From: Bacillota bacterium
GTDB lineage: Bacteria > Bacillota > DTU025 > MWDF01
Assembly (NCBI GenBank): GCA_029565935.1
Contig: JAKQNF010000012.1
Coordinates: 1-64,000, forward strand
Length of the DNA stretch: 64,000 bases
Direction: 5' to 3'
Shown: piece by piece, positions 1 to 64,000 of the stretch
How positions within the stretch are numbered: position 1 is the stretch's first letter
How the letters are laid out: each line of letters begins with the position of its first letter
Position numbers and translations under genes: made by a program
Notes under the pieces: model-generated
The model's input: only the letters and a program-made list of their open reading frames with translations
Database searches by the model: none
Told to the model about the DNA's origin: nothing

Positions 1-74
1 TGATAGTAATCCAGAAGCTGCTTCATGATAGCCTTCTTCTGTGGGTCTCGCTCTTTTCTGCTCTTCCTCGCCAT
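1..74 (-). CDS. IS256-type transposase, N-terminal fragment (continues outside window)
   Basis: An ATG at 74 on the minus strand follows a good ribosome binding site (GGAGGG, 9 bases upstream). It encodes MARKSRKERDPQKKAIMKQL and then LDYY before the window ends. A basic, Lys/Arg-rich start followed by a short amphipathic helix is typical of Mutator/IS256 transposases. The catalytic DDE residues lie outside the window. The start codon sits just downstream of a hairpin (81-114) that covers the ribosome binding site. Confidence 0.55.
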   Translation of the reverse strand, partial: MARKSRKERDPQKKAIMKQLLDYY

Positions 75-80
75 GTTAAA

Positions 81-114
81 AGCCCTCCTTTGAGAATTAT
101 CTCATCAGAGGGCT
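81..114 (-). promoter_or_regulatory. Hairpin sequestering the transposase ribosome binding site
   Basis: AGCCCTC and GAGGGCT form a perfect 7-bp inverted repeat separated by 20 bases. The 3' arm contains the GGAGGG ribosome binding site of the transposase. RNA read in from outside the element would fold and hide this site, a strategy known for IS10 and IS50. That it works here is inference. Confidence 0.4.
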
Positions 115-174
115 CTCATACACAAAATTCTACTTACTACCGCATATTATTGTCCTGATCCATTCGTTTCGGGT

Positions 175-1374
175 TCAGATCCTGCTCAATGCTTCTGTGA
201 AATCGGATACTATGTCCTGTTCCTGCTCTATGCCCACAGAGACCCTGACCAATCCGTCGGTTATGCCCAGCTTCAGTTTCTCGTCTTCGGACATGCTCCT
301 GTGCGAAGTCGAGGCGGGATGGCTGATCGTTGTCGCATAACTGCCAAGGCTCGGGACGAAAGCCGCCAGCGACAGGCTCCTTATCATCCCGTCCACCGCT
401 TCGCGTCCCCCGTCTAGCTCGAAGCTTAGCATGCCTCCGTAGCCTTCTTGCAGTAGCCTGGCCGCGGCGCAGGTCGGATTAGCGGCATCGAGGCCTGGGT
501 AATGCACGGCCGTCACCTTGTCCGAGCCCTTCAACGCCATCGCCAGGGCGAAGGCGTTGTCCGAATGCCTCTCCATCCTCACTCCCAGCGTCCTCACTCC
601 CCTAAGGGCCAGCCAAGCCTCGAACGGCGAGAGGACGGGTCCGAGAAGCGTCCTGGAATGTCTTATCGCCTCCAGCAGGCCTGGCGCGTCCACCTTATCG
701 CCGCCGACTGATACGGTCCCCGCCATGACGTCATCATGCCCGTTGATGTACTTGGTGCAGCTATGGATGACGATGTCCGCACCAAGCTCCAGGGGCCTCA
801 TCAGGACCGGTGTCGCGAACGTGTTGTCCACGGCGAGCAACGCCCCCGCTTCATGGGCGATGCTTGCCAGCGCAGGGATGTCGGCCACTTCCATAAGCGG
901 ATTCGATACGCTCTCACAGAAGAGTAATTTTACACCAGGTTCCATCGCGCCCTTGACGCCCTCGAGGTCGACGATGTCGACGAACCTCGCCCCTACCCCT
1001 CTTCTTGCGGAATCTTGCTCTATGAGCGTCTTGGTAGCGCCGTAGAGCACAGAAGCGGCCACGATGCGCTCACCATGCCCGAGCAGCGCATCCAGGACCA
1101 TGTTGGTCGCGGCCATGCCGGAGGATGCGGCCACCGTTCCGGTGGCTCCTTCGAGCGCGTCGATCGCCTCTTCGAAAGCCTCAACGCTCGGATTCGACAT
1201 CCTCGAGTATACATATCCTTTACTTCTGCCGGTCCACACATCCTCAGCCTGGTCGAGCGATCCGAACCTGAACACGGCCGATGCGTAGATTGGTGCCACC
1301 TCCGGCTCGCTCACCGATGGCCTGCGCGCGCTCCCAGCATGGGCCGCCATGCTCTTAGGATCCATATCCTTCAT
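175..1374 (-). CDS. Trans-sulfuration family PLP enzyme (methionine gamma-lyase/cystathionine lyase-like)
   Basis: This 399-residue protein belongs to the Cys/Met metabolism PLP-dependent family, which makes or breaks C-S bonds in cysteine, methionine and homocysteine metabolism in the cytosol. The PLP lysine is K208 in HSCTKYINGH. The ring-stacking and phosphate-binding segments are visible as YSRMSNPS (56-63), SSGMAA (84-89) and AVDN (181-184). Length is normal for the family. The start at 1374 follows GGAAGGGG. The gene lies alone, divergent from the nitroreductase and next to the IS end. Family members catalyse different reactions with very similar sequences, so gamma-lyase, cystathionine gamma-synthase, cystathionine lyase or O-acetylhomoserine sulfhydrylase cannot be separated here. 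Confidence 0.9.
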   Translation of the reverse strand: MKDMDPKSMAAHAGSARRPSVSEPEVAPIYASAVFRFGSLDQAEDVWTGRSKGYVYSRMSNPSVEAFEEAIDALEGATGTVAASSGMAATNMVLDALLGHGERIVAASVLYGATKTLIEQDSARRGVGARFVDIVDLEGVKGAMEPGVKLLFCESVSNPLMEVADIPALASIAHEAGALLAVDNTFATPVLMRPLELGADIVIHSCTKYINGHDDVMAGTVSVGGDKVDAPGLLEAIRHSRTLLGPVLSPFEAWLALRGVRTLGVRMERHSDNAFALAMALKGSDKVTAVHYPGLDAANPTCAAARLLQEGYGGMLSFELDGGREAVDGMIRSLSLAAFVPSLGSYATTISHPASTSHRSMSEDEKLKLGITDGLVRVSVGIEQEQDIVSDFTEALSRI

Positions 1375-1458
1375 GCCAAACGCCCCTTCCTAACCACTCG
1401 CCTTCCAACTCCTATTGTATATATCCATCGTGTATTATTGGAACAGGAGGCGATAGCT

Positions 1459-1995
1459 ATGGGATTATCGGAAGGAAATTATCGTAGTTCGGTGCTATTC
1501 AAGAGGCGCTCTATCAGGAAGTTCAAGTCTGGCAAACCCGCGGAATGGCAAGTAAGGGCCCTGCTGGAGGCCGCGATGTGCACACCGACCGCATGCAACG
1601 GCATGCCCTTCGAGCTTATACTGATCGAAGACCGTGAAGTGCTGGACAAGCTACAGAAAGTACTGCCGTTCTCCAGGCTAAGGACCGCCCCCATGGCCAT
1701 GGCTGTGATCTCCCATAAGGACTGGAAGTCAAAGCTGACCCCTTGCGGTTTGTTCATCCAGCAGGACCTAGCAGCCGTTAGCCTGCAGATATGCCTTGCC
1801 GCATGCGAGGTGGGCCTGGGGGCCTGCTGGTGCGGCGTGCATCCGGTAAAGGCGCTGGAGACGCCCGCCCGGAAGGTCCTCGGGATACCCGACGATGTCA
1901 TGATGCTGTCGATCATCCCGTTCGGGGTGCCCGACGAGGAAAAATCTCCCAATGAAAAATGGGCCCCGGAAAAGGTGCATCGGGACAGATATTGA
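1459..1995 (+). CDS. Nitroreductase family protein
   Basis: This 178-residue flavoprotein has the family start KRRSIRKFKSGKP (about 14-26), where RRSIR binds FMN phosphate. A late GVPDEEKSPNEKWAPEKVHR segment matches the usual C-terminal end. Members are NAD(P)H-dependent FMN oxidoreductases acting on nitroaromatics, quinones or flavins; the substrate here is unknown. The frame is open much further upstream, but the ATG at 1459 has AGGAGG at the right distance and starts exactly where family members do. Several Cys residues (CWCG, CLAAC) are unusual and might suit an anaerobe. The gene is transcribed alone, divergent from the PLP enzyme. Confidence 0.88.
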   Translation: MGLSEGNYRSSVLFKRRSIRKFKSGKPAEWQVRALLEAAMCTPTACNGMPFELILIEDREVLDKLQKVLPFSRLRTAPMAMAVISHKDWKSKLTPCGLFIQQDLAAVSLQICLAACEVGLGACWCGVHPVKALETPARKVLGIPDDVMMLSIIPFGVPDEEKSPNEKWAPEKVHRDRY

Positions 1996-2130
1996 TATAA
2001 CGGCCTGTAACGGGCCATATATCCATATGGCTATAAGCAAATATGAGCCGAACAACCTTTTTTACTGCGTGAAGGATTATCCCAAATGTAATAGAATAGA
2101 TTATTAGGTAAGTACAGCCCGGAGGTTTGA

Positions 2131-2829
2131 ATGGCGGACATGCTAATGGGAAGCGGCCTTGATAAGGAGACCGTTGTTAAGCTAGAATCGCTCATCAACA
2201 GGATGGGCGGCGTTCTGGCAGCCAAGGTCGTCACCGACGGCTCGGGCAGGCCCATCGAGGTTCACGTTCTTACCAACCTCGAAAGGTCACCCAAACAAGT
2301 GGCAAGGGACGTGCAGTCATGCGCGGCCTCTGCCTGCGGGGTGCAGCTCGATTATAGGATCATCAGTGTGGCCCAGGTGAGCGACGATACACTTGTAAGC
2401 ACTTCGATACGCCTTAAGATCAAGGGCTTCGGAGTGGCAATGGAGGACAATTCCATAATAGTAAGGGTCAGCCTCGCGAACAAGGGCGACGTATTCGAGG
2501 GAACCGCGACGGGCGTTTCGAAGTCGCAGGGTAAATATACGACGGCATCCCTTGCGTGCGTAAACAGCCTTCACAAGTTCTTAGGAGCGGACTACGTATT
2601 CTCCGTAGTCGACGTCCAGAAGACCCGGATTGCGGGCCTCGATGCATTCAACGTGGCCTTGAACAACGTCTATGACGACAGGCAGGCGATACTCACAGGG
2701 GTTGCCCTCGTACAAGACGACGAATACCTGGCCGTGATAAAAGCGACGCTGCATGCGGCCAACAGGGTCCTCGAGAAGATATGGCGCTGCAGACAACAGG
2801 GCAGCAAGGACATAGAAACCGATCTTTGA
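2131..2829 (+). CDS. Unknown protein with two alpha/beta repeats, next to HD-GYP cluster
   Basis: I do not recognise this 232-residue protein with certainty. It has no signal peptide or membrane segment, so it should be cytosolic. Residues 12-75 (ESLINRMGGVLAAKVVTD onward) and residues 85-232 look like two small mixed alpha/beta domains. The second has a pattern of glycine-rich strand, then a helix with alternating alanines (FEGTATG...ASLACVNSL and ILTGVALVQDDEYLAVI), suggestive of an internal repeat. The ATG follows GGAGGTTTGA. The small membrane peptide, HD-GYP protein and DUF5317-like protein follow on the same strand with short gaps, so a shared role, perhaps in signalling, is possible but inferred only from position. 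Confidence 0.75.
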   Translation: MADMLMGSGLDKETVVKLESLINRMGGVLAAKVVTDGSGRPIEVHVLTNLERSPKQVARDVQSCAASACGVQLDYRIISVAQVSDDTLVSTSIRLKIKGFGVAMEDNSIIVRVSLANKGDVFEGTATGVSKSQGKYTTASLACVNSLHKFLGADYVFSVVDVQKTRIAGLDAFNVALNNVYDDRQAILTGVALVQDDEYLAVIKATLHAANRVLEKIWRCRQQGSKDIETDL

Positions 2830-2913
2830 TAACCTGTAGAGGCCGGGCATAAGCGAAGCGAACAGCCCATCTCATAGCGAAGGATGGAGCATTGAGGAAG
2901 GGGCTGTTTTGTG

Positions 2914-3006
2914 ATGCGTAGACTGTTGGGAATCCTGGGCACCATCCTTGCATTCGTGCTCGTAGCAGGTGCTAACTGGAAGATCCTGCCTCCTCTGCCT
3001 AAATAA
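2914..3006 (+). CDS. Small hydrophobic peptide, 30 residues (AgrD-like in outline)
   Basis: An ATG at 2914 (GTG at 2911 is an alternative) follows GAGGAAGGGG and opens a 30-codon frame beginning MRRLLGILGTILAFVLVAGA and ending NWKILPPLPK. Its layout is a basic start, one 15-residue hydrophobic helix and a proline-rich tail. Cyclic-lactone autoinducer precursors (AgrD) have the same outline, but this peptide has no Cys or Ser for the ring, so the classical chemistry is impossible. It lies between the unknown protein and the HD-GYP gene. It may be a small membrane regulator; whether it is translated is unproven. Confidence 0.5.
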   Translation: MRRLLGILGTILAFVLVAGANWKILPPLPK

Positions 3007-3071
3007 TCGGCAAGAGGCATCCGCATTGAAACCAGCCCGGCCCTAGGGTTATCATTCAAGAGAGGTCATTC

Positions 3072-4394
3072 ATGAACTTAGTCAGGTTTACGGACAAGCA
3101 CTTCAGGTACATGGTGATCGGATGCGGTGCAGCTGCTTTGGTATATATCACGCTGACGCAACCGATCACCTTCAATTTCACGAATTTCCTGTTTCTCGTC
3201 CTGATGGCGACCCTTGCGGAATCCCAACCTGTTATCACCGACCAGGAGAAGACGATCTCGGTCGGTTTTGCCATCGACCTGTGCGCATTGCTGCTGTACG
3301 GTCCCCTCGCCGCCGCCTGGGTGGTCTTCCTTTCCAGCGTGTTCAGCGTGACCCACGTGAAGAGCTGGGGCTATCTGCACATGTTCAACACCCCGTTGGA
3401 TTATCTCCTCTTCAACGCTATGAACCTTACATTGTCGATAATCGCATGCGGTTTCGTATACCAGCGCATGGGAGGGCCCGTCCTGGCCTACCTTACGATG
3501 AACTCGACCGTCAGCATTACGGCGATACTGGGCATGCTGAGCCAGCACGTGTTCAGCATAATATTCGGCATCATGGCACATATCATGGTCAACACTTCCG
3601 TGATCTCGATACACATATCGATAGCCACTGACCAGAAAGCCCTGATGGCATGGGCCTACAGCTTCCTGTGGTCAATTTTCAATCTTCTTACGGTCGGCCT
3701 CATGGGCGTCATGATCGCAGCGCTCTATACCAGCTACGGTGCCTTAGTCGTCATATTGTTCATGATACCCCTGCTCATGGCGAGGAACTATTTCGTCCAG
3801 TACGTCAAGATGCGCGACATCTATTTGAACACGATCATGGCGCTGACATCCGCTATAGAAGCCAAGGACGTGTACACGAAGGGCCATTCGGAGAGGGTCC
3901 AGCGCTTCAGCCTCATGATCGCAAGGGAGCTGCACCTTTCGGGCTCCCAGCTCGAGATGCTGAGATATGCGGCGATACTCCATGACATAGGCAAGATAGG
4001 AATCAGCGAGAGCATCCTGAACAAACCGGCCAAGCTTGAGAAGAGCGAGTTCGAGAAGATCATGGAGCATCCTCTCATAGGCTCCAAGATCGTAGAGGAG
4101 ATCGACTTCCTCAGCAGGGCCTCAAAGATAATACGAAGCCATCATGAGTACTATGACGGATCCGGCTATCCTGACGGGCTCAAGGGTGAGGAGATCATGC
4201 TAGAATCCCAGATACTGGCCGTGGCCGACGCTTATGACGCCATGACGACGACAAGGCCGTACAGGGAGGCGTTCACCGAAAAGGGCGCATGGGACGAGCT
4301 GACGAATGGATCCGGCAAGCAGTTCTCCCCGGAGGTCGTTAAGGCCTTCAGGAGGGCAATAGATAAGAAACAGGAGATCAGCGATGCTTTTTGA
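3072..4394 (+). CDS. Membrane-anchored HD-GYP domain phosphodiesterase
   Basis: The first 250 or so residues of this 440-residue protein form about seven or eight membrane helices of a MASE-like sensor type. The C-terminal part is an HD-GYP domain. Metal and signature residues are visible in KGHSERVQRF (about 269), LHDIGKIGI (about 302), SHHEYYDGSGYP (about 355) and VADAYDAMTTTRPYR. HD-GYP proteins degrade cyclic di-GMP, so this is probably a membrane sensor that lowers c-di-GMP. The GYP part reads GSGYP, consistent with activity. RBS AGAGAGG precedes the ATG. Its end overlaps the start of the next gene by 11 bases, which implies co-translation. Confidence 0.92.
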   Translation: MNLVRFTDKHFRYMVIGCGAAALVYITLTQPITFNFTNFLFLVLMATLAESQPVITDQEKTISVGFAIDLCALLLYGPLAAAWVVFLSSVFSVTHVKSWGYLHMFNTPLDYLLFNAMNLTLSIIACGFVYQRMGGPVLAYLTMNSTVSITAILGMLSQHVFSIIFGIMAHIMVNTSVISIHISIATDQKALMAWAYSFLWSIFNLLTVGLMGVMIAALYTSYGALVVILFMIPLLMARNYFVQYVKMRDIYLNTIMALTSAIEAKDVYTKGHSERVQRFSLMIARELHLSGSQLEMLRYAAILHDIGKIGISESILNKPAKLEKSEFEKIMEHPLIGSKIVEEIDFLSRASKIIRSHHEYYDGSGYPDGLKGEEIMLESQILAVADAYDAMTTTRPYREAFTEKGAWDELTNGSGKQFSPEVVKAFRRAIDKKQEISDAF

Positions 4395-4992
4395 AGCCGT
4401 GCTCTTCGGCCTTGCGGCAGGCCTTATGCTCGGAGGGAGCCTGAAGTCCCTCGCCAAGGCATCATTCAGGTGCCTTCCTTTGATATTCCTCGCGGCGGCG
4501 ATAGACTTCGCCATGTCTACGAAGCTCGGCGTCATGGCAGCTGCGCTCGGAGGATGGGCCGTGATCACAGCTACCTTGCTCCAGACGCTTCTGCTCCTGG
4601 TTTTCGTGCTGGGTAACATGGACAAGCCGCCATTGTGGCTGATAGGGCTGGGAGGCATGATGAACTCGGCGGCGATACTCGCAAACTCCGGAATGATGCC
4701 GATAAGCCCCCAGATACTGGTGCTGGCCCCGGATTCTCAATATACGCTCACGCTGCTTGCCGGCAAGGTTGCGAACTACACCCTGGCCAGCCCTGCGACG
4801 AAGCTCCTGTTCCTGTCCGACATAATCCCGTACAGGGGCTTTACCTTCTATATGATAAGCGCCGGCGACATGGTGACGTCCGCCGGGCTCATAATCCTTA
4901 TCATTTCCCTTATGCAAGCCTATAGCCCCAAGCACACTTTCTACCCGAGCAAGGTGTTCGACACGCTGGACGATCCACCGTCCAGCGACTGA
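4384..4992 (+). CDS. DUF5317-like integral membrane protein
   Basis: The protein has 202 residues with about five hydrophobic helices and a short polar C-terminal tail. Features resembling the DUF5317 family are the GGMMNSAAILANSGMMPIS segment near residue 90 and the conserved FLSDIIPYRGF near residue 140. Function is unknown. In other Firmicutes such proteins often accompany HD or HD-GYP proteins, and here it overlaps the HD-GYP gene by 11 bases. A link to the sensor part of that phosphodiesterase is a reasonable guess. It converges with rarA, leaving one base between their ends. Confidence 0.7.
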   Translation: MLFEAVLFGLAAGLMLGGSLKSLAKASFRCLPLIFLAAAIDFAMSTKLGVMAAALGGWAVITATLLQTLLLLVFVLGNMDKPPLWLIGLGGMMNSAAILANSGMMPISPQILVLAPDSQYTLTLLAGKVANYTLASPATKLLFLSDIIPYRGFTFYMISAGDMVTSAGLIILIISLMQAYSPKHTFYPSKVFDTLDDPPSSD

Positions 4993-4993
4993 T

Positions 4994-6568
4994 CTACCTG
5001 GGCAGAAGACCGTCCGCTATTACTGCGAAACCCTCTGGGAGCTCCCCTGTAGGTTCTTCCGCATCGACCTCGTATGTGAGCGTTATGTCCCTAGCCCTCC
5101 CGCCCCTGAAGCCGTCCTTGACTGAAGCCGGCCTTATGTCTCCTTTCACAACGAGGCCCACGCTCAAAAGGAGCCTGTCAACCGCTTCCTTGACGCCCTC
5201 TCCGGTCCTTGCGTACGTCCAAGGCACTTCAGGCGCATCGGAACCGGGCCTTTTGTATGCGACGTATCCGCCGCCCAGATGCACCAATAGGTTTACGCGC
5301 ACCCTGACTGGTTCGTAACCTCCGGTCTCGGGGGGCTTGTAGTAAACAGAACCCAGGAATTCGTCGGGCATGTACTGCTGCTTCACCCACCCGCCGGGAG
5401 ATTCGTGCGGGTATTTGTACCCGATGCCCTTTCCCAGCTCTGCCGCACCTCTATAACCGCCCGACTGCAGATGCTGAGGCACCTGGCCGAGGGGCTTGTC
5501 CTTAAGGTCCTCCATCGCTTCGTCTATCGCCATGACAACAGCGTTGCTCTTGGGCGCGGTAGCGATGTGTATGGTGGCCTGAGCGAGCGTAATCCTCGCC
5601 TCAGGCATCCCCACGTGCTCCACCGCATACGCCGCTGCCGCCGCGACGCCCAATGCCGTAGGGTCGGCCATGCCTACGTCCTCCGAGGCATGGATCAGTA
5701 TGCGACGCGCTATGAACCTTGGGTCCTCGCCCGATTCGAGCATCCTGGCGAGATAATGCAAGGCGGCGTCAGGGTCGGAGCCTCTCATGCTCTTTATGAA
5801 GGCGGATATCACGTCATAGTGGATGTCGCCCTGCATGTCGTATTTCAGAAGGGTCCTTCCCAGTATATCCGATACGAGATCAATCCCTACTTTGGGCCCT
5901 TCGGCCGCTATCGAGGCCATCTCCAGCACGTTCAGCGCTATCCTGGCGTCGCCTCCGGCATGCTTCGCTATATATTCGAGCGCCTTAGGGTCGAACTCAA
6001 GGCCGCTTCCGCCCAGGCCCCTCTCCGAATCGCGAGTCGCCCTCTCAAGAAGGCTCAGGAGGGCTTCGTGTCCTATAGGTTTCAGCATGAATATCCTGGA
6101 ACGCGAGACGAGCGGTGCCACAATATCGAAGAACGGGTTCTCGGTAGTGGCGCCTATGAGCGTGATGGATCCGTCCTCCACGGCCGGCAGCAGGGCGTCT
6201 TGTTGCGATTTGTTGAAGCGGTGTATCTCATCGATGAAGACGACCGTCTTGGCCCCCTTCATAGCGAGGTCGTCCCTCGCCTCCCCGATGACCCTCCTTA
6301 TGTCGGCGACGCCGGAGTATACGGCGTTGAGCCTCACGAACCTGGAGCTCGTCATCTCTGCGACCACGTCGGCGATGGTGGTCTTCCCCGACCCAGGCGG
6401 GCCGTACAGCACGATCGAGCCGAGCCTGTCCGATTCTATGGCCCTCCTCAAGGGCCTTCCCCTGCCAAGCAGATGGTCCTGCCCCACTATCTCATCCAGG
6501 CTCCTAGGCCTCATCCTCGCCGCCAGCGGCATCGTTTCGATGCCCGCTTCGAAAAGCATCCGGGACAC
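4994..6568 (-). CDS. rarA: Replication-associated recombination protein A with C-terminal extension
   Basis: This AAA+ ATPase of the clamp-loader type (RarA/MgsA/YrvN) acts at stalled replication forks. Walker A GPPGSGKTT lies near residues 56-64, Walker B FIDEIHRF near 111-118 and sensor GATTENPFF near 139-147. The usual RarA ending, YMPDEFLGSVYYKP...GYE, falls near residue 418. About 104 further residues follow that ordinary family members lack, and they look like a degenerate Nudix fold (see findings). I choose the GTG at 6568 because GGAGGG lies 9 bases upstream; the frame is open to a TTG at 6595. A candidate 6S RNA precedes the gene on the same strand. Confidence 0.93.
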   Translation of the reverse strand: MSRMLFEAGIETMPLAARMRPRSLDEIVGQDHLLGRGRPLRRAIESDRLGSIVLYGPPGSGKTTIADVVAEMTSSRFVRLNAVYSGVADIRRVIGEARDDLAMKGAKTVVFIDEIHRFNKSQQDALLPAVEDGSITLIGATTENPFFDIVAPLVSRSRIFMLKPIGHEALLSLLERATRDSERGLGGSGLEFDPKALEYIAKHAGGDARIALNVLEMASIAAEGPKVGIDLVSDILGRTLLKYDMQGDIHYDVISAFIKSMRGSDPDAALHYLARMLESGEDPRFIARRILIHASEDVGMADPTALGVAAAAAYAVEHVGMPEARITLAQATIHIATAPKSNAVVMAIDEAMEDLKDKPLGQVPQHLQSGGYRGAAELGKGIGYKYPHESPGGWVKQQYMPDEFLGSVYYKPPETGGYEPVRVRVNLLVHLGGGYVAYKRPGSDAPEVPWTYARTGEGVKEAVDRLLLSVGLVVKGDIRPASVKDGFRGGRARDITLTYEVDAEEPTGELPEGFAVIADGLLPR

Positions 6569-6591
6569 TGCCACACTCCCTCCGGCATATA

Positions 6592-6779
6592 GCAAGACCC
6601 CGCGATGCCGTATTGCGATGCTTTTCTTCCCTGTCCCCGACAGGTGGATGTCCCACTTTCAGCTTTTCGGATCCGCGACTTGTGCGGCATGCGAGCCACT
6701 GATCGATGAGGGCTTCCGTTTCTTAGCTTGTAGGAAGAAAGTCCCGTTGCAATACGCACACAGCAGGGTCAATCTCGCG
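6592..6779 (-). ncRNA. ssrS: Candidate 6S RNA
   Basis: The gap before rarA can fold into a long, interrupted rod of the 6S type. On the minus strand GACCC (6766-6770) pairs with GGGTC (6596-6600), CGTATTGC (6749-6756) with GCAATACG (6609-6616), and CTTTCTTCC (6733-6741) with GGAAGAAAAG (6621-6630). A central open region follows, then an apical hairpin CCGC/GCGG. An outer GCGA/TTGC pairing may extend the closing stem. The size, about 175-190 nt, and the long closing stem with bubble fit 6S RNA, which binds housekeeping RNA polymerase. In several Firmicutes 6S genes lie close to rarA. The ends are approximate and no covariance test was possible. Confidence 0.55.
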
Positions 6780-6799
6780 ACACATATTCCGTTCGTCTA

Positions 6800-6827
6800 C
6801 CTATATTCTACACCTAAAGGGAATCAA
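6800..6827 (-). promoter_or_regulatory. Candidate promoter of the 6S RNA
   Basis: On the minus strand TTGATT (6822-6827) and TATAGG (6800-6805) are spaced by 16 bases, placing a start near 6793, just upstream of the folded region. The -10 is imperfect. Confidence 0.35.
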
Positions 6828-6892
6828 GCGGTAGAGCTAGGCCTTACAGCAAGGAGGCGATGGCACCTTAATCCTGCTTACAGGCCCTCGTC

Positions 6893-7465
6893 CTAGCCCT
6901 TCCTGGATCCGGGCTTGTACGGGAACGAGCCTTCCTTGCACAGCGGGCAGTTATCCGCCGACCAGGACAGGACCTCCATCTTTAGCACGCTGTAAAGAGG
7001 GTAGCCCAGGTCGGCCTTGCCGCCGCTCCTGTCGACCAGGCACGCAATCCCCACGACTTCACAACCTGCCGCCTTGGCCATGTCCGCCACTTCCTTGGCA
7101 GAACCTCCCGTCGTGACGACGTCCTCGCATACCAGGACCTTCTCCCCGGGATTCAAAGAAAAGCCCCTCCTCAAGGTCATCTTCCCCTCCTCGCGTTCGG
7201 CGAAGATCGCCCTTGCGCCCAAGGCCCTTCCCACCTCGTAAGCCAGCGTGATGCCTCCCATGGCGGGACCTATCGAGACATCGACCTTACCCTCGGTAAG
7301 CTTTGAGACTATCTCCTTGGCCAGCCTGGCGCACAGGTCGGGATGCTGTGTCACCAGCGCGCACTGCAGGTACTTGTCGCTGTGCCTGCCAGAAGTGAGC
7401 AGGAAATGCCCCTTCAGCATGGCCCCGTTGTCTTCGAAGGCCTTGATCACTTCCCTATCTTCCAT
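6893..7465 (-). CDS. pyrE: Orotate phosphoribosyltransferase
   Basis: PyrE transfers ribose phosphate from PRPP to orotate to make OMP, the fifth step of UMP synthesis. The PRPP-binding motif VLVCEDVVTTGGS lies near residues 109-121, and the flexible loop region FAEREEGKMTLRRGF lies before it. At 190 residues it has normal length for the type that ends in a small Cys-containing tail (CPLCKEG). It is the last gene of the pyr operon and overlaps pyrF by 11 bases. A candidate 6S RNA lies downstream on the same strand. Confidence 0.96.
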   Translation of the reverse strand: MEDREVIKAFEDNGAMLKGHFLLTSGRHSDKYLQCALVTQHPDLCARLAKEIVSKLTEGKVDVSIGPAMGGITLAYEVGRALGARAIFAEREEGKMTLRRGFSLNPGEKVLVCEDVVTTGGSAKEVADMAKAAGCEVVGIACLVDRSGGKADLGYPLYSVLKMEVLSWSADNCPLCKEGSFPYKPGSRKG

Positions 7466-8177
7466 CCTTTCCCGCCTCCATCTCCCCGATTATCGACCTG
7501 TAGGCCGCCAGAGGGTCTTCGGCCTTGGTTATCGGCCTGCCGACGACGATGTAGTCGGCCCCCTCCTTCATCGCCTCGTACGGCGTGAACACCCTCTTCT
7601 GGTCGCCTTTCTCGGACCAGGAAGGCCTCACCCCCGGGCAAACCAGCTTGAAGGCCTCGCCGAATCGTTGCCTCATCGGCCTGATCTCATGCGGTGAGCA
7701 CACTACGCCGTCCATGCCGCAGCCCTTCGCGAGCTCCGCCAGCCTTACCGCGACGTCCGAGGCCGTGGCGTCCGCGAAGCCCACCAGCCTTATGTCGGCA
7801 TCGTCGAGGCTCGTGAGCACAGTCACTGCTATGATCAGCGGCTTTATTCTCCCTGCCGAAGCCTGGTCCCTTGCGGCCAGGGCCGCTTTCATCATCGCCG
7901 GACCTCCGGACGCATGCACGTTAATCATATCGGCTCCGCTGATGAGCGCCTGGCTTACGGCCCCCGCCACGGTCTGCGGTATGTCGTGGAACTTAAGGTC
8001 GAGGAACACCCTCTTGCCCATCGACTTTAGCTCTCTGACCGCCTCTCCCCTGCTCGCCAGGTACAGCTCCAGCCCCACCTTGAAATGTTCCGCCTCTGGC
8101 AGCGACCTGACCAGCTTGGAGGCCTCGGACCACACGGGATAATCCAGCGCGACTATCAGCCTTTCGTTCATCTTCAT
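7455..8177 (-). CDS. pyrF: Orotidine 5'-phosphate decarboxylase
   Basis: PyrF decarboxylates OMP to UMP, the last step of the pathway. The catalytic charged network is seen in FLDLKFHDIPQT (D60, K62, D65), with VALDYP at residues 9-14 and a phosphate loop VGRPIT near the end. Length is 240 residues, typical of the short bacterial form. The ATG overlaps the stop of pyrD (ATGA), indicating translational coupling. Confidence 0.97.
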   Translation of the reverse strand: MKMNERLIVALDYPVWSEASKLVRSLPEAEHFKVGLELYLASRGEAVRELKSMGKRVFLDLKFHDIPQTVAGAVSQALISGADMINVHASGGPAMMKAALAARDQASAGRIKPLIIAVTVLTSLDDADIRLVGFADATASDVAVRLAELAKGCGMDGVVCSPHEIRPMRQRFGEAFKLVCPGVRPSWSEKGDQKRVFTPYEAMKEGADYIVVGRPITKAEDPLAAYRSIIGEMEAGKDGR

Positions 8178-9106
8178 CCTGCTACCTTCCTTCCAGGGCA
8201 GGCCGCCCCGACAATCTCTCTGATGGAGGCCAGGCCCTCGTCCTTTACGTACCTGCTAAGCCCCTCGATTATCCTCGGGATCGCCATCGGGTCCGCGAGC
8301 TGCGCGGTCCCGACCGCGACCGCCGAGGCGCCCGCCATCATGAACTCCAGCGCGTCCTCCGCAGAGGATATGCCCCCCATGCCGATTATCGGTATCGACA
8401 CCTTCTGTGCCGTCTGCCACACCATCCTCACGGCAACGGGCCTCACGGCGGGCCCGGAAAGGCCGCCGGTCTCGTTGGCAAGGTAAGGCTTCCTCGCCTT
8501 TACGTCTATGCTCATACCCAGAAGGGTGTTGATCATGGAGATCGCATCCGCCCCCTCGTCCTCGCACGCCTTGGCCACTTCAGCAATGTCCGTTACGTTG
8601 GGCGTAAGCTTCATTATGATGGGCATGCCCACCGCCCGCCTGACCGCCTCAGTCACCTTGGCGGCGCCTTTGGCCGAAGAACCGAAGGCGAGGCCGCCTT
8701 CCTTCACGTTCGGGCAGGATATGTTTATCTCCAGGGCGTCGGCTCCGCCGTCCTGCTCGACGGCTTCGGCCACCTCCACGTAATCCTCGATAGTCGAGCC
8801 CGCCACATTGATTATCAGCTTCGTGCCTATCCCTTTCAGCGCCGGGGCTATCCTCGCCATGTACTCGCGAAGGCCGGGATTCTCCAGTCCTATTGCGTTG
8901 AGCATGCCGGACGGCGTCTCGCAGGTCCTCGGGGGAGGATTGCCGGCCCTTGGCAGCGGGGTGAGCGCCTTCACGACTATCGCGCCCATCATCGCCGGGT
9001 CGAAGAAATCCCTGTAGCAATCGGCGAAGCCGAACGTCCCCGACGCGCTCATAACCGGGTTCTTCATCTCGAGCCCAAAAAGCTCGGTCTTAAGCGCATC
9101 GTTCAC
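8174..9106 (-). CDS. pyrD: Dihydroorotate dehydrogenase B, catalytic subunit (NAD-linked)
   Basis: PyrD oxidises dihydroorotate to orotate with FMN. The protein has 310 residues; FMN contact K46 lies in VVKALTP and the probable catalytic base C131 in NISCPNVKEGG. The adjoining pyrK gene shows that this is the class 1B enzyme, an FMN/FAD/iron-sulfur complex passing electrons to NAD+, common in anaerobic Firmicutes. A GTG start at 9106 follows GGAGGAGG and overlaps the pyrK stop (GTGA). Confidence 0.97.
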   Translation of the reverse strand: MNDALKTELFGLEMKNPVMSASGTFGFADCYRDFFDPAMMGAIVVKALTPLPRAGNPPPRTCETPSGMLNAIGLENPGLREYMARIAPALKGIGTKLIINVAGSTIEDYVEVAEAVEQDGGADALEINISCPNVKEGGLAFGSSAKGAAKVTEAVRRAVGMPIIMKLTPNVTDIAEVAKACEDEGADAISMINTLLGMSIDVKARKPYLANETGGLSGPAVRPVAVRMVWQTAQKVSIPIIGMGGISSAEDALEFMMAGASAVAVGTAQLADPMAIPRIIEGLSRYVKDEGLASIREIVGAACPGRKVAG

Positions 9107-9873
9107 CGCAAGACCTCCTCCGCCCTGAACACGGGCCCGTCCTTACAGACCTTGAGCCACGCCCCGTCCTTCTCTGCCTGGTCGCAGGTGCAGCCGTTGC
9201 ACGCCCCTACTCCGCAGCCCATCCTCGTCTCCAGCGAGACCTCGAGGGAAAGCCCGGCTTTTGCGCAGACTTGCTTTACAGCCTTCAGCATCGGTACCGG
9301 CCCGCACGCGTAAACCATGTCGAAGCGTCTTTCTGCGATCAGCCTCTTCAGCGGCCCCGTCACCAGCCCCAGCTCTCCCATGCTGCCGTCTTCCGTGGCC
9401 ACTATGCAGCCTACTTCGAGAACGTCCGATTCCATAAGGCACATCCTGTCCTTGGCCCCTGCCAAAAGGAGTGCTTTTCCCCCTTCGCGCTCGATCGCTT
9501 CCTTCAGGAAGAACAGCGGCGCAAGGCCCGTGCCCCCTCCTACCAGGATGCAATCCTTCGCACCCGTCGTGAAGCCATGCCCCAGCGGGCCGTATATCCT
9601 CACCGTATCGCCCTTTCGCCTCCCGGCCAGCCAGCCGGTCCCTTTCCCGACCACGGCGAACCTTAGCGTCACCGAGCCGTCGGCAGGATCCGCCCCGGAT
9701 ACCCCCAGCGGCCTTGCCAGCAATGCATCCTTGGCCTCGGTGGATACCATCACGAACTGACCCGGCCTGGCGGATCTTGCGATGCTAGGGGCGCGAAGGA
9801 CCATCCTCTTCATGCCCTCGGCTATATCGGCAACGCTCACGACCATCGCCTCTTCAGAAACCATTCCGGACAC
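9103..9873 (-). CDS. pyrK: Dihydroorotate dehydrogenase B, electron transfer subunit
   Basis: PyrK carries electrons from the PyrD flavin to NAD+ through FAD and a 2Fe-2S cluster. A ferredoxin-reductase-type FAD/NAD fold occupies most of the 256 residues (RPLGVSG near 55 for FAD, LVGGGTGLAPLFFL near 108 for NAD). Cluster ligands are C220, C225, C228 and C243 in MGCGVGACNGCTCDQ...VCKDGPVF. The GTG at 9873 has GAAGGAGG 8 bases upstream. The gene lies between carB and pyrD in the operon. Confidence 0.96.
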   Translation of the reverse strand: MSGMVSEEAMVVSVADIAEGMKRMVLRAPSIARSARPGQFVMVSTEAKDALLARPLGVSGADPADGSVTLRFAVVGKGTGWLAGRRKGDTVRIYGPLGHGFTTGAKDCILVGGGTGLAPLFFLKEAIEREGGKALLLAGAKDRMCLMESDVLEVGCIVATEDGSMGELGLVTGPLKRLIAERRFDMVYACGPVPMLKAVKQVCAKAGLSLEVSLETRMGCGVGACNGCTCDQAEKDGAWLKVCKDGPVFRAEEVLR

Positions 9874-9886
9874 TAGCAGTCCTCCT

Positions 9887-12800
9887 TCAGGATATTCCGA
9901 CGTGTTCCCTTAATGACCTGACCCCGAGCCTTCCGCCCTTTACCAGGCCCTTCATGTGCCTTATCACATCCAGCAGGCCGGATGCGGTGTCGAGCGATGT
10001 CATGCACGGCAGGTTGAACTCCACCGCCGCCCTCCTGATCCTGAAGCCGTCCCTTACGGGCTCCTTGCCTCTTGCGGGCGTGTTTATGACGAGTCCGACC
10101 TCACCGGACCTTATCAGACCGAGCACGTCCCGTCCGGGGGATCCGATCTTCCCGACCTCGAACACGGATATGCCGTTCTCCCTTAGGTATTTCGCCGTCC
10201 CGGGTGTGGCCCAGACCGAGAAGCCCAGTTCCGAATACCCCTTGATTATCGGCAGGGCCTCGGCCTTGTCCTTGTCCGCGAGCGTCGCGAGTATGGCCCC
10301 GTGCTCCGGTATCTTGTAACCGGCGCCCAAGAAGGCCTTCATGAGCGCCTTTTTGTAGTCCTTGTCCAGGCCGATAACCTCGCCCGTGGATTTCATCTCC
10401 GGCCCGAGCGATATCTCCACGTCGGTGAGCTTGTTGAACGAGAACACGGGCATCTTCACGGCATACACGTCGGCCTGCCTGTACAGGCCGCCTTCGTATC
10501 CGAGCTCCTTAAGGCTGCTTCCAAGGGATGCCGCGGTGGCCAGCTTGACCATCGGTATGCCGGTGACCTTGCTCATGAACGGCACGGTCCTGCTGGCCCT
10601 CGGGTTCACCTCGATTATGTAGAGCTTGCCGCGGTGTATGACGTACTGCACGTTCATCAGGCCCTTTACCTTGAGCGCCCTTCCCAGCCTGACGGTGGTC
10701 CTGACTATCTCTTCCTTCTCCTGCTCCGAAAGGTTTACCGTCGGATAGATCGCCGTGCTGTCCCCCGAGTGCACGCCGGCCCTTTCCTGATGCTCCATTA
10801 TGCCGGGGATGAGCACCTCCCTGCCGTCGCATACGGCGTCCACCTCGACTTCGCGCCCCAGCAGGTACCTGTCAACCAGGACGGGGTGCTCGTTGGACAC
10901 CTTGACCGCCTCGTTGAGGTACTCCTCGAGGTCGGCCTCGTTGTATACGATCTCCATCGCCCTTCCGCCGAGCACGTAAGACGGTCTGACCAGCACCGGG
11001 AAGCCGAGTTCCGCCGCTATGCCATGGGCTTCGGTGCGGGTCCGGGCCATCTTGCCGGCCGGCCTCGCCAGACCGAGCTCCTCAAGCAGCGCGTCGAACT
11101 TCTCCCTATCCTCCGCGGCGTCTATGTCATCTACCGAAGTGCCTAGTATCTCCACTCCGTGCGCCGCCAGCGGCTCCGCGAGGTTGATCGCCGTCTGGCC
11201 GCCGAACTGCACCATGACCCCCAGGAGCTTTTCGTTGTCCAGCACGTCGAGCACGTTCTCTAGCGTCAGCGGCTCGAAGTAGAGCCTGTCAGAAGTGTCC
11301 GGATCGGTCGATACCGTCTCTGGGTTGGAGTTTATGATTATCGACTCATACCCCATGGCCTTCAGGGAAAGCGACGCCTGCACGGAGCAGTAGTCGAATT
11401 CCACGCCCTGCCCTATCCTGATGGGGCCCGAGCCGAGCACCACCACCTTCTTGCGCCCGGTCGGCACAGCCTCGTTGGCCTCGCCGTAAGCCGAATAGAA
11501 GTAAGGCGTCCTTGCCTCGTATTCTCCGGCGCACGTGTCTACCATGTGGTAGCAGGGCACCAGGCCGCGCCGCGCCCTCTGCTGCCTGAGCTCGTCTTCG
11601 GTGCAGTTGAGCATCCTTGACAGCTGGTAGTCGGAGAAACCGCACTTCTTGGCCTTGAGCCAGTCCTCGTTGGTCCACTTGCGCTTCGACGAAAGCTGGC
11701 CTTCTAGCCAGACGATATGCTCTATGTTGTCGAGGAAGAACACGTCTATCTTGGTGGCCGCATGTACCTGCTCGATGCTTATGCCGCGCCTTAGAGCTTC
11801 GGCCACGGCGAATATCCTCTCGTCGTCGCCCCTGCCCATCTTGGCGAGCAGCGTGTCGACGTCCATCTTCTCCATCTCGGGCACCAGAAGCCCCGTGAAG
11901 CCCGCCTCAAGAGATCTTACGGCCTTGAGCAGCGCCGCAGGGAAGTTCCTGCCCAGCGCCATAACCTCGCCTGTCGCCTTCATCTGCGAACCAAGCTTAC
12001 GGCCCGCCCCCTTGAACTTGTCGAAGGGCCAGCGTGGCACCTTGGCCACGACATAGTCGACCACCGGCTCGAACATCGCCGAGGTGTTGCCGGTGACGCC
12101 GTTCACGATCTCATCGAGCGTAAGGCCGAGTGCGATCTTCGACGCCACCCTTGCTATCGGATAGCCCGTCGCCTTCGACGCGAGCGCCGACGACCTGCTC
12201 ACCCTCGGGTTCACCTCTATGAGGTAGTAGGCGGCGCTGTCCGGGTCCAGCGCGAACTGGATATTGCAACCTCCTTCTATCTTAAGCGCCCTGATTATCC
12301 TTATCGCAGAGCTCCTTAGCATCTGGAAGTCCCTGTCAGAGAGCGTCTGCGTGGGAGCCACTACTATGCTGTCTCCCGTGTGTATGCCGACCGGGTCTAC
12401 GTTCTCCATCGAGCAGACCACGATGCAGTTGTCGGCCGAGTCCCTTATGACCTCGAACTCGATCTCCTTCCAGCCAGCTACGCTCCTTTCTATGAGGAGC
12501 TGCTTGTTCATGGAGTATATCAGGCCTTTTGACGCCACCTGGGCCAGCTCTTCCGGGCCGGACGCAAAGCCTCCGCCGGTGCCGCCCAGCGTATAGCCAG
12601 GACGCACTATCACGGGATATCCTATTGCCCCGGCCAGCTCCACGGCCTCTTCGACGCTGCTTACGATGCCGCTTCCCGGTACCGGTTCACCAAGCTCCTG
12701 CATCGTCTCCTTGAAGAGCTCCCTGTCCTCGGCCTTACGTATAGAGCCGACCGGAGTGCCCAAAAGCTTGACGCCGTATCTCGCCAGCACCCCCCTTTGG

Positions 12801-13108
12801 TCCAGCTCCACCGCCATGTTCAGCCCCACCTGGCCGCCGAGCGTCGGCAGCAGGCCGTCGGGCCTTTCCCTGTCTATGATCTCCTCAACGGCTTCCGGGG
12901 TGATCGGCTCGAGATAGACCTTGTCCGCCATGTCCACGTCGGTCATGATCGTCGCGGGGTTGGAATTGACCAGCACCACGCTTATGCCCTCCTCCCTGAG
13001 GGAGCGGCATGCCTGGGAGCCGGCGTAGTCGAACTCGGCCGCCTGGCCTATGACGATCGGCCCCGATCCGATGACCAGGACCTTCTTGATGGAGCTATCT
13101 CTTGGCAT
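9887..13108 (-). CDS. carB: Carbamoyl-phosphate synthase large subunit
   Basis: CarB makes carbamoyl phosphate from bicarbonate, ammonia supplied by CarA, and two ATP. The protein has 1073 residues. It has the expected two homologous ATP-grasp halves, each beginning with a GSGPI(V/R)IGQ...EFDY motif (near residues 15 and 560), and an MGS-like regulatory domain at the C-terminus (about 935-1073). The start at 13108 follows GAGGGG by 8 bases and matches the usual N-terminus [16 protein letters not shown]; it overlaps the end of carA by 14 bases. Binding UMP in the C-terminal domain is known for the family but not tested here. Confidence 0.97.
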
Positions 13109-14186
13109 ATATCCCACCCCTCTCGTCGACGAGGCGAATGTAGTCCGTGAATATGTGCGACGTGTCCCCGGGTCCGGGGAACGCCTCGGGATGGAACTGC
13201 ACGGAGAAAATGGGCAGCTCCTTGTGCCTCATGCCCTCCACCGTGCCGTCGTGCAGGTTGTAGTGGGTGATCTTCCAGTCGTCCTGGAGGCCCTCAGGAT
13301 CGAGGGCGTAGCCGTGGTTCTGCGACGTGATGTAGCACTTGCCTGCCTCGATGTCCTTTACCGGGTGGTTCGCCCCCCTGTGTCCGAACTTCATCTTCAC
13401 CGAGACGGCCCCCGTCGCAAGCCCCAGCAGCTGATGCCCGAGGCATATTCCCATCATGGGCGTGCCAGTTTCCATAATCTGCCTTATCGGCCCGAGGGCG
13501 TACTCAACATCCTTGGGGTCCCCGGGGCCGTTGGACAGCACCACGCCCGCGACTCCTCCTTCAAGGGCCTGTCCGGCGGAAGACCACGCCGGCAGCACCC
13601 TCACCCTCAGGCCGAGGCTGACCAGGGAGTCTATCACGTTCGCCTTCACTCCGAAGTCGAACAGCGACACCGTCCTTGGACCGTCGCCGATCTCATATGC
13701 CTTCTCAGTAGTCACGGACCTGACCAGGGACGGGCCGCCGAATGCAGGCAGCGCCCTGGCTTCTTCCGAAAGCAAGGACGGATCGGCTTCGCACGCTATG
13801 ATGCCCGGCATGGTACCGCAGGTCCTGATATGGAGGGTGAGGGACCTTGTGTCCACTCCCTTCATGCCGACAACACCGTTCTCCACGAGGTACGTGTGCA
13901 GCCTCTTCTCGGCCCTGTAGTTCGAAGGCTGGCCGCACAGCTCGGTTACCAGCAGCCCTTTAGCGTGGCACCTTGAGGACTGCACGTCCTTGCGGTTAGT
14001 GCCGTAGTTGCCGACCATAGGATATGTCATGACGATCATCTGGCCTTCGTAGGAAGGATCCGTCAGCATCTCCTGGTAGCCGGTCATGCTGGTGTTGAAC
14101 ACGACCTCGCCGGTCGCTTTACCTACGAGTCCTATCGATTTGCCCCTGAAGACGCTCCCGTCCTTAAGAGCCAGGTATGCTATCAA
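13095..14186 (-). CDS. carA: Carbamoyl-phosphate synthase small subunit (glutaminase)
   Basis: CarA hydrolyses glutamine and channels ammonia to CarB. The class I glutamine amidotransferase triad is visible: the nucleophile Cys in [12 protein letters not shown], and His and Glu in [10 protein letters not shown]. The N-terminal CPSase domain starts [14 protein letters not shown]. The frame is open into pyrC, but the TTG at 14186 is the right start: AGGAGG lies 8 bases upstream and the protein then has 363 residues, the usual size. The start overlaps the pyrC stop (TTGA). Confidence 0.96.
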
Positions 14187-15484
14187 ATGCGCCACCTCCT
14201 GACCACGCCGTCGAGCATGGCCGCCCTTCCTGCGATGATCGTGGCGCGCGGCCAGCCGGAAAGCTCCATGCCGCCCGCGGGGCTGTTCTTGCCCCAGGAG
14301 GCGAAATCCTTCGGTTCGACGGCCCTTACCGTTTTCGGGTCGATCAAGGTGATGTCGGCCACGGACCCTTCCGACAAGCTCGGAGGAGCGCAGCCAAGGA
14401 CCCTGGCGGGTCCTGTCGTGAAGCGGGCTATGAAGTCGGAAGGTTCCATCCCGAGCCCTATCACCAACGCGGTCCATGACATGGCTATGGCGGTCTCCAG
14501 GCCCGAGATGCCGTTGGACGCCGCCTTGAATTCCTTCTTCTTCTTTTCGTCAGACCACGGTGCATGATCCGTCGCGATCGCGTCCACAAGGCCGTTCTTC
14601 GCCGCCAGCGCCACGGCCGCGCGGTCTTCCTCACCCCTTAGCGGAGGGTTCACCTTCGCATACGTTTCGAAGCCGGCGAGCAGCTCGTCCGTAAGGGCCA
14701 GATGGTGCGGCGTCACCTCGGCGCTGATGTTCGCGCCGTAGCCTTTCGCCCAGTTGAACAGGCTTATAGAAAGTCCCGTGCTAAGGTGGGCCAAATGAAG
14801 CCTGCCCTTCGTCCTTATCGCCAGGACAAGGTTCCTCGCCACCATGCACTCCTCAGACGCCCTCGGTATAGGGTTCAGCCCGAGCCATGTGGTCACGGGG
14901 CCCTCGTTGGCCTCACCACCGTTAGTGAGGGTCAGATCCTCGCAGTGCTCGATAATCGGCCTTCTTACTATCTTCGAATACTCCAGCGCCCTTCTCATCA
15001 TCTCGCCGTCGGCCACGGGGCTTCCGTCATCCGAGAACGCGACCGCGCCCTTCTCGGCCATGAGCGCAAGCTCGGCAAGCTCCAGTCCCTGCCTGTTCTT
15101 CGTGATCGTACCTATCGGCAATACCCGGACGTTCGCCTCGCTTCGGGCCTTGAGCGTTATGTACTCGACCATCGCCGGGCTGTCTACGGGGGGTGTCGTG
15201 TTGGGCATGGCGCACACTGCCGTAAAACCGCCGGCGGCTGCGGCCTGTGTGCCGCTTTCTATCGTCTCGTCCGCCGAGCCGGGCTCCCTTAGGTGGCAGT
15301 GCAGGTCCATGAAACCTGGAGCGACGAGCATGCCGTCGGCGTCGATGGTCTCCTTGGCGAAGACGTCCTCGAGCCTGCCTACCGCCGCCACCAGCCCGTC
15401 GTGCACGGCCACGTCGGCGAGCGTATCAAGTCCCGTGGAGGGGTCGATCACCCTTCCACCTCTGATGAGGATGTCGGCTTTCAT
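14183..15484 (-). CDS. pyrC: Dihydroorotase
   Basis: PyrC cyclises carbamoyl aspartate to dihydroorotate. The amidohydrolase metal ligands are seen in DLHCHLREPG (H62, H64) and in ATDHAPWS near residue 310. The N-terminus LIRGGRVIDPSTG is typical of class I dihydroorotases. It has 433 residues from the ATG at 15484, which overlaps the pyrB stop (ATGA). The frame continues upstream inside pyrB, but that part is not coding. Confidence 0.96.
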   Translation of the reverse strand: MKADILIRGGRVIDPSTGLDTLADVAVHDGLVAAVGRLEDVFAKETIDADGMLVAPGFMDLHCHLREPGSADETIESGTQAAAAGGFTAVCAMPNTTPPVDSPAMVEYITLKARSEANVRVLPIGTITKNRQGLELAELALMAEKGAVAFSDDGSPVADGEMMRRALEYSKIVRRPIIEHCEDLTLTNGGEANEGPVTTWLGLNPIPRASEECMVARNLVLAIRTKGRLHLAHLSTGLSISLFNWAKGYGANISAEVTPHHLALTDELLAGFETYAKVNPPLRGEEDRAAVALAAKNGLVDAIATDHAPWSDEKKKKEFKAASNGISGLETAIAMSWTALVIGLGMEPSDFIARFTTGPARVLGCAPPSLSEGSVADITLIDPKTVRAVEPKDFASWGKNSPAGGMELSGWPRATIIAGRAAMLDGVVRRWRI

Positions 15485-16407
15485 CAGCAACCCTCCCCTA
15501 TCATCATGTCCATGAGTGCCATCCTGACGGCGACGCCGCATGTGACCTGCTGGTTTATCTGCGACTGCGACCCGTCGGCGGCTGGGTTCGATATCTCTAC
15601 GCCCCTGTTCATCGGGGCGGGATGCATCACGTGCGCGCCGGGCCTGGCCTTTTCGAGCTTCTCGGGCGTCAGCCCGTACAGCCTGTGGTACTCCCTCACC
15701 GAGGGGAACAGGCCCGCCCTCTGCCTTTCGAGCTGTAGCCTCAGCATCATGACCACGTCAGCGCCATCGAGCGCCTTGTCCATGTCGTACGTGGCCTCGG
15801 CCCCGAGAACCTCGGGGTTTTCCGGCATAAGCGTCGGAGGCGCGCATATGACGACGGAGGCGCCCATCTTGCCCAGGCAGATGCAGTCGGACTTGGCGAC
15901 TCTGCTGTGGGCGATGTCGCCGATTATGGCGATCCTCTTGCCTTCCACGGTGCCCATAAGCTCCAGCATCCTCATGAGGTCCAGCAGGGCCTGCGTAGGA
16001 TGCTCGTGCATGCCGTCGCCGCCGTTTATCACAGGAGGCTCTACATAGGAGGCGAACAGGTTCGCCGCGCCGGACACATCGTGCCTTATAACAAAAAGGT
16101 CCACCCCCATCATCTGGAGGGTGAGACCCGTGTCTTTCAGCCCTTCTCCCTTCGCGGCGCTGGAAGTCGATATCTCGACGTTCAGGACCTCGGCGCCTAG
16201 GTACTTAGCCGCCAGCTCGAAGGAGCACCTGGTCCTGGTCGACGGCTCGAAGAACAGCGTAGATACGGTCTTCCCCGCCAGGACGTCCATCCTCGCCTTC
16301 TCGGCGAAGACCTTCCTCTTGTAGAACGCGGCCCTCGCCATGACGGCCTCGATCTGCAGCCTGTCAAGGTCTTCCATGCTCAGAAGATCGTAAGGCAACC
16401 CGGCCAT
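15484..16407 (-). CDS. pyrB: Aspartate carbamoyltransferase catalytic subunit
   Basis: PyrB joins carbamoyl phosphate and aspartate, the committed step of pyrimidine synthesis. The carbamoyl-phosphate motif FFEPSTRTRCSFE is at residues 52-64, HPTQALLDLM lies near 132, and the aspartate loop region MLRLQLERQRAGLFPSVREY lies near 220. From the ATG at 16407 the protein has 307 residues, the normal length. No pyrI regulatory subunit is present. It is the first gene after the PyrR-type attenuator. The frame is open upstream through the leader, which is not coding. Confidence 0.96.
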   Translation of the reverse strand: MAGLPYDLLSMEDLDRLQIEAVMARAAFYKRKVFAEKARMDVLAGKTVSTLFFEPSTRTRCSFELAAKYLGAEVLNVEISTSSAAKGEGLKDTGLTLQMMGVDLFVIRHDVSGAANLFASYVEPPVINGGDGMHEHPTQALLDLMRMLELMGTVEGKRIAIIGDIAHSRVAKSDCICLGKMGASVVICAPPTLMPENPEVLGAEATYDMDKALDGADVVMMLRLQLERQRAGLFPSVREYHRLYGLTPEKLEKARPGAHVMHPAPMNRGVEISNPAADGSQSQINQQVTCGVAVRMALMDMMIGEGC

Positions 16408-16448
16408 TCCATCATCCCCTTCATAACGTCTTCGAGGACGGCCCTCGT

Positions 16449-16482
16449 AAAAAAGCCTGCCGTCCTTTAAGGTCCGGCAGGC
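16449..16482 (-). terminator. Attenuator terminator before pyrB
   Basis: GCCTGCCG (16475-16482) pairs with CGGCAGGC (16455-16462) across a 12-base loop and is followed by six T residues (16449-16454) on the minus strand. Confidence 0.9.
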
Positions 16483-16532
16483 TCGTAGTGCATGCTTCTG
16501 CTGACTCCGCCTTTGCCAGCCTCTCAGGACTG
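16449..16532 (-). promoter_or_regulatory. PyrR-type RNA attenuator of the pyr operon
   Basis: The leader contains CAGTCCTGAGAGGCTG (16517-16532, minus strand), matching the PyrR binding-loop consensus of Firmicutes pyr leaders, followed 35 bases later by a strong terminator. In Bacillus, UMP-bound PyrR stabilises the anti-antiterminator carrying this loop so the terminator forms. The same logic is inferred here. Only one binding loop is seen, before pyrB, and pyrR itself is not in the window. Confidence 0.88.
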
Positions 16533-16560
16533 AGTTAAAAGCGCGGTTTCTACTGTAAAG

Positions 16561-16589
16561 ATTATGCCCTTCGAAGGTTAACAAGTCAA
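16561..16589 (-). promoter_or_regulatory. Promoter of the pyr operon
   Basis: TTGACT (16584-16589) and CATAAT (16561-16566) are spaced by 17 bases on the minus strand, just upstream of the attenuator. The start would fall near 16554. Confidence 0.75.
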
Positions 16590-16606
16590 GGCGAATGTTC
16601 GCCCGT

Positions 16607-17872
16607 CTAGGGCCTTACCGCCCTTTGAACATGCTGGGCCAAATCATCGAAACGGACTTCCAGCTGGTTTCCTTCTGCCATGTCCTTGACCACGGCCACG
16701 CCTTTCGCGATCTCCTCGTCGCCGATGATCGCAACGAACCTGGCCCCCAGCTTGTCCGCATATTTCATCTGGGCCTTAAGGCTCCTGCCGATAGTGTCGA
16801 ACTCGGCGGCAAGACCATCCTCCCTGAGCTTAAAGGCGAGCTCCATGGCCTTGGCGGTCCCCGCCTCGCCCAGTCCTGCCAAGTAGGCCACGGGCTTCGC
16901 GGAATCCACTTCGAGCCCTCCTTGCGCCCTGGCTACGGTTATGAGTCGTTCCATTCCGCAGGCCACGCCTACAGAAGGAGTCGGCGCCCCTCCGACCTCC
17001 TGGACAAGGCCGTCATAGCGACCGCCGCCGCCTATCGCGTCCTGGGAGCCGAGCCCCTCGGACGTGAACTCGAAAGTCGTCTTCGTGTAGTAGTCCAGGC
17101 CCCTCACCAGCCTGGGGTCCTTTACGTACTCCACGCCCAAGGCCTTAAGGCAGCCCTTCAGCTTCGTGAAGTGCTCGAGGCAGTCACCGCAGAGGAAATC
17201 CTCCACTTCAGGAGGATCGGGCACGATCGCCCTGCATTCGGGCGACTTGCAGTCGAGCAGCCTAAGCGGGTTGACCTCGAACCTCTTCTTGCAGGATTCG
17301 CAAAGTGACTCAAGGTTCGGCCTGTAGGCGTCCTTGAGGGCCTCCTTGTAGCGGGGCCTGCAATCTGGGCAGCCTATCGAGTTGAGGTGCACCTTCACCT
17401 GCTTTATCCCGAGCATCTTGAAATAGTCGAGGCTGAACCTTATGACCTCGGCGTCCGCCATCGGGGAGGCCGATCCCGTGTATTCGATCCCCATCTGGTG
17501 GAACTGCCTGAACCTTCCGGCCTGCGGCCTTTCGTACCTGAACATGGGCCCGAAGTAGAACAGCTTGGTGGGCTGGGCCTTGGCGCCCATGTTGTGCTCC
17601 ACGAAAGCCCTCATGACCGGCGCGGTGTTCTCAGGCCTCAGCGTGATGCTCCTGCCGCCCCTGTCGCTGAAGGTGTACATCTCCTTCTCGACTATGTCGG
17701 TGGCCTCTCCGACGCCGCGAACGAAAAGCTCCGTATGCTCGAATATCGGGGTCCTTATCTCGGAGTATCCGTACAGGTCGGCGAGCTGCCTTAGCGCTTC
17801 TTCGGCCCTCTGCCAGAGCCTCGCCTCCTCGAACATTATGTCCCTGGTGCCCCTCGGGGCGGTGATTTCCAT
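16607..17872 (-). CDS. hisS: Histidyl-tRNA synthetase
   Basis: HisRS charges tRNA-His in the cytosol. It is a class II synthetase of 421 residues. Motif 2 lies around FRYERPQAGRFRQFHQ (about 110-125), and histidine-specific segments LVRGLDYYTKTTFEF and AIGGGGRYDGL lie near 255-290. A C-terminal anticodon-binding domain follows. Four Cys in two pairs (CPDCRP and CESCKKRF, then CKSPECR, CGDC) form a probable zinc-binding insertion near 170-230, seen in some bacterial HisRS. It lies downstream of the SurA-like gene and upstream of the pyr promoter. Confidence 0.96.
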   Translation of the reverse strand: MEITAPRGTRDIMFEEARLWQRAEEALRQLADLYGYSEIRTPIFEHTELFVRGVGEATDIVEKEMYTFSDRGGRSITLRPENTAPVMRAFVEHNMGAKAQPTKLFYFGPMFRYERPQAGRFRQFHQMGIEYTGSASPMADAEVIRFSLDYFKMLGIKQVKVHLNSIGCPDCRPRYKEALKDAYRPNLESLCESCKKRFEVNPLRLLDCKSPECRAIVPDPPEVEDFLCGDCLEHFTKLKGCLKALGVEYVKDPRLVRGLDYYTKTTFEFTSEGLGSQDAIGGGGRYDGLVQEVGGAPTPSVGVACGMERLITVARAQGGLEVDSAKPVAYLAGLGEAGTAKAMELAFKLREDGLAAEFDTIGRSLKAQMKYADKLGARFVAIIGDEEIAKGVAVVKDMAEGNQLEVRFDDLAQHVQRAVRP

Positions 17873-17905
17873 GTCAATCGCACCTCTCGTACGTCGAATA
17901 TGCGT

Positions 17906-17927
17906 CTGGGCGGGAAGCCCCGCCCAG
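17906..17927 (-). other. GC-rich hairpin between SurA-like gene and hisS
   Basis: CTGGGCGGG and CCCGCCCAG form a perfect 9-bp stem with a 4-base loop. No T-run follows on either strand, so it is either a weak terminator or an mRNA-stabilising or processing hairpin that separates the two genes in one transcript. Confidence 0.5.
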
Positions 17928-17949
17928 TTCGCAGTCCATATCTTCTGAG

Positions 17950-19086
17950 CTAGTTAGTGCTGTTTGCCGTTCCTGATTCTTGTGCCTTGAGGGCGTCGCT
18001 CACGGCCTTCGAGAACATCTCGTTGACCTTTACCGTGTTCATGCCGCCCTTCTTCATGTCCTCTATGACATAGTTTATCGACTGCAGTATGCTAAGGTTC
18101 GTACCGGCCAGCTTCACCGCAGATTCCACATCCGCGTAGGCTGCGTCGTCCAGCTTCTGCATCGCGTTTATCTCGGCCCTCGTAAGGTAGATGGTGAAAT
18201 CCTCACCGAGCTCCATCGCCTTGCCCATGCTTATCATGGCGTCCTCGAAGGTCCCCTTCTTGGCCTGTGCCATCGCGAGGCTGCACCAGAGGTAGGGATC
18301 CTGCTCGTTGTCCTTTAGCGAGGTCTTGTAATAGCTTATGCTCTTGTCGTACTCGCCTTCGGCATAGGCCCTGTATGCTAGGACCCTGGTCTCCTTGATC
18401 TCGATCTTGCCGTCCGCCAGGGCCTGCTCTCTGAGCTTCTTTATATACGCGCTGTTCGCATCCCTCTGCCTTTCGTAGGTAAGGGTGTTGGTGATCTCCT
18501 CTTTTACGTCGTCCAGCACGAGCTTGGAGTTTCTCGCCTTCCTTATCGCGAACTCGGCCTGTACGTCCGCATCGGACACGGCCGCGTACGTGGCGCTGAT
18601 GCTGAGGAACGAGTCGTAGAGGGCGTTCTCGGTCACGTAAGTCCTGAAAGTGGACTCGGTGAAGGCCCAGTTGTTCAGGAACGTGGTCCAGTTGTCCTGG
18701 CTGCTCCCGGCTATCTGCTCCTTCTGCTTCGCCACCTCGGCGTCTATGACTTCCTTGCTGAGGTTGACCTTGGCGGCCGCCGCCGCCGCCAGCACGAGCT
18801 CCTTGTCGACGACCAGGTCCATGACCGTCGAGCGCAGCTGGTCGAGCATGTCATACCTGACCGTGCCGAGCTGGCTTCTAAGCTGGAACTGGTTTATGAA
18901 CTCCCTCTCGTATTCCAGCCTCGTGACTTTCCTGCCGTTCACTACGGCGACAGTGGTCCTCCAGTACTTGCTGGTGGTAGTTGACGAGCTGCCCGAAAAC
19001 AGGCCAGGAATTATCATGGCCAGTACCAGCACCGCAGCTAGGATTATTATTAGCATTCCCGCGTTCTTGCGCATCTTGATGATCAA
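17950..19086 (-). CDS. SurA_N-type chaperone with C-terminal TPR region, membrane anchored
   Basis: The protein has 378 residues. One uncleaved hydrophobic helix (about 10-30, LIIILAAVLVLAMIIPGLF) anchors it, with the rest outside. Residues 45-200 (VAVVNGRKVTRLEYEREFINQF onward) match the N-terminal chaperone domain of SurA/PpiD/PrsA-type foldases. The parvulin prolyl isomerase domain that normally follows is missing. Residues 220-330 instead look like TPR helices (AYRAYAEGEYDKSISYYKTS, LAMAQAKKGTFEDAMISMGK). A holdase role in folding exported proteins is likely. The TTG at 19086 has GGGGGC upstream; ATG 19074 is an alternative. A good promoter lies upstream. Confidence 0.75.
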   Translation of the reverse strand: MIIKMRKNAGMLIIILAAVLVLAMIIPGLFSGSSSTTTSKYWRTTVAVVNGRKVTRLEYEREFINQFQLRSQLGTVRYDMLDQLRSTVMDLVVDKELVLAAAAAAKVNLSKEVIDAEVAKQKEQIAGSSQDNWTTFLNNWAFTESTFRTYVTENALYDSFLSISATYAAVSDADVQAEFAIRKARNSKLVLDDVKEEITNTLTYERQRDANSAYIKKLREQALADGKIEIKETRVLAYRAYAEGEYDKSISYYKTSLKDNEQDPYLWCSLAMAQAKKGTFEDAMISMGKAMELGEDFTIYLTRAEINAMQKLDDAAYADVESAVKLAGTNLSILQSINYVIEDMKKGGMNTVKVNEMFSKAVSDALKAQESGTANSTN

Positions 19087-19122
19087 TTGATTTGCCCCCA
19101 GTCATCAGACAGAATCTAGAAT

Positions 19123-19151
19123 ATTTTATCCCATGCCTTCGCGAAAGTCAA
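19123..19151 (-). promoter_or_regulatory. Promoter of the SurA-like gene and probably hisS
   Basis: TTGACT (19146-19151) and TAAAAT (19123-19128) with a 17-base spacer on the minus strand, 37 bases before the start codon. Confidence 0.7.
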
Positions 19152-19164
19152 ATGCTCGCCCAGC

Positions 19165-19806
19165 TTAGATGCTATTTAGAAGCGCCGTCACACGCGCTTT
19201 CTCCTTGCCCAGCGTGGTCTCGGGCCCATGCCCTGGATATACCTTGACTTCATCATCCATAGTGAAAATCTTCACCAATATTGATTCCTTGAGCATCTCG
19301 ATGCTCCCGCCCGTCAGATCGGTCCTTCCCACGCTGCCAAAGAAGAGCGTGTCCCCTGAGAAAAGCACGCCGTGGTCCGGAAGGAAGTAGCTAACGCCTC
19401 CTTCTGTGTGCCCCGGAGTATTAATCGTCCTTATCCTTATGCCCGCGACTTTCCTGTCGTCCGAATCGTCCAGCCTCACGTCCGCCGACCTGAAACCGTC
19501 TGGCTTTACCGCCAGCAGGCCAAACGGGTCGCTGGACATTTCGAGCATGGGTGCGTCGGCGGATCCTATGTATATGGGGGCTCTGGTGTCGGCTCTGAGC
19601 TCTCCGGCCGCTCCTATGTGGTCCGGATGCCAATGGGTCAGCAAGATCGCCTCGAGCTTGAGCCCAAGCCCGTGAAGCCTTCCTAGCACCTTTGCCTCGT
19701 TGGCGCCCGGGTCGAAGCACACCGCCCCTAACTGTCCTTTCTCGTATGCTATATAACAGTTCGTTTGCAAAGGCCCCACGATGAGCCTCACTACTTCTAA
19801 CGACAT
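19165..19806 (-). CDS. Metallo-beta-lactamase fold hydrolase (glyoxalase II-like)
   Basis: A 213-residue cytosolic MBL-fold enzyme. The binuclear metal site is visible as THWHPDHIGA (about 57-66), NTPGHTEGGVSY (about 128-139) and FSGDTLFFGSVGRTDL (about 150-165), with a late His in YPGHGPETT. This matches the YcbL/GloB-like group, often annotated as hydroxyacylglutathione hydrolase-like, although the true thioester substrate is usually unknown. It follows dtd after a 9-base gap and sits at the end of the recJ-relA-dtd transcript, an order known in Firmicutes. Confidence 0.88.
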   Translation of the reverse strand: MSLEVVRLIVGPLQTNCYIAYEKGQLGAVCFDPGANEAKVLGRLHGLGLKLEAILLTHWHPDHIGAAGELRADTRAPIYIGSADAPMLEMSSDPFGLLAVKPDGFRSADVRLDDSDDRKVAGIRIRTINTPGHTEGGVSYFLPDHGVLFSGDTLFFGSVGRTDLTGGSIEMLKESILVKIFTMDDEVKVYPGHGPETTLGKEKARVTALLNSI

Positions 19807-19815
19807 CCGATCACC

Positions 19816-20265
19816 TCAGAATTGCTTCCTGCTGTCTATGAGTATGGTCACGGGGCCGTCGTTCACGAGGGCGACTTCCATCTTCGCCCCGAAGACCCCC
19901 CTTTGGACCTCTATGCCCTTCGATTCCAACTTGTCGATGAACAGCTCGTACATGCTCCGTCCTAGTTCTGCCCCCGCGGCCTCCGTGAAGGATGGCCTCC
20001 TGCCTCCCCTGGCGTCCCCGTACAGGGTGAACTGCGAGACTGCCAGCACCGCGCCTTCGACGTCCGTAAGCGAAAGGTTGAACTTCCCGTCACCGTCATC
20101 GAACACCCTAAGACCCGCCACCTTATCAGCAGTGTACGAGGCGTCCTTCTCCCCGTCGTCCTTCGCCACGCCCAGAAGCACCAGGAACCCGGCCCCTATT
20201 AGGCCCACCGTATCGCCGTCTACTTTGACCGAAGCCTCCTTGACCCTCTGAACGACAGCCCTCAT
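19816..20265 (-). CDS. dtd: D-aminoacyl-tRNA deacylase
   Basis: DTD removes D-amino acids (and glycine from tRNA-Ala) from mischarged tRNA. The family start [17 protein letters not shown] and the active-site motif [19 protein letters not shown] (about 76-94) are present, and a GPVTI segment near the end matches the cross-subunit Gly-cisPro loop region. Its 149 residues are the normal length. It sits 8 bases after relA, as in many Firmicutes. Confidence 0.96.
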
Positions 20266-20273
20266 CTGTCCTC

Positions 20274-22409
20274 CTATATCCTGGTCACTTCTTCGACGCC
20301 CTGGATCTTCCTCATCTTGGTCATGATCGAGTTAAGGTAGTTGATGTCCCTGATCTCCATCCTCACGTGCACCTTGGCCGTGCCCGACTTGTAGGCCTTG
20401 GCGCTGGCCGACACGAGCGCGACTTCCATCTCGGCGATTATCTTCGTTACGTCGTTCAGGAAACCGCTGCGGTCCTTCCCCACGATCTCGATGGATACCT
20501 GGTAGAGCCCCCTCATCGACTTGCTCCAGGACACGCTGACCTGGCGCTCGGGCTCGCTCGCCGTTATCAGCTTGCCTTCCTCGCAGTCCGCCCTATGGAC
20601 GGACACTCCCCTTCCGCGGGTGATGAAGCCCACTATAGGCTCTTCCGGCACTGGGGAGCAGCATTTGGCGAACCTCACCAGGCAGCCCTCCAGCCCCGAT
20701 ACCACCACGCCCTTGGAGACAGCCTGTATGCTGGAGGCTTTCTTCAGCTTCAGCTCCGGTTCGGGAAACTTCTCGGGATACAGCCTGCCCACGACGGCAG
20801 TCGGGGATATCTTGCCGTAACCTATCGACAAGAGCAGCTCGTCCATCCCGGAATAGCCGCTCTTCCTGGCCTCCTCGTCGAGCCTTTCTTCCTTCATGGA
20901 GGAGTGGACGTCGAGCTCGTAGCGCCTGAGCTCCTTTTCGAGCATATCCTTGCCCAGCTCGAGCTTCTCCTTCCTGCTCTGCTCCTTCATGAAGGCCCTG
21001 ATCTTGGACCTGGCCCTGGTCGACTTCGCTATCTTCAGCCAGTCCCTCGAGGGGCCCTGGGAAGCCTTGTTCGTGATGATCTCAACTATGTCCCCGGTGT
21101 TCAGCTGGGTACTGAGCGGGACCAGCTTGGAGTTCACCTTCGCCCCCGCGCATTTGTGCCCCACGTTCGTGTGCACGTGGTATGCGAAGTCGATGGGAGT
21201 TGCACCCTGCGGAAGCACCTTGACGTCGCCTTGCGGCGTGAACACGTACACTTCGTCGGACGAGAGGTCCATCTTGAGAGTGTCCATGAACTCGGATGAG
21301 TCGTTGGCCTCCTTCTGGATCTCTATCATCTGCCTCAGCCAGGCCATCTTCTCCTCGAAGGTGTCCGTCTTGCCCGTCGTGTGCTCTTTGTACTTCCAAT
21401 GCGCCGCGATGCCGTATTCGGCGGTCCTGTGCATGTCCCAGGTCCTGATCTGTATCTCCAGCGGCTCGCCGCCGTTGCCGATGACGGTGGTGTGCAGCGA
21501 CTGGTACATGTTGGTCTTGGGCATCGCGATATAGTCCTTGAACTTGCCCGGTATCGGTTTCCAGTATGTATGTATGGCGCCCAGCGCCGAGTAGCACTCA
21601 TGCACCGTGTCGACTATGACCCTTAAGCCCATCAGGTCCCAGATCTCCGACAGCTGCCTTCCCTGGCTTATCATCTTCTGGTATATGCTGTAGAAGTGCT
21701 TGGGCCTTCCGCTTATCTCCGCAGTGATCCCCGCTTCTTGCATAAGGGCCGCCAGGGTCTTCTTCGCTTCCTCGATTATGCCCTCGCGCTCGGCCCTCCC
21801 CTTGGAGACCTGTACGGCCAGGCTGTAGTACGTATCGGGGTCCTTGAACAGCAGCGCCAGGTCCTCAAACTCCCATTTCCATCTCCATATGCCCAGCCTG
21901 TGCGCCAGCGGCGCGTAGATGTCCAGCGTCTCCTGGGCGACTCTTATCTGCTTCTCCCGGTCGGTGTGCTTGAGCGTCCTCATGTTGTGGAGCCTGTCGG
22001 CGAGCTTTATCAGCACCACGCGCACGTCGTTCGCCATCGCGACGAACATCTTCCTGTAGCTTTCTACCTGCTGCTCCCTCTTGTCCTTGAACTGCATGCG
22101 CGATAGCTTCGTCACGCCGTCGACGAGCTTTGCCACCTCGTCGCCGAACTCTGCCCTCAGCTCCTCGAGCTTGGCGTCGGTGTCCTCGAGCACGTCATGC
22201 AGGAGCGCTGCCGATATGCTAGTGGCCCCGAGCTGCATGTCCGCCAGCAGGAACGCGGTGGCGGCGGGGTGTTCCATGTACGGTTCCCCGCTGTCTCTCA
22301 GCTGGTTCTTGTGCTTGGCCTCGGCATAGGAATAAGCCCGCCGGATGAGGTCAAGGTTGGTCTCCGGGCGGTATGCCGATACTTTACTGACTATCTCCTC
22401 GACGTTCAT
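20274..22409 (-). CDS. relA: Bifunctional (p)ppGpp synthetase/hydrolase
   Basis: Rel makes and degrades the stringent-response alarmone. The 711 residues are arranged as usual: an HD hydrolase domain with HPAA and HDVLEDT (about 47 and 66), a synthetase domain with [20 protein letters not shown] (about 290-310) and [24 protein letters not shown] (about 388-450), a Cys-containing conserved domain (FAKCCSPVP) and a C-terminal ACT domain. The intact HDVLEDT motif suggests working hydrolase activity, so this is the long Rel type rather than a synthetase-only RelA. It is read between recJ and dtd. Confidence 0.97.
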
Positions 22410-22419
22410 CGATGCCGCC

Positions 22420-24156
22420 TCAGCTTCTCGGTGGCACGTCCGGGCTGTGCCTTATGTCCTTCAAGACGAGTTGCAGATACTCGTTGCCGTTGTAGTGGGA
22501 GACGTCTATCGTGTAGGCTATGTCCACGGGCGACCTGTCGTCGTCGAAGTCGGAGAACCTGTTGCCCATGTTGTAGCCTATCGCGCTGAGGAGTATGCCG
22601 TCCCTGGAGAGCTTCAGCTTGAGATGCCTTCCTTCGTTGCCGACCCCTCTTATGTCGTTTATCTCCAGCTTGTTCGTCACGAAGACCGGTTCCGGATTCG
22701 AAAGCCCGTATGGCTGCAGCTTGCATATCTCCTTTGCCAGGTCCATAGTTATCCTCTGCGGCCTCAGCACGGCGTCCACCTTCAGGATGGGTATGAGCTG
22801 GCTTGATATGATCTGCTGGGACGCAACGAAATTGATCTTCTCCTTGAACTGGTCGAGCATGTCCGATTTGAGCGTCAGCCCTGCCGCCTGGGCGTGCCCG
22901 CCGAAACGTATCAGGCAGTCCGAGCATTCCGTAAGGGCCGCATGCAGGTCGAAGCCGCCTATGCTCCTTCCTGAGCCCCTGCCTTCTCCGTTGGCGATCG
23001 AGATCAGTATCGCCGGCCTGTTGTAGCTCTCGACCATCCTGGACGCCACTATGCCGACGACGCCCTGGTGCCAGCCCTCCGAGGCGAGCACTATGACGTT
23101 CATGGTGCTGATGTCCTGTTCTTCTAGCATGCCAACGGCCTGCTCGGATATCACAGCTTCGATCTCCTGGCGCCTTCGGTTCTCCTCGGCCAGCATCGAG
23201 GCTATGTTAGCGGCCTTGTCGTTCTCGTCCGTCAAGAAGAGCTCGACGGCCACCGAAGCATCGCCGAGCCTTCCGACTGCGTTGAGCCTCGGGGCCAGCG
23301 TATAGCTTATGTTGGTGGCAGAAAGCGGCCTTCCGTAGAGGTTGCAGCTCTCCAGCAGGCTCGCAAGCCCCGGGTTGGACGTCTGCATCATCTGCTGCAT
23401 CCCGAAATAGGCTATGGCCCTGTTCTCGCCCACCAGGGGAACCATGTCCGCTATCGTGCCGAGGGCTACCAGGTCCATGTACTTGACCGGGTCCGAGGAG
23501 GAATCGGCCCCTATGAGGCTATGCACGGCCTGGCACAGCTTGAACGCTACTCCCACCCCGGCGAGGTTGTCCTGGCCTATCCCGTCGTCCATGAGCTTGG
23601 GATTTACCACGGCGGTGCAGCTTGGTATGATCTCGCCCGGCTGGTGATGGTCGGTGATTATGACGTCCATCCCGAGCTCCTTGGCTCTTTCTACCTCGTT
23701 GTAGGCACTTATGCCGCAATCGACGGTGACTATGACCTTGATGCCCTGCAAGGCCGCCTGCTCGATCGCCTCTATGTTGATGCCGTAGCCTTCCTCGAGC
23801 CTCTTGGGGATGTAGGACTGCACGTCGGCCCCCAGCTCTGAAAGGCATCTCGCCAGCGTGGCGGTGCCCGTTATGCCGTCCACGTCGTAATCGCCGTATA
23901 TCATGATCCTCTCGTTGGCGTAGATGGACCTCAACAGCCTCGTGGCAGCCCTTTTCATGTCGGGCAGCCCAAGCGGGTCCGTCATGTGGTCCAATGACGG
24001 GTTGAGGAAGCGCTGGGCGCTCTCACTGTCGGTGATGCCCCTGTTGTATAGGAGTCCTGCCATGGTCTCGGACACGCTGAAAATTCGTGCATGCTCCCTG
24101 CGCTGCACGACATCCAATTCGTTCCTGAGCTCCCACTTCTTCCGTGCCCTGGCCAT
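22420..24156 (-). CDS. recJ: Single-stranded-DNA-specific exonuclease RecJ
   Basis: RecJ degrades single-stranded DNA 5' to 3' in recombination and repair. The DHH phosphoesterase motifs are clear: YGDYDVDGITGT (about 90-101), DCGISAYNE and TDHHQPGE (about 165-172). A DHHA1-type GGHAQAAGLTLK lies near 450, and an OB-like C-terminal domain follows. The protein has 578 residues from the ATG at 24156, which has AAGGA 8 bases upstream; an in-frame ATG at 24165 is less well placed. In related bacteria secD and secF usually precede it, but here they are absent. Confidence 0.96.
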   Translation of the reverse strand: MARARKKWELRNELDVVQRREHARIFSVSETMAGLLYNRGITDSESAQRFLNPSLDHMTDPLGLPDMKRAATRLLRSIYANERIMIYGDYDVDGITGTATLARCLSELGADVQSYIPKRLEEGYGINIEAIEQAALQGIKVIVTVDCGISAYNEVERAKELGMDVIITDHHQPGEIIPSCTAVVNPKLMDDGIGQDNLAGVGVAFKLCQAVHSLIGADSSSDPVKYMDLVALGTIADMVPLVGENRAIAYFGMQQMMQTSNPGLASLLESCNLYGRPLSATNISYTLAPRLNAVGRLGDASVAVELFLTDENDKAANIASMLAEENRRRQEIEAVISEQAVGMLEEQDISTMNVIVLASEGWHQGVVGIVASRMVESYNRPAILISIANGEGRGSGRSIGGFDLHAALTECSDCLIRFGGHAQAAGLTLKSDMLDQFKEKINFVASQQIISSQLIPILKVDAVLRPQRITMDLAKEICKLQPYGLSNPEPVFVTNKLEINDIRGVGNEGRHLKLKLSRDGILLSAIGYNMGNRFSDFDDDRSPVDIAYTIDVSHYNGNEYLQLVLKDIRHSPDVPPRS

Positions 24157-24242
24157 CGTCCACATCCTTCTGATTGCTTATACATTTTAAATGATAACAT
24201 ATTAAAGCTCCCCATTTAAGGCCAGTTTACGTAACCTCCGAT

Positions 24243-24974
24243 CTAGCCCGGGCCCTGCCTTCTCGCCCACGATCTCAGCTCCTGCCTCTTGCTTTTCCAG
24301 CCCGGCATGTGCGCGTCCATGAAGCGCTTGAACCCCGATTGGTGGTCGAGATGGAACAAGTGGGCGAGCTCGTGCATCATCACGTATGCAAGAAGGTCCG
24401 GCTCCGCTTTCGCAAGGGCGGCGTTGATGCTTATCGTGTTCGTGACGGCACTGTAGCTGCCCCATCTAGATCTCATGCTCCTTACCCTCAAGGACGGTCT
24501 TCCCTTTGGCGGCACATTCATGGCGGGCAAGAATGCTTCCATGTACTCCATCGCCTTTTCCAGGACCTTCTTTTCGTACCAGGCATCCAGCGAGGCGAGC
24601 GCCTTCACGGCGGAGTCCGGCTGGGGGACCATCAGCAGAAGCTCCCCGCCGTCTTCGATCGCCAAGGCCCTGGGCGCATAGCCCACCTTCAACGAAAGGA
24701 CCTTCCCGGCATACTCTACCATTTCAGGAAGATCAGCCCTGGCGCTGTACGGGCCGATCTTTTCGGCAAGGGCTTTTGCTTCTTCCACCGACTTCGAAAG
24801 CCAAGCCGCCTTCCCGTCAAGCAACGAACGTACGGAAGCTTCCGCAAATCCCCACGGCACCGTCATCTTCGCCTTGCCGTCCTTCATGACCCGGAGAGTT
24901 ACGGTCCTCACCCTTTTTTGGGTTACGTCAACGCTGTAGATGTTGCCCTCGTGCTCTACGCCATAAGATCTCAT
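24243..24974 (-). CDS. YgjP-like (DUF45) zinc metallopeptidase
   Basis: This 243-residue protein belongs to the YgjP/DUF45 family, small soluble metallopeptidases related to the SprT and WLM groups. The zinc site is HELAHLFHLDHQSGF near residues 195-209, and the typical ending FMDAHMPGWKSKRQELRSW follows. The N-terminal half is a beta-rich domain that includes VRTVTLRVMKDGKAKMTVP. Substrates are unknown; SprT relatives act on DNA-protein crosslinks, but this is not shown for DUF45. The ATG at 24974 has AAAGGA 9 bases upstream. A terminator lies just upstream, so it has its own promoter or is poorly expressed. Confidence 0.85.
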   Translation of the reverse strand: MRSYGVEHEGNIYSVDVTQKRVRTVTLRVMKDGKAKMTVPWGFAEASVRSLLDGKAAWLSKSVEEAKALAEKIGPYSARADLPEMVEYAGKVLSLKVGYAPRALAIEDGGELLLMVPQPDSAVKALASLDAWYEKKVLEKAMEYMEAFLPAMNVPPKGRPSLRVRSMRSRWGSYSAVTNTISINAALAKAEPDLLAYVMMHELAHLFHLDHQSGFKRFMDAHMPGWKSKRQELRSWARRQGPG

Positions 24975-25020
24975 CGCCGCCCGTCCTTTGCTGCTTTTAT
25001 GCCTTATCTGCAAGGATATG

Positions 25021-25042
25021 AAAAACGGCCCGCTAACGGGCC
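25021..25042 (-). terminator. Terminator after the HD-domain gene
   Basis: GGCCCG and CGGGCC form a stem with a short TTAG loop, followed by G and five T residues on the minus strand. Confidence 0.75.
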
Positions 25043-25079
25043 AGTGTGAATTCTAAAGGTCCAGGCTCGTATCTTGCCG

Positions 25080-25754
25080 CTAGAGGAACCTCGCCCCGTT
25101 GGCGACTATAGAGAACTCGCAGCCTAAGAAGGCCGCGGCCTTCCTGCTCATGGTCATACGGGTCATGAACAGCTCGAAGTATTCCATCACCGACGTGACC
25201 TCGCTGTCTATCACGAGGTTGAGCGTTATCCTCTTGTGCTCTGCGTCGACGTCGAGGAACGAGCTCGTCACGCTGTAGCATACCCTATCGTGCACGTCGA
25301 AATCCGAATCGTTCCTTTTGACCTGCACCCTTGTCCTGTGCACGTCCGTCTTGTCGGCTAGTATGAGGGCGGCGGATATGTGGTTCACGACGTGCCCGAT
25401 CTCCTCTTCGTGGTTGCCCAAAGCGGAGATTATAACAGCCACTTCCTGCGGGTCCATCCCCATGTCAAGAAGCGCGGGCGCAGCCAGGCTCGCGCTCAGC
25501 GTGCCATGGTGCTCGCGGTTTATCGAGTTGCCGATGTCATGTATGTAGCCGGCTATGGCGGCAAGCTGTGCGTCCCTTTCGCTAAACCCCAACCTCTTCA
25601 TGACGTTGTCCGCTATGTCGGAGACTAGCTTGGCATGCCTGAGGCCGTGCTCGGTGTATCCCATCGCCTTGATGTTCTTAGCCGCCCTGTCGAGGAAGGC
25701 CATTATGACGGGATTTTCCCTTACCTCTTTCAACGTGACTAGCTTGTTTTCCAA
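25080..25754 (-). CDS. HD domain phosphohydrolase of unknown substrate
   Basis: A 224-residue cytosolic protein with the HD metal site: HGLRHAKLVSDIA (about 36-48), YIHDIGNSINREHH (about 70-83), ALGNHEEEIG and ADKTD (about 135). The last 60 residues form a separate small domain (VCYSVTSSFLDVDAEHKRI). Members hydrolyse nucleotides or phosphate esters, but nothing here reveals the substrate. The TTG at 25754 is chosen because GGAGG lies 8 bases upstream. It follows the secreted unknown protein and ends at a terminator, closing the yajC transcript. Confidence 0.85.
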   Translation of the reverse strand: MENKLVTLKEVRENPVIMAFLDRAAKNIKAMGYTEHGLRHAKLVSDIADNVMKRLGFSERDAQLAAIAGYIHDIGNSINREHHGTLSASLAAPALLDMGMDPQEVAVIISALGNHEEEIGHVVNHISAALILADKTDVHRTRVQVKRNDSDFDVHDRVCYSVTSSFLDVDAEHKRITLNLVIDSEVTSVMEYFELFMTRMTMSRKAAAFLGCEFSIVANGARFL

Positions 25755-25776
25755 TGGACCGCCCTCCACATAGCCA

Positions 25777-25804
25777 GGGCCGCGCCCTTGTTTAGGCGCG
25801 GCCC
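25777..25804 (-). other. GC-rich hairpin before the HD-domain gene
   Basis: GGGCCGCGCC pairs with GGCGCGGCCC around a short A/T-rich loop. No T-run follows, so a stable intercistronic hairpin is more likely than an efficient terminator. Confidence 0.5.
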
Positions 25805-25820
25805 TTGACCTTTATGCTTA

Positions 25821-26597
25821 CTATAGGTATTCGATCGCGAACTGGTCGATAGGCCCGAACGGGACGTAGAGTATCCAGCTCAGCTTCTCGCCCTTGAGCC
25901 CTGAAGTCGCAGGGTCCTTCTGCCAGAACGGCATCAGTGCGAAGGTCCTTACGCTCGTACCGGCCTTCAGCAGGCCATCAGCCACCGTCTCAGGCACTAG
26001 CGAATAATACCTCTTCTTGAAAGTGCCGTCGATCTCCACCACGCAGAATGCCTCCTGCATGGGCATTATGTACCGATCGAGCTTGCCGGCGTTGGTGAAG
26101 TACAGGTCGAACTTGATCTCGTCTCCCATCTGCAAGTAGCCGAGCACCTGCAGCGTTACCCCGCCTATCGTCTCGGGTTTCTTGAAAAGGCCCTTGGAGT
26201 AGCTGCTCGATACCCAGTCGGAACCCACCAGCTTGTCATCCACAACCGCGTCCTTGCCTACTCCGACGCTCTTCACCTTGACATATCTAGGTACGATCTT
26301 CCCGTCCTTGTTGACGTAGTAGACCTTTACGCGCACGCTGTCTCCGATGACCTCGGATTCGACCGCCTCTATCTTGGTGAAACCGTCGGTCGTGCCCTTG
26401 CGTACCTGTACGAGCTCCACGAAACTCAGGGCCGCGTCAGAGGCGAGAAGCTTCGCGTCCTCCCACTTTGCGTTCTGGAAGGCGGTAACATAGGCGACCG
26501 CCGTCGTCTCGGCCGAAGTGTTAGCCGTTGCAGCCGGGATACCGATCATGACCGCCAACAGCAACGCAGCCGCCACCGGCATAATCCTTCTCATCAT
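25821..26597 (-). CDS. Secreted protein of unknown function
   Basis: I do not recognise this 258-residue protein. A clear signal peptide (MMRRIMPVAAALLLAVMIGI then PAATA-NT) predicts export, without a lipobox Cys. Residues 28-115 (ETTAVAYVTAFQNAKWEDAKLLAS onward) resemble a small NTF2/DUF4878-like fold that often begins secreted proteins. The remainder is beta-rich and ends with YVPFGPIDQFAIEYL. It lies between yajC and an HD protein, at the position where secD usually stands in this cluster. It may be an exported adaptor or ligand-binding protein; no function can be given. Confidence 0.75.
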   Translation of the reverse strand: MMRRIMPVAAALLLAVMIGIPAATANTSAETTAVAYVTAFQNAKWEDAKLLASDAALSFVELVQVRKGTTDGFTKIEAVESEVIGDSVRVKVYYVNKDGKIVPRYVKVKSVGVGKDAVVDDKLVGSDWVSSSYSKGLFKKPETIGGVTLQVLGYLQMGDEIKFDLYFTNAGKLDRYIMPMQEAFCVVEIDGTFKKRYYSLVPETVADGLLKAGTSVRTFALMPFWQKDPATSGLKGEKLSWILYVPFGPIDQFAIEYL

Positions 26598-26625
26598 CCG
26601 AGGAACCTCCTCTTTAAAAGGCGCC

Positions 26626-26949
26626 TCAGGACTTCTTCTCTGCCGGCTTCTCCGCGAACTCGGGCTTGCCTTCGACGGCGTTGATGCCCCATTTCTTGAT
26701 GCGGCAAAGAATCTCCTGCGAGCTGTCCTCCGCTATGTTGATTATGAGGTCGTCGTCCTTGACGTCCACTATGACGGCCCTCAAGCCGCCTATCGTGATG
26801 ATCCTGTTGTCCTTCCTAAGCGACGCCATCATGGCCTCGCGCTTCTTCTTCTGCTGCTGCTGAGGCCTGATCGTCAGGAAATACATCATAGCGAACAGAG
26901 CCACTACCCAGATTATCAGGAAAGTTGAGCTTCCAGTGCCAGTCGTCAT
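26626..26949 (-). CDS. yajC: Preprotein translocase subunit YajC
   Basis: YajC is the small accessory subunit of the SecDF-YajC complex, inserted in the inner membrane. One N-terminal helix (about 9-25) is followed by the family motif FLTIRPQQQQKKKREAMMAS and a short beta domain (LRKDNRIITIGGLRAVI...). Its 107 residues are typical. It stands next to tgt as in many bacteria, but secD and secF, the usual next genes, are not in the window. It has its own promoter. Confidence 0.92.
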   Translation of the reverse strand: MTTGTGSSTFLIIWVVALFAMMYFLTIRPQQQQKKKREAMMASLRKDNRIITIGGLRAVIVDVKDDDLIINIAEDSSQEILCRIKKWGINAVEGKPEFAEKPAEKKS

Positions 26950-26989
26950 TCAAATACCTCCATAGAGTTAATCGGAAAATAACTATTTT

Positions 26990-27018
26990 ATTATAAGCTC
27001 TCGCATATAAGACTGCAA
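26990..27018 (-). promoter_or_regulatory. Promoter of yajC
   Basis: TTGCAG (27013-27018) and a perfect TATAAT (26990-26995) are spaced by 17 bases on the minus strand, in the gap between tgt and yajC. Confidence 0.75.
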
Positions 27019-27027
27019 TCATGCTGC

Positions 27028-28179
27028 TTATCGCATGGTTCTTTTTCCCGCCGCGCCGTTATTCCCCCCGTTGCTCCAGATAATCCTCTGCTCTGCCAGG
27101 AATTCCGCGAACCTCCCTTCCGCAAGGGAGGCCCTGAGCTTTTCCATGAACCTCATCATGAACCTTACGTTGTGCATCGTGGTCAACCTTATGCCGAGGA
27201 CCTCCCCTGCCTTGAGCAGGTGCCTCACGTACGCCCTCGAGAAGTTGCGGCATGCGTAGCAGTCGCAGCCCTCGTCGATAGGCGATTCGTCTTCTGCCGA
27301 GCCGGCGTCCCGGACGATGAACCGTCCTCTGTCGGTGAATATGGTGCCGTTCCTGGCTATCCTCGTTGGCAGGACGCAGTCGAACATGTCTATGCCCAGC
27401 GCCACGGCCTCGAGTATCGCATCGGGGCTTCCCACTCCCATAAGATATCTCGGCTTGTCCTCCGGAAGGGCAGGAGTAGTGTACGACAACACCCTGTACA
27501 TGTCGTCCTTGCTCTCGCCCACCGACAGGCCCCCTATCGCGTAGCCGTCGAAGCCCATCCCTACGAGCTCCTTGGCCATGCCAAGCCTGATGTCCTCGAA
27601 GCCGGCCCCTTGGACTATGCCGAAAAGCGCCTGGTCCTTCCTGTCGTGGGCGTCCTTGCACTTTCCCGCCCATATGGCCGACATCCTGGCCGATGCTTCC
27701 GCGTACTCGCGCGACGATCCGAACGGCATGCACTCGTCCAGGACCATGGCTATGTCCGATCCGAGGGAGTTTTGGATCTCCATTACCTTCTCGGGGCTGA
27801 AGAAATGCCTCGAACCGTCGATATGTGAGCTGAACCAGACGCCGTCCGCCTTGATCTTCCTGAGCCCCGAGAGGCTGAACACCTGGTAGCCGCCAGAATC
27901 CGTCAGGATGGCGCCGTCCCAGCCCATGAACTTGTGCAAGCCCCCCATGCGCTCGATCAGCGCGTGTCCAGGCCTCAGGTAAAGATGATACGTGTTTGCG
28001 AGTATGAGGCCCGCCCCTGCTTCCTTGACCTCGTCGGGCGTCATGGTCTTTACCGTCGCCTGTGTGCCAACCGGCATGAACACGGGCGTCGCTACAGACT
28101 TGTGCGCGGTCCTGAGCTCACCGAGCCGCGCATGGCTATCTTTATCCTTGGCTAAGATGCGGAAATCAATCGGTGACAA
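27028..28179 (-). CDS. tgt: Queuine tRNA-ribosyltransferase
   Basis: Tgt exchanges G34 for preQ1 in tRNAs with GUN anticodons, a step in queuosine synthesis. It has 383 residues. The preQ1 pocket is ILTDSGGYQVFSL (about 88-100), the nucleophile Asp lies in MFDCVLPTRIARNG, and the zinc ligands are CDCYAC with a later His (TTMHNVRF). The TTG at 28179 is preferred: GGGGAGG lies 5 bases upstream and the N-terminus then fits the family. The ATG at 28203, overlapping the queA stop (ATGA), is a real alternative. QueT, also linked to queuosine, is encoded near 40 kb. Confidence 0.95.
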   Translation of the reverse strand: MSPIDFRILAKDKDSHARLGELRTAHKSVATPVFMPVGTQATVKTMTPDEVKEAGAGLILANTYHLYLRPGHALIERMGGLHKFMGWDGAILTDSGGYQVFSLSGLRKIKADGVWFSSHIDGSRHFFSPEKVMEIQNSLGSDIAMVLDECMPFGSSREYAEASARMSAIWAGKCKDAHDRKDQALFGIVQGAGFEDIRLGMAKELVGMGFDGYAIGGLSVGESKDDMYRVLSYTTPALPEDKPRYLMGVGSPDAILEAVALGIDMFDCVLPTRIARNGTIFTDRGRFIVRDAGSAEDESPIDEGCDCYACRNFSRAYVRHLLKAGEVLGIRLTTMHNVRFMMRFMEKLRASLAEGRFAEFLAEQRIIWSNGGNNGAAGKRTMR

Positions 28180-28199
28180 AGCTACCTCCCCGCCAGCCT

Positions 28200-29216
28200 T
28201 CATATTATGAGCATGGCGTCGCCGAAGGAGAAGAACCTGTACTCCATGCTGACCGCCGTGCCGTATGCCGCAAGGGTGTTGTCAAGCCCGTGGAACGCGG
28301 CCACGAGCATTATCAGCGTAGATTTCGGCAGATGGAAGTTGGTGATCATCCCGTCGACCGCCTTGAAACGGTATCCCGGATATATGTAAGCCGCAGTCCA
28401 GCCTTCGGCGGCAACGATCCTGCCGTCCTCGTGCGCCACGGTCTCCAGCGTCCTGACCGAGGTCGTCCCTACGGCGATGACCCTTCCGCCCGAGGCCCTG
28501 GCCCTGTTGATCTTCTCGGCCTCCTGCTCGCTTATGCTGAACTTCTCCGAATGCATCCTGTGCTTGGTTATGTCGTCCTCGCTGACCTTGCCGAAAGTAC
28601 CGAGCCCCACATGAAGCGTGCACCATGCCGTATCGACGCCTATGGCGCCGATCCTGTCGATTAGCTCGCGGGTGAAATGCAGCCCCGCCGTAGGCGCGGC
28701 AGCCGATCCTACCACCCTGGAGTATATCGTCTGGTACCTCTCGGGATCGTCAGGATACTTCTTGATGTAAGGGGGCACGGGCATGTAACCTTCCGCGGCT
28801 ATGACCCCGTCCACGGATCCGTCGGCCTCGAGCGCGAGATACCTCTCTCCCGTAGGAGTGATACCCTCCACCTTGCACCTTATCTTGCCCGAGCAAAGCG
28901 GCACCACAGCGCCCGGTTTAAACTTCCTGCCCGGATGCACCCAAGCTTCCCAGACGTCGTCGTACATCCTCTTGAGCAGCAAGACTTCCGTCCTGCCCTC
29001 TCCGTACAGGCGCGCCGGGAGCACCCTGGTATCGTTTAGGACGAGCACGTCGCCCGCTCTCAAATACTCCGTGACATCCCTGAAATGCCTGTGTTCTATC
29101 CCTTTTGTGCCCCTTTTCAGCACCATGAGCCTCGAGGAATCGCGCGGTTGTGCCGGCGTCTGTGCTATCAGCTCCTGAGGAAGGGGATAGTCGAAGTCTT
29201 CAAGCCTTAGGTTCAA
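28200..29216 (-). CDS. queA: S-adenosylmethionine:tRNA ribosyltransferase-isomerase
   Basis: QueA transfers the ribosyl part of SAM to preQ1 in tRNA, forming epoxyqueuosine. The family start LEDFDYPLPQELIAQTPAQPRDSSRLMVL (about 4-32), GLHFT near 173 and GTTSVRTLE near 250 are present. Its 338 residues are typical. It overlaps era upstream and reaches tgt downstream, so tRNA queuosine genes are co-transcribed with era. Confidence 0.96.
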   Translation of the reverse strand: MNLRLEDFDYPLPQELIAQTPAQPRDSSRLMVLKRGTKGIEHRHFRDVTEYLRAGDVLVLNDTRVLPARLYGEGRTEVLLLKRMYDDVWEAWVHPGRKFKPGAVVPLCSGKIRCKVEGITPTGERYLALEADGSVDGVIAAEGYMPVPPYIKKYPDDPERYQTIYSRVVGSAAAPTAGLHFTRELIDRIGAIGVDTAWCTLHVGLGTFGKVSEDDITKHRMHSEKFSISEQEAEKINRARASGGRVIAVGTTSVRTLETVAHEDGRIVAAEGWTAAYIYPGYRFKAVDGMITNFHLPKSTLIMLVAAFHGLDNTLAAYGTAVSMEYRFFSFGDAMLII

Positions 29217-30136
29217 ACCTCTTCCCCTCCGTCATCGTAGCCGAGCTTGACCAGCTGTGCCGGGTCCTGTCTCCATTTGTTGCGCACCTTGACCCACAGC
29301 TGCAGGTTGACCTTGTTCCCGAGCAGCGATTCTATGTCCAGCCTCGCCTGGGTTCCGACCTCCTTGAGCATCGACCCTTTCGCGCCTATCACTATGCCCT
29401 TCTGGGATTCCCTTTCCACGTACACGACTGCCGATATGTCGATCATGTCCGCGCCCCTGTTCTGCATCGATTCGACTATGACCGCCGTGGAGTGCGGGAT
29501 CTCCTCCCTCGTGAGCCTGAATATCTTCTCCCTTATCAGCTCCGCCACGATGAACTCCTCCGGATGGTCGAGCTCCATGCCCTCAGGATAGAAGCGCGGT
29601 CCTTGTTGCATGACGGACGCGACCTGTCCTAACAGGTCTTCTATGCCGTCCCCCGTCTTCGCCGAGATGAGGAAATGCCTCGCGAAGCCAGCAAGGTCCG
29701 CGAAACGTGAGGTCACATCCTCGACCGCCGTACCTTCTACCATGTCCGACTTGTTCATCACGAGCCATACGTCGACTCCGGCCTTGACCAGCTCCTCCGA
29801 GACGAATACGTCCCCCTTGTGGCCGGACATGCTTGCGTCCACCACGAAAAGCACAAGATCTACGTCGCGCGCGGCCCTCCTGGCCTGGTCGTTCATCCTC
29901 TGTCCCAACAGATGCTTCGGTTTATGTATGCCGGGCGTGTCGATGAACACGACCTGCAGGCCCGGCCTGTTAAGTATGGCGGCGACCTTGTTCCTCGTGG
30001 TCTGCGGCTTGTCCGACGTGATTACTACTTTATGCCCCATCATGGCGTTGATGAGCGTCGACTTGCCCACGTTGGGCCTTCCGATTATCCCTACGAAACC
30101 TGAGCGGAACTGCTCAGGAGCCGTTCCAACGGACAT
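29213..30136 (-). CDS. era: GTPase Era
   Basis: Era binds the 3' end of 16S rRNA and assists 30S assembly. GTPase motifs are GRPNVGKST (about 18-26), DTPGIHKPKH, NKSDM and SAKTGDG. A C-terminal KH domain contains GIVIGAKGSMLKEVGTQAR (about 250-268). The 307 residues are normal. It follows cdd by one base and overlaps queA by 4. Confidence 0.97.
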   Translation of the reverse strand: MSVGTAPEQFRSGFVGIIGRPNVGKSTLINAMMGHKVVITSDKPQTTRNKVAAILNRPGLQVVFIDTPGIHKPKHLLGQRMNDQARRAARDVDLVLFVVDASMSGHKGDVFVSEELVKAGVDVWLVMNKSDMVEGTAVEDVTSRFADLAGFARHFLISAKTGDGIEDLLGQVASVMQQGPRFYPEGMELDHPEEFIVAELIREKIFRLTREEIPHSTAVIVESMQNRGADMIDISAVVYVERESQKGIVIGAKGSMLKEVGTQARLDIESLLGNKVNLQLWVKVRNKWRQDPAQLVKLGYDDGGEEV

Positions 30137-30137
30137 A

Positions 30138-30545
30138 TTAGTCCTCCTTGAGCCTCATGGGCCCGAAATGCCATGGCAGCATCTCATCCAATTTATGGTA
30201 TATCGCCCCGCCCTGCCCGTCCTCGAGCACGACTTCCATGCCGGGGCTGAACTCTACGAGCGTCTGCCTGCATTGCCCGCACGGCTCGGCAGGACCTGCG
30301 CCGTTGCCGCCGACGACGGCTATCGCTACGAAGTCCCTTACGCCCTCCGACACGGCTTTAAGCAGAGCCGTCCTTTCGGCGCATATGGTGCATCCGTATG
30401 CTGCGTTCTCCACGTTGCATCCCAGCCAGATACCGCCCTTGCGATCAAGCAACGCGGCTCCCACCTTGTATCCCGAATATGGGGCATAGGCGTTCTCCTT
30501 CGCCGTCCTTGCCAGCTCGAGCAATGCCTTGCGGTCGATTTTCAA
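30138..30545 (-). CDS. cdd: Cytidine deaminase
   Basis: Cdd deaminates cytidine and deoxycytidine in pyrimidine salvage. The zinc site is CNVENAAYGCTICAERTAL (about 44-62; HAE is replaced by CAE as in the tetrameric form) and PCGQCRQTLVEF (about 85-96). The TTG at 30545 has GAGAGG 8 bases upstream and gives the usual 135 residues; nine more codons are open upstream. The ybeY-cdd-era order is the one known from Bacillus, without dgkA. Confidence 0.95.
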   Translation of the reverse strand: MKIDRKALLELARTAKENAYAPYSGYKVGAALLDRKGGIWLGCNVENAAYGCTICAERTALLKAVSEGVRDFVAIAVVGGNGAGPAEPCGQCRQTLVEFSPGMEVVLEDGQGGAIYHKLDEMLPWHFGPMRLKED

Positions 30546-30604
30546 TTCTAACACCTCTCGATCAGAATCCAAAAGGCCCCCACGACGGCCTGACTCCTGT
30601 CCTT

Positions 30605-31078
30605 CTATCTGGTCATCCCCATGCCGGACAGTACGTCCTCCTCGGCGAGCCTCATCTCAGCCTTGTCCTTGTCGTCCTCGTGGTCGTAACCGAGCAGATG
30701 CAGAGCCCCATGGACCGAAAGGTACGCTACCTCCCTCTCAGTGGTGTGCCCGTACTCCTCGGCCTGCCTTTCAGCCGTCTCCAGGGATATCACGATGTCT
30801 CCCAGCAGGTTGACCATCTCGGGGTCCTCATCGTGCTCGTCGTCTTCGTCCAACGGGAACGACAAGACGTCCGTGTGCGTATCCTTACCCCTGTAGCGCA
30901 GGTTGAGCTTCCTTATGCCATCGTCGTCAGTGATGAGCACCGAAACTTCGTAGGCTCCGTCGGGCGCATATTTGCTAATGCATTTCCCAACGGCTTCCTC
31001 GACCAGCGATTCCGTCGCGCCCGCCTCGCCCATCAGCCCTTCGGGCTCATATGCGAACTCCACTATCACCTGGTGCAT
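30605..31078 (-). CDS. ybeY: Endoribonuclease YbeY (16S rRNA maturation)
   Basis: YbeY is a zinc-dependent RNase needed for 16S rRNA 3' end processing and 70S quality control. The metal motif HGALHLLGYDHEDD lies near residues 117-130, preceded by the family segment LNLRYRGKDTHTDVLSFPL. Its 157 residues are typical. It begins one base upstream of the end of the pgpH-type gene. Confidence 0.96.
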   Translation of the reverse strand: MHQVIVEFAYEPEGLMGEAGATESLVEEAVGKCISKYAPDGAYEVSVLITDDDGIRKLNLRYRGKDTHTDVLSFPLDEDDEHDEDPEMVNLLGDIVISLETAERQAEEYGHTTEREVAYLSVHGALHLLGYDHEDDKDKAEMRLAEEDVLSGMGMTR

Positions 31079-33220
31079 CTATTCGTTCCCCCTGGCATCC
31101 TTGCCGTCCGTCCCGTCCTTTAGAAGCTGTGCGGACTGGCTCGGATAAGCGATCCTCTCGTGCTTCACTCCCGATATCGTGTTCACGAAGCTCTCCTCGA
31201 TCTCCTTAAGGTCCTTTAACGTCAAAGGCGTCTCGTTGAGATCTCCCGCGTACAGCCTCTCCCTGATAAGGCTGTGTATGGATTCCCTTACCTTCTCTGG
31301 ATCGGCAGTGTTCACCGTCCTGATCTTCGCCTCGGTGATATCGGCGAGCATTATAAGGGCAGCTTCCGACGTCTGCGGACTTGGCCCCGGATAGCTGTAC
31401 TTCTCCGCGTCCTCCACCGAGCCGTACCTGCCCATGGCCTTGTGGTAGAAGTACCATACCTTCGAGCATCCGTGGTGCTGGGCAATTATGTCGATTATGC
31501 TGGCAGGCAGCCCATTCTCCCTGGCGAGTTGTATGCCGTAAGCCACGTGGTCTATTATTATCCCCGACGACACCTCCGGAGGAAGGTCGTCGTGCGGGTT
31601 CACCTTGTTTATCTGGTTCTCCACGAAGAAATCCGGTTGTTTCACCTTGCCGCAGTCATGGTAGAGGGCGGCGGCCCTAACCAGCAGCGGGTCGGCGCCT
31701 ACCGTAGAGGCAGCGGCCTCGGCCAGGTTGCCCACGATTATGCTGTGGTGGTACGTGCCGGGCGCTTCCATCATTATCCTTCTTAGGAGCTCATTGCCCG
31801 GATTCGAGACTTCGAGCAGCCTGAATGGGGATGAGAGGCCCATGGCGGCCTCTGCGAACGGCATGGTGCCAAGGCAAAGGACCGCGCTAAGAAGGCCGTT
31901 CGTCGCCGACGCCACCAATATTCCCGCTGTCGGCAGGTCCCCTGCCAGGGCGGAGACGGACGCTCCCGTCACCGCCGTGCCTGCGGCTATGTAGAGTGCG
32001 GCCCTCACCATGCTGAACCTGTCGGTCAGGTCCCTTGCCATGTTGATGCCCAGCACAACGCCCGTGAGCGGGCCTATCATCGACATGAGGGAGCCTTGGA
32101 ACATGAAGCAGTTGAAGACCGTGGTGGTGACCCCTGCGGCCATGGCCGTCCTCGAATCAACCATCAGCGTCAGGCTCATCGCGATGTATGCCACGGGCAC
32201 ATAGAGCGGCGCATAATCTCCCAGGAACCTGTAAGCGGCCCAGGACATGAAGACGCCGACCGTTATCAGCACGACGCTCAGCAGGAACTTCTTGTCGTTC
32301 CTGTAGCCTTCGTTCTTGGTCCAGCTCATGAAAACCGCGAACGTGCCGAGTACCATGGCGGCAAGCAGGCCGAGAGAAAGCCTGGCCCAGACCGGTTCCA
32401 TGCCCTTCAGCAGGCCTAGCGACTTCGTGAGGTTAAGATGCTGCTCAGTCACTATCTGGCCCTGTTTTACGATGACCGTGCCCTTTTGTATGTAGACCGA
32501 CTGTACGTTCGCTTCGGCCTCGTTAGCGCTCTTCTCCAAGGCGGCCATGTCCACCGCCGTATTGGGTTCTATAAGGGTGTTCGCGATGTCCGCGGCGCTT
32601 TTTGCGATCTCAGGGTCCAGGCCCAGCTGCGTCAGGCCTTGGTAGGTGAGCTTCTTCTCCTGAGCCAGAGTGGATTCGAGCACTTTCTTGTTCTTCAGGA
32701 CCGAGACGACGTATCTCTTTACAATGGACAGCTCTTCGCTGAACTGCTCGCTAGTAAGCTCTATGAGCCTCGACAGGGCCGGCTTGGGCATCGAAGGGAT
32801 CCCGGCTGCGGTCATGGCCTTTACGAGCTCGTCCAGCCTTGCCTGTATCCCCTTGCTAGTGTTGCCCCTGGCCTTCGATATCAGGCTGAATAGCGTGTCC
32901 ATCCTGCTTTCCGCTACTACCGACACGGTCTCGTTTATCCTCATGTACGCCGGATTTTCAGACGATGATAGCAGGAAGTTCTTCCTGGCCTCCTGTTTTA
33001 GGATGTCGGTGGCGGCCTTGTTGAGCACCGTCCTGTGGGCGATTACGTTCCTCATCGCAGGCTTGCCCAGCTCAAGCTTCACGGCAAGCGGGGTGATGTT
33101 CGTCGACAACATCAAGAAACAGAGGGCCCACGCAGCCAGGAGCACAGCAAGCTTGATCCACTTCGAGCTGGCACGCCTGGCAATCCTGGCCCTAGCCCTG
33201 CCTCTGCCATCGTTTTTCAT
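31079..33220 (-). CDS. pgpH: 7TM receptor with intracellular HD domain (PgpH-type c-di-AMP phosphodiesterase)
   Basis: The 713 residues follow the 7TMR-HD plan: one N-terminal helix (about 22-42), a large extracellular domain (about 50-285), seven membrane helices (about 285-480) and a cytosolic HD domain. Metal residues are seen in GTYHHSIIVGNLAE (about 494-507), LYHDCGKVKQPDFF (about 515-528), IIDHVAYG and IAQHHG. Listeria PgpH of this family degrades cyclic di-AMP, so the same role is likely here. It lies between phoH and ybeY, as in Bacillus (yqfF), and overlaps phoH by 4 bases. Confidence 0.95.
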   Translation of the reverse strand: MKNDGRGRARARIARRASSKWIKLAVLLAAWALCFLMLSTNITPLAVKLELGKPAMRNVIAHRTVLNKAATDILKQEARKNFLLSSSENPAYMRINETVSVVAESRMDTLFSLISKARGNTSKGIQARLDELVKAMTAAGIPSMPKPALSRLIELTSEQFSEELSIVKRYVVSVLKNKKVLESTLAQEKKLTYQGLTQLGLDPEIAKSAADIANTLIEPNTAVDMAALEKSANEAEANVQSVYIQKGTVIVKQGQIVTEQHLNLTKSLGLLKGMEPVWARLSLGLLAAMVLGTFAVFMSWTKNEGYRNDKKFLLSVVLITVGVFMSWAAYRFLGDYAPLYVPVAYIAMSLTLMVDSRTAMAAGVTTTVFNCFMFQGSLMSMIGPLTGVVLGINMARDLTDRFSMVRAALYIAAGTAVTGASVSALAGDLPTAGILVASATNGLLSAVLCLGTMPFAEAAMGLSSPFRLLEVSNPGNELLRRIMMEAPGTYHHSIIVGNLAEAAASTVGADPLLVRAAALYHDCGKVKQPDFFVENQINKVNPHDDLPPEVSSGIIIDHVAYGIQLARENGLPASIIDIIAQHHGCSKVWYFYHKAMGRYGSVEDAEKYSYPGPSPQTSEAALIMLADITEAKIRTVNTADPEKVRESIHSLIRERLYAGDLNETPLTLKDLKEIEESFVNTISGVKHERIAYPSQSAQLLKDGTDGKDARGNE

Positions 33221-34227
33221 CTGCTCTTCTCCGTTTCGTCCGACTGGAACAGGATGCCGTTCCTGTTGCCCTCGATCGCCTCGTAGGCCTTGATCACCCT
33301 CTGCACGAGCTCATGCCTTACGACATCCAGCTCGGTAAGGTATACGACGGCTATGCCCGATACGTCTTTCAAAATGGACGCGGCCTCCACCAATCCCGAG
33401 TCCTGCCCTTTTGGGAGGTCAATCTGCGTAACGTCCCCTGTGACCACCACCTTGGACGAGAAGCCCATCCTGGTGAGGAACATCTTCATCTGTTCCCTCG
33501 TCGTGTTCTGCGCCTCGTCCAGGATGATGAAGGCATCGTCCAGCGTCCTTCCCCTCATGTATGCCAAGGGGGCGATCTCCAGGGCGCCTTTGTCACGCAG
33601 CCTGTCGAACCCTTCGATGCCCATTATGTCCCAGAGCGCATCGTACAGCGGCCTAAGGTAGGGATCGACCTTCTCCTGGATGTCGCCTGGCAGGAAGCCA
33701 AGCTTCTCCCCGGCCTCCACTGCGGGCCTTGTGAGGATTATCCTGTTCACCTGCCTTGCCTTGTACGCCGCCACGGCCATCGCCACCGCAAGGTACGTCT
33801 TGCCGGTGCCAGCGGGGCCTATGCCGAAGGTCATACTGTTCCCCCTGATAGCGTCGATGTATACCTTCTGTCCCACAGTCCTCGGTTTTATCTGTTTGCC
33901 GCGGCTGGTGACTTGTATCACGTCGCTCAGCAACGCGGACAGGGTCATGGGGCTTCCCTGCCTGGCAAGGTCCAACGCATGCTTCGCGTCCCTTATGCTT
34001 ACCCTGTTGCCGGCCCTCACTACGCTCCTTATGTCCTCCAGCACGCTAAGGGCCAGGTCTACGCCTTCCTCATCGCCTTTGAGGACTATGTCCGCCCCCC
34101 TGGAGTTCGCGGCTATGGAAAGTTCCGCCTCCAGTAGCTTCAGTATCTCGTCGCCGGCCCCGTAGACCAACGATGCCTCACCGACGTCAAAAACGGTGAA
34201 ATTAGCCTCTTTCTCTATATCGCCCAT
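33217..34227 (-). CDS. phoH: PhoH family ATPase
   Basis: A cytosolic P-loop ATPase related to superfamily I helicases; in this family the C-terminal RecA-like domain binds ATP. Walker A GPAGTGKTYLAVA lies near residue 137 and FIILDEAQNTTREQMKMFLTR near 230. An N-terminal KH-like domain occupies about residues 10-100. Exact function is unknown; it is linked to RNA metabolism through its neighbours ybeY and era. The ATG at 34227 follows GGATGGAGG very closely, so the start is somewhat uncertain; the frame is open 23 codons further. Confidence 0.93.
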   Translation of the reverse strand: MGDIEKEANFTVFDVGEASLVYGAGDEILKLLEAELSIAANSRGADIVLKGDEEGVDLALSVLEDIRSVVRAGNRVSIRDAKHALDLARQGSPMTLSALLSDVIQVTSRGKQIKPRTVGQKVYIDAIRGNSMTFGIGPAGTGKTYLAVAMAVAAYKARQVNRIILTRPAVEAGEKLGFLPGDIQEKVDPYLRPLYDALWDIMGIEGFDRLRDKGALEIAPLAYMRGRTLDDAFIILDEAQNTTREQMKMFLTRMGFSSKVVVTGDVTQIDLPKGQDSGLVEAASILKDVSGIAVVYLTELDVVRHELVQRVIKAYEAIEGNRNGILFQSDETEKSR

Positions 34228-34261
34228 CCTCCATCCGTCGTGCTGTCTATAGTCCAAGCGC

Positions 34262-34292
34262 GCGCCCGACCGGCTTACGACCGGCCGGGCGC
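34262..34292 (-). other. Long GC-rich hairpin before phoH
   Basis: A 12-bp stem with one mismatch (GCGCCCGGCCGG against CCGGTCGGGCGC) encloses a 7-base loop. No T-run follows. It may act as a weak terminator or stabilising element within the long nfeD-to-tgt transcript. Confidence 0.5.
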
Positions 34293-34323
34293 ACACCTGA
34301 AGATTCCACGCCGCACCGCCCCA

Positions 34324-35124
34324 TCAATATGCCCTTCTGGTGCGAAAGCCCCTGATGGGCCTCTTGGCCAGCGGCCTTGTCATTATCTCCGCCCAGACTA
34401 TGGCGTCCGCCATCTCCTTCATGTTGATGCCGCCCACCAGGTCCACGTGCTCGGGCTCTCCTATTCCGGACAGGTACTTAAGATAAACTTCCAATCCTTC
34501 GCCTTCGAAGCTCTCTATCGGTTCCTTGGCCCATGTATCCAGGGTGTCGACCCCTTTTACTGTGCTGGAAGGCCATTCCATGCCTACGCCCTCCATGCTG
34601 ACGCCTTCCATGCCCCTTTCTAGGATCTCCTTCTGGAATGGGGTCAAAGCTTCGATGTTCTCCCTTACTAGGCCCTTCCATTCCTTAAGGCTCTCGGAGC
34701 TCGTGCCCGGCAAGCTCCCGCTGAGAGCTTCTTCCATCAACGGCCCCTCGCCTTCGGCGGGCTGTGCTTGCTCGGGTGCGGGTTCTTCGAACCTGGATTT
34801 GATCACCCTTTTGGCGACGGGCTGCGGCGTCCAGGCGGGTACGCCAGGGAACGGCCCCTGCGCAGGACCGGCGGCCGGGCCTTCAGCCTGCCCTTGGCCC
34901 TGTACCACCACTACCGTGCCATCGCCTTCCTGTCCGGCCTGCCCCTCCTCCAGGGTCTTCCTTATCTCTTCCAGCTTCCTCCTCACCGTCTCGGAATCGA
35001 AGCCCCTGCCCTTGCTCTTCGTTGCGCCCGTGACCGCCTTGACGATGCGGACGATCACCGACACGATGACCAAGAACCAGATGATCCCGAAGATCAGCGG
35101 TATGAGCTCGAACAGGTCAAACAT
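34324..35124 (-). CDS. Membrane-anchored protein of unknown function, low-complexity middle
   Basis: I do not recognise this 266-residue protein. One N-terminal helix (about 7-32, LIPLIFGIIWFLVIVSVIV) is followed by a basic stretch and a short helix (RRKLEEIRKTLEEG). A Gly/Gln/Pro/Ala-rich linker (about 65-130) leads to a more ordered C-terminal part (about 140-266) ending with AEIMTRPLAKRPIRGFRTRR. With no signal cleavage site, the soluble part is probably cytosolic. It takes the place of yqfB/yqfC/yqfD between floA and phoH. Its ribosome binding site lies in a short hairpin (35125-35139). Confidence 0.7.
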   Translation of the reverse strand: MFDLFELIPLIFGIIWFLVIVSVIVRIVKAVTGATKSKGRGFDSETVRRKLEEIRKTLEEGQAGQEGDGTVVVVQGQGQAEGPAAGPAQGPFPGVPAWTPQPVAKRVIKSRFEEPAPEQAQPAEGEGPLMEEALSGSLPGTSSESLKEWKGLVRENIEALTPFQKEILERGMEGVSMEGVGMEWPSSTVKGVDTLDTWAKEPIESFEGEGLEVYLKYLSGIGEPEHVDLVGGINMKEMADAIVWAEIMTRPLAKRPIRGFRTRRAY

Positions 35125-35139
35125 GGAGGGATCCCCTCC
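35125..35139 (-). promoter_or_regulatory. Hairpin containing the ribosome binding site
   Basis: GGAGGG and CCCTCC pair around a 3-base loop immediately before the ATG at 35124. The GGAGGG arm is the only good ribosome binding site, so its use may depend on upstream ribosomes or an RNA-binding factor. Confidence 0.4.
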
Positions 35140-35151
35140 TATACGTACACA

Positions 35152-36159
35152 TTACTTGCCGCCTTCTGGCGTTACTTCCTCGACCACAGGGGCCTTCTGG
35201 CCCACCTTGGCGATGCTCTCTCTCATCTGCGTGTCGGATTGGACGTTGAGAAGGTTGTAATAATCCATCACACCGAGGTTGCCCTCTTTAAGGGCCTGCG
35301 CCATGGCCTTGGGCACTTCGGCCTCCGCCTCCACGACCCTGGCCCTCATCTCCTGTACCCTGGCCTTCATCTCCTGCTCCACGGCAAGGGCCGCAAAGCG
35401 CCTCTCCGCCGCTTTCGCCTGGGCGATGTTCTTGTCGGCCTCGGCCTGGTCCATCTGCAGCCTCGCACCTATGTTCCTTCCGACGTCGACGTCTGCGATG
35501 TCGATCGAGAGTATCTCGAAAGCCGTCCCTATGTCCAGACCCTTCGACAGGACCGTCCTGGATATCATGTCAGGGTTCTCCAAGACCACCTTGTGGCTCT
35601 CGGCGGAACCGACCGTGGTAACTATGCCCTCGCCTACCCTGGCGATTACCGTGGCCTCTCCGGCGCCTCCAACCAACCGCTCGATGTTGGCGCGTACGGT
35701 GACCCTGGCTTTTGCCCTCAGTTCGATGCCGTCCTTCGCCACCGCTGCCACGACGGGGGTCTCTATGACTTTGGGGTTTACGCTCATCTGGACCGCCTCG
35801 AGGACGTTCCTGCCTGCCAGGTCGATCGCCGTGGCGCTTTCGAAGGTCAGGTTTATGTTGGCCCTCTGGGCCGCGATGAGCGCGTCGACCACGCGGTCCA
35901 CGTTGCCGCCTGCGAGGTGATGGGCTTCGAGCTTGTCCACGCTGACAGGTATGCCCGCTTTGACCGCCTTGATCATGGGCATGATTATCCTATACGGCGC
36001 GACCCTCCTAAGCCTCATCCCGACCAATGTGAACAACCCTACCTTCACGCCCGCCGCCAGGGCCGATATCCACAGCCCGACGGGTATGAAGTTCAACAAC
36101 AGGATGAGGAATATGAAGATTAGAACCGGCAGGAAGATCACAATGAAACTGATATCCAT
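35152..36159 (-). CDS. floA: Flotillin-like protein FloA
   Basis: FloA is a bacterial flotillin that organises fluid membrane domains. It has 335 residues. An N-terminal membrane hairpin (about 4-27, [21 protein letters not shown]) precedes a conserved stretch and a SPFH-type domain with segments such as [20 protein letters not shown] (about 192-211). A coiled-coil tail rich in Ala and Glu follows ([25 protein letters not shown] in part, about 240-285). It is followed in transcription by the unknown protein and preceded by two NfeD genes, the usual partners of flotillins. Confidence 0.95.
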
Positions 36160-36189
36160 ACGTACATACCTCCTTAAGCTTCGTCCGAG

Positions 36190-36504
36190 CTACCTTTTTA
36201 TGCGTACGAGCACCCTTTGGCCCAGATGGCCCATCACGACCACCTCGGTCCCCGGCTCTATGAACTCCCCTTCAGATATCGCCTCGTACGGTACCGACCC
36301 AACCTCTATCACACCTACGGGCCTTAAAGTCTTCGACACCACGGCGCTCGTTCCTTCCGCCGGCAGGGAGACTCCCGTACCGGCCTTCGCCGGATGGTCC
36401 GACCTGGCTGTGAGGAGAGAGCCCCTAACCGCGACCATGCCGAGCCATACAAGGGCGCCTACTGCGGCCAGAAGGATGATTAGGCCGGTCATCCCGCTAT
36501 CCAT
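36190..36504 (-). CDS. Short NfeD-like protein (OB-fold, membrane anchored)
   Basis: The 104 residues comprise one membrane helix (about 5-25) and a small OB-fold domain with GVSLPAEGTSAVVSKTLRPV, GEFIEPGTEVVVM and VLVRIKR. The same arrangement is found at the C-terminus of the neighbouring large NfeD (VFSTLRPVGTAYF...GEFLPPGTEVVVE), so the two OB domains are paralogous. Short NfeD proteins partner flotillins. It overlaps the large nfeD by 8 bases. Confidence 0.88.
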   Translation of the reverse strand: MDSGMTGLIILLAAVGALVWLGMVAVRGSLLTARSDHPAKAGTGVSLPAEGTSAVVSKTLRPVGVIEVGSVPYEAISEGEFIEPGTEVVVMGHLGQRVLVRIKR

Positions 36505-37855
36505 TGTCCTGATCCTCTGTGCTAGTAACGGCGCTCCTGTCGAGTTTCCTCACGATGATCTTGCTGCCTTCTATCCTCTCTACCACTACCTCGGTACCGG
36601 GGGGCAGGAATTCGCCCTCGGACAGGACGTCGGTCTTGGTCCTCCCGAAATAGGCAGTACCTACGGGCCTCAGCGTAGAGAAGACGATACCTTCGTCCCC
36701 GGTTTTGGGTGCAGCGGGCCCTTTGGGGGATGCCGCTGGTTTTACTGCGATGTTCTTGCCCGTAACTTCGGTCAATATCAGGCGGCCTATGAAGCTGTTG
36801 CCCTTTACGCCCTTCTTATCGAGCACCCTGACCAGAATTATGATCGCCGCTATCGCGAACGCGAGGGCAATGCTAACAGCGATGAACGCCTCGCCCGGCG
36901 TCGGATATGACATCACGAAGCTCGCGAAGATGGCGATCAGACCCGACACCCCGATGACTCCGAAGCCGGGTATGAACAGCTCGATCATCAGAAGGATCAT
37001 ACCGACGATGAACAGCGCCACGATCTCCCAGCCGGCCATCCCGGTGATTATCCTCCCATAGAAGAACAACGCGAAACCCAGTACCCCGGCCATCCCGAAA
37101 ATGCCGAATCCAGGTGTGAAGGCCTCCACGATGAGGCCTACCACGCCCACCATTAGCAATATCTCCGACGTCACCGGGGATGTCAAAAACTGCCCGAAAC
37201 GCTCCATGTTGTTCATCGAGAAATCTATGCGGGTCAGCTCTGAAAGGCCCGCGCCCAAGAGCATGTCCTCGATGTTCGAGTACGTCCCGTCCGCGAATCC
37301 GATCCTCACGGCGTCCTCCGCCCCGAGCGTCAGGATCTTGCCCTTCTCCTTTAGCCCCGCTATTTCAATATCACTATCGACCATCGAACCAGCTACCTTA
37401 GGGTCCCTGCCGTTCGCGCTCGCGGTGCTCTCGAACTGCTGGCGATATGCGGAGATGTACTTCTCCTCGGCTGGGCGCGTCTCGGCGGCGCCTATCGACC
37501 CTCCCTTGCCCATGTAAAGCCCATCGCAGCTAAGAGCTACCAGCGCGCCGGCCGACCATGCCTTCTGGTCGACGAACGCGATCGTCCTCACGCCACTGGC
37601 CATGATTTCATCCCTTATCCTGTTGGACGCGTCCACGAGCCCGCCGTAGGTGTCGATGTCGAATACAACGGCCTTTGCGCCTGCACCCTCGGCTTCTTTT
37701 AGGGCCCTTGCGACGAAGAGCACCGTCCCGTCGTCGATGTCCCCTTTGACAGGCACGACGTAGACCGTGCCGGGATCTCCCCTAGCGATCAGTGAAAAAA
37801 ACACCGCTATGAGAGAAAGAACCACAAAAAAGGTAGCCAACTGTCTCCAGCGCAT
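36497..37855 (-). CDS. nfeD: NfeD membrane-bound serine protease
   Basis: The full-length NfeD has 452 residues. An N-terminal helix or signal (about 7-25) precedes a ClpP-like serine protease domain; the catalytic Ser lies in KAWSAGALVAL near residue 98. Several membrane helices follow (about 220-355), then a C-terminal OB domain (about 385-440). Archaeal PH1510 of this family cleaves hydrophobic stomatin tails with a Ser/Lys dyad; a similar action on FloA is plausible. It is probably the first gene of the long operon down to tgt. Confidence 0.94.
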   Translation of the reverse strand: MRWRQLATFFVVLSLIAVFFSLIARGDPGTVYVVPVKGDIDDGTVLFVARALKEAEGAGAKAVVFDIDTYGGLVDASNRIRDEIMASGVRTIAFVDQKAWSAGALVALSCDGLYMGKGGSIGAAETRPAEEKYISAYRQQFESTASANGRDPKVAGSMVDSDIEIAGLKEKGKILTLGAEDAVRIGFADGTYSNIEDMLLGAGLSELTRIDFSMNNMERFGQFLTSPVTSEILLMVGVVGLIVEAFTPGFGIFGMAGVLGFALFFYGRIITGMAGWEIVALFIVGMILLMIELFIPGFGVIGVSGLIAIFASFVMSYPTPGEAFIAVSIALAFAIAAIIILVRVLDKKGVKGNSFIGRLILTEVTGKNIAVKPAASPKGPAAPKTGDEGIVFSTLRPVGTAYFGRTKTDVLSEGEFLPPGTEVVVERIEGSKIIVRKLDRSAVTSTEDQDNG

Positions 37856-37899
37856 CCTTCTTCACCCCTGACAGAAATAGGTTATTCCATCTATAAGCT

Positions 37900-37928
37900 A
37901 TTATATCAATTTATGGTCGGTTTTTAAG
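37900..37928 (-). promoter_or_regulatory. Candidate promoter of the nfeD operon
   Basis: A perfect TATAAT (37900-37905) lies 45 bases before nfeD on the minus strand, with a poor -35 CTTAAA (37923-37928) at 17 bases. Confidence 0.45.
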
Positions 37929-37967
37929 GTCAGCGGTCGCAACCTCGTCATAATTCGCCCATTAAGT

Positions 37968-37991
37968 AAAACGCCGGGCACGGGCCCGGCG
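37968..37991 (-). terminator. Terminator after rpsU
   Basis: CGCCGGGC pairs with GCCCGGCG around a 4-base loop and is followed by TTTT on the minus strand. Confidence 0.8.
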
Positions 37992-38010
37992 TCACTGATG
38001 CGGTATTAAC

Positions 38011-38187
38011 TTAGCGGAAGCGCCTCTTGCGCGCGGCCTCGGACTTCTTCTTGCGCTTTACGCTAGGCTTCTCATAGTGCTCCCTCTTGCGTATCTCAGC
38101 CAAGACTCCCGACATCTGGCACTGGCGCTTGAAGCGGCGCAGCGCGCTGTCCAGGGTCTCGTTCTTTCCAACTCGAACCTCTGCCAT
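38011..38187 (-). CDS. rpsU: 30S ribosomal protein S21
   Basis: S21 is a small, very basic protein of the 30S platform that assists initiation near the anti-Shine-Dalgarno end of 16S rRNA. The 58 residues show the family pattern [40 protein letters not shown] and a basic end RRFR. The ATG at 38187 gives the usual N-terminus MAEVRVGK and has GGAGGG upstream. Here it is a single-gene unit with its own strong promoter and terminator, and yqeY is absent after it. Confidence 0.96.
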
Positions 38188-38271
38188 ACGGACTCCCCTC
38201 CCTCCGGGTTTGGATTCACGGTCTGCCGCCAAAGCTGATCCGTATGACCTTGCAAAGCAAGTTCTTTTGAT

Positions 38272-38301
38272 ATGTTATCCTAACTAGCATATCGTTGTCA
38301 A
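38272..38301 (-). promoter_or_regulatory. Promoter of rpsU
   Basis: A perfect TTGACA (38296-38301) is followed by TAACAT (18-base spacer) or GATAAC (16-base spacer) on the minus strand. Downstream, the leader holds a perfect CTTGC-TTT-GCAAG inverted repeat near 38249-38261. Confidence 0.7.
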
Positions 38302-38308
38302 TAAACCA

Positions 38309-38647
38309 TCAACCTGGAGGCCAGCCGAACGGCCTTCCCCCGAGCAGGTGCATGTGCAGATGCTCAACGCTCTGGCCGCCGTCAGGTCCGGAGTTTACGA
38401 CGAGCCTGAAGCCGGTGTCAAAGATGCCCATCTCTCTCGCTATTCCGACCGCCCTGGCCGCCATCCTGCCGATTATCCCGGCATCCCCTTCTACTTCCTT
38501 GATCCCCGGTATGTGCTCCTTCGGCACTATCAGCACGTGCACAGGCCCGGCCGGGCTTATATCCTTGAACGCCGCGAGCTCGTCATCCTCGAACACCAGG
38601 CTCCCCAGCCTACCGGCTGCTATCTTGCAGAATATGCAATCGTCCAA
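38309..38647 (-). CDS. HIT family nucleotide-binding protein (HinT-like)
   Basis: A 112-residue histidine-triad hydrolase that cleaves purine nucleotide phosphoramidates. The triad is HLHMHLLGG near residues 97-105, and the N-terminus CIFCKIAAG (Cys-x-x-Cys) is typical. The TTG at 38647 has GGGGTGG upstream. It closes the queT-mtaB-hit transcript, 22 bases after mtaB. Confidence 0.95.
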   Translation of the reverse strand: MDDCIFCKIAAGRLGSLVFEDDELAAFKDISPAGPVHVLIVPKEHIPGIKEVEGDAGIIGRMAARAVGIAREMGIFDTGFRLVVNSGPDGGQSVEHLHMHLLGGRPFGWPPG

Positions 38648-38669
38648 CGGGATCCACCCCTTCCTTCGG

Positions 38670-39992
38670 TTACCGTTGTTCTATTATGGCACCTCTCGCC
38701 CCTTCGGGCCCGACGGATGTCACATTGACGTACACGCGCCCTTCCGGCCTGCTTTCCGACCTGAAAAGCACTCTTACGTATTCACTCGTGTACCCTTCGC
38801 ATTCGAAACCGTCCCCCGTAGGTATCGCGCTTTCCACTATGACATCGAATACTCCGCCCTCCATGCCCTCGATGAACTCGCGCGCTCCTTGCTTCGACGC
38901 CTCCATAAGCCTTGCCACCCTGTCGTGCTTCACGTCCTCGGATACCTGCCCGGGAAGACCTGCCGCGATGGTCCCCTTCCTCCTCGAATATGGGAATGCA
39001 TGGACCTTAAGGAAACCCATCCTTTCCACCAAGGACAGAGTGTTGGCGAACATCCTCTCCGTCTCCCCTGGGAAACCCGCGATAATGTCGGTGGTGAGCC
39101 CGAACCTGCCTATGGCCGCCCTTGCTTTCTCCACCGCCGCTTCGTAGCCCTTCGCGTCGTAGTGCCTATTCATGGACTTGAGCACGGAATCGTCTCCGGA
39201 CTGAAGGGGAAGGTGCAGATGCTTCGCAAGCTTCGGCTCGTTAGCGAAAAGCTCTATGATGTCGTCGGTAAGCTCTGTAGGTTCCAGGGAGGACAGCCTA
39301 ACCCTCTTGATCCCGGAGGGCCTTGCGGCGGCCCTGATCGCATCCGCAAGGCTTACGCCCGAAAGGTCCTTCCCGTAGCAGCCGAGGTGTATGCCGGTAA
39401 GCACCACCTCCAGGTAGCCTGCGTCTGCAAGGCGCGATGCTTCTTCTTCGATCGGGCCCAGGCCCCTGCTCCTTACGTGGCCCCTTACGTACGGCACCAG
39501 GCAGTAGGAGCAGTATGCATCGCAGCCGTCCTCTATCTTCAAGTAAGCCCTCGACATGCCGTCGGCGCCTTCAGCTTTCATCTCCTCGTACGAGCCGAAC
39601 GAAAAGATGTCCTTGACCAGGTTACGGCGGCGCGTCTGTGCCTCGCTCACGCCGAGCTGCCTATCTACCGCATCCACGAGTGCGAGCCTGTTAGTCGAGC
39701 CCGCTACTATGCTGACACCTTCTATTGCCTCGGCCGCTTCGGGATCTCCCTGTACGAAGCATCCTGCGGCGATAACAATCGCGCCGGGGTTCGCCTTGGC
39801 GGCGCGCCTTATCATCTGCCTCGACTTCCTGTCCGCCTCTGCCGTCACCGTACAGGTGTTGACCACTACCGCGTCCGGTCCCTCGCCAACCGGGACGATG
39901 CTGTAACCGCGGTCCGTGAATGCCTTTTCCATCGCCTGGGTATCGTACTGGTTCACCTTGCACCCCAGGGTTATGAAGGATACTTTCTTCAT
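38670..39992 (-). CDS. mtaB: tRNA t6A37 methylthiotransferase MtaB
   Basis: MtaB converts t6A to ms2t6A at position 37 of tRNAs reading ANN codons. It has 440 residues with two iron-sulfur clusters. The N-terminal domain starts VSFITLGCKVNQYDTQAME (C10, then C47 in NTCTV and C82 in AGCFVQ). The radical SAM motif CDAYCSYCLVPYVRG lies near 150, and a C-terminal TRAM domain follows. GCKVNQYD distinguishes MtaB from MiaB. Position between rsmE and rpsU corresponds to yqeV in Bacillus, although other genes are inserted here. Confidence 0.95.
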   Translation of the reverse strand: MKKVSFITLGCKVNQYDTQAMEKAFTDRGYSIVPVGEGPDAVVVNTCTVTAEADRKSRQMIRRAAKANPGAIVIAAGCFVQGDPEAAEAIEGVSIVAGSTNRLALVDAVDRQLGVSEAQTRRRNLVKDIFSFGSYEEMKAEGADGMSRAYLKIEDGCDAYCSYCLVPYVRGHVRSRGLGPIEEEASRLADAGYLEVVLTGIHLGCYGKDLSGVSLADAIRAAARPSGIKRVRLSSLEPTELTDDIIELFANEPKLAKHLHLPLQSGDDSVLKSMNRHYDAKGYEAAVEKARAAIGRFGLTTDIIAGFPGETERMFANTLSLVERMGFLKVHAFPYSRRKGTIAAGLPGQVSEDVKHDRVARLMEASKQGAREFIEGMEGGVFDVIVESAIPTGDGFECEGYTSEYVRVLFRSESRPEGRVYVNVTSVGPEGARGAIIEQR

Positions 39993-40483
39993 TTCCTTTC
40001 GATTCCGACCTTCTTCAAAAGATTGAGGAGCGGTATGCCAAGAAGAAGCACGGCCACCGCCTCACCCGCAGCCACGGCCAGCATGGAGGCCTCCACGGTG
40101 AGGTTGAAGCCCCATAGCGTGACTTCGGGCATACCGTACACGAAGGGCAGATAGCCGCCCACTATTATGCCGTTGAGCACGATCGGCGCGGCATAGCCTG
40201 TGGTCTTCCACTTGTATTTGAGGGTTACGAGGGCCGCTATTATCGTAGCGATGGTCCCGAAGATGACGTCGACAGCCCCCACCGGACCGAGCAGGTTTGC
40301 GATCAGCGCCCCTATCGCAAGGCCCGGGACGGCCTCGGGCCATATCATGGGCAGCAGAGTCATCGCCTCGGCCACCCTCACCTGTATGGATCCGTAGGAT
40401 ATGGGCGCGAGCGCAAGGCACGATGCGACATATATGGCGGCTATGGCGGCCGCTCTTGTCAGCTTCCTTGTATCGAGCTTCAA
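39989..40483 (-). CDS. queT: QueT family transporter (queuosine precursor ECF substrate-binding subunit)
   Basis: The 164-residue integral membrane protein has about five or six helices and the QueT features VASCLALAPISYGSIQVRVAEA (in part, about 18-39) and LIANLLGPVGAVDVIFGT (about 60-77). QueT is an ECF S-component thought to import preQ1 or related bases. This fits tgt and queA in the same window. No preQ1 riboswitch is seen upstream. The TTG at 40483 has GGAGG 7 bases upstream. The mtaB start overlaps its stop. Confidence 0.9.
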   Translation of the reverse strand: MKLDTRKLTRAAAIAAIYVASCLALAPISYGSIQVRVAEAMTLLPMIWPEAVPGLAIGALIANLLGPVGAVDVIFGTIATIIAALVTLKYKWKTTGYAAPIVLNGIIVGGYLPFVYGMPEVTLWGFNLTVEASMLAVAAGEAVAVLLLGIPLLNLLKKVGIERK

Positions 40484-40516
40484 TTCATGACCTCCGCATC
40501 TTATTTACTATGTTAA

Positions 40517-40544
40517 ATTATCACACGCAGCCGGCGGTGTCTAA
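40517..40544 (-). promoter_or_regulatory. Candidate promoter of queT-mtaB-hit
   Basis: TTAGAC (40539-40544) and GATAAT (40517-40522) on the minus strand with a 16-base spacer, about 34 bases before queT. Confidence 0.5.
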
Positions 40545-40555
40545 CGACGAGGATG

Positions 40556-40583
40556 AAAAGAGGACCGGCCTGCGACCGGTCCT
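40556..40583 (-). terminator. Terminator after the lipoprotein pair
   Basis: AGGACCGG pairs with CCGGTCCT around a 7-base loop, followed by CTTTTC on the minus strand. The 170 bases between it and the lipoprotein stop hold no convincing gene. Confidence 0.75.
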
Positions 40584-40753
40584 GCTGGTCAAGACTCTTT
40601 GTAGATGCCTGACTCCGCTAGTTTCCCGCCCTTTCTCTTACTCGTCTTCTGAACGTAGATCGCTGCCGCAGCCCGGATGCCGACCCGACCGCCCGCCGGC
40701 CGGTCTGTGCAGAATGATCGCCGGCACTTTGCCAGCCTGCCTTCTAGAATCCC

Positions 40754-41377
40754 CTATACGGCAGGATTCAGCCCGTCGAACCAAAGCTCAAAAGATCCTA
40801 CCACGCGGCCCGTGGCGGTCTTGAGAGCACCGGTAAGGCTGTAGTCGATAGTCGTGGCAGGCTCGGTATAATATCCGGATACGTATGCGATCCGGCTAAT
40901 GAGATTGTCGTATGTCTCCTGTCCGATGACGTTGGACAGCGGTATAGGGCCGAAACTCAGCTGCGGCGCCGACATGCCGATGGCGCCGAGGAAGTCGGCC
41001 AAGGTGAATTCCCCGTATACGACGAATGTGTCGGTCGCAGTGTCGAAAGAGCAGCTATCGAAGTCTAGCAGATCGTAAAGATAATCGCTGATCCAGTCGA
41101 GAGCCTGGTCCACCTCGGCCGCATCCATGCTCATGCTCATGATCAGCCCTTCCAGCTCTACTTCCAGCACCGTCGGAAGAGTGGGGATGAAGCCTGTGAC
41201 TTCTACGTCTACTTGCATGACGTCCTCAACTAGTGAACCGTTAAACACCTTTCCGTCACTCCGGACTAAGTAGCTGGAATCTCCGGTAACTGTGAATTTG
41301 AGCATGCAACCGGTCAAGGTGAAAAGCAAAAGGACCGTGATCGCCGCCGCGGCCCGTCTTAAGAACCTGGCCTTCAT
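40754..41377 (-). CDS. Lipoprotein, third member of a paralogous triplet, function unknown
   Basis: The 207-residue protein has a lipoprotein signal (lipobox LTGC, Cys at about 24) followed directly by MLKFTVTGDSSYLVRSDG. The same start, C-(M/L/I)-L-x-F-x-(I/V)-x-G-x-x-x-Y, and a similar layout recur in the next two genes. The shared pattern continues as a G-x-x-P-x-x-P turn near residue 65 and a helix pair around DALADALS-like positions near 90-105. The mature part has strands at both ends, so an exported ligand-binding or adhesive domain is possible. It is co-transcribed with 41400-42026 (22-base gap). Confidence 0.8.
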   Translation of the reverse strand: MKARFLRRAAAAITVLLLFTLTGCMLKFTVTGDSSYLVRSDGKVFNGSLVEDVMQVDVEVTGFIPTLPTVLEVELEGLIMSMSMDAAEVDQALDWISDYLYDLLDFDSCSFDTATDTFVVYGEFTLADFLGAIGMSAPQLSFGPIPLSNVIGQETYDNLISRIAYVSGYYTEPATTIDYSLTGALKTATGRVVGSFELWFDGLNPAV

Positions 41378-41399
41378 GTTTTACCCTCCTTCCCGATTC

Positions 41400-42026
41400 C
41401 TACACCACATCAGGTCCCACTACCGTGAAATCGCAGTCCAGGGTGGCTATCACGCTTCCGTAGCTGGTCTTCATCGTACCTTTCAGCTTTATGTCGACCG
41501 TAGTGCCGTAATATGGGTCGGTGAGCTCTTCGTCGCAGAGCCTCTCCAGCTCCGCCATCAGCGCCTCATATAAATCATGTCCGATGACCCTGTGAAGGTC
41601 CCACTCATACGGTCCGAGCTCCTCGGCCTTGGCCCCTATTACCAGCCATTCGCTTATAGACGGCATGGCCTCTTCCTTGCTGATCCAAAACGGGTTGCCC
41701 TCGAGGGTGCTTCCGCTGAACGAATCGAAGCCCAGGTAATCGTACATCGCCCCGGACAGCGCGTCCGCAAGGGCATCCAGCTGGGCCTCGTTCAGCCCGT
41801 CGTTGTGCACCTCTCCCGTTATCTCATAGACGACCACTTCGGGCCACTTGGGCACTGCGCCCCTTACCGTCACGAGCACTTTTGCCGGGCCTCCCTGTAG
41901 GCCTTCCGAAGTCACCGTATAGTCCTCCTTGCCGATTATAGTGAAGTTGAGCAGGCAGCCTGACAACGACATCGCCAGAAGAAGGACCGCAGCGCAAGCT
42001 AGAGCCCGCACGATGCCCCTTTTCAT
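41400..42026 (-). CDS. Lipoprotein, second member of a paralogous triplet, function unknown
   Basis: The 208-residue protein has the lipobox LSGC (Cys at about 24) followed by LLNFTIIGKEDYTVTSEGLQ. The shared family core follows: VLVTVRGAVPKWPEVVVYEI (about 50-69), a helical stretch QLDALADALSGAMYDYLGFD, and a C-terminal strand region IKLKGTMKTSYGSVIATLDC ending DFTVVG. Overall similarity to its neighbours is low but runs end to end, suggesting old duplications. It leads the pair transcribed to the terminator at 40556. Confidence 0.8.
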   Translation of the reverse strand: MKRGIVRALACAAVLLLAMSLSGCLLNFTIIGKEDYTVTSEGLQGGPAKVLVTVRGAVPKWPEVVVYEITGEVHNDGLNEAQLDALADALSGAMYDYLGFDSFSGSTLEGNPFWISKEEAMPSISEWLVIGAKAEELGPYEWDLHRVIGHDLYEALMAELERLCDEELTDPYYGTTVDIKLKGTMKTSYGSVIATLDCDFTVVGPDVV

Positions 42027-42133
42027 GACAATCCCTCCTTATGCCCATTGACTGTGAACTTTACCTTTATACTTTTCTACAATTCATTAATATTTCCTCT
42101 ATTGTAATATCTGGCTGGTCCATGGAGCGACAT

Positions 42134-42161
42134 AAAAGAAGGCTCCGGTTATGCCGGAGCC
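42134..42161 (-). terminator. Terminator after the first lipoprotein
   Basis: GGCTCCGG pairs with CCGGAGCC around a 5-base loop and is followed by TTCTTTT on the minus strand. Confidence 0.8.
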
Positions 42162-42191
42162 TCCATATACGAATTATCTCGTGCCTATAGG

Positions 42192-42833
42192 TCAGATGAC
42201 TATCATCGAGCCGTGGATGACGAAGGTTATGTCCAGTTCAGCGACCGTCTTGTTCTTCACATCGTTCTCGGCGATGCCGTTGACGTTGAATGTGATCTCC
42301 GTTCCCTCAGGTATGTTTTCGCAGGTCCCTTCGAGGCTCGCCACTAAACTATCGTACTTTTCCTGGCCAAGGAGCTTCGAGAGCTCATAATCGGTTATTG
42401 TTATCGCAGTCGAAGCGCCACTGGGGTTTAGCAGCTCCTTCCAGCTTGGTATGACCATGAATACCGTCACCTTGAACGCGTCGTCATCCAGATCGCCCTC
42501 AGCGGTTACGGCATCGAACTCCGGAGAGTCGCTAAAGCTGTTATAGAGATTTGTTTCGATCTGGTTGGCAAGGGCTACGTCCAGCGGGTCGCTGGCATCA
42601 GCGGTTATGGGATTCACGGTGCCCTGCACGTTAATGGTGAGCAGGTCTGGCCATACGGGCCATATGCCCTTCGCGATGACGTCTACCTTGATAGGTCCGT
42701 TGCTGATCTGGTCACTATAGACATCATAGATGTCAGATCCTACGATGCGGAAATTCAGGATGCATCCGGAGAGGGAGACCATCAGACTCAGCGCCAGTAC
42801 TGCGAGGATTACCCTTGAGGCATTCTTCTTCAT
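42192..42833 (-). CDS. Lipoprotein, first member of a paralogous triplet, function unknown
   Basis: The 213-residue protein has a signal peptide with lipobox LSGC (Cys near 24) followed by ILNFRIVGSDIYDVYSDQIS. The family core is VDVIAKGIWPVWPDLLTINV (about 50-69), with the WPxWP turn best preserved here. A predicted helix and a late strand region ITFNVNGIAENDVKNKTVAE ending DITFVIHG complete it. The ATG at 42833 follows GGAGG by 10 bases; a TTG one codon earlier is possible. It is a separate unit ended by its own terminator, next to thioredoxin. Confidence 0.8.
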   Translation of the reverse strand: MKKNASRVILAVLALSLMVSLSGCILNFRIVGSDIYDVYSDQISNGPIKVDVIAKGIWPVWPDLLTINVQGTVNPITADASDPLDVALANQIETNLYNSFSDSPEFDAVTAEGDLDDDAFKVTVFMVIPSWKELLNPSGASTAITITDYELSKLLGQEKYDSLVASLEGTCENIPEGTEITFNVNGIAENDVKNKTVAELDITFVIHGSMIVI

Positions 42834-42882
42834 CAACTATCATCCTCCATTATCTATGAATGATTCCTCGAAAGTATCCCGA

Positions 42883-42905
42883 ACGGGAGGCTTCGCGCCT
42901 CCCGT
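42883..42905 (-). terminator. Hairpin after thioredoxin gene, weak terminator
   Basis: ACGGGAGGC pairs with GCCTCCCGT around a 5-base loop, 23 bases after the trx stop on the minus strand. The following bases hold only a short T-rich tract, so efficiency is uncertain. Confidence 0.5.
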
Positions 42906-42928
42906 CAGTGCCTATATTCTCTTCGTCC

Positions 42929-43246
42929 TTATTTCAGCAGCTCCTTGGCCTTCAGATCCAATGCGGCGGCAGGAGTTACGCCCACGGATTTGTCAACAGC
43001 CTTGCCGTCCTTAAAGAAGATCAGGGTAGGGATGCTCTGGACTCCGAATTGCTGTGCCGTCACGGTGTGGTCGTCCACATTGATCTTGCAGATCTTCACG
43101 TCCTTGTTTAGAGTGGCGAGCTTGTCCAGCTCGGGTGCTTGCATACGGCAAGGTCCGCACCACGGTGCCCAGAAGTCAACCAACGCCAGTCCTTTATGGT
43201 CTAAAACCTCCGCCTTGAAGTTAGTATCGGTAATCTCGTGCGCCAT
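42929..43246 (-). CDS. trx: Thioredoxin
   Basis: Thioredoxin is a cytosolic dithiol reductase. The 105-residue protein has the active site FWAPWCGPCRMQAPE (Cys pair near 31 and 34), the cis-proline region SIPTLIFFKDGKAVD (about 74-88) and an ending VGVTPAAALDLKAKELL. The ATG at 43246 starts MAHEITDTNF, the family's usual N-terminus; eleven open codons upstream are not used. It has its own promoter and a hairpin after it. Confidence 0.96.
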   Translation of the reverse strand: MAHEITDTNFKAEVLDHKGLALVDFWAPWCGPCRMQAPELDKLATLNKDVKICKINVDDHTVTAQQFGVQSIPTLIFFKDGKAVDKSVGVTPAAALDLKAKELLK

Positions 43247-43287
43247 GCTATTTCTCACCCATCCTTCTACGTTTCGCATTAATTGGT

Positions 43288-43318
43288 ATTATATCACCTT
43301 GATGCCTGCACTATTCAA
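43288..43318 (-). promoter_or_regulatory. Promoter of thioredoxin gene
   Basis: A perfect TATAAT (43288-43293) on the minus strand with TTGAAT (43313-43318) at a long 19-base spacing; the -35 overlaps the rsmE stop. Confidence 0.55.
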
Positions 43319-44051
43319 TGCGTGGCCCCAATTCTCCTGCTATGTACAGCACTATGGCGCCCGCCGCGATAGGTGCCGTCTCGGTCCTTAGTATCCTAGG
43401 TCCCAGCCCGGCGACATAAGCGCCTTCTGCCCTGGCCAGGGCCACTTCGTCCTCGCTGAAGCCTCCTTCCGGCCCAACCACGAGGGTCACGTCCTGGGCA
43501 TTCCGTATGACCTTTGCGCAACCGGAAAGGCCCTGCTTTGTCTCATCCTCCCATAGGAAAATCATGAAGGAACGGCTTCTGGAAGCTTCCTTCAGCGCAG
43601 ATTCCAGCGAGGTCACGTCGCCCACTTCGGGGGCGCTTCCCCTCCCGCTCTGCTTGGCCGCCTCATGGGCCAGGTTCCTCCACCTATTCAGCTTCCCCGA
43701 AGAGGCCTCCCTTGCGACGCAGTGCCTGCTCACTGCCGGCACTATCCTAAAGAAGCCAAGCTCGGTGCACTTCTCGACTATGTAGTCCATCTTCTGCCCT
43801 TTAGGAAGACATTGTATCAGCGTAAGCTTCAGCGACGCCTCGATCCCGCCTTTGGTGAATGACAGCGGCTTCATCGTCACTAAGGATTCGTCTACGCTTT
43901 CTATTAGGCAGTCGGCCCTCTCGCCGGTGGGCAGTACGGCACTTATCGCATCTTTAGGCCTCATTCTCAGCACAACTGCGATATGGCGGGCGTCTGGTCC
44001 TTCTATCTCCAGCAGTCCGTCGCTGCGCCTGTTCGCCGAAAAGCTCCTCAT
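43311..44051 (-). CDS. rsmE: 16S rRNA (uracil1498-N3)-methyltransferase
   Basis: RsmE methylates U1498 of 16S rRNA with SAM. The protein has 246 residues with a PUA-like N-terminal domain (GPDARHIAVVLRM near 20-32) and a SPOUT knot with LVVGPEGGFSEDEVALA (about 196-212) and GLGPRILRTETA (about 222-233). It overlaps prmA by 4 bases, the yqeT-yqeU order of Bacillus. Confidence 0.96.
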   Translation of the reverse strand: MRSFSANRRSDGLLEIEGPDARHIAVVLRMRPKDAISAVLPTGERADCLIESVDESLVTMKPLSFTKGGIEASLKLTLIQCLPKGQKMDYIVEKCTELGFFRIVPAVSRHCVAREASSGKLNRWRNLAHEAAKQSGRGSAPEVGDVTSLESALKEASRSRSFMIFLWEDETKQGLSGCAKVIRNAQDVTLVVGPEGGFSEDEVALARAEGAYVAGLGPRILRTETAPIAAGAIVLYIAGELGPRIE

Positions 44052-44989
44052 ACGTCCGGTCTCCTAGCCACGAGGCTCACCCAGTCCTGGTCCTGTATTC
44101 TGTCGGCTATCTCAAAACCTGCATCCGTAAGGGCTCTCCTTACGTCCCGCTCGCCCTTCTCGACATAGCCGGCCGTGATAAAATAGCCGCCCGGGACAAG
44201 CAGGCTAAACGCCAGTGCCGTCATCCCGATCACAGGATCGGCCAGTATGTTGGCCACTATCAGGTCGAAAGGCCCTTCTATACCCTTGAGCATGTCGCCT
44301 TTGACGACCTTGACCCTGTCCTGTACGCCGTTTAGCGACACGTTGTCCTTTGCGCACTTCACCGCCGTGGAGTCGATGTCCACCGCCGTGACCTCCCCTG
44401 CGCCTAGAAGGGCCGCAGCTATGGATAGTATCCCAGTGCCGGTGCCCACGTCCAGCACGCGCTCCCCTCCCTCGATGTATCTTTCGAGCATGAAGGCGCA
44501 GTTGGCTGTAGTGGCATGCTGGCCCGTCCCGAACGCCTGGCCAGGGTCTATCTTTATGACGATGTCCTCCAAAAGGGCGTCGGGCGTCTCCCACGTGGGA
44601 GTCACGACCATCCGCGTGCCCAGCCTGAACGGCTTGAACGTCTGTTTCCAGGAGGACCATTCCTTCTCGTCGGCCATCCTTACGGAGATGCTGAGGACCT
44701 CCTGGCATCCTGGAAGGCGGTTTATCTCCTTGTCCAACCGCTTCCTTATCTCGCTGAGGATGTTCGTGAGCTCCAATTCGTCGTCGTCGACATAGAATTT
44801 CACGATCGTGGGCCCCTTCGTGGGAATCCCGGCCAGCTCCAGCTCGTCCAGCGGCACTTCCCCTCCGGGCTCTCGCGCCATGCCCGGATCCAGGATCGCC
44901 ACCCCGCCCCTTGCGTAATCCATCGCGACCGAGGCTACCTCCTCTGCCGCTTTGCAATTAACCTCTATGCTTATCTCGGCCCATCTCAT
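44048..44989 (-). CDS. prmA: Ribosomal protein L11 methyltransferase
   Basis: PrmA trimethylates ribosomal protein L11. It has 313 residues: an N-terminal recognition domain (MRWAEISIEVNCKAAEEVAS) and a Rossmann SAM domain with the marker FGTGQHATT (about 165-173), VLDVGTGTGILSIAAALLGA (about 183-202) and the catalytic-pocket motif ANILADPVI. The ATG at 44989 is 4 bases after the dnaJ stop; the frame is open upstream inside dnaJ. Confidence 0.96.
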   Translation of the reverse strand: MRWAEISIEVNCKAAEEVASVAMDYARGGVAILDPGMAREPGGEVPLDELELAGIPTKGPTIVKFYVDDDELELTNILSEIRKRLDKEINRLPGCQEVLSISVRMADEKEWSSWKQTFKPFRLGTRMVVTPTWETPDALLEDIVIKIDPGQAFGTGQHATTANCAFMLERYIEGGERVLDVGTGTGILSIAAALLGAGEVTAVDIDSTAVKCAKDNVSLNGVQDRVKVVKGDMLKGIEGPFDLIVANILADPVIGMTALAFSLLVPGGYFITAGYVEKGERDVRRALTDAGFEIADRIQDQDWVSLVARRPDV

Positions 44990-44993
44990 CGGG

Positions 44994-46133
44994 CTATCTC
45001 TTCCTCCTGCCGAGCAGCTTGTCCAGAACCCCCTGCTCATCGCTCACCGAATAGCCGCCAAGCTCGGCGATCTGCCTGTATAGCTCCTTCTCCTTGGCAG
45101 ATATCCTCTCGGGTGTCTTTATCCTTATCAGTACTTTCATGTCCCCTACCGACCCTCCCCTTACGGACGGAAGCCCCTTGCCCTTGACCGTAAGGACCTT
45201 TCCGGCCTGGGTGCCGGCCGGTACCTTTATCTCTACCTGCTCTTTTAGCGTCGGCACCGTCAGTTTCGCGCCCAAGGCGGCCTGCGGGAACGATATCTCC
45301 TGCTCCTGGGCCAGGTCGTTACCCTGCCTGGTGAACTTATCATGCGCTTTGACCCTTATATGGATCAGCGCGTCCCCGGGCCTGCCGCCCCTAGCTCCCG
45401 CATGGCCCTGGCCCGCCGCCCTTACCACCATCCCGTTATCCACCCCGGGAGGTACCTGGATTTTTATCGTGGCGCTGCGCCTTAGCCTCCCCTGGCCGTC
45501 GCAGTCAGGGCATGGCTCGGCGATGTAGCTTCCCGTGCCCGCGCATTGCCCGCAGGGCATGATGCTCTGCATCGTGCCCAGGAAGGTCTGCTGAAAGCTC
45601 CTTACCTGCCCGGTCCCGTTGCACTTCGGGCACTTCTGGGGCCTGGTTCCCGCCTTGGCGCCCGTACCTGAGCACGACGTGCAGCCCTCGACCCTATTAA
45701 GGTCGAATGACCTCTCCGTCCCATCCAGTACCTCCTCGAGCGTAAGGTCAGCCATAAGCTCGATGTCTGCCCCCTCGGAAGGACCTCTTCTCTGGTTCTG
45801 CCCGAAACTCGAGAACCCTCCGAATGCGCCGCCGAAGAACGAGTTGAATATGTCGAACGGATTGAAATCCGTAAAGTCTCCCGTACCGAAGCCGCCTCGC
45901 TCAGCGTCGTGGCCATACCTGTCATAGCGCGACCTCTTCTCCGAATCGGAAAGTATGCTGTAGGCTTCGTTTATCTCCTTGAATCTCTCCTCGGCGCCCG
46001 GGTCCCCCGGATTCGCGTCGGGATGGTGCTGCCTCGCGAGCTTCCTGTACGCCGACTTGATGTCCGCTTCCCCCGCGTTCTTGTCGACGCCTAGCACGTC
46101 GTAGTAATCCCTTTTCTCTGCCGTCTTGAACAC
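44994..46133 (-). CDS. dnaJ: Chaperone DnaJ (Hsp40)
   Basis: DnaJ delivers unfolded clients to DnaK. The 379 residues show a J domain with YRKLARQHHPDANPGD (HPD near 37-39), a Gly/Phe-rich region (FGTGDFTDFNPFDIFNSFFGG in part), and four zinc repeats CTSCSGTG, CPKCNGTG, CGQCAGTG and CPDCDGQG (about 145-215). C-terminal substrate domains follow. The start is probably GTG 46133; the ribosome binding site is weak. It directly follows hrcA, while grpE and dnaK, which usually stand between them, are missing. Confidence 0.96.
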   Translation of the reverse strand: MFKTAEKRDYYDVLGVDKNAGEADIKSAYRKLARQHHPDANPGDPGAEERFKEINEAYSILSDSEKRSRYDRYGHDAERGGFGTGDFTDFNPFDIFNSFFGGAFGGFSSFGQNQRRGPSEGADIELMADLTLEEVLDGTERSFDLNRVEGCTSCSGTGAKAGTRPQKCPKCNGTGQVRSFQQTFLGTMQSIMPCGQCAGTGSYIAEPCPDCDGQGRLRRSATIKIQVPPGVDNGMVVRAAGQGHAGARGGRPGDALIHIRVKAHDKFTRQGNDLAQEQEISFPQAALGAKLTVPTLKEQVEIKVPAGTQAGKVLTVKGKGLPSVRGGSVGDMKVLIRIKTPERISAKEKELYRQIAELGGYSVSDEQGVLDKLLGRRKR

Positions 46134-46157
46134 CGCCCGTCATATAAATGCTGTACT

Positions 46158-46175
46158 GCGCGGCCGCTGCCGCGC
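46158..46175 (-). other. GC-rich hairpin between hrcA and dnaJ
   Basis: GCGCGGC pairs with GCCGCGC around a 4-base loop, in the gap where grpE and dnaK would normally lie. No T-run follows. It could be a processing or attenuating hairpin. Confidence 0.45.
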
Positions 46176-46194
46176 CCGCCTGACCATCAGGGTC

Positions 46195-47238
46195 CTATCT
46201 TTCGAAGCTGGCCCGCTCCAACAGCTCGGAGATGCCCTCCGCCATGAAGCGAACCAAGGATATGGCCTTGGAATAGTCCATCCTCGTCGGCCCGACCACC
46301 CCGATCGTGCCCATGACCTTGCCGGCATGCCCGTAGCTAGCGGAGATTATCGAGCAGTCCCTCAGCTCCTCGAGGGTGTTCTCGGAACCTATGCGCACCG
46401 TTATGCCGGTCCTGTAGCCCGACATGAGATTCAGCAGATGTGACTGCGATTCCAGCAGCCTGAGCACGGGCCTGGCCCTTTCGATCTGCTTGAACTCGGG
46501 CTGCTCGAGGAAGTTCGCTATCCCGTCGGTATGCACGCTCTCCTCCGATGGACATATCCCGGAGCTGGTGAGTATCTCCAGTGCCTGGCTGGCAAGCTCC
46601 GAGTAGGCCGAAAGCTCGGCTTTTACAGCCCTTATCAGCTGCCTTGTCAGGTCTGCGAAGGAAAGGCCCCTTAGGTGCCTGTTGAGTATCGCGGACACGA
46701 CGTCGAGGTCGTTCTGGCTCAACGAGTTCCTGAGCCTTATGAGCCGGTGCTCCAGCGCTCCCGTGGAGGTTATGACTATCATCATGATGTCGTCGTTGCT
46801 GATGGCGGCCATCTGTATGTGCTTGATGGAGCCGCATTGCACCCCGGGGGATATCACCACCGCGGCGCAGTTGGCCAGCTCAGCCAATATTTTCGCCGCG
46901 GCCCTGGAAAGTGCCTGGATCTCTCCGCGGCGCTTCGAGTACTCCTGCAGGACCTTGCCCATCTCCTCCTGGGTCAGGGGCTTGTCCCTCATGAGCGTGT
47001 CGACGTAGAACCTGTAGCCCTTCTCCGACGGGACCCTGCCTGCGGAAGTGTGGGGCTGCTCGAGGTATCCTTCGTATTCGAGGTCGGCCATCTCGTTCCT
47101 TATTGTGGCCGGCGAGAGCTCGGTGAGGTATTTTCTGGAAATGGTGCGCGAGCCGACCGGCTCCGCCGTTGACACGTAGTCTTCGGTCACAGCCTGCAGG
47201 ATCTCCTTCTTCCTCGTGTTCATCCTGTTGTCCGCCAC
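46195..47238 (-). CDS. hrcA: Heat-inducible transcription repressor HrcA
   Basis: HrcA represses class I heat-shock genes by binding CIRCE. It has 347 residues. An N-terminal winged helix (MNTRKKEILQAVTEDYVSTA, then the conserved PVGSRTISRKYLTELSPATI in part) precedes a GAF-like domain and an inserted dimerisation region. The marker segment LEYEGYLEQPHTSAGRVPSE (about 54-73) is characteristic. The GTG at 47238 has AAGGAG upstream. It represses itself through the CIRCE site just upstream; dnaJ follows in the same transcript. Confidence 0.96.
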   Translation of the reverse strand: MADNRMNTRKKEILQAVTEDYVSTAEPVGSRTISRKYLTELSPATIRNEMADLEYEGYLEQPHTSAGRVPSEKGYRFYVDTLMRDKPLTQEEMGKVLQEYSKRRGEIQALSRAAAKILAELANCAAVVISPGVQCGSIKHIQMAAISNDDIMMIVITSTGALEHRLIRLRNSLSQNDLDVVSAILNRHLRGLSFADLTRQLIRAVKAELSAYSELASQALEILTSSGICPSEESVHTDGIANFLEQPEFKQIERARPVLRLLESQSHLLNLMSGYRTGITVRIGSENTLEELRDCSIISASYGHAGKVMGTIGVVGPTRMDYSKAISLVRFMAEGISELLERASFER

Positions 47239-47257
47239 GGTCGCGCTCCTTCCTTTT

Positions 47258-47284
47258 TTGGCACTCTAGACCATAGAGTGCTAA
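47258..47284 (-). promoter_or_regulatory. CIRCE operator (HrcA binding site)
   Basis: Minus-strand TTAGCACTC, 9 bases, GAGTGCCAA differs from the consensus TTAGCACTC-N9-GAGTGCTAA in one base. It lies 19 bases before the hrcA start, where HrcA would block transcription. Confidence 0.93.
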
Positions 47285-47288
47285 AAAT

Positions 47289-47318
47289 AAACTACAACAA
47301 GGGCACCGGAGGTGTCAA
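47289..47318 (-). promoter_or_regulatory. Promoter of hrcA-dnaJ
   Basis: A perfect TTGACA (47313-47318) and TAGTTT (47289-47294) on the minus strand, 18 bases apart, immediately upstream of CIRCE. Confidence 0.55.
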
Positions 47319-47330
47319 GGATTCGCGCCG

Positions 47331-48497
47331 TTATACGAGCTTAGTGAACAGGGCATTGGACAGCATCATGCCTTTTGCCGTGAGCTTGTACTTTCTTCCA
47401 GGGATGGATTCCACAAGGCCGACAGACGCCCCCCATGACAGGGCGTCGAGCTTGTCCTGTTCGAATTGCTCTCCATAAGCTTGCTCTATCTCATCGAGCG
47501 ACGCTCCGTACGACGTCCTGAGTGAGAGTATCAGAGCATCGGACATCGCCGTCTTCGCACACAGCCTCTCATTGCCTTCCATGGCTGGAAGGCCCCTTGC
47601 GATGAGGTCCGAGTACCTGTCTGGGTCAGTCGTGTTCCAGGATCTGATCGACGAGGCCGGGTCGTATGAATGCGCGGCGGTGCCTATCCCTATGTAGGGC
47701 ATGTCGGACCAATAGCCCAGATTGTGAAGGCATTCGTGGCCTTTACGGGCATAGTTGGATATCTCGTATCGGAGAAGTCCCATCCCTTCCAGAGCGCGCT
47801 GAGCCTCCTCCATGAGGTCTGCGCACAGCTCCTCGTCGGGGAGCTGTACCTTCCCGTCCTGTACGCTCTTCATAAGCGGAGTACCCTCCTCCAGCGTCAG
47901 AGCGTAGCACGACACATGGTCCGGCTCCAGGCTCGACACCTCGTCCAGCGTCCTGGCGAGGCTTACGACGTCCTGGCCGGGCAGCCCCGTCATCAGATCC
48001 ATCGAGACGGACCTCGCCCCCGCGGACCTGGCCGCCCTTATGGCGGCCTTCGCCTCGGCGGCTGTATGTATCCTCCCGATCGCTTCCAGCTCCGGGTCGA
48101 CCAGGGTCTGCACGCCTATGGAAAAGCGCGTCACGCCCGAATCTACGAGCATGGACGCGCCGTATGCGTCAAATGTCCCTGGATTGGCCTCTACGCTGGC
48201 CTCGACCGGTTCGGACCACCCCTTTTCGCGCATAATCGACACCGAGCCCAGGACCAATCTTGACAGGACCTCACTTCCCAGCGTTGTAGGGGTGCCACCT
48301 CCTATGAACAGGGTCCAGCCGCTGTGGCAGGCATCCTTCATGGATGCTTTGGTCCCCAGCTCCTTTAGCGCCGCGTCCACGTAGCGCTCGGCCCTGTGCG
48401 GATCCACTGCCCCGGGGTAGGACACGAAGGCGCAGTACGAGCATTTGCTCAGGCAGAACGGGACGTGTACGTAGATCCCGAGCCGCCTGGGCTTCAT
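47331..48497 (-). CDS. hemW: Radical SAM protein HemW (heme chaperone, HemN-like)
   Basis: HemW binds heme and a 4Fe-4S cluster and resembles coproporphyrinogen III dehydrogenase but does not make protoporphyrinogen. It has 388 residues; the radical SAM motif is [15 protein letters not shown] (about 12-26), followed by [10 protein letters not shown] (about 68-77) and a HemW-type C-terminal domain. The HemN-specific extra N-terminal Cys is absent. It overlaps lepA by 4 bases, as in Bacillus. Confidence 0.94.
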
Positions 48498-50305
48498 TCC
48501 TCTTCCTCCTCGGTGGACAGGACCGCCATGAAGGCCTCCTGCGGTATCTCTACGCTCCCTACCTGCTTGAGCCTCTTCTTGCCTTCCTTCTGCTTCTCCA
48601 GGAGCTTCCTCTTACGACTTATGTCCCCGCCGTAGCATTTGGCTAGCACGTCCTTGCGCATAGCCTTCACCGTCTCGCGGGCGATTATCTTCGCCCCCAC
48701 GGCGGCTTGGATGGGAACGTCGAACATCTGCCTTGGTATTATCTTCCTCAGCTTCTGCACTAGGAGCCTTCCGCGGAACTGCGCGGATTCGCTGTGCACT
48801 ATGGAAGACAGGGCGTCAAGTGGCCTATCGTTCACCAATACATCGAGCTTTACCAGCCTTGCGGGCCTGTATTCCTTCAGCTCGTAGTCCATGGAGGCAT
48901 AACCTCTAGTCTTGCTCTTCAGCTTATCGAAGAAATCGTATAGTATCTCCGCCAGGGGTATCTCGAACTGCATGCTGACCCTCTGGGGGGAAAGGAAGTT
49001 CATGTCCTTGTACGTGCCGCGGCGGTCTATCGCCAGCGTCATCACTGCCCCTATGTATTCAGAGGGGGTAAGGACGCTCAGCCTTACTATCGGCTCTTCG
49101 ATCTCCTCTATCTCGGACACGTCCGGCAGTTCGGCCGGGTTGTCGACCTCCTGGACTGTACCGTCGGTCTTCTTGACGTTGTATATGACGGAAGGAGCTG
49201 TCGTTATGATCTCCATCCCGTACTCCCGCTCGAGCCTTGCCTGGACTATCTCCATGTGCAGAAGGCCCAGGAAGCCGCACCTGAATCCGAAGCCCAGGGC
49301 GGCGGAGCTTTCCGGTTCGAACACCAGGGCCGAGTCATTGAGCTTCAGTTTCTCGAGCGCTTCCCTCAAGAGGGGGTAATCGTTGTTCTCGACCGGGTAG
49401 AGGCCCGTATAGACCATCGGATGGACCTGCCTGTAACCGGGAAGCGGCTCCGATGCGGGATCCTTGGCGAGGGTCACCGTGTCGCCCACCCTTGCGTCGG
49501 ACATGTTCTTGATCTGTGCCGCTATGTAGCCGACCTCTCCTGCCGATAGGCTGCCCGTGGGTTTCATATCCGGGGTGAACACCCCGGTCTCTATGATGTC
49601 GAATTCCATGCCGTTGCTCATGATCCTGATGCGATCCCCGGTGCTGAAGGAGCCTTCCATCACCCTAATGTAGATCATCACGCCCTTGTAAGGGTCGAAA
49701 TGGGAATCGAATATGAGGGCCTTCAACGGGGCCGACGAGTCGCCGCTTGGGGCCGGTACTTTATCGATTATGGCCTTCAGCACGGCTTCGACGTTCTTTC
49801 CGGTCTTGGCGCTTATCCTTATGATCTCGGAATCGTCCATGCCGATGAGCTCGCAGATCTCCTTGGCCACCTTGTCCGGGTCCGCGTTGGGAAGGTCGAT
49901 CTTATTGACCACGGGTACGATCTCCAGGTCGTGATCGAGCGCAAGGTACAGGTTGGCCAACGTCTGGGCCTCTATACCTTGGGTGGCGTCCACTACGAGC
50001 AGCGCCCCCTCGCACGCGGCGAGGCTCCTTGAGACCTCATAATTGAAGTCCACATGCCCGGGGGTGTCTATGAGGTTCATTTCGTAGCTGCCCTTGTCCT
50101 CGAAGATGGAGCACTCTATCCTGACCGGCTTGAGTTTGATCGTGATCCCCCTCTCACGCTCCAGCTCCATCTTGTCCAGGACCTGTTCGGTCATCTGCCT
50201 TTTACTCATGGCGCCGGTGATCTCCAGTATCCTGTCCGCGAGGGTGCTCTTCCCGTGGTCGATGTGGGCTATTATGCAGAAGTTCCTGATGCGGGATATC
50301 TCCAT
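48494..50305 (-). CDS. lepA: Elongation factor 4 (LepA)
   Basis: LepA is a ribosome-bound GTPase that assists initiation or back-translocation under stress. The GTPase motifs are AHIDHGKST (about 13-21), [14 protein letters not shown] (about 80-93) and NKIDLP (about 134-139). The LepA-specific C-terminal domain ends with [20 protein letters not shown]. The 603 residues are typical. It has its own promoter, divergent from rpsT. Confidence 0.97.
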
Positions 50306-50345
50306 ATATGTGCTTCACCTTTCTTGACTTATGGACTACCATAAT

Positions 50346-50374
50346 ATTATCCTTATTGAAGGCCGCTCATGCAA
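50346..50374 (-). promoter_or_regulatory. Promoter of lepA-hemW
   Basis: TTGCAT (50369-50374) and GATAAT (50346-50351) on the minus strand with a 17-base spacer. Confidence 0.65.
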
Positions 50375-50391
50375 GTCGGAGGAGAATTATA

Positions 50392-50421
50392 TTGACTTGT
50401 AGGAGCATCTGTAAATATAAT
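50392..50421 (+). promoter_or_regulatory. Promoter of rpsT
   Basis: TTGACT (50392-50397) and a perfect TATAAT (50416-50421) with an 18-base spacer on the plus strand; about 50 bases of leader follow. Confidence 0.8.
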
Positions 50422-50480
50422 TGTAATGTTAATCTGCAAGGACATGCCATGATGTATCCTTCGAGGGAGGTGAACCGATA

Positions 50481-50753
50481 GTGCCCCGTAATCTTTCAGG
50501 TGAGAAGCGCAACCGCACCAGCCAAATCCGCGCAATGAGGAACGCTTCCATCAAGTCCTCCGTGAAGACCGCCGCCCGCAGGGTGAACGAGGCTATTGCA
50601 CTAAACGACGCAGAGGTATCGTCAGAGAAGCTCAGCGCCGCTTATAGCGTGATAGACCGCGCGGTCAAGAAGGGCGTCATCCATGCCAATCAGGGAGCTC
50701 GCCGCAAGGCAAGGCTTGCAGCCAAAGTGAACGAAGCTTCCAAGGCGGAATAA
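50481..50753 (+). CDS. rpsT: 30S ribosomal protein S20
   Basis: S20 binds 16S rRNA early in 30S assembly. The 90-residue basic protein begins PRNLSGEKRNRTSQIRAMRN, has the usual helical pattern KSSVKTAARRVNEAI and ends KGVIHANQGARRKARLAAKV before the tail. The GTG at 50481 has GGGAGGTG 7 bases upstream. It is the only plus-strand gene in the right-hand 57 kb, placed between holA and lepA facing away from both, as in Firmicutes. Confidence 0.97.
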   Translation: MPRNLSGEKRNRTSQIRAMRNASIKSSVKTAARRVNEAIALNDAEVSSEKLSAAYSVIDRAVKKGVIHANQGARRKARLAAKVNEASKAE

Positions 50754-50775
50754 GGCTTGATGCTTTAGTAGAAAG

Positions 50776-50801
50776 ACACCCGGGCGATGGCCCGGGTGTT
50801 T
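50776..50801. terminator. Terminator between rpsT and holA
   Basis: ACACCCGGGC pairs with GCCCGGGTGT around a 4-base loop. TTT follows on the plus strand and TCTTTC on the minus strand, so it may stop both converging transcripts. Confidence 0.75.
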
Positions 50802-50839
50802 CATTGTGCATGCCACCGAAAGTCCTCACAAAGGTCCGC

Positions 50840-51889
50840 TCAGTCCTTGGCCAGCGAACACAAGTCCAGCACGGCTGAATCGAAGGCCTGGTCCTCGCCT
50901 ATCGACGTGTCCGAAAGGCCGGTGCCGCCTTTCATCTGCCTGTCGGCCTCGCCGAGCCTCACCAGCATCCTGGCTGCCCTGCCGGGCCCAAGCTTACGTG
51001 CCGAGTTCACGGTCCTCTCAAGTATGAAATCAGGGGTCCTGAGCTGTCTTTCCGACTTGATCTCCTTCACGGTCTCGAAAGTCTTCTTGCCTTCCGACAG
51101 CTTCTCTTGTATGGAAAGCATCAATCTCAGCTCGGACGCGACCGAAGCCAGCATGAGCTGGTTGGGTATCCTCGGTTCCGTGCTATCCCTGAACTGCCTA
51201 ACAAGGTGCATCGCATGGGACGAGTTCCCCGCGACGATCGCCGAGTTCAAGTCCGATATATTCTCGTGCTGGGCTTCGCCCACGGCCTTCCTTACGTCCT
51301 CACCTGTGGCCCTCTTCACGCCAGGACCAAGGTAGGTAACGAGCTTGTCGATTTCCGAGGCAACCAACGAAAGGTCTGTGCCGAGCCTCTGCAACAGCGC
51401 ATCCATGGCGTCCTGGGCTAGTTCGAGCCCTATTTCCTTGGCATAGGACCTGACGAACTCCCTCGCTTCCCTCTCGTATGCCTTCTTGCATTCGACCAGG
51501 CACACCCACGGCGCTTTCTTCGGCATCTTCACGCCAGCCGGGGGGAACTTCCTTTCCGCCCAGCTTACAGATACGTACGTACCTTCGGGCAGCGGGCATT
51601 CGTCCCCTATTACCAATGACTCGATGAGCTTCTTCGCATCGGCCTGTTTGAGCTCCTCGGCGTTTCTTATGACCACGTGCCGTACGCTATGGAACAACGA
51701 ACCGGTCATGGCCTCTGCTAATGCGCTCACGACGCCTGCGTCCGGGGCGTTGATCGAGATCGTCTCGGAAACCTCCGAAGACATGAGGTCTGATGAGATC
51801 CTGTCGATCTCGGCGTCTCGGCGGTAGTCCTCTTCGCCGAATATGAAGCGCACCCTATGGGAGGGCGCCTTTTTCATGTCCTTCGCCAT
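50840..51889 (-). CDS. holA: DNA polymerase III delta subunit
   Basis: HolA is the clamp-loader wrench that opens the beta clamp. The 349 residues fit the family: an N-terminal domain starting VRFIFGEEDYRRDAEIDRI, a beta-clamp contact region near 70, a small lid domain with LGTDLSLVASEIDKLVTYLG (about 185-204) and a C-terminal collar domain with LLRQ-like helices (ASELRLMLSIQEKL). The frame stays open far upstream, but ATG 51889 is the start; it overlaps the permease stop in TGATG. Expression is therefore tied to the transport operon. Confidence 0.93.
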   Translation of the reverse strand: MAKDMKKAPSHRVRFIFGEEDYRRDAEIDRISSDLMSSEVSETISINAPDAGVVSALAEAMTGSLFHSVRHVVIRNAEELKQADAKKLIESLVIGDECPLPEGTYVSVSWAERKFPPAGVKMPKKAPWVCLVECKKAYEREAREFVRSYAKEIGLELAQDAMDALLQRLGTDLSLVASEIDKLVTYLGPGVKRATGEDVRKAVGEAQHENISDLNSAIVAGNSSHAMHLVRQFRDSTEPRIPNQLMLASVASELRLMLSIQEKLSEGKKTFETVKEIKSERQLRTPDFILERTVNSARKLGPGRAARMLVRLGEADRQMKGGTGLSDTSIGEDQAFDSAVLDLCSLAKD

Positions 51890-52848
51890 CAGCTCTTCAG
51901 CCCGGTCCGGGCTATGCCCTGGATGAACTGCTTCTGGGCGACGAAGAAAAGCACCACCAGCGGAGCTATTGCGGTGGTGGACGCGGCCATCAGGAGGTTG
52001 GGTTTCGTGCCGAACTCCTGGTTGAATGACGAAAGGCCCACCTGTATGGTCCTTAGCCTTGGGGAGTTCGTGACGATGAGAGGCCAGAGGAAAGTATTCC
52101 AGCCGCTTATGAAAGAGAACAGGCCGGTCGTCACAAGGACGGGCACGGCGAGAGGAAGCATGACCCTCCAGAGGTATTCGAACCTGGTACAACCGTCTAT
52201 CTGTGCAGCATCCCAGAGCTCGGCGGGTATCGTCATGAAGAACTGCCTCATCATGAATATGCTGAAGACCGACGCTATCCAAGGGATGATCAGCGCCTTG
52301 TACGTGTCTATCCAGCCGAGCTTGGCCACGATCACGTAGTTGGGGACCAAGGTCACCTGGCTCGGTATCATCATCGTCCCAAGGAAGATGACGAACACTA
52401 TCTCCTTGCCCTTGAACTTCATCGTGGCGAAAGCGTAAGCCGCGAGCGCCGATGTTGCGAGCTGCAGCACGGTCGTGGTCACGGCGATTATGAGGCTGTT
52501 CATGTAATACCACGGGAAGTTCCTGTCTTCTTTCCATGCGTCAGAAAAGTTAACCCAAAGGGTCGAGAAGAGCTTCTTAAGCTCACCCGTCACAGGCAAT
52601 CCCAGGCTGGCGTTCTGCCTGTCCGCCTTCCACGCGTCGATGTACTCGGTGAGCTTCCAGTTCCTAGGAACCCATACCAGTTCCGCCGTGAAAGTCTCAT
52701 CGGCCGTCTTGGTCGCCGTTGTCACCATGTAATAGAAGGGGAGCAGCATTATGATCGCGCCTGCCACCAGCAGGGTGTAGACTACTGCCTTGTTCATGAT
52801 AGATGCCGGGCTCGGGCGGTTCTTCTTCATAGCGGTCATGTCGCTCAC
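51889..52848 (-). CDS. Carbohydrate ABC transporter permease (MalG/UgpE type)
   Basis: This 319-residue inner-membrane protein has six predicted helices. The ATPase-contact EAA-type loop is WDAAQIDGCTRFEYLWRVML (about 222-241), followed by PLAVPVLVTTGLFSFI. It belongs to the CUT1 family of sugar and glycerol-phosphate importers. Its partner permease lies 4 bases upstream and a binding protein two genes further. No ATPase gene is present, so a shared MsmX-like ATPase encoded elsewhere must energise it. GAGGAGG precedes the start. Confidence 0.93.
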   Translation of the reverse strand: MSDMTAMKKNRPSPASIMNKAVVYTLLVAGAIIMLLPFYYMVTTATKTADETFTAELVWVPRNWKLTEYIDAWKADRQNASLGLPVTGELKKLFSTLWVNFSDAWKEDRNFPWYYMNSLIIAVTTTVLQLATSALAAYAFATMKFKGKEIVFVIFLGTMMIPSQVTLVPNYVIVAKLGWIDTYKALIIPWIASVFSIFMMRQFFMTIPAELWDAAQIDGCTRFEYLWRVMLPLAVPVLVTTGLFSFISGWNTFLWPLIVTNSPRLRTIQVGLSSFNQEFGTKPNLLMAASTTAIAPLVVLFFVAQKQFIQGIARTGLKS

Positions 52849-52852
52849 CTCC

Positions 52853-53797
52853 TCACTGGTAGTAGACCTTGTTGCCGAGCGCCTTCCTCTGTATGAGCGT
52901 CAGCAGGAAAATCACGAAGAACAGGAAGTATCCGATAGCGGCGGCGTAGCCGAACCTGAACTCACCCCAGCCTACGTCGTACAGGTATTTTACCACGACG
53001 AGGGTGGTCTTCAACGGACCTCCCCCTCCTCCCGGCCATAGCACGTAGGCTTGCGTGAACACCTGGAACGAGCCGATTATCGATATGATGGTGAGGAAAT
53101 ACGTAGTGGGTGACAGAAGCGGCCAGGTTATGTTCGAAAAGAGCTTCCAGCCGCTCGCCCCGTCTATCGCGGCGGCGTCGTAGTACTCCTGCGGGATGTT
53201 CTGGAGGCCCGCGAGGAAGATGATCACGTTATAGCCGAGATGCCTCCATATGCTCATGACGACCAGCGCGAACATCGACCATTTAGGATCGAGCAGCCAT
53301 CTCTGGCTGGAACCTCCGAACAGGTTGATGATCGAGTTCAGCATGCCCGACGAATCGTCCTTGTATATCCACATCCATACTATCGAGATCGCGACCACGG
53401 GGGTCACATACGGCAGGAAGTACGACGTACGGAAGAAACCGGAGGCCCTTATCTTCTGGTTCAGGAGATAAGCTACGGCAAGCGCGATGGCTAGGCCGAT
53501 GGGCACGGTACCGAGCACGTACACCAGAGTGTTACTCACGGACTTTATGAAATCCGGATCCGAGAACATCTCGACGTAGTTGCCAAAGCCCACGAAGTCC
53601 CATCTTCCGAGCAGGTTGGTATTGAAAAGGCTTATGTAAGCAGCATAGAAAGCGGGGAAGAAGTGGAATACCACAAGCACCGCCGTGGCGGGGAGAATGT
53701 AAAGGTATGCCCCGAGGTCCTGGAGCGCACCCTTCCCGGGCCTCTTCGCCCTTAGCCTCTCATTGCCGCCGATACGTCTAGTTTCGTCCTTGGTCAT
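52853..53797 (-). CDS. Carbohydrate ABC transporter permease (MalF/UgpA type)
   Basis: A 314-residue inner-membrane permease with six helices after a basic N-terminus (about 1-25). The EAA-type loop is YDAAAIDGASGWKLFSNITW (about 203-222), and a C-terminal RKALGNKVYYQ tail ends it. It pairs with the downstream permease as the channel of a CUT1 importer. It begins 4 bases after the secreted hydrolase gene, which suggests that hydrolase and importer act on related compounds. Confidence 0.93.
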   Translation of the reverse strand: MTKDETRRIGGNERLRAKRPGKGALQDLGAYLYILPATAVLVVFHFFPAFYAAYISLFNTNLLGRWDFVGFGNYVEMFSDPDFIKSVSNTLVYVLGTVPIGLAIALAVAYLLNQKIRASGFFRTSYFLPYVTPVVAISIVWMWIYKDDSSGMLNSIINLFGGSSQRWLLDPKWSMFALVVMSIWRHLGYNVIIFLAGLQNIPQEYYDAAAIDGASGWKLFSNITWPLLSPTTYFLTIISIIGSFQVFTQAYVLWPGGGGGPLKTTLVVVKYLYDVGWGEFRFGYAAAIGYFLFFVIFLLTLIQRKALGNKVYYQ

Positions 53798-53801
53798 CCC
53801 T

Positions 53802-55865
53802 CTACCACCTACCCTCCATGAGCCATCCTAATACAGAGGCCGTGAACTTCGTATTGTCAAAACCCGACTTTTTGAGCTCGTAATCGGAGAAAGGAACGCT
53901 CCCTATGAGCATCACTTTCCCCTTCCCCCTCTCGAATGCCGCTACGAATACCGGCGATTCGGCCAGCCCCGCCTCCGTCTTCGAGTTAAGGCCGGGGGTC
54001 CTGGCAATAAGCACCTTACCCGCGGCACCCTCTTTCAATGTCAGGGAGCATCCTTCCGTAAAAGCTATCTTGTACGTGCCCGACTGCAGGGAAACGGTCG
54101 CGGAAGTTGCATTGGCCCCTTTAAAAACAAGCATGTCCGAAGAGAACGACGCCCGTACCTCGAGCAGGCCCAGTAGTGTCGCGAAATCCTTGAAGTCCCT
54201 TGAGCCATCGCCTATGTCACCCCAGCCGAGCAGCAAAAGGCTGCCTCCGTCCTCCACCCATCCAGCCACGGCCGCGAGCTCTTCCTCTTCATAATACGTC
54301 GGTGTAAGCGCAAATCCTTGTTCAGGAAGCGGAAGTACGAGCAGTTTCAGCCCTTCGAGCGATCCTTTGCCTATCTCCCCGTCCAAGACGCCGCCTTCAT
54401 ACCCCATCGACTTCGCCAAGTCGACAAGCCCTGTGTAATAGGAGGTCAGCCTGTTGTTGTGCCCCTCGTCGACGGCAAGTCTCATGGGCTCCTTATCGAG
54501 CACCTCATACCTGCCGGCCGAGAACGACTGCGGCCCCGCAGGCGAACTAAGGACCAGCTTCAGCTCCATGGCACCTTCCATGTCCGGGACGAACGGTATC
54601 GTAAGGTGGGCCCACCTGCCGGGACTGATTGACAGCGAACCTTCCGCTTCCTTGACATAGCCGCCCGTATTCTTCGCATAGAGCTCATAGCCGACCTCTG
54701 ACGCCATGCTGCCGGTCCTGTCGGCGACCCTGGCATAGAAGCTGGCCTGCCTTCCTTTTACCAGGAACGTGTCCTCGACCGAGAAGTCCGATGCCACGAG
54801 GCCCGCTCCGGTCTCGACCCATATAGGGGAAGTAACGATCCTGTCGCCGTCAGCTTCTACCATCCTGGCGTAGAAATAGCTGTAATCATGGAGCAGCTCG
54901 ACGTCCGCATAGTATACGCCACCTTTTGACGGTCCTATGCTGGCAGCGACCTTCCCGCCGTTCGTGATGAGGTCTATCCTGGAGTAGGAGTCGCCGTCGG
55001 GATCCTCGGCGAGTATCCCTACCTTCATGCGCTTGCCTGCCGCCGGACCATCCGTCGTGATGGTATCTCCCATCAAGTTGTCCCCTATCCATATAAGGGC
55101 CCTTGCGTTCCTGTCCTCGGTCGAATAGGTGCGCATAAAGCGCATCGCTTCCAAGACGGACGCCCTTGTGAGTTCCTTTGCGACGAGGCCGGTCCTTACC
55201 TCGGCCGCACTGCCCCAGTCGTTCTTGTGGTTATCCTGGTTGTTGACCGCGCCGACTTTCCAGCCCCTGTCTAATGCCTTCACGTAGGAAGGTTCGTTAC
55301 GCGTGTTCCTGTTATAGGCCCCGGAGCCGACCTCTAGCATACAGGCTATGTCATCTGCAGACTTCCAGTACGAAAAGTCGTTCCAGTTCGGCTGTATGTC
55401 CGGGTTGGGATGGTTGAACGTTGCGATGCCGTCATATTCGTGCATGAAGTCCATAAAGGAGGCAAAATCCCTCTGGGTATCCCTGGATGCTGCGATGGGG
55501 GTCCCATATCCGTTCATATGCCCTTCCGAGTGGGTCCATTCGTAGCCTACCAACGATACGAACTTCCCCGGGACATAGAAGGCTTCTGCTTCTTGTATGG
55601 ACTTGTACCAGAGATGGATGTTCGTCGTTTGCTGGAAATAATACCCATGTTCGGTCAGCGAGAAGAAGTCCATGCCTCCTATCGTGCTTACCTGCGAGTA
55701 TGCTTCCGTAGGGGTGCCCATCCCATCCGAGTACGATGTATGGGCGTGCAGGTTGCCGAAGTAGAAATTGATGTCAGGCACTCCCTCAGGTGATGAGAGA
55801 ACCGATGGTGCTACCATCGTAAGCAGCAATATCAGAATCACTGACTTCATCGCATGTCTGCGCAT
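53802..55865 (-). CDS. Secreted CehA/McbA-type PHP-domain metallohydrolase
   Basis: The 687-residue protein has a signal peptide (MRRHAMKSVILILLLTMVAP) and a PHP-type metal domain: FGNLHAHTSYSDG (about 34-46), SLTEHGYYF (about 76-84), GYEWTHSEGHMNGYG (about 109-123), FNHPNPD (about 155) and VNNQDNHKNDWG (about 212-223). Residues 360-465 look like an Ig-like domain. The C-terminal 220 residues resemble a ThuA/glutamine-amidotransferase-like fold (LLLLGWGDIGDGSRDFKDFA). CehA/McbA relatives cleave carbamates or phosphoesters. Placed between binding protein and permeases, it may process the imported substrate outside the cell. Confidence 0.85.
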   Translation of the reverse strand: MRRHAMKSVILILLLTMVAPSVLSSPEGVPDINFYFGNLHAHTSYSDGMGTPTEAYSQVSTIGGMDFFSLTEHGYYFQQTTNIHLWYKSIQEAEAFYVPGKFVSLVGYEWTHSEGHMNGYGTPIAASRDTQRDFASFMDFMHEYDGIATFNHPNPDIQPNWNDFSYWKSADDIACMLEVGSGAYNRNTRNEPSYVKALDRGWKVGAVNNQDNHKNDWGSAAEVRTGLVAKELTRASVLEAMRFMRTYSTEDRNARALIWIGDNLMGDTITTDGPAAGKRMKVGILAEDPDGDSYSRIDLITNGGKVAASIGPSKGGVYYADVELLHDYSYFYARMVEADGDRIVTSPIWVETGAGLVASDFSVEDTFLVKGRQASFYARVADRTGSMASEVGYELYAKNTGGYVKEAEGSLSISPGRWAHLTIPFVPDMEGAMELKLVLSSPAGPQSFSAGRYEVLDKEPMRLAVDEGHNNRLTSYYTGLVDLAKSMGYEGGVLDGEIGKGSLEGLKLLVLPLPEQGFALTPTYYEEEELAAVAGWVEDGGSLLLLGWGDIGDGSRDFKDFATLLGLLEVRASFSSDMLVFKGANATSATVSLQSGTYKIAFTEGCSLTLKEGAAGKVLIARTPGLNSKTEAGLAESPVFVAAFERGKGKVMLIGSVPFSDYELKKSGFDNTKFTASVLGWLMEGRW

Positions 55866-55962
55866 GGCAATACCTCCGCAACCCTTGAATCTATGAACAG
55901 CCCAGGGCTATGGCTGCCGCCTAGTCCCTGGGCTGGCGCGCTATATCGTTTTTAGATCCCTC

Positions 55963-57234
55963 TTAGAAGCCAAGCTTCTTGTTGCCGACGGTCACGGCTT
56001 CGGCGAGTGCTTCAGCCACTGTGGCCTTGGCCAAAAACGCCTTTTGCACTGCGGTGCTTATGTCGCCGCGGATGCCGTTCCACGCTGCGAGGTTGGGGTC
56101 GTACTTGATGTAGTTGAGCTGCTTGAGGCTCTGCTCGGCCTTCGGGTTCTTCGCGAAGTACTCCTTCATTATGCCGAGGTAGAGAGCCGATTTCCTCACG
56201 GGGATATAAGATGTGCCGATGGCCCATTTCGCCGTCTGGGTAGGCTCTACCATCCACTTAACGAACGTCCAGGCTGCATCCTGCTCCGCCTTGGTCGACT
56301 TCGAATAGATGGCAAGGTCGGTACCGGCGACCGGCGTGGCCCTATACTTAAGATCCGAAGCCGGAAGCGGCGCCACTCCCCATTCGAACTTGCCTGCTAC
56401 CGCGCTCTCAGTGTAGCTGAGGCCGGGCGAGCTGGTCATGTACATCGCGGTCTTACCGGCGCCGAAGTCGGCATCCCAGTATCCGCTCATGTATGCAGCT
56501 ACCTTGTACTTGTTGAGCATGTCGACCATGAACTGGAGGGCTTTCTGTCCCGTCGCTCCACCTATAGCGAGCTTGCCGTCCTTGTCAAGCCACTCTCCGC
56601 CGGAAGCGAAATAGAAGCATGCGAAAAGGTCGATGTTATCCCTCAGGCCGATGCCTGAACGGATGAACTCGCCCTTGTCGTTCCTCTTCGTCAGCTTGTT
56701 GGCTGCCGTCAGCAGCTCCTGCCATGTCGCCGGAGGGGTCGTTATGCCGACCTCATCTAAGGCGGTCTTATTATACACGAGCACATATACGCTCTTGTTG
56801 AAGGGCATCGTGTACCACTTGCCGTTGATCATCGAAGCCTTCCTAAGTCCCTCATATATGTCGTCTACCTCTAGTTTCGACATACCGTTTGGACCATTGA
56901 CGAAGTTTTCGATCGGTACTAGAGCATTGCTGGTTATGAACTCCGCCGCCCAGTTTCCGTAAACCTGGGAGACCGTCGGGGGCTTCTGGGCTACCAGTGC
57001 GCCAGTCAACTTTTGCTGAAGAGCACCGTAGTTGCCCTGATATTCGGCCTTTACTACAATGTCGGGATGAGTTTCGTTAAAGTCCTTCACGAGACCTTCA
57101 AGTGTAGCGCCTAGTTGCGCACCCATGGCATGCCAGAAAGTGATTGTCACTTTAGAGGCGGCTAGGCTTGCGCTGCCTAAGGCCAACGCCAGGATGAGAG
57201 AAAGTGCGACGAGCATAAACGTCCTTTTCCTCAT
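55963..57234 (-). CDS. Extracellular solute-binding protein (sugar or glycerol-phosphate type)
   Basis: A 423-residue family 1 binding protein. The signal peptide MRKRTFMLVALSLILALALG-SASLA-AS has no lipobox Cys, so the mature protein should be soluble. The mature start KVTITFWHAMGAQLGATLEG resembles UgpB-like proteins (FWHAM...LG), and FNKSVYVLVYNKTALDEVGI (about 140-159) and SYIPVRKSAL are further family marks. The ligand cannot be read from sequence; a polyol or sugar phosphate would suit the neighbouring hydrolase. The ATG at 57234 is preferred over an open start six codons earlier. A promoter lies upstream. Confidence 0.92.
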   Translation of the reverse strand: MRKRTFMLVALSLILALALGSASLAASKVTITFWHAMGAQLGATLEGLVKDFNETHPDIVVKAEYQGNYGALQQKLTGALVAQKPPTVSQVYGNWAAEFITSNALVPIENFVNGPNGMSKLEVDDIYEGLRKASMINGKWYTMPFNKSVYVLVYNKTALDEVGITTPPATWQELLTAANKLTKRNDKGEFIRSGIGLRDNIDLFACFYFASGGEWLDKDGKLAIGGATGQKALQFMVDMLNKYKVAAYMSGYWDADFGAGKTAMYMTSSPGLSYTESAVAGKFEWGVAPLPASDLKYRATPVAGTDLAIYSKSTKAEQDAAWTFVKWMVEPTQTAKWAIGTSYIPVRKSALYLGIMKEYFAKNPKAEQSLKQLNYIKYDPNLAAWNGIRGDISTAVQKAFLAKATVAEALAEAVTVGNKKLGF

Positions 57235-57299
57235 TGATTCCCCGGCGGGCATAACCCGCCGAGTGCCCTCCCTTCATGTTAGGTCTGAACTCGCTTTTA

Positions 57300-57329
57300 A
57301 TTCTACATCATGCAGGAGGCTAATTCCAA
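57300..57329 (-). promoter_or_regulatory. Promoter of the binding-protein operon (through holA)
   Basis: TTGGAA (57324-57329) and TAGAAT (57300-57305) on the minus strand, 18 bases apart. The leader then holds a GGCGGG/CCCGCC hairpin near 57243-57261, just before the ribosome binding site. Confidence 0.6.
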
Positions 57330-57345
57330 CACCATAAGCGGTCTG

Positions 57346-59712
57346 TCATAGGTATCTGAAGAAAGGCGCCCCGTTCCATGTGTACTTCCTAGCCCTCGCC
57401 GTCACACCGTGCCCTTTGGTGTAGAGTTCTACCATGCCGTCAGAATCCGTCCTGAACACGTCTGCGCCGATCGACTCAATCCTGGTGATGGTACCCAGCG
57501 ATGGATGCCCGTAGTTGTTCTTGCCCACCGATATGACGGCTATGCTGGGTGATGTAGTTTCGAGCAAATCGACCGACGCCGATGTCGCAGCCCCGTGGTG
57601 ACCTACCTTAATGGCATCCGCCAATCCGTTGCCGTATCCACTTTCAAAGCCGCGCCCCGCATCGGCCTCGAGAAGTATCGTATCCGACTTGTAAGTGAGC
57701 ATTACCACCATAGAAGCCTCGTTTAGGTCGTCACCCTCCTTTATCTCTTTTATTGGATTCAGTACGTCTATCCTTATGTCGCCCGCCGTAATACTCGACC
57801 CTCTGATCAGTCCTATTGGTGACAATCCGGCTTCCATGGCGGATTGCTCTGCGACTTTGTCACCTGCCGGGACTATCGTGCATCCTATGTTTATGGATCT
57901 ACTAAGAGAATCCAAGCCCGAGATATGATCCAGATGCCCGTGCGTTAACATAAGCACGTCTATGCTGTTGATTCCCATGTATCTCAAAGATGGTAGGATC
58001 CTAGTTTCCATGGCGCTTGTTGAGCCATAGGAAGGACCCGTATCGATTAGCATCGCGAACTTCCTTCCCAGGGTCAACAATGAGCAGTCGCCCTGGCCTA
58101 CGGAAAGTATCCTCACTGTGAGAAGCTCACGTGGCATCATCGACACCATGACTACTAAAAGCAGTGCCGTAGCCACGATATATGCTCTCTTGACGTAGCA
58201 TGTCTTTACGGCCCTTCTGATTGAGATGGCTCCTGAGAATGATAGAAGACCAGCTGTGAGCACCAAACAGTAGAAGACGGTATGAATGCCAGGACCGATA
58301 CCTGTTGGAACGGAGGTTACATTCGACGAGCCCAGGATCGAGGCGGTTCTTTGCAATACTGAAAGGAAAGGCCTAGACACCTGCATAAAAGCCCTTCCTA
58401 ACCATGGCCAGACGAGGTTCATGGAAAACGATGTTAGCCCTATAGTCAATGCCAGAGATGCCGCCGGTATGGCGACAAGGTTGGCTACCGGGGATAAAAG
58501 GCCCATCCTGCCGTGGAAAGTAGTGATAATTGGGATAAGCGCAGCGGTAATTACGGATGAGACGAGCAAGGAATTCAGCACGTACGAAGAGGCCTTGTCG
58601 AATAGCCGTTCACTTTTCCGGGCCCGTTGGAACCATGCGGATGCAGCAAGTCCGGCTATGGCTACATAACTCATCTGGAATCCCTTGTCGAAGAGGCTGA
58701 GCGGGGATAGCATAAGCTGAACCGCACATGCCAAAGCCGTAACATACGAAAACCTAGCCCTCTTTACACCGATTCGTGGTAATACCATAGAGACCATGCC
58801 CATCAGCATAGCCCTTACTATCGAAGGTCTCATTCCCGCAGCCATCGCATATACCGGCAGAAACACTGCCGTCATGCCAGCCTTAAGGCTCGCCCCCGCA
58901 CCGAACCTGGACAATGCCCACGAAACCGCAGCCATTACTACCGAAAGGTGAAGCCCTGAGGCGGACATGACATGGGCGATGCCACCTTCGGCGAATTCGT
59001 TCACCGTAACCTCGTCCATGGACGACTTATCGCTCAGCACTATCGCGTCCATCAGGGCCTTCTCGTCCCATCTACGTAAAGCTGCGTACGTGAAACCTCT
59101 AAACGACTTGTAGAACGCCCAGGCTAATCCCGTTGGAAACGGTGCGCGCCCCTTGACCGCCGAGAGTTCCCTTATGGACACTCCCGTCACGTGCACACCC
59201 TTAAGGAACAAGTATGACCTCGCGTCGAAGAGCCCCGGGTTCGTGGCACCATTGATTAGGGCTACAGCCATCCTCGCCTTGACGGCATAACCTGGCCCTA
59301 TGTCATGAAGTAATGATTCATCTAGGTACTTGCAGTCGATTAGAATCTTGCCCCCGACCCGGCCTATGCCGTCGACTCTAAGCTTACCGATGACAAGCTG
59401 GGTTCCGGACGATCCTTCGTATACCCATGATATAGAACCCTCGACGCCTATCTCTATGCCGGACAGCTTCGCTACGGAACCTATCGATGATAAATCCACA
59501 ATCGCCACGGATGTGTTCCCCATGATGAATCCCGCTAGCAACGCAATACAGCACCTAATAATATCGTCGAAGTCATGTCTTGGCCTGGATTTCGATATAA
59601 TGAAAAACCCCGTCGTGGAAATGAGAATGAACGCTGAGGCCGCAGTTGCGTAACCTGCTTTCGAGGCTATGATGATGCCCGTGGCTATACCTGAAAGCAA
59701 CGATGGTATCAT
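57346..59712 (-). CDS. comEC: DNA uptake channel protein ComEC/Rec2
   Basis: ComEC forms the inner-membrane channel for single-stranded DNA in natural transformation. The 788 residues have the full layout: two N-terminal helices, an OB-like domain (about 60-170), the competence membrane domain (about 205-500, with GIAHVMSASGLHLSVV near 240), and a C-terminal beta-lactamase-like domain (MLTHGHLDHISGLDSL near 589, VGHHGAATS near 705). The metal motif HGHLDH is intact. It overlaps comEA by 4 bases. Late competence genes here suggest a transformable ancestor, but no pilus genes are in the window. Confidence 0.94.
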   Translation of the reverse strand: MIPSLLSGIATGIIIASKAGYATAASAFILISTTGFFIISKSRPRHDFDDIIRCCIALLAGFIMGNTSVAIVDLSSIGSVAKLSGIEIGVEGSISWVYEGSSGTQLVIGKLRVDGIGRVGGKILIDCKYLDESLLHDIGPGYAVKARMAVALINGATNPGLFDARSYLFLKGVHVTGVSIRELSAVKGRAPFPTGLAWAFYKSFRGFTYAALRRWDEKALMDAIVLSDKSSMDEVTVNEFAEGGIAHVMSASGLHLSVVMAAVSWALSRFGAGASLKAGMTAVFLPVYAMAAGMRPSIVRAMLMGMVSMVLPRIGVKRARFSYVTALACAVQLMLSPLSLFDKGFQMSYVAIAGLAASAWFQRARKSERLFDKASSYVLNSLLVSSVITAALIPIITTFHGRMGLLSPVANLVAIPAASLALTIGLTSFSMNLVWPWLGRAFMQVSRPFLSVLQRTASILGSSNVTSVPTGIGPGIHTVFYCLVLTAGLLSFSGAISIRRAVKTCYVKRAYIVATALLLVVMVSMMPRELLTVRILSVGQGDCSLLTLGRKFAMLIDTGPSYGSTSAMETRILPSLRYMGINSIDVLMLTHGHLDHISGLDSLSRSINIGCTIVPAGDKVAEQSAMEAGLSPIGLIRGSSITAGDIRIDVLNPIKEIKEGDDLNEASMVVMLTYKSDTILLEADAGRGFESGYGNGLADAIKVGHHGAATSASVDLLETTSPSIAVISVGKNNYGHPSLGTITRIESIGADVFRTDSDGMVELYTKGHGVTARARKYTWNGAPFFRYL

Positions 59713-60503
59713 CTGGCGATTACCTTGTCCTTGAGGGCTTCGAACTTCGCAGGCCCGATACCTGATACGTCCATAAGGGCTTCTATATTGACAAATGGCC
59801 CTTTTGATACCCTATGGTCGATGATCCTCGCCGCAAGGGACGGACCTATGCCAGGGAGTGTTTCAAGCTCTGTTTGGCTGGCCGTATTGATGTCTACGAA
59901 TCCAGTGACTTTTGGCTCCTCAACGGAAGGTCGCAGCGGGACGGCAGCCATAACGTCCAGCCTGCCCTCGGGTATATGTTCAAGGCCCTGGCTTTCCTGC
60001 GCTTCCTCAGTGATCCTGGCCGCTCTGCCCTTTTCATCCAAGCTGACGATTTTCTTTTCCGGTATATAGACCTGTTGGCCGTCGATGATGGGAAGTGCTA
60101 TGTTCACTGCATCTTTATCCGCTTTTTCTGTCATCCCTCCAGCTGCCTCTATAGCATGATGTACCCTTGATGAAGGCTGTAAGGCATATAGGCCTGGTTT
60201 CACGACGTGGCCGGCTACATGTATATAGATCTGCTGCTGCCTTAATGCCGTAGGATCGTCCTGCTCGGTCAGTTCGTCACGGATATCCGTCTCGCACGCA
60301 TCGGCATCGGTCCCACGGTCGTTACCAGTAACTTCATCGGAAATGCACTTCTCGGTGATTGCTTCTTCCACATCCACTGCAGCTTCTATGACGATTGCTG
60401 GCGGACGCCGAAAGCGGAGGATGAGGGGTCCGATTGCCAGGGTGCATGCCATGACAAGATATGCGGCGGCGACAGTCCTTTTGCCTATAGGAAGCCTTCC
60501 CAT
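59709..60503 (-). CDS. comEA: Competence protein ComEA (DNA receptor)
   Basis: ComEA binds double-stranded DNA outside the membrane and passes it to ComEC. The 264-residue protein has one N-terminal anchor helix (about 10-30), an acidic linker, a SLBB domain (IYIHVAGHVVKPGLYALQP, about 93-111) and a C-terminal double helix-hairpin-helix (VDINTASQTELETLPGIGPS, then LAARIIDHRVSKGPF, about 202-264). This is the normal domain order. comEB is absent between comEA and comEC. Confidence 0.94.
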   Translation of the reverse strand: MGRLPIGKRTVAAAYLVMACTLAIGPLILRFRRPPAIVIEAAVDVEEAITEKCISDEVTGNDRGTDADACETDIRDELTEQDDPTALRQQQIYIHVAGHVVKPGLYALQPSSRVHHAIEAAGGMTEKADKDAVNIALPIIDGQQVYIPEKKIVSLDEKGRAARITEEAQESQGLEHIPEGRLDVMAAVPLRPSVEEPKVTGFVDINTASQTELETLPGIGPSLAARIIDHRVSKGPFVNIEALMDVSGIGPAKFEALKDKVIAR

Positions 60504-60549
60504 CCCCCACCTCCGGTGTCCTTACCGGACCGTAAGCAGATGATACGAC

Positions 60550-60573
60550 AAAGGGGGCGCACGAAGCGCCCCC
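60550..60573 (-). terminator. Terminator after leuS
   Basis: GGGGGCGC pairs with GCGCCCCC around a 5-base loop, followed by TTTG on the minus strand. It separates leuS from comEA. Confidence 0.65.
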
Positions 60574-60599
60574 CATCCTGACTAGTTTTGGCATGGTTT

Positions 60600-63023
60600 T
60601 CAGCCTATCACGATATTTACCATCTTACCCGGAATGACAACCGTCCTCTTGATCGTTCTCCCCTCAATTAACGAGGCGACCTTCTCGCTGGCCAAAGCGG
60701 CCTTCAGCAGCTCATCCTGGTCGATCCCTGCTGCGACCTTAACGACGTCCTTGAGCTTGCCGTTTACTTGTACCGGTACTTCAATCTCGTCTTCTTTCGC
60801 CTTTTCTGGATCGAAAACCGGCCAAGGCTCATGTGCCAGGCCCTTCTTGTATCCCCTGGCTTCAAAGAGCTCTTCGGCTATGTGCGGGGCGAACGGTGCC
60901 ATCAACTTCACGAACGCGTCCCAGTGGGAAGGCTCTATGCGCTCCTGCTTACCAAACCAGTTGGCAAGGCTCATGAGCTGGGCCAAAGCGGTATTATACT
61001 TCATCTCCTCGATGTCTTCGCCGACTTTCCTTATCGTCTGGTGGACAATCCTGTCCCCATCCTGCAAGTCGTCACTCTTCGAGGGCATAACCTTGTACTG
61101 GAGGTCCCATACCCTGTAAAGGAATCTCTGCATGCCTACCAATCCCTGTGTAGACCATGGTATCGGCTGGTCGAACGCTCCCATGAACAGCTCGAACAAC
61201 CTGAACGAATCAGCACCGTACCTGTCTACCATCTCGTCAGGATTGATGACGTTGCCTCTCGATTTTGACATCTTCTCGTTGTCTTCGCCGAGGACCAGCC
61301 CATGGGAGGTTCTCTTGCTGTATGGTTCCAGCGTAGGGACAATTCCTATGTCATAAAGGAACTTATACCAGAACCTAGAGTAAAGTAGATGCAGCGTGGT
61401 GTGCTCCATGCCGCCGTTGTACCAGTCTACCGGCATCCAGTAGTCCAACGCTTGCCTAGAGGCAAGTTCATTCTTGTTCTTCGGATCTGCGTACCTGAGG
61501 AAGTACCAGGATGACCCTGCCCAGTTTGGCATGGTGTCCGTTTCCCTTTTCGCCGGTCCTCCGCAACACGGGCAAGTTGTGTCCACCCAGTCCTTCATCT
61601 GCGCCAGCGGAGATTCTCCGGTCTCCGTGGTCTGGTACTTCTCAACCTCGGGCAGCTTCAAAGGAAGCTCCTCCTCAGGTATGGGTACCCAGCCGCACTT
61701 ATTGCACTCGACCATGGGTATAGGCTCTCCCCAGTACCTCTGCCTGGAGAACACCCAGTCCCTTAGCTTATAGTTGGTCTTCTGCTTACCGATGCCGCGT
61801 CCTTCAAGGGACTTGGTCATGGCGAGTATCGCATCTTGTACATTCAGCCCGTTGAGGAAGCCGGAGTTTATCATCGTGCCGGTCTCAGTGGATGTATGAG
61901 GACCGTCATTCAAATCGCCGCCTGATATGACCTCGACTATCGGCAACCCGAAGTTCTTCGCAAACCTCCAGTCCCTGTCATCATGCCCGGGTACTGCCAT
62001 GATAGCGCCGGTACCGTACGAGGCCAGCACGTAGTCAGAAGTCCATACCGGGATGTTCTTGCCGGTAGCAGGGTTCACGCAGTAGACTCCCTTAATCTGG
62101 CATCCGGTGACTTCCTTTGCCACCTCGGTACGTTCGAAGTCGGACTTCTTGGCGGCAGCCTCGCAGTAGGCTTTTACTTCGCTCGGATTGTCGCACATCT
62201 TAAGAAAACTGGCTAAGTAGGGATGTTCAGGGGATACGACCATATAGGTGGCTCCGAACATAGTATCGGGCCTGGTCGTGAAGACCTTCAAGTTCATGCC
62301 CCTGTTCGTCCCGGCTACCTCGAAGTCCACCTCGGCGCCGACTGACTTGCCTATCCAGTTTACCTGCTGCATCTTTATCTTGTTCCAGTAATTTACTGTA
62401 TCCAGGTCGTTAAGGAGCCTTTCCGCATATTCTGTGATCTTCAGCATCCACTGCTTCTTTACTTTCCTGACCACAATGCCGCCGCATCTTTCGCAGACGC
62501 CTCCCACGACCTCTTCGTTGGCTAGCCCTATCTTGCAGCTGGTGCACCAGTTTATCGGAATCTCGGCCTTATAGGCGAGCCCTTTCTCCCACAGCTTCAG
62601 GAATATCCATTGCGTCCATTTATAGTATTCGGGATCAGTCGTATCTACTTCACGGTCCCAATCGAAGCTGAAGCCCAGCTTCTTGAGCTGGCTGCGGTAT
62701 CTCGCGATGTTGCGCTTCGTCACGACGGCCGGATGTTCCCCGGTCTTTATGGCGTGGTTTTCGGTCGGAAGTCCGAAGGCATCCCAGCCGATCGGGTAGA
62801 GGACGTTATACCCTTGCATGCGGCGCTTCCTTGCTAGAGTATCCAGCGCAGTATATGAGCGCGGATGCCCTACGTGCAGGCCCGCTCCCGATGGATATGG
62901 GAACTCTATCAGCACGTAGTACTTGGGCAGCGTATAGTCGTCGACCGCGGCGAAGCACTTGGTCTCATCCCATCTGCGCTGCCATTTCTCCTCGATCGAC
63001 CTGAAATCGTACCTCTCGGCCAA
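60600..63023 (-). CDS. leuS: Leucyl-tRNA synthetase
   Basis: LeuRS charges tRNA-Leu. It is a class I enzyme of 807 residues with the HIGH signature as HVGHPRSYTALD (about 46-57), two zinc-type Cys clusters (CTSCKIG...CERCG near 167-187 and CNKCG...CPCCGG), a CP1 editing domain (about 220-420, with the TTRPDT segment) and KMSKSRGNVI near 582. The TTG at 63023 has GAGGAGGG 7 bases upstream. It is controlled by the T-box leader just before it, in which a tRNA-Ala gene is embedded. Confidence 0.97.
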   Translation of the reverse strand: MAERYDFRSIEEKWQRRWDETKCFAAVDDYTLPKYYVLIEFPYPSGAGLHVGHPRSYTALDTLARKRRMQGYNVLYPIGWDAFGLPTENHAIKTGEHPAVVTKRNIARYRSQLKKLGFSFDWDREVDTTDPEYYKWTQWIFLKLWEKGLAYKAEIPINWCTSCKIGLANEEVVGGVCERCGGIVVRKVKKQWMLKITEYAERLLNDLDTVNYWNKIKMQQVNWIGKSVGAEVDFEVAGTNRGMNLKVFTTRPDTMFGATYMVVSPEHPYLASFLKMCDNPSEVKAYCEAAAKKSDFERTEVAKEVTGCQIKGVYCVNPATGKNIPVWTSDYVLASYGTGAIMAVPGHDDRDWRFAKNFGLPIVEVISGGDLNDGPHTSTETGTMINSGFLNGLNVQDAILAMTKSLEGRGIGKQKTNYKLRDWVFSRQRYWGEPIPMVECNKCGWVPIPEEELPLKLPEVEKYQTTETGESPLAQMKDWVDTTCPCCGGPAKRETDTMPNWAGSSWYFLRYADPKNKNELASRQALDYWMPVDWYNGGMEHTTLHLLYSRFWYKFLYDIGIVPTLEPYSKRTSHGLVLGEDNEKMSKSRGNVINPDEMVDRYGADSFRLFELFMGAFDQPIPWSTQGLVGMQRFLYRVWDLQYKVMPSKSDDLQDGDRIVHQTIRKVGEDIEEMKYNTALAQLMSLANWFGKQERIEPSHWDAFVKLMAPFAPHIAEELFEARGYKKGLAHEPWPVFDPEKAKEDEIEVPVQVNGKLKDVVKVAAGIDQDELLKAALASEKVASLIEGRTIKRTVVIPGKMVNIVIG

Positions 63024-63043
63024 TTCTAACCCTCCTCGAATCT

Positions 63044-63075
63044 AAAAAAACGCCCCTGGCATCAAGCCAGGGGCG
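63044..63075 (-). terminator. T-box terminator before leuS
   Basis: CGCCCCTGGC pairs with GCCAGGGGCG around a 5-base loop, followed by seven T residues on the minus strand. It competes with the antiterminator built on the T-box sequence and may also end a short RNA containing the tRNA-Ala. Confidence 0.93.
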
Positions 63076-63113
63076 AAAGTACGCGGTACCACCCTGTTCA
63101 CGGTGCTTTAATT

Positions 63114-63189
63114 TGGTGGAGCTGAGGGGGATCGAACCCCTGACCTCCTGAATGCCATTCAGGCGCTCTCCCAGCTGAGCTACAACCCC
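63114..63189 (-). tRNA. tRNA-Ala (anticodon GGC)
   Basis: The 76 bases fold as a complete cloverleaf: a 7-bp acceptor stem with the alanine identity pair G3-U70, D arm GCTC/GAGC, anticodon stem CCTGA/TCAGG with loop ATGGCAT (anticodon GGC), T arm AGGGG-TTCGATC-CCCCT, discriminator A and encoded CCA. Nothing suggests decay. It is read in the sense direction inside the leuS T-box leader, 18 bases before the T-box motif, and shares the leuS promoter. Confidence 0.96.
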
Positions 63190-63373
63190 ACATAAGCACA
63201 GTCTCGTCGCCCTTAACGAGGGCATCGTCCCTGCTTACTCTTTTCAGCAGGACCGCTCACGGGCGAGTCTCGGCCCAACCGTCGGCCATTCACACCGAAC
63301 ATGGCCTCTCTTTGGCGGTTTGATCTCCGTTGCTCCCGGTCATCACGTTACTATTTTGATGTCAACAGGAGTA

Positions 63374-63403
63374 ATTATACTAATGCCCTTGCCATCCCGT
63401 CAA
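63374..63403 (-). promoter_or_regulatory. Promoter of the T-box/tRNA-Ala/leuS transcript
   Basis: TTGACG (63398-63403) and a perfect TATAAT (63374-63379) on the minus strand, 18 bases apart. The start near 63367 places all of Stem I in the RNA. Confidence 0.8.
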
Positions 63404-63459
63404 TATACGATGTACGCAAGAAGCTCTTTTTAACCAATCCTATCGGGCTTTTGTAACGT

Positions 63460-63816
63460 TCAACCCTCGTGCCTGACCAACAGGGCATCGCCCCAGGTCC
63501 TTTCCAGGTTGTAGTACTCCCTCTCACGCCTAAGCATCAGGTGTACCACCACGTCCCCTGAATCCAAGAGCACCCAGCCCGATTCGTCAATCCCTTCCTT
63601 CTTGGTGGAAGAGCCCCCGGCCGCTTCGATCTTCTCAACCACCTTCTCCCTGGTGTTCTTCAGGTGCGTTGGGGTATTGAAGGTACCTATCACGAAGAAG
63701 TCCGTCACGACCGATTTGCCAGTAAGGTCTATGCTCACTATATCCGTCGCTTTCATCTCCAGCATCGCTTCTACCACAAAAGCCACCTTCGCCTTTGAAT
63801 CCATGTTTTCCGCCAT
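63460..63816 (-). CDS. rsfS: Ribosomal silencing factor RsfS
   Basis: RsfS binds ribosomal protein uL14 and blocks subunit joining when nutrients run low. The 118-residue protein shows the family pattern KATDIVSIDLTGKSVVTDFF (about 25-44), EGIDESGWVLLDSGDVVVHL (about 77-96) and the ending REYYNLERTWGDA. The ATG at 63816 has AAGGAGG at a good distance; the frame is open into the preceding gene. It follows the yqeK-like gene, as in Bacillus (yqeK-yqeL). Confidence 0.95.
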   Translation of the reverse strand: MAENMDSKAKVAFVVEAMLEMKATDIVSIDLTGKSVVTDFFVIGTFNTPTHLKNTREKVVEKIEAAGGSSTKKEGIDESGWVLLDSGDVVVHLMLRREREYYNLERTWGDALLVRHEG

Positions 63817-63830
63817 CTCCGACCTCCTTC

Positions 63831-64000
63831 CTAATTCAATCCCTTGGCCCTTGTGTTCAGCTCGTTCAATATCCAATTCCTCGCCAGTACCGATTCCGGC
63901 GCGATCTCCCTGTTCTTCGAGAGCGTCCTGGAGATCTTCCTGTTGAGGATCATAAGTATAGCACTGTCTATGTTGAAATCCAGCTCCTTTCTTATGTCGT
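63831..64000 (-). CDS. yqeK: HD-domain hydrolase YqeK, C-terminal fragment (cut by window edge)
   Basis: The last 55 codons of a minus-strand gene are visible, reading DIRKELDFNIDSAILMILNR, then KISRTLSKNREIAPESVLAR and a short end closing with TAG at 63831. The pattern of a long helix followed by a basic/hydrophobic stretch, I(A)P-x-(S/T)-V-x-AR-N, is the usual C-terminus of YqeK, which splits Ap4A in Firmicutes. The HD motif itself lies outside the window. Position directly before rsfS supports the assignment. Confidence 0.65.
   Translation of the reverse strand, partial: DIRKELDFNIDSAILMILNRKISRTLSKNREIAPESVLARNWILNELNTRAKGLN

Follow-up and report, generated by a model that had tools for sequence, protein, structure and literature searches.

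The gene-free gap upstream of rarA almost certainly encodes a canonical 6S RNA (ssrS), which would be expected to show the polymerase binding and the release of product RNA (pRNA) that are typical of the family. We compared the whole window, that is, the complete 64,000-nucleotide stretch that was analyzed, with Rfam 15 using cmscan, and the matches above cut-off were the 6S family RF00013 and one tRNA. The RF00013 match runs from 6772 to 6593, is found on the minus strand only, and scores 63.7 bits against a cut-off of 46.4 (E = 2.8e-10). As this score exceeds the curated gathering cut-off and the match spans model positions 1-187 of 187, we consider it a full-length 6S RNA of ~180 nt, located at 6593..6772 on the minus strand.

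The first-pass annotation had read ssrS in this gap and proposed an Infernal search with 6S models as a check. The search agrees with that reading, as do the occurrence of the family in 39 of 41 genomes and sequence changes that preserve the structure. Its description of the locus also held: no gene lies between the start of rarA (~6574) and the end of pyrE (6893), both on the minus strand, and the RNA sits directly upstream of rarA on the same strand. The interval that it gave, 6592-6827, located the RNA correctly but misplaced the 5' boundary, where 55 extra bases lie outside the RNA; the corrected interval is 6593-6772 (minus strand).

Occurrence across the phylum

We searched 41 genomes, the source genome and 40 relatives, of which 12 belong to the order and 29 lie outside it. 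Besides the 39 with an RF00013 match (38 of them above the cut-off), comprising 10 of the 12 order genomes and all 29 outside the order, there were two genomes of the order, G010 and G011 (87% and 72% complete), in which neither 6S RNA nor rarA was found. Because rarA is also not found and these assemblies are incomplete, the region is probably missing from them. The 6S RNA is thus near-universal in the phylum of the source, and because so many of the searched genomes carry it, the present one is a fresh member of a well-known family and otherwise ordinary. Among 14 control genomes, five had a match, including E. coli and B. subtilis. The source genome (1.80 Mb in 36 contigs, 98% complete) contains a single copy. 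Its 63.7 bits are low for the phylum, where the best relative reaches 116.5.

Fold and predicted pRNA start

The interval 6593-6772 folds on the minus strand to -67 kcal/mol, compared with -54.0 +/- 4.25 for shuffled sequences (z = -3.05), and none of 200 shuffles was equally stable. With slightly wider boundaries (6588-6779, minus strand) z is -2.30, and 5 of 200 shuffles are equally stable. The original interval, 6592-6827, gives a z of only -0.61 on the minus strand, with 53 of 200 shuffles equally stable, because 6773-6827 lies outside the RNA. On the plus strand the original interval is likewise stably folded (z = -2.35), as is expected of the complement of a rod. The RNA follows the 6S plan that the first-pass annotation had recognized and placed at 160-200 nt, being a 180-nt rod with a closing stem, a central bubble and an apical arm. 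The three helices it named (GACCC/GGGTC, CGTATTGC/GCAATACG and CTTTCTTCC/GGAAGAAAAG) mostly form when the minus strand adopts its minimum-energy fold, in which the bubble is partly paired and the apical arm is unlike that of the Rfam structure.

To judge from their alignment (mean column identity 74%), the structure is conserved with compensatory changes across the 10 members of the order that have 6S RNA. The consensus fold has 40 pairs; pairing is kept in 95.5% of cells, and in nine of the 40 pairs both partners have changed. Covariation scores 0.244, compared with 0.148 +/- 0.014 for shuffles, none of 500 reaching it, and with a maximum of 0.082 for slid versions; we note that these same 10 aligned sequences also supplied the structure, which biases this comparison in its favor. 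For two of the five covariation measures some shuffles did as well: the number of pairs with change on both sides was reached by 6 of 500, and that of further pair types by 17 of 500.

All 10 sequences have CTTCC[AT]ACA on the bubble's 5' side. By this motif we placed the predicted template for the first 14 nt of the pRNA at 6730..6743 (minus strand), in this part of the central bubble. The predicted start lies opposite the C of CTTCCTAC (6730), the next template base is A, and the pRNA predicted for the window is 5'-GUAGGAAGAAAGUC. Candidate pRNAs start with GUAGGAAG in the three members of the genus and with GUUGGAAG in the seven other members of the order. General features of pRNAs are described as GG at positions 4/5 or 5/6 and a neighboring adenine (PMC8414754); by sequence, the candidates agree with these rules, having GG at 4/5 and an adenine next to the start. 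In B. subtilis 6S-1 RNA the pRNA is described as starting at C40 (PMC8876501), whereas the start predicted here is nucleotide 43, counted from the first base of the model. The window shares with the 6S-1 type the full-length RF00013 match, the rod, the central bubble, a C start with an adjacent A, GG at pRNA positions 4/5 and a nearby rarA.

Gene order around rarA

The rarA (mgsA) gene occupies 4994..6574 on the minus strand and matches the Pfam domains MgsA_C (1.2e-65), AAA_assoc_2 and AAA. We assumed a GTG start at 6574, which places the first codon 19 nt past the 3' end of the 6S RNA; an alternative in-frame GTG lies at 6568. On the other side lies a gene for a pyrE-like phosphoribosyltransferase (6893..7465, minus strand); it closes a pyr gene cluster that precedes the 6S RNA and has the same orientation. 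In the three members of the genus (G000, G001 and G002), 124, 128 and 88 nt separate the end of the pyrE match from the 5' end of the 6S RNA, and the rarA match begins 19, 22 (residue 2) and 33 nt (residue 6) past its 3' end, respectively. In another family of the phylum (G034), the gene 3' of the 6S RNA at locus L023 resembles orotidine 5'-phosphate decarboxylase (pyrF) by its first residues, so pyr genes may neighbor 6S RNA outside the genus as well.

All 10 order genomes with 6S RNA have rarA directly 3' of it on the same strand, and the boundaries of the two matches are never more than 183 bases apart. Of the 29 genomes outside the order, 14 carry rarA 3' of the 6S RNA in the same orientation and no farther than ~5.1 kb away (within 150 bases in G030); in the remaining 15 it sits on a different contig or at a great distance, or was not found. 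Counted over both groups, 24 of the 39 genomes having a 6S match show this arrangement. A scan of named genomes for rarA gave mostly 50-57% identity. We also inspected the genes 3' of the 6S RNA in eight genomes outside the order, and all eight belong to the ThiF family (Pfam PF00899); this is not a frequency, because the genes were picked for ThiF-like first residues. They are presumably tcdA, and within the phylum the order 6S-tcdA-rarA may predate the one seen here, in which no tcdA separates 6S RNA from rarA.

At 80 named rarA loci we found a 6S match in 13; since the flanks extended at most 2.5 kb and were sometimes cut, misses at these loci are not absences. The RNA is upstream of rarA on the same strand in nine of the 13, namely at three Bacillota-type loci (L071, L088 and L090), at five of the seven labelled Omnitrophota or Omnitrophica, and at one of the two labelled Nitrospira, the latter two groups being MAGs. 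Our search of the open-licence literature found no paper on 6S RNA in Omnitrophota. The remaining four loci belong to Bacillales (L039, L051, L055 and L060) and, unlike the window, carry 6S RNA past the 3' end of rarA and in the opposite orientation. The proximity of the two genes in some Firmicutes, mentioned in the first-pass annotation, is in print: rarA is reported to adjoin 6S RNA in B. subtilis and in almost every lactic acid bacterium (PMC8414754). As described there, however, rarA is upstream in lactic acid bacteria and runs in the opposite direction in B. subtilis, while in the window the 6S RNA is upstream and rarA follows directly in the same direction.

We made some side observations on rarA and its surroundings. 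The window's RarA carries a C-terminal extension of ~97 aa beyond MgsA_C (4994-5287, minus strand), for which we found no match among Pfam or PDB sequences; our impression is of a vague likeness to a degenerate Nudix domain. RarA matches reach residues 519-521 in the two genus mates and end at or before residue 434 in the seven other order members with rarA. Convergent with rarA is a gene for a DUF5317 membrane protein (4384-4992, plus strand), and next to it lies a gene for an HD-domain protein (3072-4394, plus strand).

Transcription of the 6S RNA and competing readings

The flanks of the 6S RNA differ between the genus and the rest of the order. In all seven order members outside the genus, a site of the form TTGAA[AT]-17-TATNNT lies 19-22 nt before the 5' end of the model; in six of them 0-4 of 200 shuffles contained a site as good, and in G003 16 of 200 did. 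None of the three genus members has a promoter above chance, their best sites being matched by 75-108 of 200 shuffles. In the window, scans of 6450-6950 for promoters and terminators found no minus-strand site at threshold, and the weak promoter-like site TTGATT-16-TATAGG at 6800..6827 (minus strand) is at chance level (97 of 200 shuffles as good). The longest T-run past the closing stem is 2 in all three genus members and 3-6 in the seven others. A sigma-A type promoter together with a T-run, the signature of a monocistronic 6S gene though not a defining one for 6S RNA, is therefore present in seven of seven order members outside the genus and in none of the three within it. What is mildly new here, as far as the sequences go, is that these two signals are unrecognizable throughout the genus.

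Because there is no clear promoter and no T-run terminator, and because rarA follows at once, we infer from these missing signals that in the genus the 6S RNA is probably, though by no means surely, read together with rarA and then cut from the longer transcript. Such scans would miss Rho-dependent termination and any promoter that departs from the consensus. A comparable case is E. coli, where ssrS and ygfA form a bicistronic unit, described as one transcript holding 6S RNA and a protein gene (PMC2848244); the downstream gene there is ygfA and here it is rarA, and co-transcription in the window is deduced from sequence. A stronger version appears doubtful: the 6S RNA of the genus would have lost the promoter and terminator of its own and would now be processed from the leader of the rarA mRNA, or perhaps from a longer transcript spanning pyr, 6S and rarA. 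Its amount would then be tied to the making of the replication-fork ATPase, and polymerase held by nascent 6S RNA could regulate rarA in cis.

The missing promoter consensus, together with a score below most of the phylum, might also indicate a degenerate copy that no longer works. We regard this as very improbable, as the copy is the sole one in the genome and its bubble and stems are kept in the genus and the order. Slightly less probable still is a cis-acting rarA leader, of attenuator or riboswitch-like type, that resembles 6S RNA merely as a rod. Its position immediately 5' of rarA on the same strand, with no recognizable terminator in the genus, would suit such a leader, but the match to 6S RNA is full-length, outside the order 6S RNA occurs without rarA shown nearby in 15 of 29 genomes, and the folds of the 6S-rarA spacer differ among the three genus members. 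Because these folds disagree, we also rejected a role of cis-folding at the ribosome site of rarA. Finally, that the RNA is part of a protein-coding gene is the least credible reading: a plus-strand frame of 357 aa (5823-6896), open in the near relative G001 too, and a minus-strand frame of 82 aa (6511-6759) cross it, but the former is mostly antisense to rarA, and among the six of 10 order genomes with 6S RNA in which we translated the frames across the RNA (G000, G001, G002, G003, G005 and G009), G002 has stops in all three opposite-strand frames and G003 in all six, the single open frames of G002, G005 and G009 do not give one and the same protein over their full length, and the conserved coding capacity that the first-pass annotation named as grounds for rejection did not appear, no frame being kept end to end. 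The pattern of change preserves base pairs and disrupts reading frames.

What the sequences demonstrate for a canonical 6S RNA at this locus is family membership, a conserved structure, synteny and, in the bubble, a sequence compatible with a pRNA start. The sequence is in agreement with the mechanism known from the family and gives no contrary sign. By analogy with the family, the rod with its central bubble would imitate an open promoter (as described in PMC8876501) and bind RNA polymerase carrying the primary sigma factor. The bound polymerase would be kept off promoters when nutrients are scarce, in a stationary-phase role, until it uses the bubble as a template for a short pRNA and the 6S RNA is released. 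That 6S RNA and rarA lie close together had already been reported, both in lactic acid bacteria and in B. subtilis (PMC8414754). If co-expression of the two holds true in this genus, their linkage would make a connection between the shutdown of transcription and the rescue of replication forks accessible to experiment.

Follow-up and report, generated by a model that had tools for sequence, protein, structure and literature searches.

A leucine T-box leader with a tRNA-Ala(GGC) gene in its predicted Stem III: a probable dual-use transcript

T-boxes are regulatory RNAs that bind tRNA in trans. The leader of leuS, the leucyl-tRNA synthetase gene, in the DNA shown above has the parts of such a T-box, and it also holds a complete tRNA gene for another amino acid. 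What is a tRNA gene doing inside a riboswitch, and how could one transcript serve as both? The DNA analysed, called the window from here on, is a stretch of 64,000 nucleotides from a Bacillota bacterium. A sequence-only reading of it had described the layout, a single promoter and the output of tRNA, and these parts stand. Its idea of the linker geometry did not hold, and the layout is not restricted to one genome.

All features of the leader lie on the minus strand. A predicted sigma-70 promoter, TTGACG-18 nt-TATAAT at 63374-63403, is the sole promoter-like site in it. T-box Stem I follows at 63254-63352 (positions 1-104 of the Rfam model RF00230), with the leucine specifier codon CUC at 63265-63267, in the context GAGA-CTC-GCC; this codon pairs with the tRNA-Leu anticodon GAG. 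The RF00230 alignment then places Stem II and the IIA/B region, including the conserved CGTTA, at 63211-63253. The 5’ arm of Stem III, ACTGTGCTT, is found at 63194-63202, and its 3’ arm, AAGCACCGT, at 63100-63108, followed by GAA. The arms form 8 of 9 pairs, and the helix is backed by covariation across homologues and by the MFE fold. Between them, in the Stem III loop, sits a perfect tRNA-Ala(GGC) with encoded CCA (63114-63189), recognised by ARAGORN and by RF00005 with 62.8 bits.

Beyond Stem III comes the antiterminator with the T-box sequence AGGGTGGTACCGCG (63068-63096, from the RF00230 alignment), a motif that is conserved in homologues. It has a UGGU bulge at 63088-63091, within GGGTGGTACCGCG. 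The discriminator base of tRNA-Leu is A73, and in the window the U of the bulge suits this A73 of the effector tRNA. The intrinsic terminator at 63044-63075 consists of a 10-bp hairpin (63051-63075) and seven T’s, and overlaps the 3’ arm of the antiterminator. Hairpin and antiterminator share CCCCT, which makes them mutually exclusive; folding of 63044-63096 gives a z-score of -4.1. The 807-aa open reading frame of leuS (60600-63023) starts 20 nt past the T run.

RF00230 aligns over its full length (model 1-219) to 63066-63352 of the minus strand, with 78.9 bits and an E value of 2.6e-17. In the alignment the Stem III loop is enlarged by 85 inserted nt, which include the tRNA. Stem I thus passes the T-box model, and the candidate CTC specifier of the sequence-only reading stands. 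The score is below the Rfam gathering cut-off of 93, while homologues with the same insert reach 96-142 bits. Because many homologous elements score above 93, the shortfall reflects divergence and the insert, and not a missing fold. The T-box fold is absent from a simple MFE fold of the whole window leader. Elsewhere in the window, 6S RNA is recognised at 6593-6772 of the minus strand (RF00013, 63.7 bits).

Could such a layout arise by chance, or from a faulty assembly? Genomes were searched with a generic pattern, any tRNA ending in CCA with a T-box motif no more than about 70 nt further on, and with the reversed pattern as control. In the phylum this matches 79 of 399 genomes, against 1 of 399 for the control. 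ARAGORN finds Ala-GGC at every resolved embedded tRNA among the phylum matches, and LeuS comes next in nearly all. Other tRNAs in T-boxes were considered and set aside, as the phylum pattern gave Ala-GGC only. In a DNA search of 60 relatives, the two genomes of the same genus match along the entire leader (93% and 79%), and further genomes of the order have the tRNA together with the T-box motif. Given this conservation within the genus, and the recurrence in 79 genomes versus 1, the layout is not due to chance. An assembly join inside the leader, a concern raised earlier, is rejected, since the layout occurs in many independent genomes, seven of them single-contig (G026, G032, G058, G080, G109, G267, G277).

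All 12 genomes examined from the order have several T-boxes. Among 41 T-box motifs from loci of the order, 10 adjoin an upstream tRNA, all ten Ala-GGC; the loci were partly preselected as matches, so this is not a rate. No other tRNA was found within 120 nt upstream of these 41 motifs.

The same pattern finds at least 119 stretches in GTDB species genomes, mostly tRNA-Ala(GGC) with leuS downstream. The phyla among the matches listed are Bacillota, Chloroflexota (18 of 151 genomes), Thermomicrobiota, Coprothermobacterota, Caldisericota, Atribacterota, Armatimonadota and Actinomycetota. Lys, Glu, Gln, Pro and similar tRNAs also appear among the matches listed, without leuS downstream, and look like chance. 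A T-box covariance match spans the tRNA in 20 of 20 sampled loci of the phylum, and in 9 of 10 further loci from other phyla and odd cases; RF00230 scores of homologues range from 53 to 142 bits. The spread over several phyla suggests that the arrangement is old, and the layout is clearly not peculiar to one genome.

Where exactly does the tRNA sit? The T-box discriminator motif RRRNG-Stem III-AA has been published (PMC7583486, PMC7778990). The usual order in 154 elements is CGTTA, RRRNG, 5’ arm, tRNA, 3’ arm, AA, 2-4 nt and GGGTGGTACCRCG. This places the tRNA at the position of the Stem III loop, and by this alignment it stands in for the apical loop. In the window genus the discriminator AA is present and the 5’ purine string is imperfect (ACGAG); the full motif is clear in most homologues. 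At this position, tRNA-less leuS T-boxes simply have a normal Stem III loop, which is short in most of them.

The two arms belong together. Arms paired with their own partner have a mean score of 9.8, versus 1.2 when arms are swapped between loci. Six of six pairs form in 56 of 108 loci and five of six in a further 33, making 89 loci with 5 or 6. The same positions are occupied by G-C, A-T, T-A and C-G alternatives, and many changes are compensatory. In simple folding, a helix encloses the tRNA in 132 of 140 cases, and it is also there in the MFE fold of the window. The tRNA had been proposed as a rigid linker between sensor and switch, which does not fit a tRNA at the tip of Stem III with covarying arms around it. 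Because the tRNA replaces the apical loop and the arms covary, the uncut leader can, on this comparative evidence, take the normal T-box fold, with the tRNA as a side branch.

Families f24 and f80 (L073-L080, L101-L105) have seemingly compact leuS T-boxes without Stem II, with the tRNA-Ala still in Stem III. In these leaders Stem I ends about 25-30 nt before Stem III.

The embedded tRNA looks fit for use. Of 154 distinct Ala-GGC elements, one (L170) is a chance match. The other 153 all have the GGC anticodon of tRNA-Ala, A73, seven acceptor pairs and G3:U70. All 153 also encode CCA, which the search pattern itself demanded, and the main search therefore undercounts embedded tRNAs. One leuS T-box (L369, in genome G019) holds a tRNA-Ala(GGC) without a full encoded CCA, so CCA is not universal. 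Within the window genus the tRNA hardly varies: identity is 75/76 and 74/76, and one pair of the anticodon stem differs at both of its positions. Stem I-II, by comparison, falls to 114/149.

Twelve of 15 genomes tested yielded no tRNA-Ala(GGC) gene besides the embedded one. These 12 include the window genome, with 44 tRNA matches in total, and seven near-complete single-contig genomes. Ktedonobacteria, and a few other carriers, have two Ala-GGC genes. That no other Ala-GGC gene was found strongly suggests that, in vivo, the embedded tRNA would be cut free and aminoacylated with alanine.

Several Chloroflexota have a further tRNA gene, Ala(CGC), immediately before the leuS T-box that bears tRNA-Ala(GGC) (L163, L168, L181, L231, L233, L234, L235, L252). 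Most of these Ala(CGC) genes encode no CCA.

The specifier is as constant as the tRNA. At least 148 of 153 homologous elements have CTC, in a GA(A/G)-CTC-RCC context, where chance would give 11.5%. In the window CTC is followed by GCC, the codon of the embedded tRNA (CTC-GCC at 63262-63267). This is so in 112 of 150 elements with a tRNA and in 9 of 22 tRNA-less leuS T-boxes, a comparison that ignores relatedness. GCC also trails other specifiers in the order of the window. As a second specifier it is a weak lead, and it may simply take part in Stem I pairing.

Does the tRNA have a promoter of its own? In homologues a near-consensus sigma-70 promoter precedes the tRNA, mostly by 140-220 nt. In 102 of 141 it deviates from the consensus at no more than one of 12 positions (shuffled mean 3.8). 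Closer to the tRNA, promoter-like sites are not in excess across homologues, neither in the final 100 nt nor between Stem I and the tRNA, and a separate tRNA promoter is rejected on that ground. The one candidate for such a site is TTGTCG-17-TATAAT in Ktedonobacteria. CCA and the T-box sequence are mostly 10-30 nt apart, which, going by length, leaves no room for a promoter and another Stem I. The earlier claim of one promoter agrees with all of this.

The reading that fits best, and that is held to be probable, is a dual-use leader: a leucine T-box whose Stem III loop is a tRNA-Ala(GGC) gene. It rests on anatomy, conservation, pairing, specifier, promoter position and copy number. From these, antitermination by tRNA-Leu, processing, and a switch decision ahead of excision can be inferred. 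A single promoter would drive the whole leader. RNA polymerase would make Stem I with CUC, then the Stem III 5’ arm, the tRNA-Ala, which folds, the 3’ arm, and finally the antiterminator/terminator switch. Control by leucine would follow from membership of the T-box class. With charged tRNA-Leu(GAG), transcription would terminate, and the short RNA would be a tRNA-Ala precursor that ends at the T-box terminator. With uncharged tRNA-Leu(GAG), RNA polymerase would read through into leuS. The switch decision would come before the tRNA is excised.

The tRNA precedes the terminator, and so every transcript would carry it, whether or not leuS is read, as the sequence-only reading had noted. Either way, RNase P and 3’ processing would free tRNA-Ala(GGC), of which no further copy was found in most sampled carriers. 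If every transcript bears a tRNA that the genome needs, the transcript would have to be processed; cutting of the leader by RNase P is very likely, given that this is the sole Ala-GGC gene found in the window genome. The leader RNA that other T-boxes waste when leucine is replete would here supply the tRNA pool. Several observations count against dual use. Economy alone would allow any tRNA in any T-box, and so does not account for the constant pairing of tRNA-Ala(GGC) with leuS; the window element scores below the Rfam cut-off; and the two parts also occur apart, as described below.

In a bolder reading, an ancient class of riboswitch doubles as a tRNA precursor: by cutting tRNA-Ala(GGC) out of Stem III, RNase P would carry out one step of the switching, and leuS expression would be tied to the maturation of the tRNA and perhaps to the supply of alanine tRNA. 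This is a tentative and rather improbable proposal. A related and unlikely explanation treats excision as regulation: RNase P and 3’ processing would part sensor from switch at a set time, as a timer or irreversible step, or would give leuS mRNA a different 5’ end and thereby alter its stability. In favour of this, the tRNA is inserted at the same point and ahead of the same gene from phylum to phylum, which goes beyond the needs of cotranscription. Condon reportedly claimed, in the title of a 1996 paper, that cleavage of the thrS leader affects induction. The leader is a precedent from B. subtilis, where RNase J1/J2 cleaves it immediately before the terminator (PMC3997798).

Two observations speak against regulation by excision. 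RNase P is slowed when a leader G-2U-1 pairs with ACCA (PMC9433436), and G-2U-1 is present in 68 of 132 embedded tRNAs versus 45 of 166 others. Yet most non-embedded Ala-GGC genes share it, and a slow-RNase-P leader as an adaptation is rejected. The Stem III arm duplex of the window has -9.5 kcal/mol, and by this model the arms could keep the halves joined for a time after excision. Stem III is, however, not significantly longer with a tRNA than in tRNA-less leuS T-boxes (p 0.12), so a Stem III lengthened to hold the cut halves is also rejected.

How tightly are the parts coupled? A sample of 90 leuS leaders from the phylum contains 33 T-boxes (including L317, with a slightly altered motif); 8 of these have tRNA-Ala and 25 have no tRNA. 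Two loci, L327 and L330, consist of promoter, tRNA-Ala(GGC), terminator and leuS, with no T-box; they are probably derived forms that lost it. L061 (G379) has promoter, Stem III arms, tRNA-Ala and T-box motif, with no recognisable Stem I and no T-box model match, a probable case of Stem I lost and tRNA kept. Since the tRNA persists without a T-box in L327 and L330, and 25 of 33 T-boxes do without a tRNA, neither part needs the other.

Mapped on the LeuS tree, the trait takes 23 changes. Many of the 209 rows were chosen as carriers, so that gain and loss are indistinguishable. Identical tRNA, specifier, insertion point and gene throughout argue for a single origin, followed by vertical descent with losses, transfer together with leuS, or both. 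Nearly every genome of the phylum sample has one LeuS-like match. LeuS of the window genus (60600-63023 in the window; L281, L070, L071) falls in a different clade from that of most leader-bearing genomes, and the other members of its clade have no tRNA. It appears that in this genus leuS was replaced beneath a retained leader, or that the leader moved.

A tRNA that entered the leader once and was kept by drift and shared ancestry, in a permissive Stem III loop, would explain the patchiness and the loose coupling of L327, L330 and L061. Such an accident is very improbable: covarying Stem III arms in several phyla, and a leader retained over the leuS of another clade, point to active maintenance of both parts. 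A purely structural use, the tRNA being a stable cap that helps Stem III and the discriminator to fold, with tRNA release minor, would fit its exact place at the tip of a conserved helix and the unexplained insertions in T-box domains, Stem III included, that a 2020 review treats as an open question (PMC7583486), but it is just as far-fetched, as a cap needs no invariant anticodon, G3:U70, A73 or encoded CCA, the gene is the only Ala-GGC copy found, and short loops suffice in tRNA-less leuS T-boxes.

The surroundings of the leader vary somewhat. Desulfotomaculum-like genomes (L174, L108, L110) have a gene between leader and leuS that reads from its sequence as an AMP-binding acyl-CoA ligase; the leader-leuS spacing in L166, L195, L215 and L240 suggests the same. 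Just past the T-box terminator, L065 has group II intron sequence (135-1374, minus strand, Rfam matches), and L083 has an intron-maturase-like ORF (4484-4762).

If the dual-use reading holds, the same RNA is a T-box and gives rise to a different tRNA, in many cases the sole tRNA with that anticodon in the cell. A working riboswitch would therefore have to undergo cleavage by RNase P and 3’ processing. This challenges the view of riboswitch leaders as single-purpose, and Stem III is seen to accept a full tRNA. The system also allows one to test cleanly whether a riboswitch decides before its RNA is processed. Carriers include the cultured genera Desulfofundulus, Desulfotruncus, Ktedonobacter and Dictyobacter, which makes the arrangement testable.

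The sequence-only reading knew of no T-box containing a tRNA gene, and none was found described in the open literature; subscription surveys were outside this search, so prior notice is possible. tRNA genes in T-boxes are unmentioned in a 2008 survey that covers leuS T-boxes (PMC2494555) and in the 2020 review (PMC7583486). Where sections of the TBDB paper speak of a ‘tRNA gene’, this concerns finding cognate tRNAs and not insertions (PMC7778990).

How does the leader compare with known systems? It shares with the leuS T-boxes (CUC) of RF00230 a Stem I, in most cases Stem II and IIA/B, Stem III, the UGGU antiterminator, a competing terminator and the aminoacyl-tRNA synthetase downstream. It differs from them in having a complete tRNA gene for another amino acid in place of the Stem III loop. 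The forms of L327 and L330 have the same tRNA and gene, but there Stem I, Stem III and the antiterminator are gone. tRNA-mRNA cotranscripts processed by RNase P, with the tRNA upstream of a protein gene, have the same order; here, however, the tRNA is nested in a riboswitch fold, before an attenuator. The thrS and thrZ leaders of B. subtilis are alike in being T-box leaders cut upstream of the terminator (by RNase J1/J2; PMC3997798). Their cut frees no other functional RNA, whereas here the excised piece would be a tRNA.
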